A stretch of DNA of 64,000 bases, taken from contig NW_026570350.1 in the NCBI RefSeq assembly GCF_019649055.1, positions 248,001 through 312,000 on the forward strand, given 5' to 3'. The DNA is from Paramacrobiotus metropolitanus (Eukaryota > Tardigrada > Eutardigrada > Parachela > Macrobiotidae). The notes beneath the pieces were generated by a model. That model saw only the letters and a list, made by a program, of their open reading frames with translations. It searched no databases and was not told the DNA's origin. How positions within the stretch are numbered: the first letter of the stretch is position 1; each line of letters opens with the position of its first letter. Positions 1-64,000 of the stretch are shown here, one piece after another. The position numbers were made by a program, and so were the translations under genes.

Positions 1-328
1 TATTTACCGCTTTTATGTTAATAATTGTAAGATTGCTCACAGAGTCACATGTGCGTAATTACATTTAGTCGTGCACTACGATTTTATTTACAGATCTACC
101 ACACCCATCATCCGCGCGTACCACCATGCTTCTGTACTGCTGTGTACCTCAGTCAGATGACTGCAACATGATCCCACCCTGCTCGCATAAACAATTTCCC
201 CACAGTTTCTCCCATTTCTGCAATAGCGAGTATTATACTTCCAAATCCCCGGAACTCTTATTAAACCAGTTGATCTCTCGATCTGCACTATTCCCCACTG
301 TTCTACGCCCTCCCAATGCAGCATCAGC

Positions 329-2831
329 ATGCCGGCGGAGGACACCGAGGAACCGCCAGCTCCCCAGCCGCTCATCCCGCACTACTACTACCGCTGGATG
401 CAGGTATGTGGATTTCACCCGTATTCTCTCTCCCACACCCCCGGGCTCTCGCGGTCCGACCTCCTGTGGATGCTGTGGAGCGGCGGGCTCTTCATCCTGC
501 AGGCCATCCTCCTGCAAATCGCCGGCGCTGTCATGTGGGACGTCAAAGGCGACGAGGTCAGCAAGCTGGACCACTACGCGCTGATCCAGTACACGTATAT
601 CAACATGTTCCTGGCGCAGTACCTCATCATCGCCATCCTCTGCGCCGTGCAGATGAAGAACCTCTATACTCAGGTGAAGCTAGGGGTCAAACCACAATTC
701 TTAGGTTTTAAATTTCAAACATCAAATCAAATTAATTTTTCTCATTTCAAAATCAACGAGACCCTCGCGTGCTCTACTCTGTAAATGGGAAAATCAAGTT
801 TTTTTAAGTTGTGAGAAAGGTCACTTTGATGCAGCCAAAATCGGTCGCTGCGTATAGTTAATTTGCTACGGCCCCGAATACTTTGGAGCGCTCAACATTT
901 TCGTACAATATTTTATGGAACCATTTTTAAGGGAAGAAAAGACTGCATTTAACAAAGATTTGACGAAAGGCCGTCGATAAAATGATAAACATAGACGGGT
1001 TATCATTATTTTAATCAGTCAGTGGCTTAAAGCGAAAAATTTCCGAAAACACTGTTTAAAAAATCGCTTCTTATTTTTCAAATTTCGATTAGTTTTTCAA
1101 AGTTCGTTTCATTCTCAGGTCATTTCAAAAATGATTCCGAAGTGTTTGAGTTTCACCCTTAGGTAGAGCTAGAGGTCCGCTCCTATCTCTGCTTCCCCAA
1201 AACCTTACGGAAACTAGACCGCCGGTGGAGGGCGACCGCGGTATACAACGTGACCTTTGCCATATCCGGCGCCATGACCGAACTGATCTACAAAAGCGCC
1301 ACGGAGCCTTCAGACTACTGGTACCGCGACCCTCTATCCGTGTGGGGCTACCCCGTCCGCAATTACGTCGCCCAAATCTTGCGTTTCATCCACAAATCCT
1401 CCGTGTACTGTGCCATCACGGTACCCTACGGGATCCTCATTACGCTGGCCCTGCATCTGCGCACCGAGTTCCAAGTGATTGTGCGGATACTTGGCGAGTT
1501 CCCGGAGCGGGAAATTGCGTTTGAGGCGTTGCGGTTGCGGTATCAGCGGTTGTTGTTCGCCAAGGATTTGTTGAGTGACACGTTCGGGGTGTTCATTGCC
1601 GTTGACTGCTTCTGTGCGCTGCTGACGTGGTGTGCGTTGGCCAGTGAGACGTTACATTTTGATGCGGATCATACGGATCGCACGCTGCTGATCTCCTCGT
1701 CGTTTATGATGATCAACAGTATTGTGCTGCTGCTGGCGCTGACGCTGTTCTTCGATACAGTAAGTGACGTGACCTTTATGACCTTAAGGGTGTTTCCTAT
1801 ATTGGGTCAACAACTGTAGTTATTTGGAATTTTTTGTTTATTTCGGTAACGTTACGTTGTTATATAAATATTTTTATAAAGGTCACCCAGAGACTGTAAC
1901 GAGGTTTTAAAACGATTGATTATAGTAGTAAAGTTTCGCTCAAATTTTGGAAGTATAACCTTTGCCGAATATATAGTATCTAAAGATTGCTGACCGAAAA
2001 AAACAAGTTTGTGGCACTATTATATTGACTTAATGTGCTATTTTGCTGAGTTTGGTTTAAGTGTGCCTTGGAATAAATACTGAGTAATGGGACAAATAAA
2101 GTTTAATAAGAAGCCAATGCGTATGTTTAATACTCGTACATTGTTTACGATTAATACTCGTATGTTTAATACTCGTACATTGTTTAATACTCGTATGTTT
2201 AATACTCGTACATTTCCCATGACTTGGAATTTTTGAATATGTTTCTTGCTCTCGGAAACAGGTATCCGCTGTTCAAAGGGCATTGCGAAGGATTGTTATC
2301 AGTGATCCCGCACCGGAAATCCGTGATGAATGTGATAAATTTATTGGCACCTGCAACGCTTTCGACCGGGCCTTCAGTGCCATGGGATGCTTTAGTGTTA
2401 CGCGGGAATATATTCTGGCTGTATGTCATTAATCCGCGTACCCTGAACAAACGCGTACCCGCGTACCCGTAATTACAAACCGCGTACCCTGAACTGAACG
2501 TTTAACATTGCTCCGGAAGATTTTTCTTAAGGAGCCCCGGATTTCGGGGTTTTATGGCAGTCACACTAATTACTTAATTCTATATAGTATTATGGATTTT
2601 GATTTTTGAATACTTATCAATTTACGGTAATGATGTGCGTCGATTGCGTTGTGTAACTCAGTTACAACTTGTTTGCAGCTGATGGCAATATTCTTGACCT
2701 ACCTCATCCTCATCTACCAAGCCCGGGATGTTCAAGTGAAGGTTAACGCCATCATGCGCAAAGATGACATACAATATCACAGCTTAGCCGATATTATCCT
2801 GCTCAACGCCACGGCTATCCCCCGAAAATAG
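329..2831 (+). CDS. Gustatory-receptor-like seven-TM chemoreceptor, copy 1 (4 exons)
   Basis: Model: join(329..673, 1163..1759, 2262..2420, 2679..2831), 417 aa. All junctions are GT-AG and phase 0. The protein opens with an aromatic motif (HYYYRWMQVCGFHPYS) and has about seven hydrophobic segments. It ends with a short exon bearing GCFSVTREYILA, then TYLILIYQ, the TYhhhhhQ-type signature of the last TM of arthropod gustatory receptors. Length (about 400 aa) fits the family. These receptors are plasma-membrane ligand-gated channels of sensory neurons; the ligand cannot be predicted. The minus-strand gene at 3126-5619 is a paralogue sharing the last three exon boundaries and an identical 159 bp penultimate exon length. 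Copy 1 has one extra intron after LYTQ. The start at 329 is the first ATG of the frame. I am fairly sure of the family, less of the N-terminus. Confidence 0.78.
2121..2213. repeat. Minisatellite in receptor intron 2
   Basis: Alternating GTATGTTTAATACTC and GTACATTGTTTAATACTC units repeat about three times. The core TTTAATACTCGTA recurs with small gaps. The array lies inside the intron between exons 2 and 3 of the plus-strand receptor gene, about 50 bp upstream of the 3' splice site. Confidence 0.85.
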
Positions 2832-3125
2832 CCATGCTCTACGAAAACTGCGTGGTTCCGGTTTCATCGTTTTATTGTTTGAACAGATGTTGTTTGCGCA
2901 TTCGAATATCGGTTTCCTTATGTGGAATTCACCCTGAACGATGAAATCTGCATTATTTCCTCAATGTGGGAAGCGCTCGTTATGTACTAAACGAATAAAT
3001 TTTGCAAATATAGGTACTGCTACTAAAGCGTGGAAATCAATAACAAAAACAACGACATATTGATATAAGCGGATGTCAAAATATCCGTGTGTCACCCAAA
3101 ATAATACACCAGCAGGAAGATTGCT

Positions 3126-5619
3126 CTACGCTAAATGGCTCGCGTTTGTCGGATCGATAACTGTGCGCAGTGTGCGAAGATCCAGTTTCTGATCGCGTGA
3201 CTGGTAGATCAGTAGAAAATACGTCGCAATTATCCCGATGACCTTTATAAAACAGTTATATTACGTTTTCGTTATCTTAGAATTAGAAGCAGGACCTAAG
3301 TGAAGAATTTTTTAAGGACGGCATTACACAAACCAGTTGTAAAGGTTTCTTCGCTAAAGTTATTACCGCAACGACGAGGTGCCGTTGTTAGATAAATGCA
3401 TAGTACTTACAATCGTAACATAATCTCGGTTGACGTGAAAGAATCCCATTCCGGTTATGACACCGTCATCATTCTCGCAGCGCTGGACAAAATTCTCTAC
3501 TAGTTTTTCCACTCGTTCGTCGGTTACCACGGTTAGCAGGCGTTTCATTGACCGTTTGATGTCTTTTGCCTACGAAGCGCAATTCGTCAGCAGTACATAA
3601 TTTTCTCCAGTATTTCGCTGATCATCGGCTGATTACGTTACTTAATGAAAACTTATGACACACGAAAACTCGTATTATTGACTAATAAAACTGGGGTAAC
3701 CCAAAACTGCATCAACCACAGGGCGTAACTCAGCGCACGCATGTCGGCGCTGGGAAAACTGGAAAATATTACCAAAAGCAAAACTACCAGTACGTGAAGC
3801 CCATCATCGACAAACAGAAATACAGTATATTGGTGCAGGTCAGACTGCAACTATCATACCACAGAGTTTTATGCACCAGAACCTACGTCTGCAGTACGTA
3901 GGTTCAGCTTTTTCACTTGACCACTGGTTCTATGTTTCGGCTGTTGTATACAAAATTTGAGTGCTTAAATGGCTACCCAACGTTTTCGCCACTTTGTACT
4001 GTTGCCCGCGGTCAAAATATCTTTAAGGCGGAGTATATCATTCTCTAATAGCCAAAAAAACAATATTTTGAGTTTAGATTCTCTAATTGTGCCCAGGGCA
4101 GCTATTTCGCTTCCCACTGGAACTAGTACGTTGCGATGCCGGTCGCTGTATTCTGCTCGTGGCCGATACGAACTGACCTTGTCGCTGAAGCGAATTAACA
4201 CCACCAGATCCACGATAAAACACACGAACCCAATCCCGCCCACCATACAGTTGACCCAATTCACCGCATCCCGCTCTAGATTCAGCAGCTCCCCCATGAC
4301 AGCGATCCACGTCAGGAACAGGATAACGCAACGCAGGAACACCAACGGCCCGAACAGCGCATCTACCTCCTGTACAGAGTATACCAGTTGCCCGTATAAA
4401 CGCTGCAGTCGCGGTATACTTTTAATCATCTCGTCGGGTTTGACGGCAGCTAAACTGAAGTATTCCACTTCCTGGCGGATCGTGTCGAAGCTCTTCCCCA
4501 GATAGTGCACCATGCCGAAAAGCACGCCATACGGCACCGTACAGTTGCAGCTTAGAACGATACCCTGAAAATAATGTTCAGGAAGAAGCTTTTTAAAGTT
4601 TATCCTTCTCCGCTGCAATCATAATAAAACCGTAAAGAAACCAGGTCAACCAAAGAAATCAAAGAAGCCTGTGAAATCTAAGGAACTTAAGTAACCTAAT
4701 AACTGAGAAGCCTGAGTACCTAAGAAAACATAAGAAAGTACAAGAAACCTAGAGAAGGCTAAGAATCCTGACGAAACTATACCTAAGAACACAAGAGTAG
4801 CATAAAGTTTGTTAAAACAATTTTAAGCCAAAAAAATCACGAAATTAAGAGCTGATATTTGGTAGGTATTTGCACCCAGAATCAAAATTTTATACTGTTT
4901 TAAAAAAAACGGCAAAACCATATTTGGCAAAATAATGTTAACTATCTTAATAACAAATTTCGTTATCGAAATATTTTTTGTTGTGCATTTCGTTTTCAAA
5001 TCAGACTGCATTTTGTTTTCAAAAACGTTTAACACGGTTTGCCGTTTAACTTTACCTGGAAGATCAGCGCCGCGAAATGCATGTAAAAGCTCACGCCGGT
5101 GTCGTTCTCATTACCGGTAGACAGAACGCGAAACACCGGTTTCTTCCAGGTTTGGGTGCTCTGCAGGCGAGTATCAATATACGGCGCCACCATCGCCACG
5201 ACGTTGGCGACAACAAACACCCACGTTACTCCTACCAACACCGGCCAGACGCGGGTGGTCGCGCGGACCGCGGGAGGGACCACGGAATAGACCAATCGCG
5301 CCACCGTATACAGCCGGCGCATCTGGACGACGCACAGGACCGTGATCAGCCCGCCATGAATGTACAGGGTATTGGCGAACATAAACTGGATGACGCTGAA
5401 GAGCTCCAGATTCTGCAGCTGGGTGGCGTGCAGCCCGTACAGAAAGAGGATGCTGGCGCGCATGAGGAACAGGAAGATGACAAAGATGAAGAGCGACCAG
5501 AGTTTGAGGAGGATGGCATAGTGGGTGGTGGGCGGGACGCTGTACGGGAGAATACCCAGGATCTGCATCCACCGGTAGTAGAACATGGGGATGATGGTTT
5601 CTTTTGCCGGTGACTTCAT
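3126..5619 (-). CDS. Gustatory-receptor-like seven-TM chemoreceptor, copy 2 (4 exons)
   Basis: Model: complement(join(3126..3242, 3411..3569, 4178..4564, 5056..5619)), 408 aa, all junctions GT-AG and phase 0. It begins MKSPAKETIIPMFYYRWMQI, parallel to copy 1. It shows CTVPYGVLFG in the middle (copy 1: AITVPYGILI), GFFHVNRDYV at the end of exon 3 and TYFLLIYQ in exon 4, the gustatory-receptor signature. Where copy 1 has an intron after LYTQ, this gene reads straight through LYTVARLVYSVV. The two genes converge, with only about 295 bp between their stop codons. A family receptor is a multipass membrane ligand-gated cation channel in chemosensory cells; its ligand is unknown. Its second intron (3570-4177) contains an extra exon-like piece, listed separately. 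Confidence 0.78.
3660..3846 (-). pseudogene. Orphan receptor-like exon inside an intron of copy 2
   Basis: On the minus strand a good acceptor (ttgcag at about 3847) opens a frame encoding two hydrophobic stretches (VLVVLLLVIF and LSYALWLMQFW) before a stop at 3653. Its pattern resembles the last two TM segments encoded by exon 2 of the host receptor gene. The host gene is already complete without it, so this is either an alternative exon or a relic of a duplicated receptor exon. Resemblance is by hydrophobic pattern and position, not by strong residue identity. Confidence 0.35.
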
Positions 5620-5676
5620 TTTAGCAAGCTCTTAAAATGAGAAACCAAAATATCCTGATGAAGCAAATGCGTCTAT

Positions 5677-5832
5677 GCAAAAGCGTTTACGGAAAAAGCG
5701 TTTACGCAAAGAAACGCGCTTAACGCAAAAAAAAACATTTACGGAAAAAGCTTTTATGAAAAACGTTTACAGAAAAAGCGTTTACGGAAAAAGCGTTTAC
5801 GAAAAAAGCGTTTACGAAAAAAGCGCCTATGG
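5677..5832. repeat. 15-bp minisatellite upstream of receptor copy 2
   Basis: About ten diverged tandem units of AAAAAGCGTTTACGG. The array starts about 60 bp upstream of the minus-strand receptor start codon, so it may sit in or next to its promoter. Reading frames through it encode only KRLRK or NVYRKSVYGKS-type low-complexity peptides. Confidence 0.9.
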
Positions 5833-6827
5833 AATTGTACCAGAACTGTGTGCAAAAGGGTTTATGGAGGTGCACTGGAAAAAGAGCTTGAGAAAGCTTA
5901 ATCGGGGAATGTCGTCCCTGAATTTGTTCACCATTTAGAGCGGCATCGGTTAAATCGATAAGTTGGCAGTTGTTCATTTGACCCGCTGCTGTGAACTGGG
6001 CCGCAGTTGACATATGACAAGTGTATGCCGGTAGGTGCCGTTTAAGCGGCAAACTACATTCTCTTCGGCAGTTCAGGTTACATTCGGTGGACAGTCTGCC
6101 TGGATTGAAGTCGGCCCGAAACTTAGCACCGGAACGACAGTGCCATCTGACCACACTTCCGGTAATCCAATATATGTTTTTACGGGACAATTACACAAAC
6201 CTAGGACGGAAATGTTTGTACTCGGTCATTTTTTACCGTTTTTTTTGCGCCGGTTTCCGGTTGCGTGGCCACTTGGGATTACCGAGAACCGAAACAAGTT
6301 GTCAAGCTCTCTTATTTGACTATTTGAGTACGGCAATCAATTTGCACAAACTTTTATAAAGCGTTTAAGTTTAAGAGTTGTTAAAAGAAATGATGCAGCT
6401 GTTGTAGGAACTTTGAACGCGCATTGTAAGAGGACGAGTATCATTAACGATTTTGGTTGTTTTTTCAATGTTTAAATGAGTGCTTTTTGTTAGTGGCAAG
6501 AGCACAAGCATTTTGTTATGTGTGGTGGCTGTTGCCTATAAAAATATTACTTTTATTACTCATAATCTGTACATATAGCGCCGATGGTAAAGATCACATC
6601 TTAATGTACTGATTAATATTCCCATTTCCAGATTACAATTGCGGCTAATCTCGGTTCGATGTCGCTCATCCATTGACAGTCATTTGAATCGTTGCATCAC
6701 GGCAAAGTTAAGCATATATAAATGATAAATATATCACTATCAACTACTATCAATATCAAGTTATAAACCCAAAACTTACAGTAATAAACGCCTTCCAGTA
6801 ATACCGGTTATTGTACTGTAAACGGCA
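5833..6827. other. Intergenic, no gene seen
   Basis: This roughly 1 kb stretch lies between the minus-strand receptor start and the 3' end of the minus-strand TPR gene. ORFs on both strands are short, overlap each other and show no recognisable domain. It should contain the 3' UTR of the TPR gene. Confidence 0.5.
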
Positions 6828-9800
6828 TCAAAATGTGTTGCGCAATTTAAGTAGCTGCTTCTTCAGTTCCACATGCATCCGCGCCACCATCTTCCGGTCA
6901 GTTTCGGTAAAACCTACAGCGTCTGTCGAGACCTTACCGATATCCGCTAGCGCTTCCTTGTACAATTTCGAGTTGTTTCTGAAAAGCGGAATTTGAATTA
7001 AACCGTAAAGAATATGCAAATTTTGAGCGTACATAAGCAAGACATCGGTTCATATACGCCAGATTCCGGTATCGCTCGTCTGTCCCCTTAATAAGCGCCG
7101 TGTAATACGGGATCGCCTGTAACGGTAACCGATTACACATGATTGATAAAAACGATTGTGAGTGTTGGCGACCTTTCCGGTGTAATTCAGCAGCATATTC
7201 AGTCCGCCAATAAGAAACTGCGTTTCGGCCTTGGATGTGGCGACATGGCAGGCTTTGCGAAAAGCGTGCTCGGCGTCGGTTGGCAACTTCATCACCTGCA
7301 CCAAATATGGTAGTTCGGTTTAGTAATGATTTTTCAATCTCGCGCGTCGTCGGTTATTGGCTGACCATTTTGAAATATCCGTAAAAGATGTAGAAGTATT
7401 CATCCATGTACTGGCTGTTGGCGGCTGCTTGAAGTATGCTAAAGGAACTGGAATGTTCGGACGCCAAAAACAAGGAGGTACCCAGGGCTCCGTAGGTGGC
7501 ATTGCGGCACGGAAGATCTACATGCGACCACGCCGTTATTAATAACACTGTAAACATATTATACACACGCGGCACGCCAATAGAAATCTAGCAAATATTT
7601 TACGGATATTTATGCTTTTCGCAGTCATAACGCTTTTGCTATATGACTTCGTAAAAGAAGCGCCCGCCACATGCCAGTCCTCGCATGATCAAATTCGTTG
7701 CTAGTAAATGCTTGCTAAAGCTGGTTGATAAGCAGCAGCGTGTATCGTATATTACAATGTCATAAGTAATGCATTCAAAACGTTTCGCATGCAAACCACA
7801 TTAAAATACCTGCTTTTCCAAAGCTGTGCAACATATCGAAAATCAGTGCGGCTTGCGCAAAACGTTCTTTCCAGTAGAACACCACACCGGAGTTAAAGCG
7901 CGCCAGGTAGTGTTGTGGATACATGTGGATGATTTGTTGCAGGATAATTAGCGCCCGGTCATACGTTGCCGGATGTGAACGATGAAATCCGGATAACGCA
8001 AAGATCATCTGTCATAAACGAAATGTTTGATAAATAGGTTTCGTCTGTTGACGAACGAGCAAAGCCAGATTTCTGCGAAAAGCCCGTACCCAGAGCGTCG
8101 GATGCAATTCCAGTCGCACACCGCGCTGATGTATCACAGCGGCAGCGCACTGCGGTCCATTCGCTCTGCAAATTTAGATCCAACGGTTTCTGAATTTTAA
8201 ATACAGTATGCTGAAAATGCAGGCAAAATTACCGCAAAGTCGTCAAAACCAGGCATTTGGTCAGGTATACATTGTTGGGAAACTGTCGTGCTAAAATGAT
8301 AAAATCGTTGACCGCGCGGTTATTCATGCCAAACTTCCAGAACGTCCATCCCCGAATGCACAACAACTATCAACGCAGCGGTTTATTCGCATTTCAAAAA
8401 CGAAGCCGGCTAAAAAAGCGTAAATACCCAATTTAGTCGGGTAGCCCATGGCAGTGCAGACGTTTTCAAAAACGCTGTCAGCGCCTAGAAAAAAGTCACT
8501 AGAGATATAAATTATGGATTTATTCAGCTGCTGCTCCTAAGGTACCGGCTTATTTTGGTGTAAAAGCAGGTAGCAGTAGCCGATGGCCGCCCAGCATAAA
8601 CCGCTCTTCGGGTAGACTTCGCAGCATTTTTGAAAGTCGTTCAGTGCACTGGATGCTGCTCCGAGTTTCGCTCTGATGCAGGCTCTACAAAACACCGGCA
8701 AAGACGTCATCTTAATAAAATCTATCCAGTAAAGCAGTAACGTACCGAAAAAAGCGCGCTTCGTAGAACGTCGGTGCCAATTTAATAGCGGCCGTCAGAT
8801 ACACCACAGCCTTCTTGTGGTTCTTGCGCTGATAGAATACGCAGCGCGCCCACGCGTACCACAACTGCAAATGCGAAGAGTAATAACCGATTATTTATGA
8901 AATGTGTGTGCCGGATACGGCGCTTACCATACAGTTATTTGGATCAGATTTGATACACTGCTGGATCAAGGTAATCGGCAGAGGCTTCTGCTCCCAGTCG
9001 AATCCGCATTCGTACTTGATAAATGCTAACCATGCGGTGAACTATCAAAATTAACGAGAAAATTAACGGTTTTGTTTGTAGTAAATAATTATTATCAGTA
9101 AACAGCACGATAACATTGCTTTAAGTACTATGCTGGTAACGCAACGATCTTACTCGGAAGTCTCCATCCCATTTTTCCCGGCCGATCGTGCACATTTCGT
9201 ACGCTGACTGATAGCGTCGCTGACGTACATGCATGAGAATCTGCAGGAAAACCAGTGTGCGCAAACTGCAATCGATCCCATCACGTTGAGGTACCGATAC
9301 TTTCTACGAAACGTATATCGTTAAAAAACGTCGCAAACAGAGGAGTACATTTTGTGCCACCGTTGATTTCGAAGCTTGTTGGAGACAATTGCGGGATGAG
9401 GAAAAGTTCCCCCTGCTCCAGAATATCCGGGTTGCGATGACCAGAAGCTTCGGATCGCTAACCAGTTCCATGGGGTGACAGCTTTGCAGCTCGCAAAGCG
9501 CCTATGAAAATCGGTTAGAAACCAATCAGTTTGAAGGTACATCGTGAAATTTAACTAATATGAACGGAAATAATGAACCTGATCGATATCGCCCAGTAGC
9601 AACTGCACGCACACCCGACGTATTCGATTTTGTTGGGATTTCTCTGTTTCGAGGCATGAAATGTATGACCTTTAAAAACAGATCACATTGTGAGTGTTGG
9701 CTTGCAAGCAGTGTACCACTTAGTCTTAGAAAGTTATTCTGTTTCCGTCGGATACGAAACAACATGGGTGTAATAATTTTAATCAGTATGTTTTACAAAA

Positions 9801-12800
9801 GCCAACGTTCACATGATCCAGATGAACAATCCATTCCAGTCAGACCAAATTTTAGACCAAATCCCTTCCAGTTAGACCCAATTGCAACAAACTTAGATCA
9901 AATTTTCACATTATGGCCGCGTGCACGGGTAAACGCGGGTGTTGCCTGCGTGCATGGATGACCTTTTGGGACCGCACGGGTTTTGGCTGCGTGCACGGGA
10001 TTCCTGCACGGGTCATTTATCTATTTTTAAATTTATTTATTTAAAACTTTTATTATTAATTATACTTTTTGGTATTCTTTTATTTCGCAATTTTCTGCAT
10101 AATTACTGTGGAACTTGACTCACTTAAACAGTTAAACCATAATTTTTCAACAAAATACAGTTAGTAGTACCGCAGATTTTATTGTACACAGTAAATATTA
10201 TGTTAATTGGTAATAGTTGTCAGTGCAGTGCTATGAAGTACTTGAAAGTCACAGTAAGAAAAATCGAAGACGGCAATTTCTGTAACATTCGCTACGGAAG
10301 AAGGGAAATAGTTTAGTTCTTTTAAGGAATTTGTGCTATTTAAAGACGAATATGAGCTATTTAAAGAGAAAAAAATGCCAGTAACTATTCCCAGAGTACG
10401 ACACGAGAAAAACGAGTCAGAAAAGCGGTAGAAAGACCTGTTGTGACTGACCAGTGAATTAAACGTGAGAAAAACTACGTATAAAATCATGTTACCATCA
10501 AAATTCGAAAGACGTGAAGAAAGTTAAAAACTGCCAACATGTAAACGAAAAACACTGAAATTTGAAATACCGTGCACGGAGCCAGTACCCGTGTTTTGCA
10601 TCTACCAAATTTTAATGGCACAACCGGCGAAAATTGTGCCCACAAAATAAACCGGTTTTCAGTCTTGCGCGCATAAAACCGGTTTTTCCGCCGGCTGCGC
10701 TGACTGAAGCACTGTGCCCACTGCCCACACGATAAACCAGTGTTTCAGTCTGCACGCATTAAACCGGTTTAGCCGCCGGCGGTGTTGCAACACATAAACC
10801 GGTTTTGCCGCCGGCTGTACTGCACGAAAAGACGTGCTGCGCCCACACTTTAAAGCCGTTTTTCTGTTTCACACCCAAACCGGTTTTCCTGCCAGCTGTG
10901 CTGCACTGCATGAGGCCAGGTGTGCTCGTTGTCAAAGAATGCTGAACGCTTATCTGACAGTTTCTCCGAAGCCACATGTACCGTAAATGATGCGCATTTT
11001 GTGGCATTTCTGGGTAAGTCTGATTACTACAGTGCCCAACCCAAGGCGCGTTGACCGATGGACTGATAACTGTACACTTGCGGAATGCAAACATACGGAT
11101 ACATTAACCAGCAGACAAGGAAGCATTTGCCACAGCGCGCGTTTTAATTCAATCAGTTCATGCAGATTCATCACGACGCGACGGCGCATGTACAGGATGC
11201 AGTAGCATACACTACACAGACTGTACACTGTTACACAGACTGTCACACAGACTAGTATACAGACTAGTAACACAGTACAACACGGAAATTATTAACATAC
11301 ACGACAATTATCGCATAGAACATAGACAAATTAAAAAAATTCTGCACCAACGCTACAGTTCTCCCTGGACAGTGAAGGCTTGGCCGTTTCCCAGTTCAGC
11401 GGTGATGGTGTACGCTTTCACCTTTCTGTGGGAAATCGGTTGCAGCAGCATCCGCAGAAACTCTTCCACAGACGGCGGTGTGGCAGTGCTGGGTTCGTTT
11501 CCAGGCACAGACGGTGGAGAAGACGGCCGCATGGATCCTCCAGCGGGACGGGACACGGTTTCTTCACCGGGAGCCATGACGAGTTACCGCAGCAACTGGG
11601 AAATGAAAATTCCAAAACAGCGAGTTTAAACCGAAGAGCCGCGCGTAAAATAATGAAAGAAAATTATCGAGCTGTGCCTTCGAAAATTGCAGACTGCCAA
11701 TTTTAGCGAAGCCAGCCGATGCTAATCGTAGCGTGTGCAGTCGACGCTACGTCAGTCATTGCAAGGCGAATCAAACAGCCGCTACAGATTAAAGGCTGGA
11801 TCTAAAACGATATTTTGCGTGTTGATTGGCGGACGCTCCCAACATCGCGCTCTACGTCAGCACTGACGCGCCCGTTTTTCACAGTAAGCATCTTGCACAT
11901 CTCGAGCTGCAGATTCGGAAAAAGGATATGTCGTCATCATTCAGCAGCGCAAACAATTTATCGCCCGCCCAGTAGGTTGGCTGATCAAAATTTTAATGAC
12001 GAAGCGGGCGTTTATTTTTTCACTGAACACAGTAGATAGTATCTAACTACAGTAATAAAACCGGTTTTGTGTCTGACGTTTCAGAGGCGTTTGCACAGTT
12101 GGAGATACATGCTGAACGGTCGTTACTTTAATGAAACAGAATGGCTCTGTAAGTGTACTATGTATCTGGCAGAAAGGGAATACTGTATTAAATTGTATCT
12201 ACACGAACCGTAAATATAAGGCACCGTCTTCACGCTTTCCCAGTTTTCTCCAACATAATGCCTAAAATAACAGTAAAACGGCATTCCACCAGGAATTCCA
12301 GAAAAAATTACGAGTAAATCCGTTCTTACGAGAAAGACGTAGAACAAGGAATCGGGATATCCAAGCAGCATGGACGCTTCCGTCCACACATTCTGTGCTA
12401 GTGCGAACTGCCCCAACAAACGTGACTTAAAACTGTCCAGATATAATCGAAGTGCTAATTGGTCAAACTACCTTTTTTGCTCGATACAGCAGCATCGCCA
12501 GGGCGCGCATTATCCGATAGCGCAGCCACACCGTTTCGCTGGTTCCCGGTATAAGGCTAAGAGCCAGGACGAAATATGCTTCCGAACTGTAACGAGCAAC
12601 CACCTGTGCATTATTTCCTTCGAGACTTTTTAGATACGTTTCCAAGATTCCTAAACTTCTTAAGGTTCTTACAGATTTTCGTGAGATTTCTTAAGTTTTT
12701 GCATTGTCCTATACCGTCGTATACCTGCTAAGAACTTTGAATACGTTCTCAGAGTGCACCTACCGGAAGTACTCTTTCTGTGCATGATAGTGAACGGCTA

Positions 12801-15800
12801 AAGCCAACGCACTTTGCGGACAATGTCCAAAATACGCCACTGTACTCTTAATATCGCGCAGACCCATCCTGATAAACAGATACCTTAGATGACGGCTGTT
12901 CTAAATCTAAATTACAACGCTTGTTTGATGCATACTGTTGCCATCCAGATGCCAAATACAGTAACCCACGTTGCCGCAGTGCCATTCCAATGTTCCGTTG
13001 GTCTAGTACATTCAAAGTAGTGGCGAGACCGAAATCCTTAGCGGCGACTGACGGACACGTACTGCCATAAATATAAAAGTGAAAACTACCGTGTAAAGAA
13101 GAACCGATCAGTGTACTAACGCTCACGTATCGACCAGTTCGGCTCGACGCAGATACGCCGCTGCTGAATGTGGGAAGTACTCCAGACTCTTCTGGACTGC
13201 GGTGTATGCCGCCACCCAGTTCCCTTCGTGAATTTGACGGTCAGTCATTTTTTGCAAGATGAAGCGATATTTTTGCCGCACGTCCACTGACTGGTTGGCC
13301 CACGCCGGGGACAGGGACCGCCGGCGCCGGGGGAGATTGCTGCGGCATCCGAGGTCGCTGCTCCGTGCGGTCGACAGTCGCCGACGGAGTTCGTGATAGT
13401 ATGCTGATTGTTTGCGGGTTCTCTGAATGACATTAGCAGGAATAACGCCAGTTACTGGTGAATCGATATCCGTTGACTCGGTAGGATGACCTTTCGTATC
13501 GGTTTCTAGTATCTCCATCGGCCGCTCGTCACTTCGTGGATTTTTATTAAAAAGGTCCGGTATCGCTTCTTGAAGAAAATCAGGGCGTTGTTTTTTTATT
13601 TCTTTGCCACTGATTAATGAGTTACGTAAAGGTAACGCGCCAGTATCTGCTTTTGGGGTATCCGTACTACGACGGTTCTTAACGAGGTTCTTCTTAGCGG
13701 CAACACTTCGCTTTTCGATTCTGTCTCTTTTTCGACTCATGCTGGCTTGATCGGCGGTTCTGGAAAATTTAAAGTTGTTTCGCTAGTAAAAATAAATTCG
13801 AACATCTGGCGTACTGTTTGCGGGCGTTGACCAAGGTGCGTCGGTGTACCACTTCCACAAAATCCTCATTAAAAGCCATGGTGGCCGCAATACTCGCCAC
13901 GCGTTGCCGACGCTGTTCTTCTTTTAACGCCTTCTTTACGGACAAACGACGCTCCGCAATGTCGGCACCATGTGGCGAAGTAACGGTTAATCGTGGTCCC
14001 GGAAATGCACCAGGTTCATCGTTGTTGCTCTCCTCCAGATACATCGTTACCGTCTTTTCCCGGGTATTGAGCGAAATACGTGGTACCGTTGGCTGTCTAC
14101 TTAAACGAGAGCTTTCCTTTTTCTCGTTCACTGACATTCGGGTTTCGTAACCGGTATTATTTGCAAGTGGTTCCGGTGGCTGAAAAGGTTCGGTCTCTTC
14201 GGGATGATGGCCGTTCGGTACAACATTGGTAACCACTGCCGCGGGCGGTTGTTGTGGAGACGAAAAACGCGATTCACATAAATCAGTTGCGCTTGAAATT
14301 TCCGAAGTTCGGTTTCCTTGAATCTTCTTTATCTCAGTTACTTCCCGGGCGCTGGATTTTCGCTGGGTATTAGGGCTTGGTTCCATGCGGTCCAGTTGGA
14401 TTTCCTCCAAAGATCCGCCTAATACAGCCTGCGGATCGTGTTCCAATAATTTCAGACTGTCGATCAAACCATCGTTTTCCCAAGCGTGTACAATCACTTT
14501 GGTGGCAGTCAGCGCTTTCAAGTCGGATGTCGACGTGTGCCGGGCGAACCGCTCATCCTCCAGGACCTCGTTCACTTTTTGGATGAAACTGTTGTTCACT
14601 TCATGTTTCTCACCGCCGACGGTGATTGTCGGTGTTGCGGGACGGAAACCATCCGGCGATTGAAAGCCCGGATGGGATTCCAGCAAGTAACGGATAATGT
14701 CGCTGGTGGACGGTGAGCGCTGCTCGAAATAGGGAACCGTGTCACCGACAGAAGGGAAAGGACCTGCCAACAAAAGAATTAGGTAATAGATTACCACCGT
14801 ATTCTCACTAGTAGTGACGCCATTATACAAACGATATTAGTAACGACCCGTTACCTTCAGTAATGACTGGCGCCATTAGTAACAGCAGCGTTGCAATAAG
14901 TAATGATCGCGTTACCGTTTTCGATCTGTTGCCATAACGAGCAGGGGCAATATTCTGCTTTTTTCGTACCATGCAGCTAATGATAAGTATAAACCTGCTA
15001 CCTTCATGTTTGCCAATGCCGGCAACAAATCGTTATTGTGTTACATTCTGCATGGCCTTAACGTGACCTTACTTCTTTGTCGGGCGCATTCATTTGCGCT
15101 TTCCCGGCTGCACAACGACTTATATCGAAGGTAGATCGAATCGCGCCGGTTTCCGCGCGCCGCGATACGGATGCGACGTCCCCAAAGTTGCAGATGAGAA
15201 ACTGACGTTACTGGACGGATCTACAGAGACAATTTCACCACGTCCAACATGTGCTTGTGTTAGAAATGCAAATACCGTGGTCTACTTTACCCGCCATTTC
15301 CATGTTTTTCTTCTGATACCGCCCAACCGCAGCGGTGCATCACCCTGATGCCTGAGAGAACGCGAAGTTTTGAAACATCTCGCTGTTCGCGGCGTCGCGG
15401 TCTTCTGGAGATATTCTTCAATGCAGCGGAAGTTGTTCCTCGACCAGTACCGTGCCACATCACACGCACTCCTTCTACGTGATGAACGCTGCTTTCTTTC
15501 TGGCTTTGGACGTACTGGCTTTTCTGGTTTTGGACGTACTGGCTTTTCTGGCTTTTCTGGCTTTGGACGCTTTCTATGGGTGTTTCGAGTGTAATCTAGT
15601 CCGGGCGTGCGGTACTTATCAAACACTTGATGCCGTGAATTCTGCGGGACCGTCGTGAGCGGCCGCTCGATGTTACCCTCATCGCTATCAGCGGTCGTCC
15701 AATGTGGTAACAATCGCGAGGCAGTGATCCGGCTTAGGTCTTCGCGGAATAGCGTTTCTGGAGCCAGGAACCGTTTGTTGGCATATTGTGCGTTGTAGGT

Positions 15801-15818
15801 CCGGGTAATGGGATCCAT
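6828..15818 (-). CDS. Large tetratricopeptide-repeat (TPR) protein, about 23 exons
   Basis: Minus-strand exons in transcript order: 15818-15291, 15220-15073, 14763-13815, 13759-13127, 13061-12936, 12868-12764, about 12658-12472, 12407-12330, 12261-12205, 9501-9349, 9303-9154, 9041-8928, 8864-8746, 8684-8546, 8484-8428, 8366-8233, 8165-8090, 8008-7810, 7700-7648, 7587-7366, 7295-7173, 7116-7033, 6978-6828. GT-AG sites and phases agree through almost the whole chain; introns are mostly 45-100 bp. The roughly 1,530 aa product has a disordered, basic N-terminal 700 residues with a KPEKPVRPKP repeat. TPR helices follow (ALCWRKLGK, AVVYLTAAIKLAP, CWAAIGYCYLL, NRCLAY...YKEALADIGK). TPR arrays are protein-binding scaffolds. 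The build is reminiscent of TTC6-type proteins, which is only a guess. Uncertain points: the acceptor near 12658 (12667 also fits), and the last junction (7033 to 6978), where the TPR frame does not close cleanly. Confidence 0.72.
10630..10900. repeat. Degenerate repeat array with AAACCGGTTT palindromes
   Basis: Five palindromes with core AACCGGTT lie at about 10648, 10675, 10761, 10797 and 10877, interleaved with GCCGCCGGC and GCACTG-type blocks, as in a decayed tandem array of 40-80 bp units. A further copy lies at about 12057. AACCGGTT is the established core site of Grainyhead/CP2-family transcription factors, so the array could act as an enhancer. It could equally be a repeat that happens to contain the palindrome. 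Confidence 0.55.
11353..11577 (-). CDS. Small ORF nested in the TPR intron, unrecognised
   Basis: A 74-codon ORF begins MAPGEETVSRPAGGS. It has a Pro/Ser-rich first half and a more ordered second half (VEEFLRMLLQPISHRKVKAY, then TITAELGNGQAFTVQGEL). It looks more protein-like than the other short ORFs here, but it carries no known domain and could be chance. It lies on the same strand as its host gene. Confidence 0.25.
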   Translation of the reverse strand: MAPGEETVSRPAGGSMRPSSPPSVPGNEPSTATPPSVEEFLRMLLQPISHRKVKAYTITAELGNGQAFTVQGEL

Positions 15819-16816
15819 AGCGTCTTTCGAATCATCGCGTCATATTCACCAGATCGATCGGTATATTTTGGGAATAGAATTACCTAAGTAAAGTTTGATG
15901 TGCCATACGAACAACTATAAACCCGTCGTGGTCGCAGTTCTGGTACCGGAATTATTAGTTTTCGGTAAATAGTTGCATGTTACCGTATTAATTGAACTGA
16001 CACGACGCTCGAAAATCGATTTGATACTGTAATCATTTTGTAAGTGCCGTACGTATCTCAAGATTACAGAGCAGGTACTCTCTACGTTCTATGAACCTCT
16101 TAACGTAGCAAATACGTGTACGTACATACAGCGTTAAAGAGAATTATTAGCCGTTTTTTTCTTGACATACAGGCTTGCTTTGCATGGTAATGATGTGCTC
16201 TTACAGTTTTACTAATCAAATCAAAAATCTTATTTGTTTGCAAGTTTATTTCCTGCAGGAGAGCTGCGCCTCAGTTATCATGGTATACAAGTACAGTACA
16301 GTAAATTTTTGTTTCTTGTTGCAGTTGTACAAATTTTACATAACTCATGCCCTATCGCTAAGCAACAACGAGTTCGTCTCTAGCACGATTCCCGTTTGTT
16401 CGTGCTTGTTACCTATGTTATTCCCTTCCTGCGCACGTTGATGCATACGTAGCGTGTATAATTGTTAGTTACACCGTGTCGATGCGTGATCGTGATATCA
16501 GTCTTCACTCTTCGGATTGAGTATTTTAGAAACACCACGTTCGTCTTCGTAATTAGTATCCCGTATTTTTGCTATTACCAAACACCGGCGTTCACTGGCT
16601 TCTGAGTTACGAATTTGTGATCATTCTGCGCGTGCATTGTCACAATCGAAGTGGCTGAAGACGAAGTATGATTTCCTGTATGGAAACTGTTCCATTTTAC
16701 GATGATCTGCGCCCATAGTGCACTCTTTTTACTTGAATTAGAACAGTTAATGATACTGGTGGATTTTCATTTAGTCAAGTGAAGTTTGAATATATAAGTG
16801 ATTTGTGTACTTAATC
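15819..16816. other. Intergenic, partly duplicated upstream region
   Basis: No gene is seen. The second half (from about 16360) shares short matched blocks, in the same order, with the region just upstream of the intact kinesin gene (about 20260-20700). Examples are CTAAGYAACAACGA and the ACGAAATTGTGATCAT-like block. The kinesin promoter was therefore duplicated along with the first exons. Confidence 0.5.
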
Positions 16817-18290
16817 ATGGAAGCGTTTAAAGTTCTAACCAGAGTCAGGCCACTCTGTGAGCGTGATATGGATATGCACAATAAGGTACAGTATGACTGT
16901 TTACACTTTAGGGACAACTATTGGGTCCGTTCTGACCTTTAAATCATTTACACTAACTGATCGCAATTTTATAATCCAGATACAGATAGTACGTGTAATA
17001 ATGAAAAGCGAGTTTCTAATGGGAAGCCTCGGTCCAATGCGTTACAAAATACGAGGCGTGCTTACGCTTATCATGCAAAATCGATTTTTATGTGAAATCA
17101 TTCGCTTCGCATTATACGGTAAACGTAATGTACGTATATGCTGAATTTATATTACTGTACTTGATTGTATGAGTGAAACATGACTTTTGTGTGAGACACA
17201 ACAGTGTGTTTCGTTTTGTGAACTGTGAGAGCGGTTGCAGAGCATTCTCACGGTGGATCAGCACAGCCACGAAGTACTTGTGCCGGGCTAATGGCAAGGA
17301 TAGCGACCTGCGTCGATTTGCGTATGGCGGAGTTTATGATCCCCAGGAGACAGCGGCCAGCATCTTCACCGAGAGCATCGTGGATCTCCTTAAGGTACAC
17401 CCAGGCTTCAAGAGAACTATCCGCTATCGTGTTGCGAGAAGATTGCGAACTGAGTTTTTCGTCCAGGGTGCTCTAAATGGACACGAGTAGTCGAGTATAA
17501 CTGTGCCGTGTTCGCTTACAGCCAAACCGGAAGTTGTATGACCTGCACCATGCACGGATCGCAGGAGTTCGGGCGGATAAAGGTATGGAGGTTCGGTAAG
17601 CAAGTGCTAATTAGCCTTTACGTCTACCGTTTACCGTTAGACGAACTGGGCTAATAAATAGTAAAAGTACGGAAGTACTACGTCCTAATAATCCGCTAAA
17701 CCTTTCGCTTTCGCGCACTCCAAAACACTTTCTACAGTATTTTACGTCATTCAATAGTGGAAATGATTTGTGTATTGATTGGGCTGGAAACGCGCAAAAA
17801 CTTGCAGACGCATTTTCGCGAATTTAAAAGCAGGTGTCCCGATCTTCTTGGAACCTTGCCGGAAGAGATACGTTGTTAGAAAGATGAAACCTTTATATTT
17901 TATAGAATCCTTTATATTTGGAATTTAAAAACGTGTTTAGAACAAAAACAGATACCATAACTGGAGTCATGTACACGAACTTGTGCGGCTTGTGTACCAA
18001 TTTTATGCTCTTTATATGCCTTGCTATTTTCGCAGAGTTCTTAAACTCTTAAGAAACCTGGACAACTTTTAATTTTGTTTATCTATGTAACATAGTAAGT
18101 AACCTTTGTCGTCCTGACTGTTGACTCTGACTGGTGAGAATTAGACTGCGCATCCAACTGATGATGTGACCTTTCATTGTAGTGCCATCGTTAGCTCTTT
18201 GGACAGACGGAACAGCAGCCCGACGGTTGCCGCTCTTTGGTGCCTGGAGATCTACACAGATAGATCTCTCTGATGTCAACAAAAATATCT
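16817..18290 (+). pseudogene. 5' fragment of a duplicated kinesin-2 motor gene, decayed
   Basis: Four exon remnants match the intact gene at 20708: 16817-16885 (MEAFKVLTRVRPLCERDMDM), 17241-17394, 17467-17595 and about 18183-18290. All are in order, and their splice sites are still recognisable. Exon 2 has lost 2 nt relative to the intact copy (154 versus 156 bp), giving a frameshift with an early TAA. Exon 3 carries an insertion with stops. The Walker A sequence GQTGSGKT of the functional copy has become QTGSCMT, removing the catalytic lysine. Motor exons 5 onward and the whole stalk are absent; an F-box gene follows instead. A dead partial tandem duplicate is the only sensible reading. Confidence 0.85.
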
Positions 18291-18735
18291 AATTTCACTG
18301 TTGCACCGGCTCGTCAGATCTATCGAAGGTCCCATTTCCCAGTGGTATGGCGCTCGCTCGGTGCACTGATGTGGTTAGGAACCACCGCTAGTAATTGTTA
18401 ACGTCGGTAATATGGAGCAAACGAAACACGTCACGTCGAAGCAGTACGAGTTAATACAAAGCCAAGTTTGCGCAGCTATGTAGTACGTACGTTATGTGAA
18501 CAGGGCTGTATTTGGCATGTACTTTAAGTACATGACATGTACTTTAAGTATTGATATAATATCGTATCCGCAGCATAATCCGCTTTATTATTTTTCGTAG
18601 AACACAGAAGCAACCAAGCTAGTTCGATCAAAAACTTCAATACGGGATACGGACTTCTAACTAGTAACTGCACCCCATACTTCGATGTGATTCAGCATCT
18701 GTAAACTAAGCAGAGCATCTCATTACCCGGGTGAA

Positions 18736-19724
18736 CTTGACGGCCTCCGATTCCTGCCCGTGGAAATTATGGCCGAGGTCTTCCAGTACCTGCGCACCGT
18801 TGACCGTCTGCGGGCGGTGTGCGCCGGTTGGAACTGCATCCTCACATCGGCCGCAGTACACACATCAGACTTTCATCTCAAAGGGATCTTCAGCTCGGCG
18901 ATGCTTTCGCTTATCGTCCGGTGGCACGAACTATGTCCCGGATGTATGTGCGCATAACTGTCGCGGAAACCGCAATGTAGCCGTTATCTGCTCCCGCTCG
19001 AGGCACAAAAGAGATACCTTTGATTTACTATTTTTTAATCACTTCTTCCTGCGTGAGAGCATGCCGGGAGGAGCCGAACAGAAAGTGTTCTTGGATAATC
19101 TTGTACTGAAATAAGTTGCATGCTGCAGTATACCGTTTGACGACGATTACATTGCCGCTCTTCACAACGCCTTTGACTCGCTGGCGGCGATTTGTCACAA
19201 CCTGACCGTGAAGAACTGCATGTTCCAGGCTACAACGTCTCACCCTGATGGCTGCGTACTGATGACGATACGAATTCCTTTCGGAAAAATGAGTCACGAA
19301 CGGCGTCTCACTGTCACTGACTGGTGGGACATGATCGAGCAAAGCTTCCCGCTGTTGGACGATCAACAAAAGAATCGTCTCTCCGATGTTTTGAGTGGCC
19401 GCCAACGACTATATAATAATTTCTTTGTTTATAAAGACCTACGGAAGGTAATATCAGCCTAATACTTGTGGTAATGGGAAGAACGCTTGCAAGCCGTTGT
19501 AACTGATGCGCCGTACAGTATGTGGTGTACGTTTTGCGCTTTTGCAGATCCTACGTGGGCGCCAGCATGGGGATCCTCGGAAGAGTTGCATTGACTTGCA
19601 GCCGTTAAGTGATCAACTGGAGTCTTCCGATGTGAGCCAGCTGTCGCGAATGGTGCAGTATATGATGTACTGTCGCATAAACAAAACACATATCGACGTT
19701 GAGATGGCATGGCTCACTTTTTAA
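18736..19724 (+). CDS. F-box protein (3 exons seen, 5' end unresolved)
   Basis: Visible exons 18736-18947, 19129-19447 and 19548-19724 encode about 235 aa. The first contains an F-box (LPVEIMAEVFQYLRTVDRLR, then AVCAGWNCIL), which would bind Skp1 in an SCF ubiquitin ligase. The remainder (IPFDDDYIAALHNAFDSLAA, then later TVTDWWDMIEQSFPLLDD) is an unrecognised domain that presumably selects the substrate. The AAG|GTAATA to TTTGCAG junction is clean and phase 0; the first donor is less certain (CG|GTGGCA at 18920 would also fit). The F-box frame has no good ATG before LPVEIM, so an upstream coding exon is probably missing. A candidate ATG with an open frame lies at about 18412-18480. The gene sits between the two kinesin copies and shares general build with the minus-strand gene at 40839-42316. 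Confidence 0.6.
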
Positions 19725-19829
19725 TGCTTTCCCTCCTGTTAAACACTTTTATAGAAGAACTGCGCTTCCGGCGTCGGCAACGTGTTTCCTGTTTTCTTGG
19801 ATTCCTCTGTTATGTAAACTTGATAGCGA

Positions 19830-19987
19830 TATTCATACATGTATAATGTCCAAAATCATTTTTAGCATCTTTGTTCCCTTTGCTACGATAGGCAACGCTA
19901 ACTGCTGGCATCAACAATGGTGCAGTATTTCCTTGATAATAACAACGTTACAAAACGTCAAGCAATACGACGTTCGCCTTCATTGAG
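19830..19987 (+). repeat. Dispersed repeat, copy A
   Basis: About 155 bp here resemble the reverse complement of 37640-37797. Shared blocks include ATCATTTTTAGCATCTTTG and AACTGCTGGCATCA. It has the size of a SINE or MITE fragment, but I see no tRNA-like box or terminal repeat. Peptides read from both copies share NCWHQQ, which is probably incidental. Confidence 0.6.
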
Positions 19988-20707
19988 ACGCATGATTAGT
20001 TAACAACACTGTGCAGTGACAGGCGCTACTCAGCTAAAAGATTATCTTTGTAACTGAATAGACTGAATAGTCTTTTCAGAAAAGACGAGAAGCGAAGTTC
20101 GCGGCAGGACACTGATTTTCCTATGTGACATACGGTTACATACCGTAATGTTTTAAATTAAATTACAGGGACGCTACACCGCTTTTTTTGCATACGAGTA
20201 GCGGAACTGTGGAGACAGGGAGCGCAGGAGCTACTATTCACATACAGAGTCTGTATCACTAAGTAACAACGACAGCGTCTCCAGCAGAATTCTGCTAATA
20301 CAATGTGTCGTTCCCTTCATGCGTACCTGAATGGATGCGTATCATGCGTACGCTGTACGTCCCACTATTTCGATGAACATTCGTAACACCAGTCTCGAGA
20401 ATCATTCAAATTGAGAGGCATCGCGATATTCTACGTAATTAAAATGATCTTGTATTTCGGATTTTTGTTTCTACCAAAAATTAGTGTCTACTGCTTTCTG
20501 AAGCACGAAATTGTGATCATCGAGTGCGCACATTACGAGTATCTGAATACGTAATCTGATTTTCTATATAAAAATCGGTCCATTTTGCCATAATCTGCAT
20601 CTCTAGAACACTACACTTTCATCACTTAATGAATCTATAAGTGGATTTGTAGATTTCAGTAAATTAATCAAAAATTTATAGTTTATAAGTGACTTGTGTG
20701 CTGGATC

Positions 20708-23700
20708 ATGGAAGCGGTCAAAGTGATAACCAGGGTCAGGCCACTCAGTCAGCGTGACATGGACATGCACAACAAGGTACGATCCTGTACAGTTTTTTTA
20801 GGAAAAAAGAAAACTCCGCCGAACTTGTACACCGATCAATCAAAAACTGATCAAAAATTTTAAGAGTAAAACTGATAGTTTAATGGGAAGCTTCAGTAAA
20901 ATATAGGGCATGCGTACAAGGGTGGTGCACTCATTATCCCCGCCCGTGTACACTGTCTGTGTAAAATTTGGTTTGTAACCCAAAGGTCATTCACTCGTTC
21001 CGCATTACGCAGTAATCGAGTATAACGGAGCCGTTTTTAATTGTCGTATGACTGTACTGGTAAAGCGTCCTTGTTGCATAAAACAATGTAATTATTAATT
21101 CGTTATGGAAACTGTGCATTACTTACAAGTTTACTGTTTGCAGAGCATCGTAACGGTGGATAAGAACAGCCGGGAAGTGCTGGTGGCCGGCGCTAATGGC
21201 AAGGATGGGGAGCTGCGGCGATTTGCTTATGACGGGGTGTACGGTCCCCAGGATACCACGGCCAGTATCTTTACCGAGAGCATCGTGGACCTCCTCGATG
21301 TACGCAGAGATTTTAATAAAATTCTCGATCCGTTGATGTGCATTGTGAATAGAAAAGATAGTAAATTGTGAGTTTTCGCTCAGGGCGCTTTGAATGGCTA
21401 TAACTGCACCGTTTTCGCGTACGGCCAAACCGGCAGTGGCAAGACCTACACCATGCACGGGCAGGAACAGACGGGGGCGGAGGAAGGTATAGTGTTTCGG
21501 TAAACACGATATTAACTGATGACTTTCGGTTTATTTCTTGAACGGTTAAGAGACCTAAGAAGCCTACACGGGAAAATTAAAACTCAAAATTTAGTATTAC
21601 TTGAATGACTGTGTTTTAATTTGTATTGTGCATGGAAGTGCTTCTCTGTTCTAGAACAGACTAACCCAGTCCTACATTGTACGACCTAAGGGTTAACGAT
21701 TTAAAAAACCCTAGAAACCCCTTTTTGGAAAAATATTAGTTAATATTGGATAATATATTATTAATATTGGATAATATATTGGATTAATACATTAGTTAAT
21801 ATTAGTTAATATTGGAAAACTATCTTGGAAATTCTGAATATTTGAAGAGAAAATTTAGAACCGCCTAGGCTCTCAGTTAAATGTGTGACCTTTCGTTATA
21901 GTGCCATCGATTACATCTTCGGACAGATGGACCAGCAGGCAGACGGCTGCCGCTCCCTGGTGTACTGCAGTTTTCTGGAGATCTACATGGAGGAATTCCG
22001 TGACCTTCTGAAACCCGGCCACCATCCGCGAAGCACCCCGACAGCGGGAAATCCCGTTTATCATTGCATGAAGCTAAAGATCGGTCGCCGTATGTCGAAG
22101 GTCTGACCACGGCCACCGTGCAGAATGCCAAAGAGTGCCGTCATTATCTTAAGAAAGGTGTGAGTGGCAAACATTCTTTAATGGGTCGTCACTTATGTAT
22201 GGTTTTGATTAGGGTTATGCGCGCGCCAACAAGCGGCGACGAAGATGAACACGGACAGTTCCCGGAGTCACGCCATCTTCACCATCACTGTGGAGGTCTC
22301 CCGGCTGGTGAATGGGGTCAGTCATATCACCATGGCTAAGGTGAATTTTGTGGATCTGGCGGGGAGCGAGCGGCAGGCCAAAGCCGGTATGTCTGTTCTT
22401 TACTGCAAACCCCATTTCTGCACTTCAGCTGAAATAATAAGCAAGGTTTCCAAGAGAACTGTCAGTTCCAAAATTTCATAGCGGTTTAATGAGATTAATG
22501 CGAACGAAGTGTCTTGGGCTTCCTGATTTCCTTTCATATTCGCTTTTTTACGTTGCCCACAGTTATTAATACTCGAACAATTTATGTTTCGTTTTCCTAT
22601 GTGGCGCGTAGAGTAGATATGATCGTGCGATTTTCAATAAATTTAGGCCATTACGGCATATTGGCCCCTCAAGACGGCTTCCGAATTTCTGGTGGCGAAT
22701 TTTTATTTTTCTGACTAATGTTTGCAGAACAACCTAGTTTGAAGTAGCAAAAACGAAAATGAAAATGAAACGAAATTGTACATTTTTTAAAACTTTCAAC
22801 ATAAACGCAGACACACACGGCGTTAATACATCAGGCGGTTTCACCTGTAACACGCGCTGACAGTTGTTGAATTTCGTTTGCTAAAAATTGCCAGCTTTTA
22901 AGGCCTTCGTAGAATTTCAGTAAAATCAGATGGAAAAGATATTTTCGCAGGAATACGGGGCAGTTGACGGTAACTCATACACATGTTTCTGGATTCTTGG
23001 ATTAAAACGTTTTAAGCAATAAACACAGTGCGAATATACAGACTACATATACAGAAATATACAGAATATACAGAATAGGTATACAGAAAGTGCGCTGTAA
23101 TTACAGACGCTATACGAGACCGGCAGAACGAAGCCATCCGCATCAACCTCTCGTTATCCACCCTGGGTCGCGTCATCCAAGCCCTAACCGACGGCAAGTC
23201 CACCCACATCCCCTACCGCGACTCCAAACTAACTCGCCTTCTGGAGACCTCCTTGGGCGGGAACGCCAAGACCGTCATGATCAGCTGTATCTCCCCGGTG
23301 GACGACAACCGCGAGGAGTCCCTTAGCACCCTCTCCTACGCCAGCCGCGCTAAAGCCATCCGTAACCAGCCGGTAGTTAACACCGATCCGCAGACCGCCC
23401 TCATCCGGCAGTATCTCGACCATATCCGCCGGTTGGAAAACCAGATCGCCCGCATCCCGGTGAATGATGAGGAGCGGCAGCGGGAGATTGCTGCGATTAA
23501 GGAGGAACATCACGAAGCGATGCGCCGGTTGGAGAAGGAGCAGGAGGCGACGCTGGAGCGGTTCGCGCGGCAGATGCGGGAGGCGAATGAGGAGGAGAAG
23601 CAGCGGTTGGTTCGGCAGAAGGAGGAGGAGCTGGATCGGATCTATAAGGAGGTGCTGCAGCGGGAGCGGGAGGAGTGGAAGCGGCTGGAGATGGAGAAGG

Positions 23701-26700
23701 TCGAGGAGCTGAAGCGAATGGAGGGGAAGCTGACGAAGGCGGCGGAGGAAGAGAAGCGGCGGATACAGATGGAGTTCGCGCAGGAGATGAAGCGGTTTAA
23801 AGTAGGAGAACGGCATACATAAAAAAACACATAGAGTTATATAACGAATTTAAATAACCTTTAACACATACGAATACTCAATACGATTTTGAAAAATATA
23901 AAACAAAATTAAAGGTTTAGTATAGGTAAATTTATTATGGACCATCCAATAAATAAAATAATTATACCATAAATATACGTAAAATAATTTACCGTTGTAC
24001 TAGAATTTCGGCGTTCCTAGCGCCTTAAAAGCAAAACGAATAAAGCAACTGAAAAAAAGAAAAGCGCAGCTGCGTTTGTTGCCATTACCACCAGGCAATG
24101 GTATTATCTTCCCTTTTAGGAAGAAACTGAAGCAAATGTCCAATCGCAAAAGCTAGAACTGGAAGCACAGCAACGCCGGGATCTTGATATGTACAGAAAA
24201 ACATTACAAGAGCAAACTGATCAGCAGCGCGATGATTCCATTGACCAAGCGAAGAACCATTTCGATAAAGAACTGCAAACCAAATTGGCCGAACTAGAGG
24301 AACGTCATAAAGGTCAAGTAGAAGAAATCAGATGCCAGTTAAAAGCGCAATACACCGCCGATCTGAAGAAGTATCAAGATGAAAAAGAGGCTCAGATACA
24401 ACGCTTACACGAGGAAAATATTTCCAAGACACGCCAGCTTTTGGATGAACTGTTGAATAAACAAGAGAGAGAACTACAACGTTTGATGGAGAACCACGGG
24501 AAATTAAAAGAACGTTTAGAAAAAGAGCAAAACGTTAATTTCCAGAAAAGAATATCCAGCTTGGAGCAACAAAATAAACAAGAACATGCCGTTATGGAAA
24601 AGCGATATATTAAGCGGATTGAAGAGTTAAGAAAAGGTCATGAACGTGAAGTTGAAAACCTCCGCCTGGAATCAACTGATAATCAAGCTAAAGTTGTTAA
24701 AAAGCTGGAAATCTTGCATTTGAAGGAAATAACAGATTTAAGTAACGGCCACGTGGAGGAGGTTGAACGGTTAAAAAATGGGCATGTGCTGCAAATAGAA
24801 AGCATTTATCTGGAAAACGAGGCAAAACTCGCATCAGTAAAACGGTATTCAGCGGAAAATCTGCAGAAACTAGAAAACGAGCATCGAAACCGGATCGAAC
24901 AAGCCAAAGACTTATTAACCAGAGAGTACGAGCGAAAGATCGAAACGCTGAACGCGGAACTGGAAGAGCAGCGAGTTCAAAATTCGAACCGCGAAACCGA
25001 ATACACCAACGAAATCGCCGAATTGCGCTCGGATTATCAACAAGAAATCAGCGCACTGCAGCGCGCCAATAAAGATTGCAAACAACAGATCCTTCGCTTA
25101 GAAAGCGATTTGATTAAGCTGGAAAAAGAAAAGGTCAAGGGCAGTCAGCAATCCGTTCAGTGCGAGCAGTTACAGAAAGAACTGCAGACTAGTCAGGAGC
25201 TATTGGCCGATCAACGACAGAAGGTCGCCGAGATGGAAGACGAGATTCAGAAGCTGCGGGAAGAGCGGTATTTTGCGCTGGATGGTAAAGCGTTTGTGGA
25301 GCAGCAGATGCGGGAGTTGAATAAGGTGCGGACAATGGAAATACCGCGGGAAGGGAAGAACGGGATGCTGTCGGCGATGGAGAGTAGGAATCTGCGCACT
25401 CCGCATGGGCGGGTCCCTAGCGGGAACGGTGGGAGTGGGATGCTGCAGCTTTCGGTATCCGGAAGGAAACTAGCTGACAGAAGTCTTGTGTGTCACAGTA
25501 GGTAAACCATATCAATACAATAATTAATTAGAATACAGTAAGATTTAACCAAAATATACTAAAATATATGTGGCAAAAACCAAAATATATACCAAAAATA
25601 TACTAAAATACATATGGACTAAAAAATATTTAACCGTAATGTAAGTAATCCTACGTATTTTATTTTAGTACATTTTTCTTTTTTTATTTAATTGTTTTGT
25701 AAATCAAATTCTGTTGTAGTGTGCACTTTGTGGTATTAGTATTTTGACGGCTATTGCGGTATTGCCTAATAAAGACGCTTATTTATTTTTAAACTGCATC
25801 CATGTATTTTTATTTTGATATTGTACGTGAACGTATTGTACATGATGAACGTATTGTACATGATGAACGTATTGTACATGATGAACGTATTGTACATAAT
25901 AAACGAGTCTTAACTTTTCTTTTAGAGCATCCGCAGCTTCTGTTGATTCACCAAAGCCTGATCGTATAGCGGCGCCAAAACGACCAACAAGTGCTCGACG
26001 AGAAGCTCTAATCAGTAGGTAACTACGACTCACGGGAGAATCGTCAGTGCGTTATGAAATCATCACTGATATGTTATGCAGCTACATTTTGGTAACGATC
26101 ATCTAGAAATTAACGGTTGATTTGTTAGAGGCGGTTGCCGGTATCAACGCGGAGTCCTTACTGCAAGCGGCGCACCACGAATACGAAGAGCAGCTGAACG
26201 AGTGCATCCAGCATATCCACGATAAGGAAACGGAGGTTCGAGTAATTTTCAATAATTAACCAGCATCTTGCTTGTAATGAATATTTTAATAATTTTAGAT
26301 AGACTGCCTGCAAAATCGGCTGCATGAAGAATCTCGCCACACCCAGAAAGAACTCGATGGTATCCAGCATGAAAATTTAAAGCATCAGCAACTGGCGCAG
26401 CTGTACCGGCAGATTGTCAATACGGTGCTACCGCACCTTCCGGAATGTAACTACCGCAATCTCCATGATGTCGTGCAAGCGGCCACGTGGAACGATATTG
26501 CCGGGAAATGGCAGTTGCCCGCGGTGGAAGTGGCGGTTTCGGGGAGGTGCGATATTAGTCTGGATTTACGACCCGTGTCCCGACGGTCGGGACGAAGCAG
26601 TTCGTTGGTGCGACAGACAGCGCATGGTAAGTGAAAAGCGTTCTCTCGATATTTACCGATCCGTTTCTTGGTGAGTGAAAAGCGTTTTCTTGATATTGAA

Positions 26701-27369
26701 AGAAACCGTTCCGTTGTGAGTAAACAGCGTTTTCTCTACATTTAACAAAACCGCTTCATTGCTGCTACAAAATGTACGGTGCCGCTTTTGTAAGTTATCC
26801 ATCCACCTGAACATACATATGGATACTTGAAGTATCCATATGCAAGCATCAATTTTAAACCAGCGTTTAACTTTGTATTAAACATTATGTTGAACCTTAT
26901 GTCTAATACGAAGTAAAACGCTGGTTTAAAATTGATGGCAATAAAGTGATTCCGTCGAATGACAGCATAGCGCATGGATGAACGATTTTATGTTCAAAAC
27001 CAACTTATGTACCGCAGCGTACTTGCAGCTCTAGTCTAGATGTAAGAAAAACGGTTTTATATGCGGTTTTATATGAGTTGTACGACGGTTTTATCGTTAA
27101 CCGGTTTGTTAATTAGTCAAATGGCCTGACGATTAACTGGAGACAGTTTTGTGTCCTGAATTGTAGGTGGGCTAGGTACTTAATCATTTTTACTGCGCGC
27201 AGGTGATCTGGACGAGGAAGTTGTAACAGGACGCGGTAGTGCCTTTGAGTTTGATCCGTGTCCCAGTGTACAGTTGCCGCGGCCGTTAAGCTGTCGGCGC
27301 AGGATATCCGTGGCCCGCACACCGGTTCGGGGATACATGCAGCCCTTACGGTCCATGATAATTGAATAA
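20708..27369 (+). CDS. Kinesin-2 family motor (KIF17/OSM-3-like), 11 exons
   Basis: Exons: 20708-20776, 21144-21299, 21384-21499, 21902-22157, 22213-22386, 23107-23801, 24120-25501, 25926-26014, 26129-26235, 26299-26626, 27203-27369; about 1,180 aa. The N-terminal motor shows Walker [12 protein letters not shown] (residues about 89-99), switch I NTDSSRSH, switch II DLAGSE and [13 protein letters not shown]. The neck ([20 protein letters not shown]) is kinesin-2-like. A coiled coil of about 580 residues follows, then a tail with [15 protein letters not shown] and a basic C-terminus. Kinesin-2 motors walk to microtubule plus ends and drive intraflagellar and dendritic transport. Exon 4 has an apparent 1-nt frame problem at about 22020-22065: KPGHHP and [16 protein letters not shown] lie in different frames, and exon length misses phase by one. 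This is a sequencing error or a recent mutation. A decayed copy of the first four exons lies 3.9 kb upstream. Confidence 0.85.
21733..21815. repeat. AT-rich tandem repeat in kinesin intron 3
   Basis: TTAATATTGGATAATATATT-type units and a shorter TTAGTTAATA unit are repeated several times. The repeat lies within the intron between motor exons 3 and 4. Confidence 0.75.
25829..25900. repeat. 18-bp minisatellite in kinesin intron 7
   Basis: Four nearly perfect tandem copies of GAACGTATTGTACATGAT. The array lies in the intron between the long coiled-coil exon and the small exon at 25926, close to the 3' splice site. Confidence 0.9.
26816..26938. repeat. Palindrome plus fold-back inverted repeat in kinesin intron 10
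   Basis: A perfect 27 bp palindrome (CATATGGATACTT, G, and its complement) occupies 26816-26842. It is followed by an inverted repeat whose arms, 26847-26883 and 26901-26938, share ATCAATTTTAAACCAGCGTT with a few mismatches around a 17 bp loop. The size suggests a small fold-back MITE. No target-site duplication is evident. Confidence 0.75.
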
Positions 27370-29517
27370 GGCAGTGCAAGTTACGTAAATATCAGTAGAA
27401 ACCTGGATCTTTTTATACGTTTATGCCGATCAAATGGCTGTCTTTGTTGTATCATACTCTATTACATTACCTGTAATTGGAACGCATTCGATGACTGGAA
27501 TGGCTAAATTGTTAATTGCAGTGTAAACATGTGGTGAAGGTGTCGAATCTCGATAACTGGTGCTTGTAGCGAATTTCATGCTAGAATGTTGGACAGAAAT
27601 AAAGGTGAATCAGCTAGTCCTTCCGTGGTTAAAAAATGTACTAGTATGTAATAACAGCGTGCGATATAAACACATCAAGCGTGCGTATAATCGCCACCAC
27701 CGCGGTGCGGAACAGCAAAGCGTTTGTTTGCGCCGTATGCGTTTAACCGAAGGGTCTATACTTTTTTTCGCCTATGTAAAAATTGTGCATTGTAGAGTAC
27801 ATACCAGAAGATCAAGGCAGTCCGTTTCCAACCACTTTATGCTGTTTCATGCTAAGTTCACAGGACTTTGCCATATGACACGATCCTGTGTTTTAAGCAT
27901 AAACAACCAGAATATCCACAACGGACTGAAGCAGTACGGTCAGATAAATGGCAGATCTCAGAGTACTGATTACTAGTACGTCCACTGATTAGTTTAAGGA
28001 TGAATATTGTAATGACCCTAACCATGCAAGCCCAACAGAAAGCACCGTTTAGAGTACAGATTATGAATTGTATCCAGTGTCATCGTTGGACTTGCAGGGT
28101 TAACCAGACGAAAATATCTTGTTATTCCACCCATGTATCCAAAATTGCCAGGCACTCGACTCAGACAAATCGACCGTGATAAAACGGAATAATACTGTGT
28201 GGTGCGGACACCGCGGTGTCGAGAGACGAGCGTTTTTGTACTCTTATATGGTGAAGAGATTATTGATCGCGCGCGGTACAGTTTCGGCAGGATTTATCCT
28301 TGTAGCCTATAAATTATCCTTGCGCTGTTTATACATCGATTACCTGCTGACAGCTTAAAAGATCCATGTGCACGAGAAAGCGTTTTCGAGTTTTAATGGA
28401 AAGAGTAGTTAGGCGCACCTGCAATGAAAATGCAGGATGGAACTGGCAGCAGTATAATGCGTTTGTTACTCACTCATAGCATCGTCCATTAACCTTACGT
28501 GTACAGTGCACACGATAATGCGGCTATGTAGAAATATAGATATATACTCGTATACAAAATACAGATATAGATATATACAAATATATATATACAAATACAA
28601 AGATATATACAAAATGTCTATGAAAACCTAACCTAATCTTTGCTTTTCGGCGTGTTGGTTTACGTAATTGTACCGATTTACCCGATAAAGCACAGCAATA
28701 ATACTGATTGTGGCACTGCGTAACTGATATATACGGTCGTTACAGTTTAATCCTTTGGTGTCTAACTACGTACTTGTACAGTACTGTTTTTTGACACCCT
28801 CGTTCATTTACATGGTAATTAAACTCAAGGTAGAAAACAATACAAAAAAGAAATACACAGTTGATCAACTACACGCCGACAGAGCTATCAAAAAAATTTG
28901 TGGGAGAATTCCTCAATATGTATCTCACAATCATGAGCGGTAATCAACCAGTCATGAGGTAAGGTATCAGCAAACTTGCTATGTAATGGCTGTGATTTAC
29001 AATATACCTTTAAAGCGCAGTCCGTTAAGCGGTTTTGCCTGGAGGCATGTCGCACTTTAATGGCCTGTACGCTTTGTACAGCCTGTCATTATCTCCGCAT
29101 GTTTAATGCAGAACCTTGTAACCGATGCAGGAAGCGATACGGAATCCGTTAACCCTGCGGTGCTGTACTTCCGCCAAACGTTCCTACCGCTGACTGTCAA
29201 GTGGCACGCGAGTAATCGGAAACCGAACCGGCTCGCCTCAGCAAACCGGAAACGCTAAACCGTCCCACCGGTAATCCGTTCATCGGCATAATGGTACGCG
29301 CAGAAATTTCCAGTAAATGCAGTGTCCGTGTACAGAAAATGACAGTAGGCACGCATCGTACTTTACTCGTGCATCGTGCTTTGCATTGTACGTTGTACCG
29401 TACTGTACATCGTAGTATGTATACGTACTGAATTATTAACGTATCACATTTCAGGCGAATCAGCTGGGAGTGTCACGCCTTGTGTAGATCGCGCCAAAGT
29501 GCTTTCAGTCTACAGAG
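27370..29517. other. Intergenic, no gene seen
   Basis: The longest ORF (27560-27976, 138 codons) has no recognisable domain and no splice or codon pattern like the neighbouring genes. An ATAGATATATAC-rich patch lies at 28550-28615. The region separates the kinesin 3' end from the kinase promoter. Confidence 0.5.
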
Positions 29518-29525
29518 TATAAATA
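29518..29525 (+). promoter_or_regulatory. TATA box of the DMRY-repeat kinase gene
   Basis: TATAAATA lies 170 bp upstream of the kinase ATG. By position it would set transcription start near 29550, leaving a 5' UTR of about 145 bp. Confidence 0.5.
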
Positions 29526-29530
29526 CCTGC

Positions 29531-29621
29531 GGTTTTTCTGCTCAGATACTTCACAACTGTTTCTTCGCAATCTGTCGTTCTGTGGTTTTTCTGCTGAGGA
29601 ACTTCACAACCGCTTCTTCGC
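29531..29621 (+). repeat. Direct repeat in the kinase 5' UTR or core promoter
   Basis: Two copies of a 39 bp sequence (29531-29569 and 29583-29621) share GTTTTTCTGCT and ACTTCACAAC, then CTTCTTCGCAAT-type ends, with few differences. They lie just after the TATA box and before the ATG. Confidence 0.7.
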
Positions 29622-29694
29622 AATTAAGCATTCGCTCAGTTAATTTTTTTTGCTAAGTTACGCTTTTCTCCGTACTTTCGAAACCGCTTAAAGA

Positions 29695-31950
29695 ATGAGT
29701 AATTTACACTATAAAAAAGACGGTTCACTGGACATGCGCTACTCGTCATCGCGAGCCGCCGCCGCCAGCAGTTCCAGCAGTAGTACAGCGTATCCATCGT
29801 CTTCCATATCGGCACCCAGTCCCAGCTTCACATCTACCAATCCCAGCAGCAGTACAGCGTACCCATCGTCCTCCGTGTCGGCACCCAGTCCCAGCTTCTC
29901 TTCCAACATTTCCATGCCCTCGTACCGCGAATCTTCCGCCAGCAGTGATCTGCACTACAAAAAAGACGGAAGTTTGGATATGCGGTACACTTCATCGCGA
30001 GCCGCTTCAACCGAACCCAGTGTCGCTCGGGCAGTCCCGACGGCCAGTACAGCCAGCAGTGACCTTCACTATAAAAAGGACGGGACGCTGGATATGCGGT
30101 ACAACTCTTCGCAACAGGCGGCCAGCGTCAGCAGTCCCGTAGCTGCGGCGCCTGCTGAGCGGGATGATCGGCATTATAAGAAAGATGGCTCGCTGGACAT
30201 GCGGTATACTTCGTCGAAATTAGCTAGTGTAGCGAAAGATCGTAATGGCGGTCTGCATTACAAGAAGGACGGGACGCCGGACATGCGATATACTAGTTCT
30301 AAGCAGGCGGCAAACAACAACCATTCAGCTGGGTAAGCTCATAAGCTTCCAAACGATTTTGAAACCAAACCAATAATAATTATTATTCACGGTTATAACG
30401 GATACTTCGATCAATATAACAAACTACCTAACATCATTTGGCAATTAAGTGGCATGGATCCAGCTGGTCAGCAAATGTTTAATTGTTATACGGACCGACA
30501 CAGTTCAACTGTGAATATCAGCGCAATCTGGATGTTCGGGATTACGAAAATTCACTCACATTGTTCATACACTTTATCCAGGAAATTGTTTCACTAACGT
30601 CGTCACTGACATTTTTTTCATTTAATTGCTTTTTGATTGTTTATATAGTTCCCAGCCTAACGCTGCGCTCGTTCCGGAAAAACTACACTACAAGAAGGAC
30701 GGCACCCTGGACATGCGCTACAAATCCAGCCGTAACGCCCAACAAGAAGTGGATAACTACAACGCCCACGCTCGGGAGGAGTATCTAGAAAATCTGATGC
30801 AGGAAGCGGCGCTGCGGCGTTTGTGGCAGCAACAGCAGGCGGAAGTCATCCAGATTCCTCGTCAACCGGAATACATAACACCGGAACATCTGGCGACCAT
30901 CCGGCAACAGTACACCCAGCTGGAACGGGGCGACATTGACAGCATTCGTCTGGACGATGCCCGCGAGATCCCGTATACCGCTCTAAAGATCACTGGTAAG
31001 AAACTCGGTTCCGGAGCGTTTGGCGACGTGGTCCTGGCGGAATGGGGCAGTATGCAGGTGGCGCTGAAGACACTGCGCCCGGAAGCGCAACCCAACCGCC
31101 GCGAGAGGCAGTTATTCATCCGGGAGATCGCCATCCTGGCGCAGTTAGGCAAGCATCCCAATCTGGTGGCGTTTCATGGGTACTGTCTGGACCCGTTGAG
31201 CATCGTGATGGAATACGTGGAGCTGGGGAATCTGCATAATTTGCTGCATATTTGTGTGGATCGCCAGGTGGAGCTGAAGATCGCGGATGGGCGGATTAAG
31301 AAGAATATCATCATCGGGATCGTGGATGGGATGAAAGCGCTGCACGATGCCGGGATCGTGCACGGGGATTTGAAGCCGCAGAATGTCCTGGTTGACCGGA
31401 AGTATCAGGCGAAGATCACAGATTTCGGGCTGGCCAATCTGCGTTACAAGGCATCGTCGGTGGTGCACACGGAGAAAAGTCAGGATTACGAGATTATCGG
31501 TAAGTGTGCCAGGAAAATACCAACCGTTTCATGTAGAGTATACAGGAAATCTGCAAGTACATAACGTTTTCGTTTTTACGCTTTGCAGGCGGCACTGCTG
31601 CTTATATGGCACCGGAATCCATGGACAGCACCAAGGAGTCTAATTTCAGTCAGCCTAAGTTCAGCAGCGACGTCTACGCTTTTGGCATCGTGCTGAACGA
31701 GCTGGCTACGGAGGAAGAGCCATACGCTGATCAGTACCGCAACTTTGCCGGTCATGGTCCGTTCGCCGCTGTGAAATTCGCCCAACAAGGCCGCCGACCA
31801 CGCATCGGAGAGAAGGTCCGCGCCGACCTCGTGGCGCTGATTAAGAGCTGCTGGGACGCCAAGCCAGAGCGTCGTCCGACCTTTGCCAGCATCCAGGAAA
31901 CGGTTCGCGGCAATCGCTTCCAGATGCCCAACGGTCCCGGTCTGAACTGA
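29695..31950 (+). CDS. Protein kinase with N-terminal LHYKKDG-DMRY repeats (3 exons)
   Basis: Model: join(29695..30332, 30649..31499, 31589..31950), 616 aa, with consistent GT-AG phases. The first 240 residues carry six copies of HYKKDG[S/T][L/P]DMRY followed by xSS[K/R]: at about residues 5, 85, 124, 159 and 187, and a sixth in exon 2 at about 225. Between the first two lies a duplicated Ser/Pro-rich block (SSSTAYPSSS, SAPSPSF). A linker with a predicted helix precedes a kinase domain (about 325-610): GSGAFGDV loop, VALK lysine, HGDLKPQN catalytic loop (HGD, not HRD), DFG, APE and WDAKPERRPTF. Residues needed for catalysis are present. The fold looks TKL-like, and HGD makes it a non-RD kinase. 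Repeat function is unknown; similar KKDG-xDMR motifs occur in assorted proteins, but I cannot name the family. A decayed paralogue lies 3.6 kb downstream. Confidence 0.85.
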
Positions 31951-34900
31951 ATTATTCTCGGCCATTCAGCATACACCAGATATCTTCCATCGGGCCTTAA
32001 CGATTCCCTGTATTTGATTAAATTTACGACGTTTAGCGCAAAACATTTGTTCAATGTCGCACCGCATTTCGCACGTTTTATCACCGATTATTTTTCCGTA
32101 GGAGTACCGCTAATACTGCAGAATGCAGACCACAATCAGTTGATTATGGTCTTACATAGCCGTGGTATCCGCATTTCCATAGCCGCTGTATCCGTATTCC
32201 ACATAGCCGTTGAATCCGTATTTCCATAATTATAATTCTAAGTTATCCAGTCGACCTAAAGAACTGTTTCTTGTTTTGGCTTCGCTTTCTGACACTTATT
32301 GAGCCATTGATTTATTTGTCGTACTTGCTGCTAAAATTAATAAAAAAATGTGGTGCCTGTGATGCGGTAATTCCCCGTTTCCGTAGTACACATGAGTCAT
32401 GACCATTTTTTAATTACACAACCAACTGTCAACAAGCACTGATCGCTGGGGTGACAATCGATCGTGGAGCACGACAGCGAAACAGCGAAGCTTCTCTATT
32501 TGCCCTTTCCCGCGCTACATTCGGTACTTATATTCCGTTAACATTCATGGTGAAGGTTTTGTGTTGCGCCGTTGGGAAATCCTTTTAAGCCGATTTGTTT
32601 TCCAGTAGCCAACAACGGCAAAGTATGTGCTCTAACACGTTGCATATGGCAACATATCTGCACTGGCCACGTACCAGGATCCAGCTCATTCCCTGGACAC
32701 GAACCAAGGCGTCACGTTGTCACGCACCCGCTGTCGTCGGTCGCAGTGATACACCTACGCTGTTTCCGGTGGTCGAGCATGTTCTGACGTTTTCCACGAG
32801 ACTCCGCGGCCGAAGCGAGGTTCTCCACATGCCTCAAAAACTATGTCAGCGTTCCGCCAACTTATTCGATTAACCGCTACTAACGCCACGACAACAGTTA
32901 CCGCTCTCAGAAATATAAAAGTGAAGCGCATGGTGTACAGGATCATGATGGCAGCGGTATTTAAAGTCTCGGTTTCCAAAGTGAACGCAATGCCCGTTTT
33001 CGCTAGCTCGGAAATGATGTCAATACTCAATAGCATCATTTCCGGGCTAGCGATAACGTAGTAAATAACTTTAAGCTTAACCAGTTTTTTTTTATACCGC
33101 GGAACAATATTCTGATTATGCCGAAGTTCGGCTGTAGCTTATCCAAGTTCGTTTCTGAACTAAGGGTGGTTCGGAAATGACCTTGGCAAGGCTACGGTCG
33201 TTGACAAGGTCGCTTGGGATGATTGCCAGTTGTCGTGTAAAGGGCACTACCCAGGTTATTGATATTCCATACGGGAGACAAAGGTATCCGTGTTGCAGTT
33301 AAGACTGAGCAGCACAAGGCGTCCGCCAGATAATATCGTCTTGCTCCAAGTTACTTCGGTAACCGTCATTCCCAAAATATTCCGTGACAGATCTACTTCC
33401 AGTCGCTATCGCCATCCAGAAATGAATACAAATCCATGGGGTCATTACTGTTTTGGTTGGCACGATACCGGCAACACGTTCCAGCAAGAAGTTCCTCGGT
33501 TCGTCGCATTTTAGGGAGGACAGCATTAGGAACGATGATTATTATTGCTTCTGCATAGTACTTCGCTGAAACTTTTAAAACCCTGGGCAGCGGACAGCAA
33601 ACATTGCAAGCATAAAAATTTGCAGTAGCCCAAGAATTGTTGAGCATATCCTTTGTGCCCACACTACGACCAGGAGGTTCTTTACAGAGCGCGGGATAAC
33701 AAATATATTTATTTGGTATTACGCGCTCTTTAAAGTACCGCCAATCGAACTAAGTTGCCAATGGGAGTACTGAGACTGCACGCGCAAAGTCATCGAAGCA
33801 TACTGCGAAATGTACGGTATGCTTCATGGTCAAAGAAAAGAAGTTTATCGAATAATTCTGCGTAAAAAAAACTACCTATGGCTATGACCTTTACAAAGCA
33901 GTTAGACAGTGACCTGTCGGTATTGGAACATACGAGTGGGAAAAATCACCGGGGAAGCAGACGCGCAGAAACTGTTGTGTCCGGGCGCATCGTATATATA
34001 GTAAACTTGCCAACCTGTTCCGACCGATAGGAAATTATTTGCAATGCGCTTATTCACGGAGAATCCCCGGTAAACAGTGCCAAGTGGTGTTGCGCAAAGG
34101 CAGCTCCATTTGTCAGAAACGGATAGGGGGAATGCTTTCATGACGGGAGCATCCGCGAGCGACAACAGTTCCGTATTTACCTATGTAGTCTCGTTGAACT
34201 GAAGCCCAAAGTGATCTATATTTGTTTTCATGCACTGATCAACGCTGTTGCTGAAATAAACAAAGCAGAAAATTGTGCAAGTACGTGGAACTAGCGATGC
34301 CATAATTTAAATACAGTAACTATTTGCAAATCCTTTTATTGTCCATGATGAATGGACGTTTTAGCAGCCATTTCCTTCGACTGTCAATATCAACAGTTTG
34401 AGTACAGTACATCAATACTGCAGAACGAGAGATCTGGCTAACTGTATCTGTACACTGTACTCGTATGCTTTTGAAAACGTAAAATGCCAACTTAAGTTAC
34501 CTGACTTTATGCTTTCGGCAATTCGAAAGAACGTTTCATATTTTTTTAAGATATTCTCATCGTTTTTTATTAAAATAAATGCTATCTATGAAAGTATTTC
34601 GCTTTTCTGCAGAAAATTGACAGTTTCGGAATTGATATTCACCGAATGAGCCTGGTTAGGCCTCATTTGCGTAGAAATCAATAGCCTTTATATCAGATAC
34701 ATTACTCCCAATTAGCGCATATACGAATATAACATATCTGCAACATTTATTAAGCAAAGCGCTTCTGGTATTGTTTTCTGTAAATACAGACAAATTGTGT
34801 TGCATTGTACTGTTTTTACGCACACAACTGTAGTTGTACAGAGCTCCAAAAAACCTTCCGAGGACATCGCGTATTAATCTCACATTCATCAGCAAAAGCG

Positions 34901-35515
34901 GCTGATATAAATCACCTATAGTCCAGTATCATTATTAGCCGACTCTTTGAATCTCGATTCATAAATGTTTAAACGACTACTCACACTTTTTGGCTTTTAT
35001 CGATTATGCCGAACAAACCGGCTTGGCTGAAAGCAAGTCACACTTTCATGAGTCATCCGCTTTACACTGCACATCTCTGCATGCTGAATGCTGCCATGCT
35101 GAATGCTGCTTTCCTCTCACATGTTGAAAATCCATTCATCGAAACGCTAGCAGAATTTTCCACTTTCCGGTAGATGCGTTGCCGGTGCATAGAAGTACAG
35201 TACTGGTACAGTAACGGTTGAACACACATCGTACAATTTTTGCTCGCTGGCTAATATTATTACACCGTATCCGCGTATCGTATGTATTGATTTCTAGCGT
35301 GCCAACTTTCAAAGGAAAGCTTTAAATCTGAGACACACTTTGTTTTGCGATTTGCGCCAAAATCCAGATGTATTTTCATCAGTAAATACTACCTACGCTT
35401 TTGTTTGGACCGATTACGTCGAATTGTTTCTGCGCAGTCCGTCCGCCTCAGACTCGTTAAATTCTTATTAATTAATCCTTTTTCTCTGAGATTGTTTGGC
35501 TCACGGGAAGTGGAT
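31951..35515. other. Intergenic between kinase paralogues; possible minus-strand exons
   Basis: No complete gene is seen. Three minus-strand frames look mildly protein-like: 34165-33902 (ends in a CAG|GTCACT donor), 33662-33393, and 33039-32755 with a hydrophobic stretch MRFTFIFLRAVTVVVALVAV. They could be exons of an unresolved gene, but I could not connect their phases or recognise a family. A 52 bp hairpin lies at 33001-33052. Confidence 0.3.
33001..33052. repeat. Short hairpin
   Basis: Arms CGCTAGCTCGGAAATGATG (33001-33019) and its complement (33034-33052) pair at 18 of 19 positions around a 14-nt loop. It could be a small fold-back element or an RNA hairpin. Confidence 0.7.
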
Positions 35516-37304
35516 ATGCGCAGTGGTCCCCCGAAATCAGTCGGTGCGTCGGAAGATCACGGTACCGGTGTGCATTTGAAAACGGATGGGAATATGGATG
35601 TGCAGCATAAGGATAAGGGTTCTAAGGAGACGGCAGATAACAACTCCTCAGCAAGGTACGTTTACTCCAGTCCAGGCGGATGTGAATGGTGGAACAATGT
35701 TCTATTAAAAACATTTTGTGAACGCTGCATGTGATTTTGCCGCATTTTAAACGGTTATGGCACTTATAAACTTATACTTACTTACGTATAAAAAGTTGGC
35801 GATATGGCACTTATGAAAGTTGTACGTATAAGAACTATAACTTGGGCTTACCGAATTTTTTTAACAGTACCAAAGTAAAAGTTGGATACGTTTGTGTTTT
35901 CATTTTTTAAATGTTGGCTTTTATATGGTACTCGATTAACATACAGGCAAAACCAGAAAGATGACGCGCCTGGAAAATTCATAAACGATCTGATACAGGA
36001 CGACGCGCTGTTGTATCAGTGGCTGAAAGAGCGGTCGGAGACCTGCGCGACCGCCGACTCTTCTTTAAACGAAGCTCGCGCGATCCCGTACGCTGCTCTT
36101 CAACTCACCGAGACGGGACTGGGTTGCGGTTCGTTTGGCGAGGTAACACTAGCCGACTGGGGCCACAAACAGGTCGCGGTGAAGACCCTGAGCCCAGAAG
36201 AGGATGACTCTCCCCGCCAGCGGCAGTTATTCGTCCGGGAGCTTGCCATCCTAGCGGAATTAGGCCGTCATCCCCATCTGGTGGGGTTCTACGGGTACTG
36301 TCCGGACCCGTTAAGCATTGTTATGGAGTACGTGGAATTGGGGAATCTACATTATCGGCTGCATTACTGCCAGGATCCCCAGGTGGTGGCGAAAGTGAAA
36401 GATGGACGGATTAAGAAGAAGATCGTCGTGGGAATCGCGGAGGGGATGACAGTATTGCATTCTGCCGGGGTGGTGCACGGGGATTTGAAGCCGGATAATG
36501 TGCTGCTGACCCGGGAGTACCAGCCGAAGATTATCGATTTCGGCCTGGCGAATCTGTGCTGCAAGGCGTCCACGGTGGTGGATGCTGAGAAAGGATGCGA
36601 TTATGAGGTTTTCTGTAAGTGCAATACCAATGCAAGTGTTGCCAGATTTTCCATAAGGACTCGAAAGAATTATGTACGTGTTTAATCACATAAAACGGTT
36701 TTTAAGTGCAATCAACATAAGGCAGGAAATTATGCTTTCTTTAAACGCATATTGCGCAAAAAAGCGGCTCTCTGTTTGAACCCCGGCGATCTCTGCGCAT
36801 TCTGCTGTGTCCCTGCACCATCATTTTTTGTTAATTTATTAATAAATTTCTGAATGCCGATTAACGATTTCCTAGTTCTGTATTATACGCACAACATGTT
36901 GGTGTAATAACGTAAAAAAGTGTTTACGCTTTACAGGTGGCACTCCGGCTTACATGCCACCGGAATCCATGGTCTGTGATCAAGAGCCCACTTTTAAGGA
37001 ACCAGACTTTAGCGGCGACGTCTACGCATTCGGCATCCTGCTGAATGAGATGGTCACCGAGGAGGAGCCCTACGCTGACCAGTTCGAACACTTTGCCGAG
37101 CAAGGTGGGCTTGCTCTTAGGAAATTTGCTCAACAAGGCCACCGACCACGCACTGGAGAGAGCCGGTGCGGATCTCGTGTCGCTGATCAAAAGCTGTTGG
37201 GACGCCAAGCCAGAGCGCCGTCCAACCTTTGCCAGTATCCTGACAACGGTACACGCCAGCGAGTTCCAGATGCCCAACGGCACCGCTCGTCAATGAAGCC
37301 TTAA
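35516..37304 (+). pseudogene. Degenerating tandem paralogue of the DMRY-repeat kinase
   Basis: Exons 35516-35655, 35947-36614 and 36937-37304 follow the same intron positions and phases as the upstream kinase. The kinase core is well preserved: GCGSFGEV, VAVK, HGDLKPDN, DFGLAN and DVYAFG, with APE changed to PPE. The N-terminal array is nearly gone. Only VDMRSGPP and a weak HLKTDGNMDVQHK remnant remain, and the ATG equivalent to that of the intact gene is lost, so the start at 35516 is a guess. In the C-lobe a 2-nt deletion after HRPRTGE (near 37160) shifts the frame. The expected DLVSLIKSCWDAKPERRPTF segment survives in another frame to 37296, while the actual frame ends at 37304. Either a recent pseudogene or a kinase with an altered C-terminus. 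Confidence 0.75.
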
Positions 37305-37639
37305 GCAATGAAGCACTTAATTCTGAAACTGGCACAAGATGGGTTTCTTCCTGGTTTCCGGATAGTGCTACCTGACTCTTAATTATTCCATTCCATTTTT
37401 TAGGTGGAGATTCTCTTTGTTATTAACGACAATATTTGCCTCTGCTACACGCTCTGAAATTGTCAGGAAAATTACAGCTTCTGAATGCAAAATTTGCTTG
37501 TACCTGACTTCGTGATGCATACCCAAATTATAATCCTGCCGTGAAATTTGTTTCTCTGTCTACTTATAATCAGCAACAGAGATAATATTTTCGCTGAGCA
37601 GCGCTTGTCACTGCAGATTGGGGAAGGCTCAACATATGT

Positions 37640-37797
37640 TTTAACGAAGGTATTCGTTCGTGTTGCCTGAAGTTTTGTAAAGCTATTATTGCCAAGAAAA
37701 CACTGAGCCGTTGCTGATGCCAGCAGTTGGCGCTCTCTATCGTAGTCAAGGATATCAAAGATGCTAAAAATGATTGTGGACAGTATATGAATATGGT
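37640..37797 (-). repeat. Dispersed repeat, copy B (inverted relative to copy A)
   Basis: The reverse complement resembles 19830-19987 at roughly three quarters of positions. It lies just downstream of the degenerate kinase. There are no flanking duplications I can see. Confidence 0.6.
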
Positions 37798-40439
37798 ATT
37801 CAAGTTTACATAGTTGAGGAATTCACATAAGAGGGAATTTAGAGGAACACGGTTGCAGAAAAAACAAAGTAACTGTAAACTAAAATTGCAGCGAGAAACG
37901 GGAACTTTAAGCCGGAAAACGTAGCTAATCGAGCTGGAAGATTCGTTTAATGGGAAGCAAAAGCATGCACCGGCTCACTATCTACGGTCGTCTTCATATA
38001 CTTCAAGTATAGGTACTTCAAGTACAACAGCGGCAGATTGCGTATGAGCGCAGTCTTTCTTGATTTATTAATAATTATATAAGCATCTCAGTCGATAGAC
38101 AAAAGAAATCCAGCCTAGGATGCACGATATCCTTAGCCGTTTCGCCCGTCAAATTTGCTGACAGCGTGAACATTCTTACCGGGTACAAATATACGAGTAC
38201 AGATACTAAAGTATATTAAAAACAAATCACTATTTAAAAACAGCCATTAACTGACAAGCCCAAACAACATCAACACTCTAATGGAAACTAACGGATCCAG
38301 ATGAGGGGTGTGACTGACCGGAAATTGGTGTTTGGGAACAGAGATCCTCGTTAATCGAATACCAACGCGTGACGCCGTCCAGGTGAATCGGGTCTACAAA
38401 AGCACTTCGGCTTATCTCATCTGTTCCACTTTTGGAGCAAAAAACTGTTACCGCTTAAATCGAGTATAATCGTGCCTACGATCCTTTCCGGTGACTGTTG
38501 TTCTTGGTCGCATACGGCTATCTCGACATATGTGCGCCAGATATCGACAGGTTCAATATTTTTCCAGTGAAATGATGTCAGCCAGCCCAGGGTTTGTTGG
38601 CAGTTATCCGCCTGCTTTCGGCTTTCTTTCGGCTTGTGAAAGGACCAACTTCTACCCACACGACGACTGTATGCAGTTTGCTAGTATTCGAAGCTGTATG
38701 AGGCTGTCACTGCAAGAAGTATCTACAGGCTGTTACTATGTATAAATATCACTGCAGAAGGAGGCATCTTGGTTCACGGTTCCCGTCTTCTTTATAAGTC
38801 ACGCAGACATGGCTAACCCACATAATTATAAAGGTACAGTACCATTAATTTTACTGTCTTCCTGTCGTGGGAATATAGCCGAATCCACGAACAGCCATGC
38901 TTTGTCTGTCAAACCTGCGTTTTACTGTGCGATTGATTTGTATTCAGACTAAATTTAGTCGTTTGCGGAAAGGATAATACTGAAGTATAGCTTGGCGTTG
39001 CCTAAAGTCAGGACCCGCTTGGGTTTTTAACTAGGGAAGTGCACCGCTTTTGGCTAGCACTACAAGACCGAAGCGAAGCCCGAAACGTTTGCCCAAGAAG
39101 TTACTCCTCAAACTATGAACAAAATCATCTAAAGTTAACCTAAAGCATGACAGGACAGACAGGTGTCTGATTTAGGTACATCCCAAATAAAACATCAGCT
39201 TTCTCCTGGGAAATTTTGCTTGTAAATTGTGATTATTTTATACTTGTGACTAGGTTCAAATTCCGTGATTTTAAAACTCGTTTTTTAACCTTTCTAAGTA
39301 AGTTTTTTCGCACTTTCTGTTCTCTTCGATCACTTTACGCAGACCCAGTTTTTACCCAGCTGCATTTACAATACCATTCATTTCTGGTAATATCAGGGCC
39401 GCCTTCCCGTACAGAACGTATCCTTGTCAAAAACCGCTGTAGGAACGTAAATGACAGTGTAGATAGCAGACAGACATGCTCAAACTACTCAGGGCGGGAT
39501 TTCGCAATTAGTTCTTTTATTTGAAATTTTTTTAAACGTTGCAGGGTGGTTAGGTTTATTATGATCGTGCCAGGAATATCAGCTTTGAATCCATGTTCGC
39601 ATCTTGAATTCATTCCATTTCTACCGTTGCATGCAAGCTCGAAATACAGTGTATTATGTGTATATGAAACCCTGTCGCGCTTCTAAGGTAAATAATGGTA
39701 CGCTAATAATACAGGAAACCACTATAGCCTATAGGCCATCCTCTTCAGTTTCCAATCTCGTTAATATAGTCATCCCTTACGCACCCTGCATTTTATAGAC
39801 ACCTGTCATTTATTAAATAGAAATACCCGGTTAACGTCTTATAGGCGTATTTTATAAGCTTTTAATTTTCTTACAACATGGTGGTTAGTCATGCTTAAGG
39901 CGTGATCGACCGACAGTCAGGATTCTCATTTTCCTCACAAACTAAGTGAACCTCAATTCATTTTCTGACCAGAAGTTCCATAGCTAAAGTTAATAAGGAT
40001 ACTGCTTTCAATCATATTTGTGAAACAGAAAACAGGCGCATATCTGGGCGCCCCGCTATTTAAAACGGCTGCGAAATTGCAAGTACTAATGTGAACCGCG
40101 CACAAAGACGGTTGCCCATACTGCCCATACGAATCTGTGGAAGTACAGATATGTACAGTACAAAGACAGCGATAACGATCCACCATATTTTGACGAAAGC
40201 CGAGTTGTCCTTTGACGTCAGCGGTGTGAAAACATACATTAGGTAATTAAAGCTGCTGCTGCATTGATTGCAGAGCTGCAACGCTCTGTAATTTACCCTT
40301 TTTTATAGAATACATTCTTGCTTTACCATTTTCACAAATTTCTGGTAAGCAGTCGTAGAATTATATTTTCAGGATAACTCAATTTTATCCAAAAAAGGAT
40401 AAGTGCACTCGTTATCGTCCTTGCACTCGCATGCGTAAA
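37798..40439. other. Intergenic, no gene seen
   Basis: ORFs here are short on both strands, lack domains and do not pair with plausible splice sites. Nothing stands out except weak AT-rich tracts. A B-box-like GGTTCAAATTCC at 39252 is not accompanied by a tRNA fold. Confidence 0.45.
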
Positions 40440-40691
40440 GTTTTGTTATTTCCGAATATTCAGGTACCGGAACACTGCTGTGACGTACAAAATAATCCAA
40501 CCTGAGCTCTTTACAGTCGCATATAATAAGCCAATCTAGTTTAAGTTCCATGAAACGAAGTAAGTCATATACCACTCCGAATGGATGAGTTCAGTTTAGG
40601 CACAAGATGACAGTTGACGAGGTTATTGTGTCATGAAGGCATCTAGCCAACACCAGTGGACTTATGTACGGCTTCTTCGTCAATATAACGA
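40440..40691 (-). repeat. 252-bp direct duplication of an exon segment (3' copy)
   Basis: This segment is identical to 42015-42266 except for one base (A at 40593 versus C at 42168). It copies the interior of the F-box-like gene's exon without its splice sites. The single difference turns a glycine codon into TGA, so the copy is not an open alternative exon. It lies about 150 bp past the stop codon of the gene it came from. Confidence 0.9.
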
Positions 40692-40838
40692 GATTGGTCA
40701 GTATTGTCTACGTGCTTAAAGAGTTGTACTTGCTTAAAGAGTAGCTTAAAAGAGTAACTACAGAGTAGTAGCTTGTTCTTATTCGTTCGCTCCACCGACT
40801 GGCTGTAGCTCGTATTATGTAAATAATGTAGCCATAAC

Positions 40839-42316
40839 TCACGGTAGGTGTGTTCCAGGTGTGAGGCAGACTTTGTAGAAAAGCTGTCCAAATCTTGATT
40901 GGTCAGTTGGTCTCTCATTTTCCTCGAACACGTATAAGCTCAGACACTTGTCGCGTCGCCTGTAATCTAAACGTAACGGTATACGGCCACTACCGCACTG
41001 GCCGGAACCCTTCTAAAAGTACAAAATCAGATTAGAGCAGAACTAGAAATTTCTGGAAAACATTCTTCTTTTTACCTGGAAATTCAACTTTTCTGGTAAG
41101 GCAGAGCGCGCTTGGTACGCGTCGATACTTGCGTGTCTTCTGTTGATCTCTGACATCCAGCCATGCAAGGTATGTAGAATCAAATTCTGTTGGGTGCAGC
41201 CCTTGTGTTGGGTCATTATAAACACCTTCAAACTTTCCACATCATTTGGTGGATCAACAAAATACCTAAGACATTAAAAGCGTTATCCGGGAGTCCTGAA
41301 GCCTATAACTGATAAGCTTTGCTTTGAACCATTTTTTCCCTTATTCGGTGCATGATAGTGAAACTTTTTAATAAACCATTCCGTAAAACTTCGCAAAAGG
41401 TTGCTCTTGAGAAAGATTAGAAGTTGTGAAAGCGTTAACAGCACCGGCACAAGAATATACACCCCATCCCCGAAATAAGCCCATCCGCCATGATCTTCAA
41501 ACTATTTGCACCCCAAGGTTACAAATTCGGTAATTACGGTACGGTATATTAGTTAAACGTGCACTGATTCTAGTGGGATCGAGCCGAATACAAGTACCCA
41601 TTTCTCATAAATCGTGCTGCAGACTCTGTACTCGTAGTGCAGTTTCATCTAACGGCTGCAGTAAGTTTTACCTGGTAAAGCACGAGCATAACGCTGGCCA
41701 TATCCAACGTTTCCATTTCCGTTCAGTCCCGTTTTTGGCTATGGCCGATATTCGACTTCGCAGCTGGCTAAGGTGGCGGTGATCAAAGGGTGGACAATTT
41801 ATTTCCAGGTTAGTCAGCAAGGACCTTGCTAAGGCAAGATGGTTGTCGTTATTTGCGAATTGATATGACCACAAAGAAAAACTGATTTCAATATCCGGAA
41901 CGATAGCATTACACCAATGAGTTGTACTGAAAGACCGCATGATCCTCTCAAGCCCTGCGGGCGATTTTGGTTTGACATCAAAGTCCGTGAATGTGCTGTT
42001 TTTAATGGCGAAGCGTTTTGTTATTTCCGAATATTCAGGTACCGGAACACTGCTGTGACGTACAAAATAATCCAACCTGAGCTCTTTACAGTCGCATATA
42101 ATAAGCCAATCTAGTTTAAGTTCCATGAAACGAAGTAAGTCATATACCACTCCGAATGGATGAGTTCCGTTTAGGCACAAGATGACAGTTGACGAGGTTA
42201 TTGTGTCATGAAGGCATCTAGCCAACACCAGTGGACTTATGTACGGCTTCTTCGTCAATATAACGAATTTTTTGGATTCGGTAGATGAGATTACTGCGTT
42301 CCAGGTGGTGCAAACT
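40839..42316 (-). CDS. F-box-like lineage-specific gene, 3' three exons
   Basis: Minus-strand exons 42316-41672, 41265-41076 and 41012-40839 join with exact phase agreement (2/1, then 0) at clean sites: TTTTTTGTAG acceptor, ACCAG|GTAAAA donor, TGTCTTAG acceptor, TTCCAG|GTAAAA donor, TACTTTTAG acceptor. The first begins VCTTWNAVI, the second half of an F-box. A domain with ILCLNGTHPFGVVYDLLRFM follows, then a 64-residue segment (VFIMTQHKG...LHGWMSEI) comparable in shape to the corresponding part of the F-box gene at 18736-19724. It ends LFYKVCLTPGTHLP. The exon holding the first half of the F-box was not found; the MITE at 42437 lies directly upstream. It presumably acts as an SCF substrate adaptor if the F-box is intact. 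Confidence 0.55.
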
Positions 42317-42436
42317 CTACAAAAAATGGATCTGTCGTACGATGAATTGACTGCCAGTTTCGCTGATTGATACTGCTATTACACTAAAAGACAAAGAACA
42401 GTATCTGTAATGTAATGCAGTAGGGCATAGAAACTA

Positions 42437-43559
42437 CAGCCCTGCCAAGCCAAGTTGGGGCAGTTCCGCAGTTGCATAAAATAATTTGAAAATTATTCTT
42501 GTAAGCCATCTTCTGTTTCTTCTTAAACTTTTCTAGTGTAACTTTTTATTGCGGATCCACAAAAACTAAAATCAAAAAGTTTTAATATTCACGTAAGCAG
42601 CCAGGGGGGAATTAGGGGAAGGGGGAACTAGTCAATTTTGGGGTGCTTATAACTGACCTCATGAAACATTCCCCAACCAATATATTTTCGTGGGCCTTTT
42701 CTGGAAACCGTTAAGTGACCCATGAGGTATATGTTGCAAGCAAGCAAAATAATCGTGCGCGATTGATGCTTGAGTTGGCCTCGGAAAGAGGTTCATCTCC
42801 CACAGACTTCTATGTTAAAGAGTACCTCCCGAAGCATGAGGTTGCCTAGCGCACAGATCAAGGCAGCTTTGAGTCTCTATTTTTCATGGATAGGGCGTAG
42901 GTCACATCAGATCATTTTAACATTCCGATCGATGTCTATGACATTGGTCGGAAGTTGCAAGTGCGACAAGATATGAACAAAAAATCAATAAAGCGACGAT
43001 GAATAAAAGTTGTGGCTGCTCTTCAAAGCTCTTGAAACAAAATGAACCATGCAAAGTCTGTGTACGAAAACAATTAAATTAACACTGAATACTCAGCCAA
43101 CCAGATTCTATCGAAATCAGCTATATATGATTTCCCGTAACCATACGGCAAGCATGCAAAGAAGGTCATCGCCCAATTCCACAGTGCCCGCAGTCATACT
43201 GCAAAGGTCACACAGGCTTGGTAGGAATCGGCCCCTCATAGCATAATCTAGAAGAGTTTTTACTGCCAAATTATTCAAACGTATCATCTTGGGATTCTGG
43301 AACCCAACAAAGCGAAGAGCGAATTTTAAGTGTGAGGATGGGTTTTGAAGCAACTGGGTTGAGCCGATTTTTTTAGCTACCCAGTTACAATTTGTATCTC
43401 ACTATAATTCGAAACACGCTTCCGGTTCGGAAATCTCGAGTGCAAAAAGTGTTGGACATGTACAGTGATAATTTTAAAAATTGTTCAATATGTATTTGCT
43501 AACAGGTGACCTAGGGTAAATTTTGGGAAAAACTGCCCCAACTTGACTTGGCAGGGCTG
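42437..43559. mobile_element. Non-autonomous TA-flanked DNA transposon (Tc1/mariner-like MITE)
   Basis: Terminal inverted repeats of 29 bp start CAGCCCTGCCAAG and end CTTGGCAGGGCTG, pairing at 28 of 29 positions (42437-42465 and 43531-43559). They are flanked on both sides by TA (42435-42436 and 43560-43561), the target-site duplication of the Tc1/mariner superfamily. The 1,123 bp interior has only short ORFs and no DDE transposase. It lies in the presumed upstream intron of the minus-strand F-box-like gene. Confidence 0.75.
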
Positions 43560-44260
43560 TAGAATGGCTAACCAGGACTAATTACCGGCTATACATATAT
43601 AATACCTATACGAGAAATATTGACATATTCTGTGTGGTTTTACGTTCGCTTAGCTGATGTCAACCGGAGCGCGCAATAGAACAGTCACTCCCAAAAGTAC
43701 GAGTATTTCGGTTTCTTTTTCGAAGTCGACCACTTTTACTGTACGGGTCAGCACATCGATACGCATTCTAATGATTCGGAAAGGGAAACAACACAGGCGG
43801 CAATTTACGCAGAATGTGTTTCTGGGCCGGCGAAGGATTGTACCGGTTTAAGTGCAGGCGCATTTAAACCGGGACTTACCAGAGCATTTGCAGTGTACAT
43901 GTGCATTTGGTGTGCACGGACAGACATCACGAGTTACTTACAAGTGGCGTAAGTACTCGTATATGCGGCCAACGCGCATGTACAATGTAGGACTAAATGG
44001 TCGCATAGCCCCATACCCAGCATTCTGTGATGGTGACGACGGATAATATATTTTGATTACACACTCGCACAGAGGACTTTACTACGCTTCGGTCAAATAT
44101 TAAGGGGAGTGACCCGGTACATGGTACCCAATTTGTGTTTTGTTGTTGTATGACATTGGTGTCAATATGTGTATGTAGTGGGCTTTTGGTGCGGGTCCGT
44201 GCCGTAGCGATCTGTATACATTTTAAACGTGGAACTAGATTCTTTTTGCCACGCCCACTG

Positions 44261-44632
44261 GACCATTGCCAATGAAACTACTGCCTAAGCACTTACTCCT
44301 GTTCAAAGTTGATTTTTGTATTCCGTAATATGACATTGGGTTTCTTCTGGATGTGATGCCTAGTAACGGGATGACTGTAATTGCGGACATGGACGACAGT
44401 GACCTTACACAGCACGCCCGTGGCAGAAGTCATCAAGACCATTGCCAATGAAACTACTGCCTAAGCACTTACTCCTGTTCAAAGTTGATTATTATCCGTA
44501 TTCCGTAATAACAGCCTACCTGGACGCTTTCTTCTGTCACGCCGATGCCTAGTATCTACGTAGATGACTGTAATTAGCGGACATGGACGGACAGTGACCT
44601 TACACAGCACGGCCGTGGCAGAAGTCATCAAG
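44261..44632. repeat. Tandem duplication of a 176-196 bp unit
   Basis: Units 44261-44436 and 44437-44632 both start GACCATTGCCAATGAAACTA and end GTGGCAGAAGTCATCAAG. They are about 85-90 percent alike, with several small indels. No coding function is seen in the repeat itself. Confidence 0.85.
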
Positions 44633-45118
44633 TCGAACGAACACCGGACGGGTATGGCCATATTTTATTCGTGTACGGCCAGTATGGGCACCGACAAAGA
44701 AATAATATCTGTACGGTTGCTTTTAAATTCTAGTCGAAACCTGCTTTCAGCGTCCAATTCATAACCGTCCGGCGTCAGTCCAGCTTAATGCCCCTGTCCA
44801 CGACCGACCGATATCATGGCGCACGGCCATGCCTTCTAATTAATTGGTATCAACCACTCTGGCAGAAGTCAGATTTGTGCGAGTTGCAGTTTGTGAAGTA
44901 CATTAAATACTATCCAAAAGCTACCCGGGCTTAGTGAGTTACCTTCTTAACAGGTTTAGATGGCAAACGTCTACATAACTGAAGATCGAGAACTTGGGGG
45001 CGCACAATATCTCCACATTGTAGTCGAAATTAGGAATGGCTAAAAAGACAAAATTTAATCCTTGCAAGCTCGTTATGATAAGACGGAAGTGCTTCATTAA
45101 CGCTATGAAGCATTGGTC

Positions 45119-45979
45119 TTAACTCGCAACATGGACAATATCATTCGGACATTGATTACCTGGAGCGGCTACCACATCTGCGACCGACGTCGACCAACGT
45201 TTTGACTGGTTTACAGAACCAATCGGTTTCACAAAGGTTTCCAAGAAGATGGGCAACTGACTTAAACGCTCTTGGCAGCCTTGAATTTGCCTTTTGGTTA
45301 ATTTTTTCCCGCTTAAAACATACACGCCGTTCTCGTGCGCACTGATGATTTTTGTTTCCGTTTTATCTAGCCACCAACTGGCAAACCATCGACATTCTTG
45401 GCATTTATTTATAATTGACAAAAACTCCCACAACGAAGTGTCGGGACGTTTGAAGGGATGTTTACCGATAAAGGAAATGGTTGTTGCCACTGAAATGAAT
45501 GTCTTGAAAAATGATCGCGGTCTGAGGACGCTGCGGTGCCTTATGGGGCGGCGGATCCGTGCGTCGTATTTTCCATCACTGATAATAGTCCTTATAACGT
45601 CTCCTCTGACCGTGTTTATACGCACGCGAAATATTATAATCTTCTTGAAGAATATTTTTATCCGCTTTTGAGTAACAATTTCGCTGAGATGCCATCTTTC
45701 TGTTGCTTTCGCATTGGCGTTCAAATTCGCTAATACCTCGATGTGCGTGATTCTTGAGCTGATCGAACGATTCCTGTTAGACGAACGCTCACCCTCACGC
45801 AAATTTCTCCATTCAATCAACTGCGCATCGCTGTTTTTGCTGGCACTCACTATAAGTCCATTACTTTGAACATCCAAAACATAACCGCGATAAAAACAGT
45901 TTTCATCACCTACTACATCCACGAAGAAATCCTGATAGTATCGATGCACCCGAATTAGATCAATACTGCTTATGTCCAT
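45119..45979 (-). CDS. ORF with Tudor/Agenet-like N-terminus, possibly a 5' exon
   Basis: A 286-codon ORF, the longest uninterrupted one in this part of the window. Residues 10-60 (DFFVDVVGDENCFYRGYVLD, then GLIVSASKNSDAQLIEWRNL) follow the pattern of SH3-like Tudor/Agenet barrels (VDV...Y.GYV.DV..GLIV...W..L). The rest is basic and unrecognised. A good donor (CCAG|GTAATC at about 45155) lies shortly before the stop, so this may be an exon, not a complete gene. It is on the same strand as, and upstream of, the F-box-like exons at 40839-42316 and could be their N-terminus. I could not show a connecting exon. Confidence 0.45.
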   Translation of the reverse strand: MDISSIDLIRVHRYYQDFFVDVVGDENCFYRGYVLDVQSNGLIVSASKNSDAQLIEWRNLREGERSSNRNRSISSRITHIEVLANLNANAKATERWHLSEIVTQKRIKIFFKKIIIFRVRINTVRGDVIRTIISDGKYDARIRRPIRHRSVLRPRSFFKTFISVATTISFIGKHPFKRPDTSLWEFLSIINKCQECRWFASWWLDKTETKIISAHENGVYVLSGKKLTKRQIQGCQERLSQLPIFLETFVKPIGSVNQSKRWSTSVADVVAAPGNQCPNDIVHVAS

Positions 45980-46622
45980 TCCAGATTTCTTTACGAAGCA
46001 TTAGGGAGCAGACAGAGACTTGGCATATACTGTACCACAATGGTTAATGCAGAAAATGTATTATAGTTTCTAAATTCGGATCTCTTCGCGTTGCAAAAAT
46101 AGAAAAAGGGACCCGCTTTCCTCTTTAAAACCAAATGGCGTAGCAAAGTCAAATAGTAGGCATTTTGCGTCTACCGTCTGGAGTGAGTATTCGATCGATA
46201 ACAACATACAACAACATTGGCACCATGCGCATCCATTCACTGACATGTGCAAACCTGATACTTCCAGCATTACGCTGCCGTCAAGATCGATAGTAAAAAC
46301 CCGTACCTACTGTACATTAATTTTATGGCTGAGGCAAAGTACTATGTACGCATTGCGAATATAGCCAGGGCCACCATATCGTATGGCAACATATTGATTC
46401 CATCGTTTAGTAAGTATTGTACTATTGTGGAGTATGTATTGTGGAATGTGGAGTGTGCACAAATTCATGTGGAGTACAATTAAAATATAATATATAGTAT
46501 GCCTTACCATAAGTAAAATACAGTAATTCTAATTGCTGAAAGGGCGAACGGAAAAGAAATGGCGATCCCGCAGGGTGGGTAAAGATTGCTGTTACACGAG
46601 CCACATAGGACCAGCCCGGAAC

Positions 46623-46659
46623 TGCTCGGTAACAACCTTTTGTTAGTTGTTACCGAGCA
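46623..46659. repeat. Perfect short hairpin
   Basis: Arms TGCTCGGTAACAAC and GTTGTTACCGAGCA pair fully over 14 bp around a 9-nt loop. It lies about 650 bp upstream of the Tudor-like ORF; function unknown. Confidence 0.75.
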
Positions 46660-47162
46660 TAGTAATACGTATCATGTTAAAAATGCCGGTCACTTTATGA
46701 ACGATTTTTGAGTCCTTCAATGTAATTGTATACTGTAATGAACTTATTATAACATCTAAGGAAAGTGGTAAGTTTATGGTATCGTGCACCCCCTATTTAC
46801 CGTCATTTTATGGATTTCTGAAGCCTGAAGGATACTGCAGAGATATAGTGTGGTACGGCAGTGCCTAAAAAAATTGAAATTTTGGAGGATGCATAAAGGA
46901 TAAACAGAAAAAACTGCGGGATTCTGTGGATACAAGCCAAAACTTATGCCCGGGAAAATTTAACTTGTATTCCTACTAGCCGTGCCATAGGTCAAATGCG
47001 AATCCATGCAGCAACTCAGCGCATTCATTCGGCTGCCAACATTAAAGCGTGCAAATAACCTTCTCGTATCTCCACTTTGAATGAAGGAGCAAAGTTTAAC
47101 CGGTTCGGTTTGAAACTAAAGCCAACTAAAAGCTCTATAAAATTTTGGTGAAGGTCCTCATA

Positions 47163-47745
47163 CCACCGTTTACCACCTTAGGCTCCTAATACCACCTTTC
47201 GTACCGCCTTTGGCTCCTAATACCACCTTTTGCACACCACGTTTGACTCCGCATACCACCATAACCTTTTTTTCAACTTTTAATAAAAATGATATAAAAA
47301 TGGTGTTGACTGTGGGCCATTTGCTGCGGCATTCGCATATGTCCTTTTCTACAAAAGAAGCCCGGCAGAGACATCGTATACCGGCAAGGTATTCGAAAAT
47401 GGATTTTAGAATAATTTGAGAAAAAAAGCTGCTTCCACTAAAAAGACGCACCGGAGGAGAAGCCCTGAGAATTACCAATCCGGGATTTTATTTCATATCG
47501 CTTTAGATGCGGGATTGTACGAAGCCCAGCGTGCAGATATGGATGTAGCTGCGCAATCTAGGTAATCATTCAGTTATTCCAGATATAAAAAATTAAAAAT
47601 GGATAGACACTTGCGGAAGTTAAGTATTAAACAAATGGTGGTATGCGGAGTCAAAAGTGGCCAAAAGGTGGTACTAGGAGCCAAAGGTGGTACGAAAGGT
47701 GGTATTAGGAGCCAAAGGTGGTATAAAGGTGGTATGCGGAGCCTT
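47163..47745. repeat. Inverted repeat with GGTGGTAYNAGGAGCCAAA subrepeats
   Basis: Left arm (about 47163-47262) and right arm (about 47632-47745) are reverse complements of about 100 bp. Each is made of short tandem units with core GGAGCCAAAGGTGGTA. The spacer is about 370 bp. Read as protein, both arms give GAKGGTKGGIRS, an effect of the repeat and not evidence of coding. Confidence 0.8.
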
Positions 47746-48243
47746 CAAAATTTTTACTCATGCCTTAAAATCAATAGGACAACGTGTCGCTGCTCTTAGA
47801 AAATAAAGATGTCGTTGAACAACAACCGAATTACGCCATAAAAACGGATACCGTTAAAAGCATTTCATTTTGGGATTCCACGATGCGAGGGTTCCCGTAA
47901 GATGGCTGCTACCTAAGTCTGGAGGAAGGGCTGCATTCGGAAAGTTAGGTGCGAGGTCGTTTGGTGCTGCCATGTGAGCAATATCTACCTTTAGCACCGC
48001 GTAATTGCCTTTTGCCAGCCAACCGGCCAAGGGAGATGATCGTGCTTTTGTGATTAAACTTAAAATCTTTTTACGTGTACCTTTTTACAGTGACCTTTAG
48101 CGGCTGAAAGAACGTTCGATTATACCGAAACCGAATAGCGGTATAACTGTGTATCTGTACATCTGGGGAAATTCAATGATTCTGTTATAAATTATTCGTA
48201 GGTTCAGTATGCAAATCTTACTTGGTCGTTTAGGCAAACCGGC

Positions 48244-49077
48244 CTAATCCGTTACTGTCAAAAACGCGTTCTGCACCAGCCATTCTTCCAGCACATCATC
48301 CGCCCGGAACCAGCAGCTATACCGGCCAGCGTCCTCCCGCTTCACCGACTCAATAATCAGCGCCATGTAGCACTTCCCCTCGATCGCTTTCTGCCACCAA
48401 ATCATACCTTTCCGACGCCGCACTACATGGCGCAGATGATCTGCGTAATTGGCTAGCAGGATGTCGTGATCGTTGGTCCACATAAACCGCGGCTCCAGAC
48501 CGCCGAACATACTGTCGAATCGCACACAGCAGCGCATCTCCACGCGCTCCCCGATCTTAGCGGTGACGTTCTTCATGGGCGGAGTGAAGAGCTGCTGCGC
48601 GGTGAACACAGCGCTGACGACATACCGCTGACTGACAAAGACCTCGGCCCCACTGTACCATCGGCATTCGTAGCGCCCGGTACTGGAGTGGCTGAAGTCC
48701 TTTAATGTGACAGTGAGGAAGGTGCTGTTGTGCGGATGTACTTTGAATCCAACCAGCGATCCGGTGGCGTTGGTACATCCACAAGCGGTGGCGCTGCGGC
48801 TCTTCTCCGGTCCACTGTCCGGCCTGGTGAATTCCATGTCATTCCAGCCGATCGCCGCGTGGCTGTTGCCGTCAGGACGCGTAGAACGGGTGTCGTGGCA
48901 GTGGAACGTTACCGGCGCTCGTTCCGCTGCCTTGATTAAGATGACATTGCGAAGGGCATACGGGTGCCAAGACGGATTGGTGAGGTTTCCTAGGTGTACT
49001 GACCCGCTCGGGTTTCTGAAACGGGCAGCATCTAGTCGCTCTAGGACTATAATGATAAAAATTTTAAAGTGCTTCAC
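48244..49077 (-). CDS. Immunoglobulin-domain protein, two Ig-like domains
   Basis: An open frame of 277 codons encodes two Ig-like domains. The first has VTFHCHD and the hallmark DFSHSSTGRYECRW. The second has VEMRCCVRF, RFMWTND and VKREDAGRYSCWF (D-x-G-x-Y-x-C). Extra paired cysteines (CGC at about residues 98-100) suggest further disulphides, so the protein should be extracellular. It ends FLTVTD with no TM segment or GPI-type tail. The first ten or so residues (MKHFKIFIII) are doubtful. The codons cover a good 3' splice site (TTATCATTATAG, exon from 49046), so the real N-terminus and signal peptide probably lie in an upstream exon I could not identify. Role, such as adhesion or recognition, is unknown. 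Confidence 0.72.
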   Translation of the reverse strand: MKHFKIFIIIVLERLDAARFRNPSGSVHLGNLTNPSWHPYALRNVILIKAAERAPVTFHCHDTRSTRPDGNSHAAIGWNDMEFTRPDSGPEKSRSATACGCTNATGSLVGFKVHPHNSTFLTVTLKDFSHSSTGRYECRWYSGAEVFVSQRYVVSAVFTAQQLFTPPMKNVTAKIGERVEMRCCVRFDSMFGGLEPRFMWTNDHDILLANYADHLRHVVRRRKGMIWWQKAIEGKCYMALIIESVKREDAGRYSCWFRADDVLEEWLVQNAFLTVTD

Positions 49078-49761
49078 AAAGTATTTTTTTGAGGTATGTT
49101 ACAGTGCGCACTGCGCATCCGCCTGCAGTTTCTGGAAAAAAATAATGTCAGTATGAATTCAATTATTCAAGTATTCCTTTTAAAAAGCGCGAATTTGTTT
49201 CTTGAGCTGATACAGGTCAACAACCGTTAAACGATCACAAATGGAAATTCACTGCAGAATATCTACGCTAATTTATATGGTGCCACTACAGTTTGTGACG
49301 TCGTAGCTGGCCCTATTGAACGGTTCAGACGGCGGCGATCCTCCAAATACTTACACAAAATTTTAACGAAACGAGAAACCCAACTGTGTTCGTCTGTGTT
49401 GTGAAAAATTGTATAATCAAGAGACATCAGCTGTACGTACCAACGCACGTACGTACTAACCGAAATGATTTAGCCCAGTGTTTATTGACATACAGAGTAC
49501 TATTACGTTTGGACACAGTACAGTAATATGTAAATACGGGTTCTTAAGTTAAATGCGTATTACAAAGTTTTTTAATAGAATTTGTTCCACAAGCCAAATC
49601 AAAGTAAATTACCTGTTGCCTGCTACTAGTACTTACTTTCTTCCCGGCTCAACCATCTCTTAGCGGGGCAAGCCATAGTATGACACACAGCAAAGGTGAC
49701 AATAAAATGAAAGAAAATCTCCATTCTGGTTTTTCCTTTGCGATAACAGAGCGTTGAATAT

Positions 49762-50417
49762 CAGGGGCTATTCGAGACCCCCATCGACCATGTACTATTT
49801 TTTTAAGCCAATTCTGACCACGTATTAATGATCAGCGAATTTTTTTGAACTAGAAAGTATTTTTTGAAATTTTTTTCGGAACCAAAAAATTCTGACTGCC
49901 AGTCCCCTAAGCCCCCCACAGTATCCTTGGCGGTAGCAATGGGACCAGGGTGCAAAAATTTTATTTTCGTTTTGTTTTCACTGTTTATAGGTAATTCAAT
50001 AACGCTGAATTCGAATTTGATGTTAAAAATTTATTTTGAGCTGAGCACGAAAAGATTTACGTAAAAACAAACAAGTATTTGCACAACTCAGGTGACATCG
50101 CTTATCGACATTCTTCTCAGCCAAAGGTTCTTCCACACTGTTTATATCAGTTTTTAACATCAAATTCGAGTTCAGCGTTATTGATTTACCTAGAAACAGT
50201 GAAAACAAAACGAAAATAAAATTTTTGCCCCTTGTCCCATTGCTACCGCCCAGGATACTGTGGGGGGCTTAGGGGACTGGCAGTCAGAATTTTTTTGTTC
50301 CGAAAAAAATTTTAAAAAATATTTTCTAGATCAGAAAAATTTGCTGATCATTAATACGTGGTCAGATTTGGCTTAAAAAAATAGTACATGGTCGATGGGG
50401 GTCTCGAATAGCCCCTG
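49762..50417. mobile_element. Palindromic hAT-type non-autonomous element with 8-bp TSD
   Basis: Two arms of about 267 bp (49762-50029 and 50151-50417) are imperfect reverse complements around a 120 bp centre. Ends are CAGGGGCTATTCGAG and its complement. The octamer TTGAATAT directly flanks both ends (49754-49761 and 50418-50425). An 8 bp target-site duplication plus CAGGG-type termini is the established mark of the hAT superfamily. There is no transposase. ORFs in the arms mirror each other and are artefacts. Confidence 0.85.
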
Positions 50418-50464
50418 TTGAATATTATCTGCTTTTTAAACGTTTATTACTTACTGGAAGAGCC

Positions 50465-50490
50465 GTTGTTGTTGTTGTTGTTGTTGTTGA
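50465..50490. repeat. (GTT)n microsatellite
   Basis: About eight GTT trinucleotides just outside the hAT-type element. Confidence 0.9.
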
Positions 50491-51672
50491 ATAAACATAC
50501 AGCGTAGTCCTTTCAAGGACCATTGCTCCAACAAATATAAAATTACAAGCCCAGCACGGATGAATATTGGCCGATGACTATTAGAAACTAAGTACAGAGT
50601 AATTCCAAGGATGTGTTGCTTTGCGGTCGCTTACAGACTGTCATAATATTAAGGGGATGGCTATGATGGCTTTAATTCTAAAATGCCGTTTTGCAAAAAA
50701 GAAACCGCTATATAGATCGAAGACCGCTCTGTTAGATGGCAGAAAGACCGAAGTGACAGGATTGCGGGGTTATGAAATATGAATTTTTAAGTTAACTTAG
50801 TAAGCGGAGTAACGGTGGAAGCAGTGACTTGCTCGGCTCACCATTACGTACGCATATACGAGTTTGCGCATATTCAATGAAAGCAATGGGGAGCAAAGAT
50901 TTGTGATCTACATCTTTTGTTTTACTGACAGCCATAAATCGAGCACTGGTAGAAGAGGAGCAGCGCAAACGTAATAAAATCTATTTTACATATTTTATGT
51001 AATTTATATATATTTTACCTAAAAAACTATCTAACTTATGTTTTATTACTGCTTTGCTCTGAGTGCAGTACAAATGTTGTGTACGTTTTAATATTATGCT
51101 CTTCCCCGAGATAAGCGAGTGCGCGAGTATGATGTCATTTGTATGATGTCATCGGGAATGCCTACGGGCGTGTTCTTCCCATGCTTTTTAGTTATCTGAT
51201 ACGCGTTCTGTCTTTGCAACGGACAGATTCTTTAGATTAAAATGTATTCTACATATTTTATGTAACTTATATATATATATTTTACCTAAAAACTATCTAA
51301 CACATATTTTATTACTATTTTTACTCTTCTCTGAGTGCAATTCAAGTTCAGTATACACAATAATATTAGGCCCTTCCCCGATTAAACGTGTCTTTTGCTT
51401 AGATTTCGGACAGTGGGCGTGCATGACAACACAATTCTAACTGTATCCATTATATCACCAGATTGTACAGATCTTCATTGCGTTTATGTCAACGCAACCT
51501 ACCAATAAGCTCGCACTCCCACATTGTGCCCCGCCCACGTTAGCTGTTGCGGGAATAAATACAGTTCCCTGCGCCTAGGCACAGCACAGGCATGGCTGCC
51601 AAGTGCAGACGAAAACTGTCCAATAAGGGTCATCGTTAGCCCATCCACATTTTACACCCGTTCATATGGATC
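50491..51672. other. Intergenic, no gene seen
   Basis: An AT-rich region with two similar segments, about 50980-51110 and 51240-51380, that share TTACATATTTTATGTAA and TTTTACCTAAAAA-type blocks in the same order. This is probably an old local duplication. It leads into the RING gene promoter. Confidence 0.5.
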
Positions 51673-51680
51673 TATAAAAG
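51673..51680 (+). promoter_or_regulatory. TATA box of the RING gene
   Basis: TATAAAAG lies 59 bp before the ATG at 51739. That ATG has an excellent Kozak context (GCCGCCATGG), so core promoter and start support each other. Confidence 0.6.
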
Positions 51681-51738
51681 CTTCTGCACGGAATTAATTT
51701 TTACGATTTTTCTCATTTTTTGAAAAAATTTTGCCGCC

Positions 51739-52965
51739 ATGGCATCGTCAGCTCTTGTTGCAAGGCTATGTGCAGCCATGCTGTATTTATTCCGCATCGA
51801 AGACAGCCGCCCGCCCACGGGTTACGTTTCCCGCAGGGAAGCGCTCTCCCGTGTGCGGGAGCGCCTTGGACGCCGGGTTAAGAAGCGCACTTTCCATCGG
51901 GTACTGTCGAGTACCTTTCGAGGGCTGTTCAGTCGTACTGGAGATGGAGATCTGGAGGACATCGCCCCGCCGGATCCGGCGGCTTGTCCTCCGACGCTAC
52001 ACGTCGGCCGCGGGCATCAAACCCGTTCGCGCCCCCCGGACTCGCCTCCAACTGATGCCGTTCCGTTCGCAGATCCGCCTCCGACTGACGACATTCCGTT
52101 CGATGATCCGTCGTTGGCCCCCGTACCGGCAGATCCGTCGGATGCCCCCCAGCCGGTAGTTTGGGATGATGGCGCCGAAATGTCAGTTTCGCCCCTCCCG
52201 AAGAACCTCCATCCCCGGCCCCGTCCGTGGAAATCATCGATGTGATTTCACCACCGGACGATCCTTTCCTCTGTTACGGGTACCAGACACCCGTTAGTGA
52301 ATCCCGGGCTCCTTCGCCCTTTCGGGAAGCCTTCGCGGATTTCACCCCGTTGTCGTGGTTGATGGAATGGATGTCACCTTCACCGCCAGGCTCTCCGGAG
52401 TTCTCGCCTCCGAAACTCAGGCCACGCCCAGCTGCCGTGGAGGCTGTTCCATCCTCCCCGGATCCCCGGCCGCCGAACAGCCCAGTACCGGGGCCCTCGC
52501 ACGTGTGGCAAAGCCCCGTTCCCGGGCCGTCATGGGGCCCAGCAGCATCGCCATCGTCCCGATCACCGGCAGCCCCGCACCTGTATCGCGTAGCACCATT
52601 GCCGTCTAGCTCCGCGTCCCCGGCCCTATACCGCGCAGCGCCGTTGCCGCAGCCGTTGTCTCCGTTGCAACCCCCACCACCGCAGCCGCTGCCTCCGCCA
52701 CCGCCGCAAGCGCTGCCTCCGCCAACGCCGCAAGCGCTGCCTCCGCCATCACCGCAAGCGCTGCCTCCGGCACACCAGCCGCCCCAAGTGCCCCGTCTGT
52801 TGGGACCTCATGGAAGAGGTCCTTTCACGCCCAGGCGGACATTTTGTCACCGGAACGTGCGGGCACGTCTTCTGCAACGACTGCATTGTCCCGCAGTATG
52901 GCAAAGACTGCCCCTTGTGCAAGAAGCGTATCCTCAAGCGGGCTTGCCGGCGCTTGTTCATATAA
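51739..52965 (+). CDS. RNF4-like RING-finger (SUMO-targeted ubiquitin ligase) gene with frame breaks
   Basis: A perfect Kozak ATG and TATA box open the gene. Three coding-like segments follow in different frames. (1) 51739 to about 52170: basic N-terminus, then acidic/proline-rich. (2) About 52180-52780, another frame: PSVEIIDVISPPDD, whose VEIIDV resembles a SUMO-interacting motif, then a long Pro-rich tract with QALPPP repeats. (3) 52783-52965, back in the first frame: a C3HC4 RING with CPVC, GTCGHVFC, NDC and CPLC, ending RLFI-stop directly after it. A C-terminal RING preceded by SIM-like motifs is the RNF4 layout: an E3 ligase that ubiquitinates SUMO-modified nuclear proteins. The two frame changes compensate. 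They may be sequencing errors in GC-rich low-complexity DNA, unseen introns, or real damage. The Pro-rich frame continuing past 52780 misses the RING. Confidence 0.6.
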
Positions 52966-53649
52966 GACTGTCGGCTGCCCGCCTGCCATCGCCGCCCGTC
53001 TTCTTGTCTGCCCTACCGCCGTCCGTCTTCCTGTCTGCCCACCGCCGCGCGCCTGTCTATCCATCGTTCTCTGTTGGCGTCTGTACTTTTTCCTATTTTT
53101 TGCTATTTTTTCTATTGCTTTTTTCTATTTCCTCATTTCATTTCAATGCAAAGATTGTCGATTTGCTAGGTTTTCTAACTACCTTCAACATCTGAAGCGC
53201 TTGACTGCAGCTTTTTCTGTGTGGGTTTTTGTTTCGTTGCCGTTGTTGTCTGCGTCGCGATAAAATGGGTTTTCATCAATAAAATTCCTTGCTGAATTTG
53301 CACAGCTCGCATTCACTTACATTATTTACTACAGAAGTATATGTAATACAATATATAATATTTATATAAGAAACAACATTACGCAGTAAATAATACACAT
53401 AACATCATTTGCATATTAAGTACGCTACTTGCCACAAAAGGGCAGTGAAATTGAGTGCGTACTATGTATCAAACTACCAATGCACTATAATTACGAAAAT
53501 CAGCAAAAATAACGAATGAAACAGTTAGTCCAGTGTCAGACTGCTAGAGCATCTGCGTGCAGGTTTACAATTCATGTTTATCATTAATATTTAATACTAA
53601 TAATTATGTACGTTATTTATTTTGAAGACGACTCTGTCTGTCTGTACTA

Positions 53650-53829
53650 TTGTAGTGCGACAATGGTAACACATAAATCAGCGCATGTACAAGCTTGTCC
53701 CATGATTTTGGTTGAATTAGCACAGTGACAAAATACAAATTCGCGGATTGTGCCAAAACACCATATTGCGGGGCGGCGCACTACGCTATTCACTATTAAC
53801 ATGCATTCGACATCGCTGGTGCATGCCAA
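53650..53829 (-). other. Possible cysteine-rich exon (EB-module-like)
   Basis: A minus-strand frame has eight cysteines in 60 codons (CTSDVEC, WCFG, FCHC, ACTC, DLC). The spacing is loosely like the EB modules of extracellular worm and arthropod proteins. An acceptor-like GCACCAG lies near its start. There is no signal peptide and no partner exon, so this is weak. Confidence 0.22.
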
Positions 53830-54206
53830 ATATTAGCCAAAATTATGTACTTTCGATGTAAAGTAAAAAAACAGTATTATTTCCTATTTGTTTTAATTAT
53901 AAATTTTGAAAGGAGTAAATTTGCCATTGTGGTAGACATAGTGCGGTAGCGATCGCTAATAGCGTTTTATTGCACTAACATACAGGCTACTTTTACACTT
54001 GTAATCGAAATTACGGAATAAGATTGCGCGGTGTTAGATGTACAGCAGCATAAACTTTTTTCAGCCAACTGCTGATTGATACTGGCTTAACGATATTTGA
54101 TCACATAAATAATGCTATTTGGCTTAAGTAGCTGACTAATGAAGTGCATATACCCGGTATGATTCTATTATGACTGCATAATATAATCTGTCTCGACGTA
54201 TTACAG

Positions 54207-54431
54207 ACGGGCTTCAAGTGGATTCAAGGTGCCGACGGCAACGGCCGTTGCGACGTTAATGTCGAATGGTAAATCTTACTTTATTAAAGTAATGCAGCTA
54301 ATCGGCTTAAATACTCATACGCCTAAATACAAAATCTAGTCTGCAGCGGGCATGACAATGTTATTATAGTTAATGGTTACGGCTGTGCGCTCCCCGACAA
54401 AACAAAGCGCCACACATTACAACATTCGTAA
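54207..54431 (+). other. Pair of phase-compatible mini-exons, unknown gene
   Basis: A 62 bp exon-like piece (TATTACAG acceptor at 54206, TG|GTAAAT donor after 54268) encodes TGFKWIQGADGNGRCDVNVE. It joins in phase to 54347-54431 (GTCTGCAG acceptor), which continues CGHDNVIIVNGYGCALPDK to a stop. The joined peptide is Cys/Gly-rich and secreted-looking. No upstream exon was found and chance is possible. Confidence 0.28.
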
Positions 54432-54499
54432 TTTCCAGGGTGTTGTGGCAATGGTGTACAATTTTTTACTTTCTGCAACAATTTTCGGTCATACTTCAA

Positions 54500-57400
54500 C
54501 CACATCTCCAATTTAAGCCAACCCATCACTCACGCAACTGGCGGAGATTGTTACGCTTATTTTTATAAGCAAAACATTTTATTACTTTTATAATACCACT
54601 GACCACACGAAAACGCACAGAAATGCAGTACATCAATCACGTCCGCTATTAAGCCGAAAAACCATTATACTGTAATATGAATGCAGACTTATGCAGTTTA
54701 CTACAGTAAATAGAATTTCTAAAATCGTTATTGGTACAGCTTTAACAATACAATAATTATGAGAAACATAGTTTTGTTGGCACTAAACAGCGCAAAGATT
54801 TGTAGTAAAAAATAGCGCATAACTTGTAGAGTAAAAACCATTAAAAACTTTTAACTGGAAGGCTTTTTAAGGCCCAACTCCCTGTGCTCTTGCCACTCGA
54901 CACGTCCTATTTTCACTCACATAGCATTCACAAAACTGATTTTTGATTATGTCGAATTGGTGTCTGGATGAGCGCTTGTCAAATGCTTGCCAACCGTTAC
55001 CACCTTCTTTAATAATTTTTGGCCACTCTCTATTAGTAAGTTTCCCATTTTCCTGCTCGGCATCAACGAACTCGGCAGAGAATATACCTGTGCGATACCG
55101 CCCCGTTAGTGTTGCACATAAAATTATGCAGCGTAATGCATGCTAAGAAGACGTATTCGCTACCTTCGGTGTGTATTCCTTCAGGTTATGATAATCAGTT
55201 CACAGGTTACATCATAATGATATTAAGTTAAGAGTATCACCACACGTAGAGTTTTACACTCAAATATAGTGATGCTGAGAAAATCAGCCACTGGCCAATA
55301 TATTCTGCAGTGTTGCAAAAGAAAGAGAAGTCCGTCCCTTCCTCCTACAACATCGACTTACCAAAAAATTTTCTGTTGTACAACATTTTTTCTCACATCT
55401 TGCCGACGTCCATACTTCTTGAGAATTAAAACAAAGAAAATGTTACAACAAATTCACCTCTCGTGCATACTTTTTTTCTACGATTGTTGTAAGATTCCTA
55501 TTGTATTTTCCAAAATACAACTAAAGTACTGGCCTAGCATTCCTGTATCAGCGATGAAGACGAGTATAATTTCAACTTTGACAACCGAGAAAGCTGTAAC
55601 GCGCAAGAAATTTGCAGAAAGGCCGCTAAGCCAAAATACCGGGCGCTAATTCTTTCGGTTGCTCACATCCATGTTGTATAATACTTTAAAGCGATGTTGC
55701 GTGCACGGGAAAAAAACACGTATATGTGGCTACATGCACGGCAATTTTATTTGAAGCTTTTTCACGTTTACGTATGGGTTGATTGAGAATGTTTTTCCTC
55801 ATTTTCCGAATTCGACTGTGACACAAGTGTTTTTTTTCCTTTTTGCTGCGTCTAGTTTCCGAGCTTTCGCGCTCTAAACGGAAGTGCTCTTAACAAACAA
55901 AAAATGGATATGCGCTGCTTGCGAAGGCGTGGCTTTATTAACAAAGGCATTGGCCGTGACCTTTTAGCTCAACAGGGCAGTCTAGCTTTCGAGTGTGTTG
56001 CATTGGCATTGTCCCCAAGCTGCGCTCTCGTTCCTCGTGGATGCATATAATTATATTAAAATCTCCAAATATACTGTACAAGTAGTGCAGCCGCTGGTTC
56101 TCTTTTGGAAATCTCTTGTCTGCTTGACATTAAATAGTTGGTACGTACATATTGCGCCCATATTCGCCTTTAATTAGCAATTCCTTGAAAGAACTAAAAA
56201 AACTTTTCCTTCTACCATTGCACAATAGAATTACGGAAAAATGTACAGTATTTACTATGTACAAAAACTTACTATGAACAGTACTTACTATGTACAACAA
56301 AAAATTCGCAGTACTACAGTACTTTTCTGCATTTTCGTTGAGAAGTTAGATATGTGAGTCCAGTTTCCCGAGTAATTATGTAGAAAATGGTGAAATAAAA
56401 AAATTTCCAAAAATGTTATATTTGTAATAAATTAATTAAAACAAAATAAACTACTCTCGCTCACAGCCAACACCCATCCCCAAACGCCTTGCACGCAGTT
56501 AAACCCAAAAGGTCACCCGTGAACGCAGCTGTAATGAATATCTTATTCTACGTAATTCGTATAATTATAATGCTTATCTTTAGCGCTGCATATACCGTCC
56601 TCACAGTGAGCTGGTAAAATGAAACGTAGATACTGTGCTCTTCGGCAAATCACTAATTTTCAGGACTATTTGGGCTATATTGTAGACTAATTTGTAATGG
56701 TATCATTTGTTTTTTTTTGTGAAAAAACATGGAATCACCGCATGTTATGCTTTCCTTGCTACGTAAAATAGGCGCAATGGAGTAATTGGTCTAACGCGTT
56801 GGGTCGGGGCTAAAGGCTCGGGCGTGGCTAAAGTGCGGCAGTTAACAGCGAACTCGGCCATAGCGCTTACTGGGTAAACATGGCTTGAGCCAAACAAACC
56901 CAGTAGCAGACAATCTGAGGCGTTGTAGTCAAGTGGGAGCAAAGTTATGGCGAACATTTTACGAAAACTTTTATATTAAACACCTAGTACGCCATCAGTT
57001 GAATATAAAAGAAATATATTTGCCGTACATTTTTATGCATTCGCAAAGTGAAAAAACTCAATATCTTGACAATGCGCAGTGTACCAAAATGGTACTTGTT
57101 AGCACTAGTTAAGTCCGTAGTGCGTAGTTTGCGTCCGGTGGGATAGAGGGCGAGGGCTTAAACCAATCACTCCGTGCAACATAAACTCATGCGATATTTG
57201 TTCAAATAAAATGTTGCTAGTTAACTTAAGTAATTAGTTAACGAGTGTCTTAAGCACTCGGTCTATTTATTGCGTACTTCACTTGCAGCGGCAGGCTAAT
57301 CGGATTAGCTGTAATGACTCCCGTGGATTAGCTTAAGTACTCGCACTCAAACGTATGATGTGTATCTACACAGTAATAATATGGCTCTTCTCTGCCGTAC

Positions 57401-57640
57401 ACTTCTCTGTCTTTTGGCGGAACCGTGAAAGAGGCCGTCGGCGGTGAACGTTGCGAGGTAAATATGCCATGCCGCACACAACATCTTATTGTTAATATGT
57501 AACTTGTTCATATTAATCGGCTTTTGCCGACTTAAGAACAGGCTGATATCTGTGTGTATAAATAAAACCCGCATTTGCTGTGCCGTGCGCCTAATCTGCC
57601 GCGTGTACATTTGTTGTACCATGGCTAATCATACACTAAT
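54500..57640. other. Gene-poor, AT-rich
   Basis: The longest ORF (55269-55649, 126 codons) has no domain and a composition like its surroundings. A run of ACTTACTATG and TACAGTA-type short repeats lies at about 56240-56330. Nothing else can be supported. Confidence 0.45.
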
Positions 57641-57654
57641 CATACACTTCGTGA

Positions 57655-57790
57655 TAGCAATGAAATTCTCTCTCTGTACTCCTGCAGTCAGCAACCGATG
57701 TACGTTCCAATCTTTAACGAAGTAGGTAAACATTGCTGCCTTCCGTCCGTTTCCTGGTGTGCAACTGTGAACGGCCAATGCGCACCCATA
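57655..57790 (-). repeat. Dispersed repeat family, copy 1
   Basis: The minus strand contains ATGTTTACCTACTTCGTTAA, followed by a match to the segment at about 58900-58985. It is one of three related copies within 1.7 kb; the third (about 59190-59290) is in the opposite orientation. Peptides read from them share ALFAYFVKD-like strings, which suggests a decayed coding element, perhaps TE-derived. Confidence 0.45.
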
Positions 57791-58894
57791 GCGCTTGCTT
57801 CACACACCCGGTTTCCAGTGCCGTAAAAAACTGATGCTTATCAAATTGTAACATTTGTCACAATTTACAAATATTATAGATTCTACCGCAATATTAATCA
57901 TCGGTTCTGATTTTCAAATACTAATGGTCATTTTTTGCCGTAAATGTGGTTAAATCTGTATGTATTCTAATTATTTTGTAAAAATCGTTTCTTTAGAAAA
58001 TGTAGCAGGAAGGTTTGTTCAACATAATACAGGAGCCGGCATTGGGTACAGTAGTATTAATAGTATTGCTCAGGCTTTCATAACACAGTACGAAGCTCAA
58101 GGCAAAACATTTATCTTTCAGAAAAACAGTTTTACCCCGTTTAGAAGCAGAATTATTTTGCCTAGTTACGAGTTTGCTATTTTTACTTCAGAAGTACACT
58201 GTGCTGTAAACTGTATAATGTCGACACTGGGCAATGAGCATCGAGCAGTTGCGCATTTCACACAAGGCTCGTTAAACATATGTGTAAAAAAGCGGACGGA
58301 AGACAGCTTTGTTTAATCTTCCAATAATTATGACTGGCGGCCATCATTTCTAAGCGGCTGATTAAAGACCGCTGCTATCACGTAGTGTAGTGTTGTGCCT
58401 TGGTTGTATTGCCTTAACTGTGTTAAGCATAAACGGCCAGCATGGAACCGTAAAAAAGCGCCGTTTAAATGTTATATTATTCGTATCTTCAATAAAAAAT
58501 GTCACAATTTTGAAATACATGCAAAAATCACAAATCATCACATTTGTTAGCATCTAAGTACTCCTTACTTATTTATTTTAATTTTGAGTGTAAAACCACG
58601 CGTCATGCACAGGTTTACTGTAATGGTGTAATTATTTAATAACGGATTTGTGCTTGGCATGCTCGTATTGGAAAAGTCTATTACAGTAATTATATAAAAC
58701 TGATTTTGGAAAGATTATTAGTACTTATAAAAACATTCTCCATTGTTATAATCACTAGGTTAAGACATTATACTATGTTGGCTTAAAGCAACATTTCCAT
58801 TTTTCGACAATTTGTATCTTTACTCAGTATGATAAGGTTATGGCAAAATAAATCTGAGATAGAACTGCGGCGCTCGCCTTTGTTCTCTTTAAAC

Positions 58895-59300
58895 AGCCCT
58901 CACATGTCGTACATTCCTATCCTTAACGAAGTAGGCAAACAATGCTGCCGCACGGTTGAATTGCTGTACGCAACATGGACAGCCGATGCACATTCGGACG
59001 ACACCGCTCAAGATGCCGCCCCGTGCGGCTTCCACTACGTGGCTATTGATCAGTGACAAGCATACGGACAAAATAGTGCAATGTAATATTTCCTCACACT
59101 AAAATGTTATAAACGCTGCGATATCTGGTGAAATTATTTTCAGCACAAAATTACGCTAACGATTGGGGTTTTTTATGTAGCCTGCTTGGCAACGGACAGT
59201 CGCACAGAGTGCACGCAGCCGACCGCGTAGATGTGCAATTCGGCTGGGCGACAGCTTTGTTTGCTTTCTTTATTAAAGCGTGCGGTCATCATTTGCGAGT
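58895..59300. repeat. Dispersed repeat family, copies 2 and 3 in inverted orientation
   Basis: Copy 2 is on the minus strand (about 58895-58990; peptide QFNRAAALFAYFVKDRNVRH). Copy 3 is on the plus strand (about 59190-59290; QFGWATALFAFFIKACGHH). They face each other about 200 bp apart. Similarity is moderate; stops limit each frame to about 60 codons. Confidence 0.4.
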
Positions 59301-60106
59301 GGTTGATTAGGCTCCGCTCCTATACGCTAGTATTTAGCTTGCCATGATACGGTACATATTTGTATATTCAGTGTTGCGTACATACTGTATAGTGTATATC
59401 AAACAACAACAAGTGGAATTTTTATGCCGTACAACGGCTGTTATCCTCAGGGGCCCGTTTGGCCTACTGCGCTGCAACTCAGGGATGCTGGTCGGCCCGT
59501 CCACTTGTTGTTGGCACCACTTTTCTCTGCAAGTGACTAATCTTGTTAGACTGCGGTAATCCAATTACTGGAAACGCTTTCGCCATATGAGACAATACTA
59601 ATCACTCAGCTGGAGTGATTGCACGAGACTTAGTCTAAGTACATCTATAATAGGATTGCGCATCGTTGCTTGCGCAGCGTTGATTATAGTTGCCTGCTCA
59701 GATTACGGACCAAGGTACATTTCTCGCACTCAGTAATTCAGTACAAATCTGAATTTGTTTGTGAAAATCTACTATAATATTCCTGAGAAAATAATCACAT
59801 CTGCAACGGTCCATAGGATTTGACAAACCTTACACGATTTAAAAGAATACATGGTACTATCAGTACGAGTATTGCTTACTAATTAGTACATAGCGTACAC
59901 CTTCTCACACTGATATTTCCCTTATTAATAATTGGATTTTCTGGAAAACTTAAGATATGATAAATGGGAACGCTATGCGTTTAGGTATGCCACTAGCAGA
60001 CACAAAGTTGCTAGTATCAGCACAACGTTGCTAACAAGTACTGCATGGAGCGCAGTTTTCGCACACATGATGCAGAGTGCTGGCTGTGTGTACGTTTGTA
60101 TCTCAG

Positions 60107-60985
60107 CAGGGCACAGTTTCCGGGTCCAAATTCAGAAAATTCTTATCTTTTGCAGGAAACTAGCAAATACCCATAGTGAAATTAAAAAAAATAATTTCAT
60201 GTGCTGAAACTCACGGGCGTGACCAGAAAAAATAAAATGAACACCATAACGCTACATGCAATTATTACAATGCATTGCACAGGCTGTTTATGTAGTCGTC
60301 GACCGAACGGTATTGTACAAATTCGAAATGCTTAAAAACTTATTGCACGTGCAGAAGACGTCGCCCAGAATAACGTTTACAGTACGTACTAAAAAAAATA
60401 GATAACAGGTACGAGACTACGAGTAAACTAATATAGCAGCGAAAGGAACGGCAGACATATGGACAATATAGTATTTCTGATATTTTATAAATTAGCAAAC
60501 AAAACTTGTCTCTTAGTCTCTCAAAGCACGGGTACGCATTATAGTAAACCTAAAAATTATAGTTATCAAAAGGAAGTCAGCTAATCAAAACAAACCAGCA
60601 TGAAAATGTGTTCGAATAGGCCGACACCTGCTGAACTATTGTATCTGCAGTCTGTTTTTTATAAATTTGCAATGGTTGGCGGTAAGAGTTGCACATGAAA
60701 TTAATTTTGGAGGATTTCACAGTCGTTCAGTACTCGTACCTTTTAGCAAAAAAAAGAATTTATTTCTGAATTATAAGTATTATTACAGTGCGAAAAAAGT
60801 CTGCACTAGTACTGCAATATCGTATTGTAATAGTATGTAGTAATATGATATTCATTTATTTTTACTGGCCACGCCCTTGAGTCTCAGCAGATGAAATTAT
60901 TTTTTTTTAATTATACTATGGGTATTTGCTAGTTTCCTGCAAAAGAAGGGAATTTTCTGAATTTGGACCCGGAAAATGTGTCCTG
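60107..60985. repeat. Inverted repeat with about 130-bp arms
   Basis: Arms 60107-60237 and 60852-60985 are reverse complements at roughly 85-90 percent. They share GTCCAAATTCAGAAAATTC and TTTTGCAGGAAACTAGCAAA. Outer ends begin CAGGRCACA, reminiscent of hAT termini, but I find no flanking 8 bp duplication. The spacer of about 610 bp is non-coding. Confidence 0.8.
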
Positions 60986-60999
60986 GTGGGTGAATGTTC

Positions 61000-62210
61000 T
61001 GTTTCAAAAACAGGGTATCGGTATAAAAGAATAAGATCTGCTTACAATGTATTCAATAATCAAACCTGGACACCGAGATCGGCACAAAACTTTATATAAT
61101 AAAAAGCTGGAAACGCTATTAGATTCAGCATGTTTGAGAAAACTGCCACTATACATTTTATTTCTCAAAAAAATTTACATGCATACACATGCATTTTATT
61201 TGATAAAAAACCATCCGTGCGGCCGATGTCGGTTTTGTTTCCCCGGCTTTCGGTGGGGGTTTTCAAGGAATCCTTGAAAATTATTAGAGGCTTTTTGTAG
61301 TTGCTTAGTACTACGAGTACTACAGGTTTATTCAATATGTATTTCGTTTTGGTCACTTTAAGGGCGCATTTTCACATTTTGTTCAACTGGTGCTTAAATT
61401 TCCGGACAAACAAGGATGCCAGAAATGAATGGTTTTACGAGTATAAAAACTTTGCTCATGAATTTCGAAGCATAAACAAGAGAAAATTTCCATAAAAACT
61501 AAACGAAGAGCATAAGTTGCACAGGGTGCAATCACTGCAATGTAAAGAACCGCTCTTCCACGTTTTGCAATTGCAACTGTTAGGTTGTTAACATAGCAGA
61601 TCTCTCAAACAGTAGCAAATTCTCGTACGGCTACGTTCGGTTTCTGCATACAACTCCTATGGCGCTTACGGTAAAAATCATCGGATTGATCGTACCGTAT
61701 ACCGTATACAACAGTACCGCGCACGGTTAGCTCATTCTGAAACCATGTTGTTTTTTTTTTGGCTTACGGTTTCGTACGGCACTTTCGTATCAGTATCAGT
61801 TTTCACTACGGCTACGTACTGTTGTGAAACAGCAGCCGTATACGACAGTACAGTATACTGTTTGGGGGGCTCTAATTCTATAACACAGAAGCCGAGTACA
61901 GTAACGATTCGTACGGAAAATTAGCGGATGATTGCGCGGGCGGTCTACAAATGCATTCTGCATCAGTTTAATTCGTATGCGTAGATCGTATTTAAGTACA
62001 GTACCATTTTATATTCAAACAGAAGAAAACATTCCGGTCAAGGAAAGTGACCCACTGCATGGTACTAAAATTCGCGTATTTGCACTTTCACTTTTGCGCG
62101 CTCCCATACGTTTTGCTTTATTTTGGGAACTTACATTACCACACTTCCACATTTAAACTGGTGCTAGGTTTACATTCCGATTCCGTAATTTGTGTAATTC
62201 AGTGACACGC
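61000..62210. other. Intergenic, no gene seen
   Basis: Short ORFs only. A cluster of GTACAGTA and CGTAYGG-type words lies at about 61630-61930. No domain or convincing splice pattern is visible. Confidence 0.45.
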
Positions 62211-62216
62211 AATTAG

Positions 62217-62830
62217 CTAAATGGCGCCAAATACGCGTTCCATTCCCATCATGAATGCCGGTGTAACCTCACAACTGCGATAATTATGACATTCCAACGT
62301 CTCACTGGCGCCACAAATGCATTCCAACGGCCAGGTGTGCATTCCATCCCCATCCTTACCGTAATTTAATGATGTGCAACTAGTTGCCTGGCACCAAGCA
62401 TGCATTCCGTTAGCATCATTAATGTCGGTGTAATCTTAAATCTGCGATAATTACCACATTCCAACGGCCAGGTGTGCATTCCATTCTCATCATTACCGTA
62501 ATCTAATGATGTGCAATTAGCTGACTGGCGCCGAGCATGCATTCCGTTAGCATCATTAATGTCGGTGTAATCTTACATCTGCGATAATTACCACATTCCA
62601 ACGGCCAGGTGTGCATTCCATTCCCCATCATTACCGTAATCTAATGATGTGCAATTAGGTGAATGGCGCCAAGCACGCTTTTTGTTCCCATCAATAATGT
62701 CGGTGTGACCTTACATCTGCGATAATTACCACATTCCAACGGCCAGGTGTGCATTCTATTCCCGTCATTACTGTAATCTAATGATCTGCGATTAGCTGAC
62801 TGGCGCCAAACATTCATTCGTTTCCCATCG
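62217..62830. repeat. 137-bp tandem repeat (satellite-like), about 4.5 copies
   Basis: ATTCCAACGGCCAGGTGTGC recurs at 62321, 62458, 62595 and 62733, giving periods of 137, 137 and 138 bp. Each unit also contains AATGTCGGTGT, TCTGCGATAATTACCACA and a TGGCGCC site. Copies differ by a few bases and small indels. Confidence 0.92.
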
Positions 62831-62852
62831 ACAAACACCTGCGATGCTTGAG

Positions 62853-63255
62853 AATTGCACACTAAACATGTTGGAAAGTTAAGAGTGTCGTACCAAAACA
62901 TGTAAGGAAGTCAAGAATATTATACATATCTTGTGGGAAAGCATAAAATGTCGTGTCACATATGCAGGCAACATAGGAATGTTGCGTCAAATATGCAACA
63001 AAGTTGGAATTGTCATGTCAAACATGCAAGAAAGTTGGAAATGTTATACTTATCTTGTGGGGAAAGCATAAAATGTTGTGTCACATATGCAAGAAAGTTG
63101 GGAATGTCACGGGAAACATGCAGGAAAGTTGGATTGTTACGCTAAAATATGCAGGGAAGTTGTGAATGTCACGGCAAACATGCAACAAAGTTGGAAATGT
63201 TATGCCAAACATGCAAAAAAGTTGGGATTATCACGTCAAGCATATGCGAAAGTTG
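62853..63255. repeat. Minisatellite, period about 30-38 bp
   Basis: About eleven diverged copies of a unit with ACATGCAAGAAAGTTGGAAT and a following GTCACGYCAA. It follows the 137 bp satellite directly. ORFs across it (HARKLEM, MQESWECHGKHAGKL) are repeat artefacts. Confidence 0.88.
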
Positions 63256-64000
63256 GTTTGCCTTTCAAAAAGAATGTGCAGCAAATGCGATATTTGCTTC
63301 ATTTGCTTGTGCGGAAATCGGAGTTTTACAAAACAATTTGATTGAAACCAAAAACTCCCAAAAGTGAATACGAAATACTACCGAAAATTTATGAAAATGT
63401 ATGTTAAGTCAATGGGAATCCCAAAACAAAAATCTTCGTTTTTTCATTCTGAAAAACTACAAGTTTTCGCAGCAAAATGATGCAAAATGGAAGTTTTTCA
63501 TATCATCTTCCCGTAGTTTTCACAAATGTTTTGATTTGAATACGAGTTCGGTGAACTGAACGCGCATCATCTCATCGCTTTTGCTACCCATACTTCCGAT
63601 TTTGGTATCTCACATTATTCTTCCATTACATTCGATGCAGTACCTTGCGCTTCCGATATGTGCTCAACGTTTCTTCATCTTTTCGGTGTGCTTTCATACA
63701 GCACATATATATTATCAGTAAAGCTTCTGTTTCAGCGACGAATGCCCAAAGCCATAACGACTTCAACCTGGCCGCAGACAAGCTAAAGCCGGTACAGATT
63801 TGGTGCATTCGCCCTCTATTTTTCTTGCTTTTTTTATGTAAATGTTTTTTTTTTGGCTTTTATTATATGCTAAAAGTTACAAACTGCAAAATCATACTAA
63901 AGGAATTAATTTGCGGAACTGCGACACTTGCTCCAGCGACATCATGTCCATGCGCATCCCTTCGAATATGGGCCGCTAGCTGTCAAAAACGAAAAAATAG
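63256..64000. other. Window end, no gene seen
   Basis: AT-rich sequence with ORFs of at most about 60 codons and no recognisable domain or repeat. Confidence 0.4.

Follow-up and report, generated by a model that had tools for sequence, protein, structure and literature searches.

Within the window, by which we mean the whole 64,000-nucleotide stretch of Paramacrobiotus metropolitanus DNA that was analysed, positions 29695 to 31950 of the forward strand hold a three-exon gene of 616 codons plus a stop codon, the frame of which is unbroken across splice sites that were predicted by eye (Table 1). The gene boundaries are exact, with an ATG at 29695 and a stop codon that ends at 31950, and both introns have GT...AG ends and preserve the reading frame. 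In the encoded protein, six HYKKDG[ST][LP]DMRY units precede a protein kinase domain. A 45-nt direct repeat (87%) lies upstream at 29527-29624, in the presumed 5' untranslated region. Two introns and a neighboring duplicate make bacterial contamination an unlikely source, and it was set aside.

Table 1. Features of the kinase gene and its downstream duplicate. Positions are those of the window; aa, residues of the 616-residue protein.
Feature	Position	Strand	Remarks
Exon 1	29695..30332	+	start codon, units 1-5, Ser/Ala-rich linkers
Unit 1, HYKKDGSLDMRY	29707..29742	+	aa 5-16
69-nt tandem duplication, 84% alike	29769..29906	+	within linker 1
Unit 2, HYKKDGSLDMRY	29953..29988	+	aa 87-98
Unit 3, HYKKDGTLDMRY	30067..30102	+	aa 125-136
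Unit 4, HYKKDGSLDMRY	30172..30207	+	aa 160-171
Unit 5, HYKKDGTPDMRY	30256..30291	+	aa 188-199; all 12 residues as in L132 (bacterial) and in L033 and L057 (viral contigs)
Exon 2	30649..31499	+	unit 6, probable helical linker, kinase from Gly loop to past DFG
Unit 6, HYKKDGTLDMRY	30686..30721	+	aa 226-237
TKL-type protein kinase domain	30995..31899	+	approximately aa 329-600; split by intron 31500-31588
Exon 3	31589..31950	+	APE motif through C-terminus and stop codon
Downstream duplicate: frame holding a single degenerate unit, VHLKTDGNMDVQHKDKGS	35507..35653	+	
Downstream duplicate: kinase exons, identity 60-74% depending on the piece	36062..37284	+	3' part matches in two frames

A Pfam search with the whole 616-residue protein gave only PF07714 and PF00069 above cut-off, the former with E = 1.1e-50 over residues 329-601. 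That search, which was general rather than RHIM-specific, matched no death domain, ankyrin domain, RHIM, or dsRNA-binding domain, and a match to PF01795 at residues 226-282 (17.3 bits versus a cut-off of 27) was below cut-off and was taken as chance. The catalytic elements are complete, comprising GSGAFGDV, the lysine of VALK, the αC glutamate of IREIA, the aspartate of HGDLKPQN, DFG, and APE; together with the Pfam match, they bear out the preliminary description of a catalytically complete HGD-type kinase. Since the nearest solved relatives, among the best 60 of 2591 structure matches, were CTR1 (E = 6.8e-39), RIPK1 (approximately 1e-34), B-RAF, and RIPK4, the domain was assigned to the TKL kinases. 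It is like plant CTR1, animal RIPK1 and RIPK4, and RAF in its domain and motif set, but those kinases have no array of KKDG units and the catalytic loop here reads HGD. In these TKL relatives the kinase is accompanied by RHIM, death, ankyrin, or Ras-binding parts. A structure prediction for the exon that encodes unit 6 and most of the kinase was too poor to use (38.6). We conclude that the kinase domain itself is an ordinary TKL domain and that the N-terminal array is the novel part of the protein.

The 12-residue core of the array is present in all six units and is followed in each by xSS[RKQ], in agreement with the earlier account of six regular repeats with conserved KKDG and DMR. The serine richness claimed for the linkers was also confirmed: these 16- to 70-residue segments are rich in Ser and Ala and of low complexity, Ser making up 55 of 164 residues. 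The units are net basic (19 K/R versus 12 D/E across 78 residues). When all 15 pairs of units were pooled over the 12 core codons, pS was 0.953 versus a pN of 0.047; over 17 codons the contrast was smaller (pS 0.875, pN 0.139) because residues outside the unit core vary. The unit peptide is thus under strong purifying selection. Synonymous change between the units is saturated and the copies are therefore old and retained by selection at the protein level, and on the same ground we reject the idea that the units were tandemly duplicated or homogenized by gene conversion in recent times. The sole recent-looking duplication in the array is the 69-nt one in linker 1. Chance can be dismissed as the origin of the array because the pattern KDGxxDMR had 16 matches in the 169.8-Mb genome (533 contigs) versus 2 for the reversed control; 6 of the 16 are the kinase array.

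The same module, KKDG[TS]xD[MK]R[YF]Kx[NS]K, is common to the kinase array, a subfamily of host retroelements, phage proteins, and bacterial proteins. All six kinase units satisfy its core, KKDG[TS]xD[MKL]R[YF], with xSS[RKQ] in place of the K-x-N-K tail of the bacterial and phage form; the retroelement tail is K-x-S-[KR] in 10 of 11 copies and K-P-P-K in L018. Exact patterns recovered from the genome the six units, eleven reverse-transcriptase loci (L010, L011, L013-L020, and L024), and 0-2 stray matches per search versus 0-3 for reversed patterns. These searches for other host genes covered exact patterns only, one of which found only unit 5, and a protein search of the genome (E up to 10) added one weak match, C35 (E = 3.55). 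Three further candidates were rejected: C289 reads KKDGRLDRR in a frame resembling a retroelement integrase by eye, the frame of C4 is filled with stops, and C154 reads GKDGANDMR, which is not the module.

The module-bearing retroelement ORFs start with M..LRRKKDGSLDMRFKTSKDH or similar, L010 and L011 reading ..TSNLHYKKDGTLDLRFKTSR, and several copies are short or broken frames. Like the kinase, they hold the module near the N-terminus, but in a single copy, followed by a reverse transcriptase (RVT_1, E = 8.3e-18, shown for L014) and not by a kinase. In eight of ten measured loci the motif starts 11 residues after a Met, and 36-37 residues separate its end from the conserved RIPK block, the exceptions being L020 (2 residues after a Met) and L018 (RIPK block not found); a CxxC pair in the motif slot was seen in none of the ten. 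Synonymous and nonsynonymous differences between the retroelement copies (pS 0.77, pN 0.05) resemble those between the units. The wider reverse-transcriptase family (L195-L212, G000) has at least 150 scored matches in the genome. Of 261 candidates, 150 matches were scored, 18 upstream stretches chosen by eye were fetched, and 17 were read. A complete C2HC-type finger occupies the same N-terminal slot in 13 of the 17, two of which (L195 and L206) print identical letters; the other four hold a partial finger (L199, L209, and L211) or a remnant of the motif (L212). Within one part of the family, the module thus appears to stand where relatives have an N-terminal finger. In a tree of 22 rows, 14 of them labelled zinc finger, including three from partial-finger copies (L302, L303, and L308), a single change accounts for the motif-bearing rows, but support is weak (71/56; a single change also suffices in 68% of bootstrap trees) and a long branch (L307) joins the tree at these rows. 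This topology hints at one exchange between finger and motif.

Unit 1 and L010 agree at 76% over 21 residues, equal to the agreement of unit 1 with units 3 and 6, and both have SN ahead of the module and SRAA behind it; in the same alignment, the four remaining retroelement rows agree with unit 1 at 38-52%. Kinase and retroelement copies depart in the same way from the bacterial form, mostly with L for P and S for N. The two sets of modules probably share a common source within the lineage, as judged from these likenesses. One reading built on that source takes the array as a PKR-like sensor of retroelement or viral RNA or DNA, activated by dimerisation, with its module taken from the retroelement protein. 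It would account for the outcome of the exact-pattern searches, which located the module in this genome in the kinase and, within a zinc-finger slot, in one subfamily of reverse transcriptases but nowhere else, and for the joining of a multivalent N-terminus to a TKL kinase. The DNA favors neither direction of transfer, identities being 27-38 of 54 positions between units and retroelement copies and 30-42 between units, and we regard this reading as improbable.

A pattern search of genome contigs found the bacterial module, GPTKKDGTPDMRYKANK, in at least 119 stretches (L076-L194), where it lies in secreted-looking proteins, mostly from Bacteroidota; of the 80 listed, 79 carry names recognised as Bacteroidota and one is from the Bdellovibrionaceae (L137). 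Two copies of the module are present in 103 of the 119 ORFs: the listed frames have two copies in 68 cases, one in 10, and three in 2, and the 39 further stretches have two in 35, one in 3, and six in 1. In 116 of 119 frames (79 of 80 listed, 37 of 39 others), a hydrophobic stretch consistent with a putative signal peptide comes ahead of the first motif. Measured from stop to stop, the frames have a median length of 116.5 residues (80 listed) or 120 residues (39 others), and the modules are often on a K/A/T-rich tail. These proteins repeat the same module as the kinase, but they have hydrophobic starts and short frames, and no kinase was seen in them. The frame with six modules, L163, is secreted-looking and 256 residues long, with a hydrophobic start and K/A/E-rich spacers; we view it as an apparent bacterial parallel to the kinase array, and since it too repeats the module six times, multiplication of the module would be a recurrent theme. 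Among the 80 listed, two secreted-looking Bacteroidota proteins have HNH-like ends. That of L132 has weak support (Pfam HNH, E = 0.086; PDB Cas8-HNH, E = 0.009), and that of L154 is recognised by its D-H pattern only, Pfam finding no HNH in it.

The exact occurrence of the unit 5 peptide, HYKKDGTPDMRY, in L132 and in the viral-contig ORFs L033 and L057 (12 of 12 residues) bears on whether the kinase, retroelement, phage, and bacterial modules are alike by convergence on a favorable short peptide, a reading compatible with any function. The module is only some 12-16 residues long, and two places, named above, distinguish the eukaryotic copies from the bacterial form, as convergence would allow. 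A complete match of 12 residues between a kinase unit and a bacterial protein argues against it, as do the flanks common to unit 1 and L010. We consider convergence somewhat unlikely.

The bacterial pattern left free the residue after KKDG, the next residue, and the tail, so that these positions could be scored in the 47 distinct 14-mers (27 from listed loci and 20 from unlisted). The residue after KKDG is T or S in 46 of the 47 (26/27 listed, 20/20 unlisted), P follows it in 30 of 47, and position +12 is N in all 46 of the 14-mers that reach that place. Viral matches of a looser pattern have T or S after KKDG in 18 of 19 cases. Counts from a table of 147 segments are uninformative in this respect, its regular expression having fixed K, G, [TS], D, and R beforehand, and the 5 invariant columns among 34 in the module alignment come from rows chosen by that same expression. 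The free positions bear on the proposal that the units are substrate or pseudosubstrate sites of their own kinase domain, making the array a platform for self-phosphorylation. Every unit offers a Ser or Thr after KKDG and a Ser-Ser after DMRY, and the linkers are Ser-rich. The same Ser/Thr is held by bacterial copies in proteins in which no kinase was seen, and by the viral copies, and self-phosphorylation of this unit residue is less likely because copies outside kinases retain it; moreover, the rest of the motif is also conserved, which a phospho-site alone would not need. The preliminary description had offered a platform for binding or self-phosphorylation: the binding part fits the conservation of the units, whereas the self-phosphorylation part is weakened by the bacterial Ser/Thr residues, and we give it little probability. 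Phosphorylation of the Ser-rich linkers is possible.

In viral contigs, KKDGxxDMR was found in 37 stretches, with the motif displayed by 33 open frames. Some of the 33 are not module-like (e.g., KKDGTRDMRW or KKDGSLDMRKLL), and others are GPLKKDGTPDMRFKANK-like and lie within the tape-measure proteins L034, L031, and L051 (best PHROG E values of 5.5e-12, 2.1e-12, and 2.4e-10, respectively, with phrog_4372 best for L051 and L034). The pattern KDGTPDxR[YF] gave 86 viral stretches, 80 of them listed. Among 70 newly listed viral ORFs, many of them close relatives of one another, the motif is at the extreme C-terminus in 51, near the N-terminus in 6, and inside in 13; for all 76 new ORFs, 55 are C-terminal, 3 of these being cut by the end of the stretch. 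Many ORFs of L213-L282 are approximately 190-220 residues long and have a tail like VPLKKDGTPDKRYxKK. The terminase small subunit L215 (phrog_606, E = 5.4e-10; PF16677, E = 4.8e-9) carries the motif at its N-terminus, and L225, a phage protein with a C-terminal module, has membrane-like segments by appearance and no PHROG match. A search of the PHROGs left 5 of 10 ORFs without a family in one set and 9 of 10 in another. A tblastn search with the bare 22-residue peptide, a short query and hence an insensitive one, found no annotated phage or plasmid homologue, nor did two whole viral-contig ORFs find an annotated homologue; a third matched five records, which were Synechococcus phage tape-measure proteins, over 5-6% of its length. 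Two of the viral ORFs were also searched against the PDB, where nothing useful was found.

These placements are what would be expected if the units were a structural helix cap or spacer lacking a specific partner, a linker or solubility element for long disordered tails. The module forms the extreme C-terminal tail of most of the new viral ORFs, it is internal to tape-measure proteins and part of K/A/T-rich tails in bacteria, and its AlphaFold model (34 residues, 73-row alignment) is a turn with a Y12-P18 bridge followed by a helix at residues 20-33. The model has a pLDDT of approximately 85 over residues 11-20, but with a mean pLDDT of 71 and a pTM of 0.31 it is only fair overall. A spacer should drift more than the kinase units have, their 12-residue core being nearly unchanged despite saturated synonymous divergence, and the retroelement copies behave likewise. 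Conservation among the bacterial and phage copies is only partly usable against a spacer because the search patterns fix part of the motif. We judge the spacer reading to be unlikely.

The motif was also sought among known domains, by sequence in Pfam, NCBIfam, and the PDB, and nothing usable was obtained. None of five module peptides matched a curated Pfam model at cut-off, and NCBIfam likewise gave none at cut-off, with two matches below it for one of the five (a 72-residue part of an ORF); no characterised domain that would explain the repeat was therefore identified in either collection. PDB matches to Scone and Cake (best E = 3e-5), which we take to be designed proteins, share only DGTEKWRFK with the module and were treated as chance. 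Similar KDGTPDMR strings presumably occur in unannotated database proteins. The motif strings were absent from 5.39 million open-licence papers, a body of text that excludes most subscription papers and all figures, and neither the motif string nor wider wording retrieved a description of the repeat combined with a kinase, in keeping with the initial statement that the combination had no described function; the wider wording brought up a single paper, on a transposase, which is unrelated. The suggested search for the motif across genomes did find it, and not as a property of this kinase alone, since bacteria, phages, and a host retroelement carry it. A peptide of 12-16 residues thus spans Bacteroidota, phages, a retroelement, and a kinase of one animal genome while matching no curated model at cut-off.

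Our favored, though tentative, reading is that the array is a multivalent docking platform that clusters, and so activates, the TKL kinase, which is of the serine/threonine type, binding and clustering both being inferred. A docking array is in keeping with the conservation of the units, their repetition, the low complexity of the linkers, and the presence of a complete kinase. A probably flexible Ser/Ala-rich N-terminus would display six short, self-contained KKDG[TS]xDMR[YF] modules, each a turn leading into a short helix that may bind one ligand weakly, and the six copies together would provide avidity. A polymeric or clustered ligand would then bring kinase domains together and activate them by trans-autophosphorylation. 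RIPK1- and RAF-like TKL kinases are activated by trans-autophosphorylation. Because the module is also in a retroelement, phage proteins, and small secreted-looking bacterial proteins, it is suggested to be a general-purpose docking peptide that is not peculiar to this kinase. The leading guess for the ligand is a nucleic acid or another polyanion, because the module fills a zinc-finger slot, is found in a terminase small subunit, and is net basic in the kinase units; the phage terminase small subunit is a DNA-binding protein. A nucleic-acid role is kept at the level of a leading guess because the phage protein with membrane-like segments carries the module; tape-measure proteins and secreted-looking bacterial proteins are likewise hosts not evidently bound to nucleic acid.

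PKR is an eIF2-alpha kinase with repeated dsRNA-binding domains. We propose that the present protein resembles PKR only in the way it would work, with repeated N-terminal binding units before a kinase and activation by clustering; its units are 12-residue peptides rather than dsRNA-binding domains, and its kinase is TKL by its matches. The most far-reaching version of this proposal, in which the kinase amplified a mini-module shared with the retroelement sixfold to become a multivalent sensor of foreign or retroelement nucleic acid, an independently arisen PKR-like defense kinase, with the module an undescribed cross-kingdom binding peptide, seems to us a long shot. The kinase, the six copies of which are under strong selection, is a good handle for identification of the partner; were the partner a nucleic acid, the protein would represent a new kind of multivalent sensor kinase.

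A second TKL-type kinase lies 6 kb downstream at 35507-37284. Its main exon is 64% identical to that of the kinase described here (58% over a wider 275-column alignment), and it may be a pseudogene because the match to its 3' part falls in two reading frames. A single degraded unit was all that was found ahead of this duplicate and, for that reason, the array may be dispensable there, though the duplicate itself is possibly dead. Elsewhere in the window, positions 23079-25502 encode a kinesin motor domain (PF00225, E = 8.1e-33 on 23079-23819) and, after it, a long ORF that is charged and coiled-coil-like, and an ORF at 48247-49098 on the reverse strand has weak matches to immunoglobulin domains (best Ig_3, E = 9.2e-7, 29.7 bits versus a cut-off of 30; I-set, 24.1 bits versus a cut-off of 23.7). 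ORFs at 227-781 and 1163-1816 on the forward strand and at 3968-4618 and 5032-5631 on the reverse strand resemble multi-pass membrane proteins by eye and are perhaps related receptor-like genes in opposite orientation.
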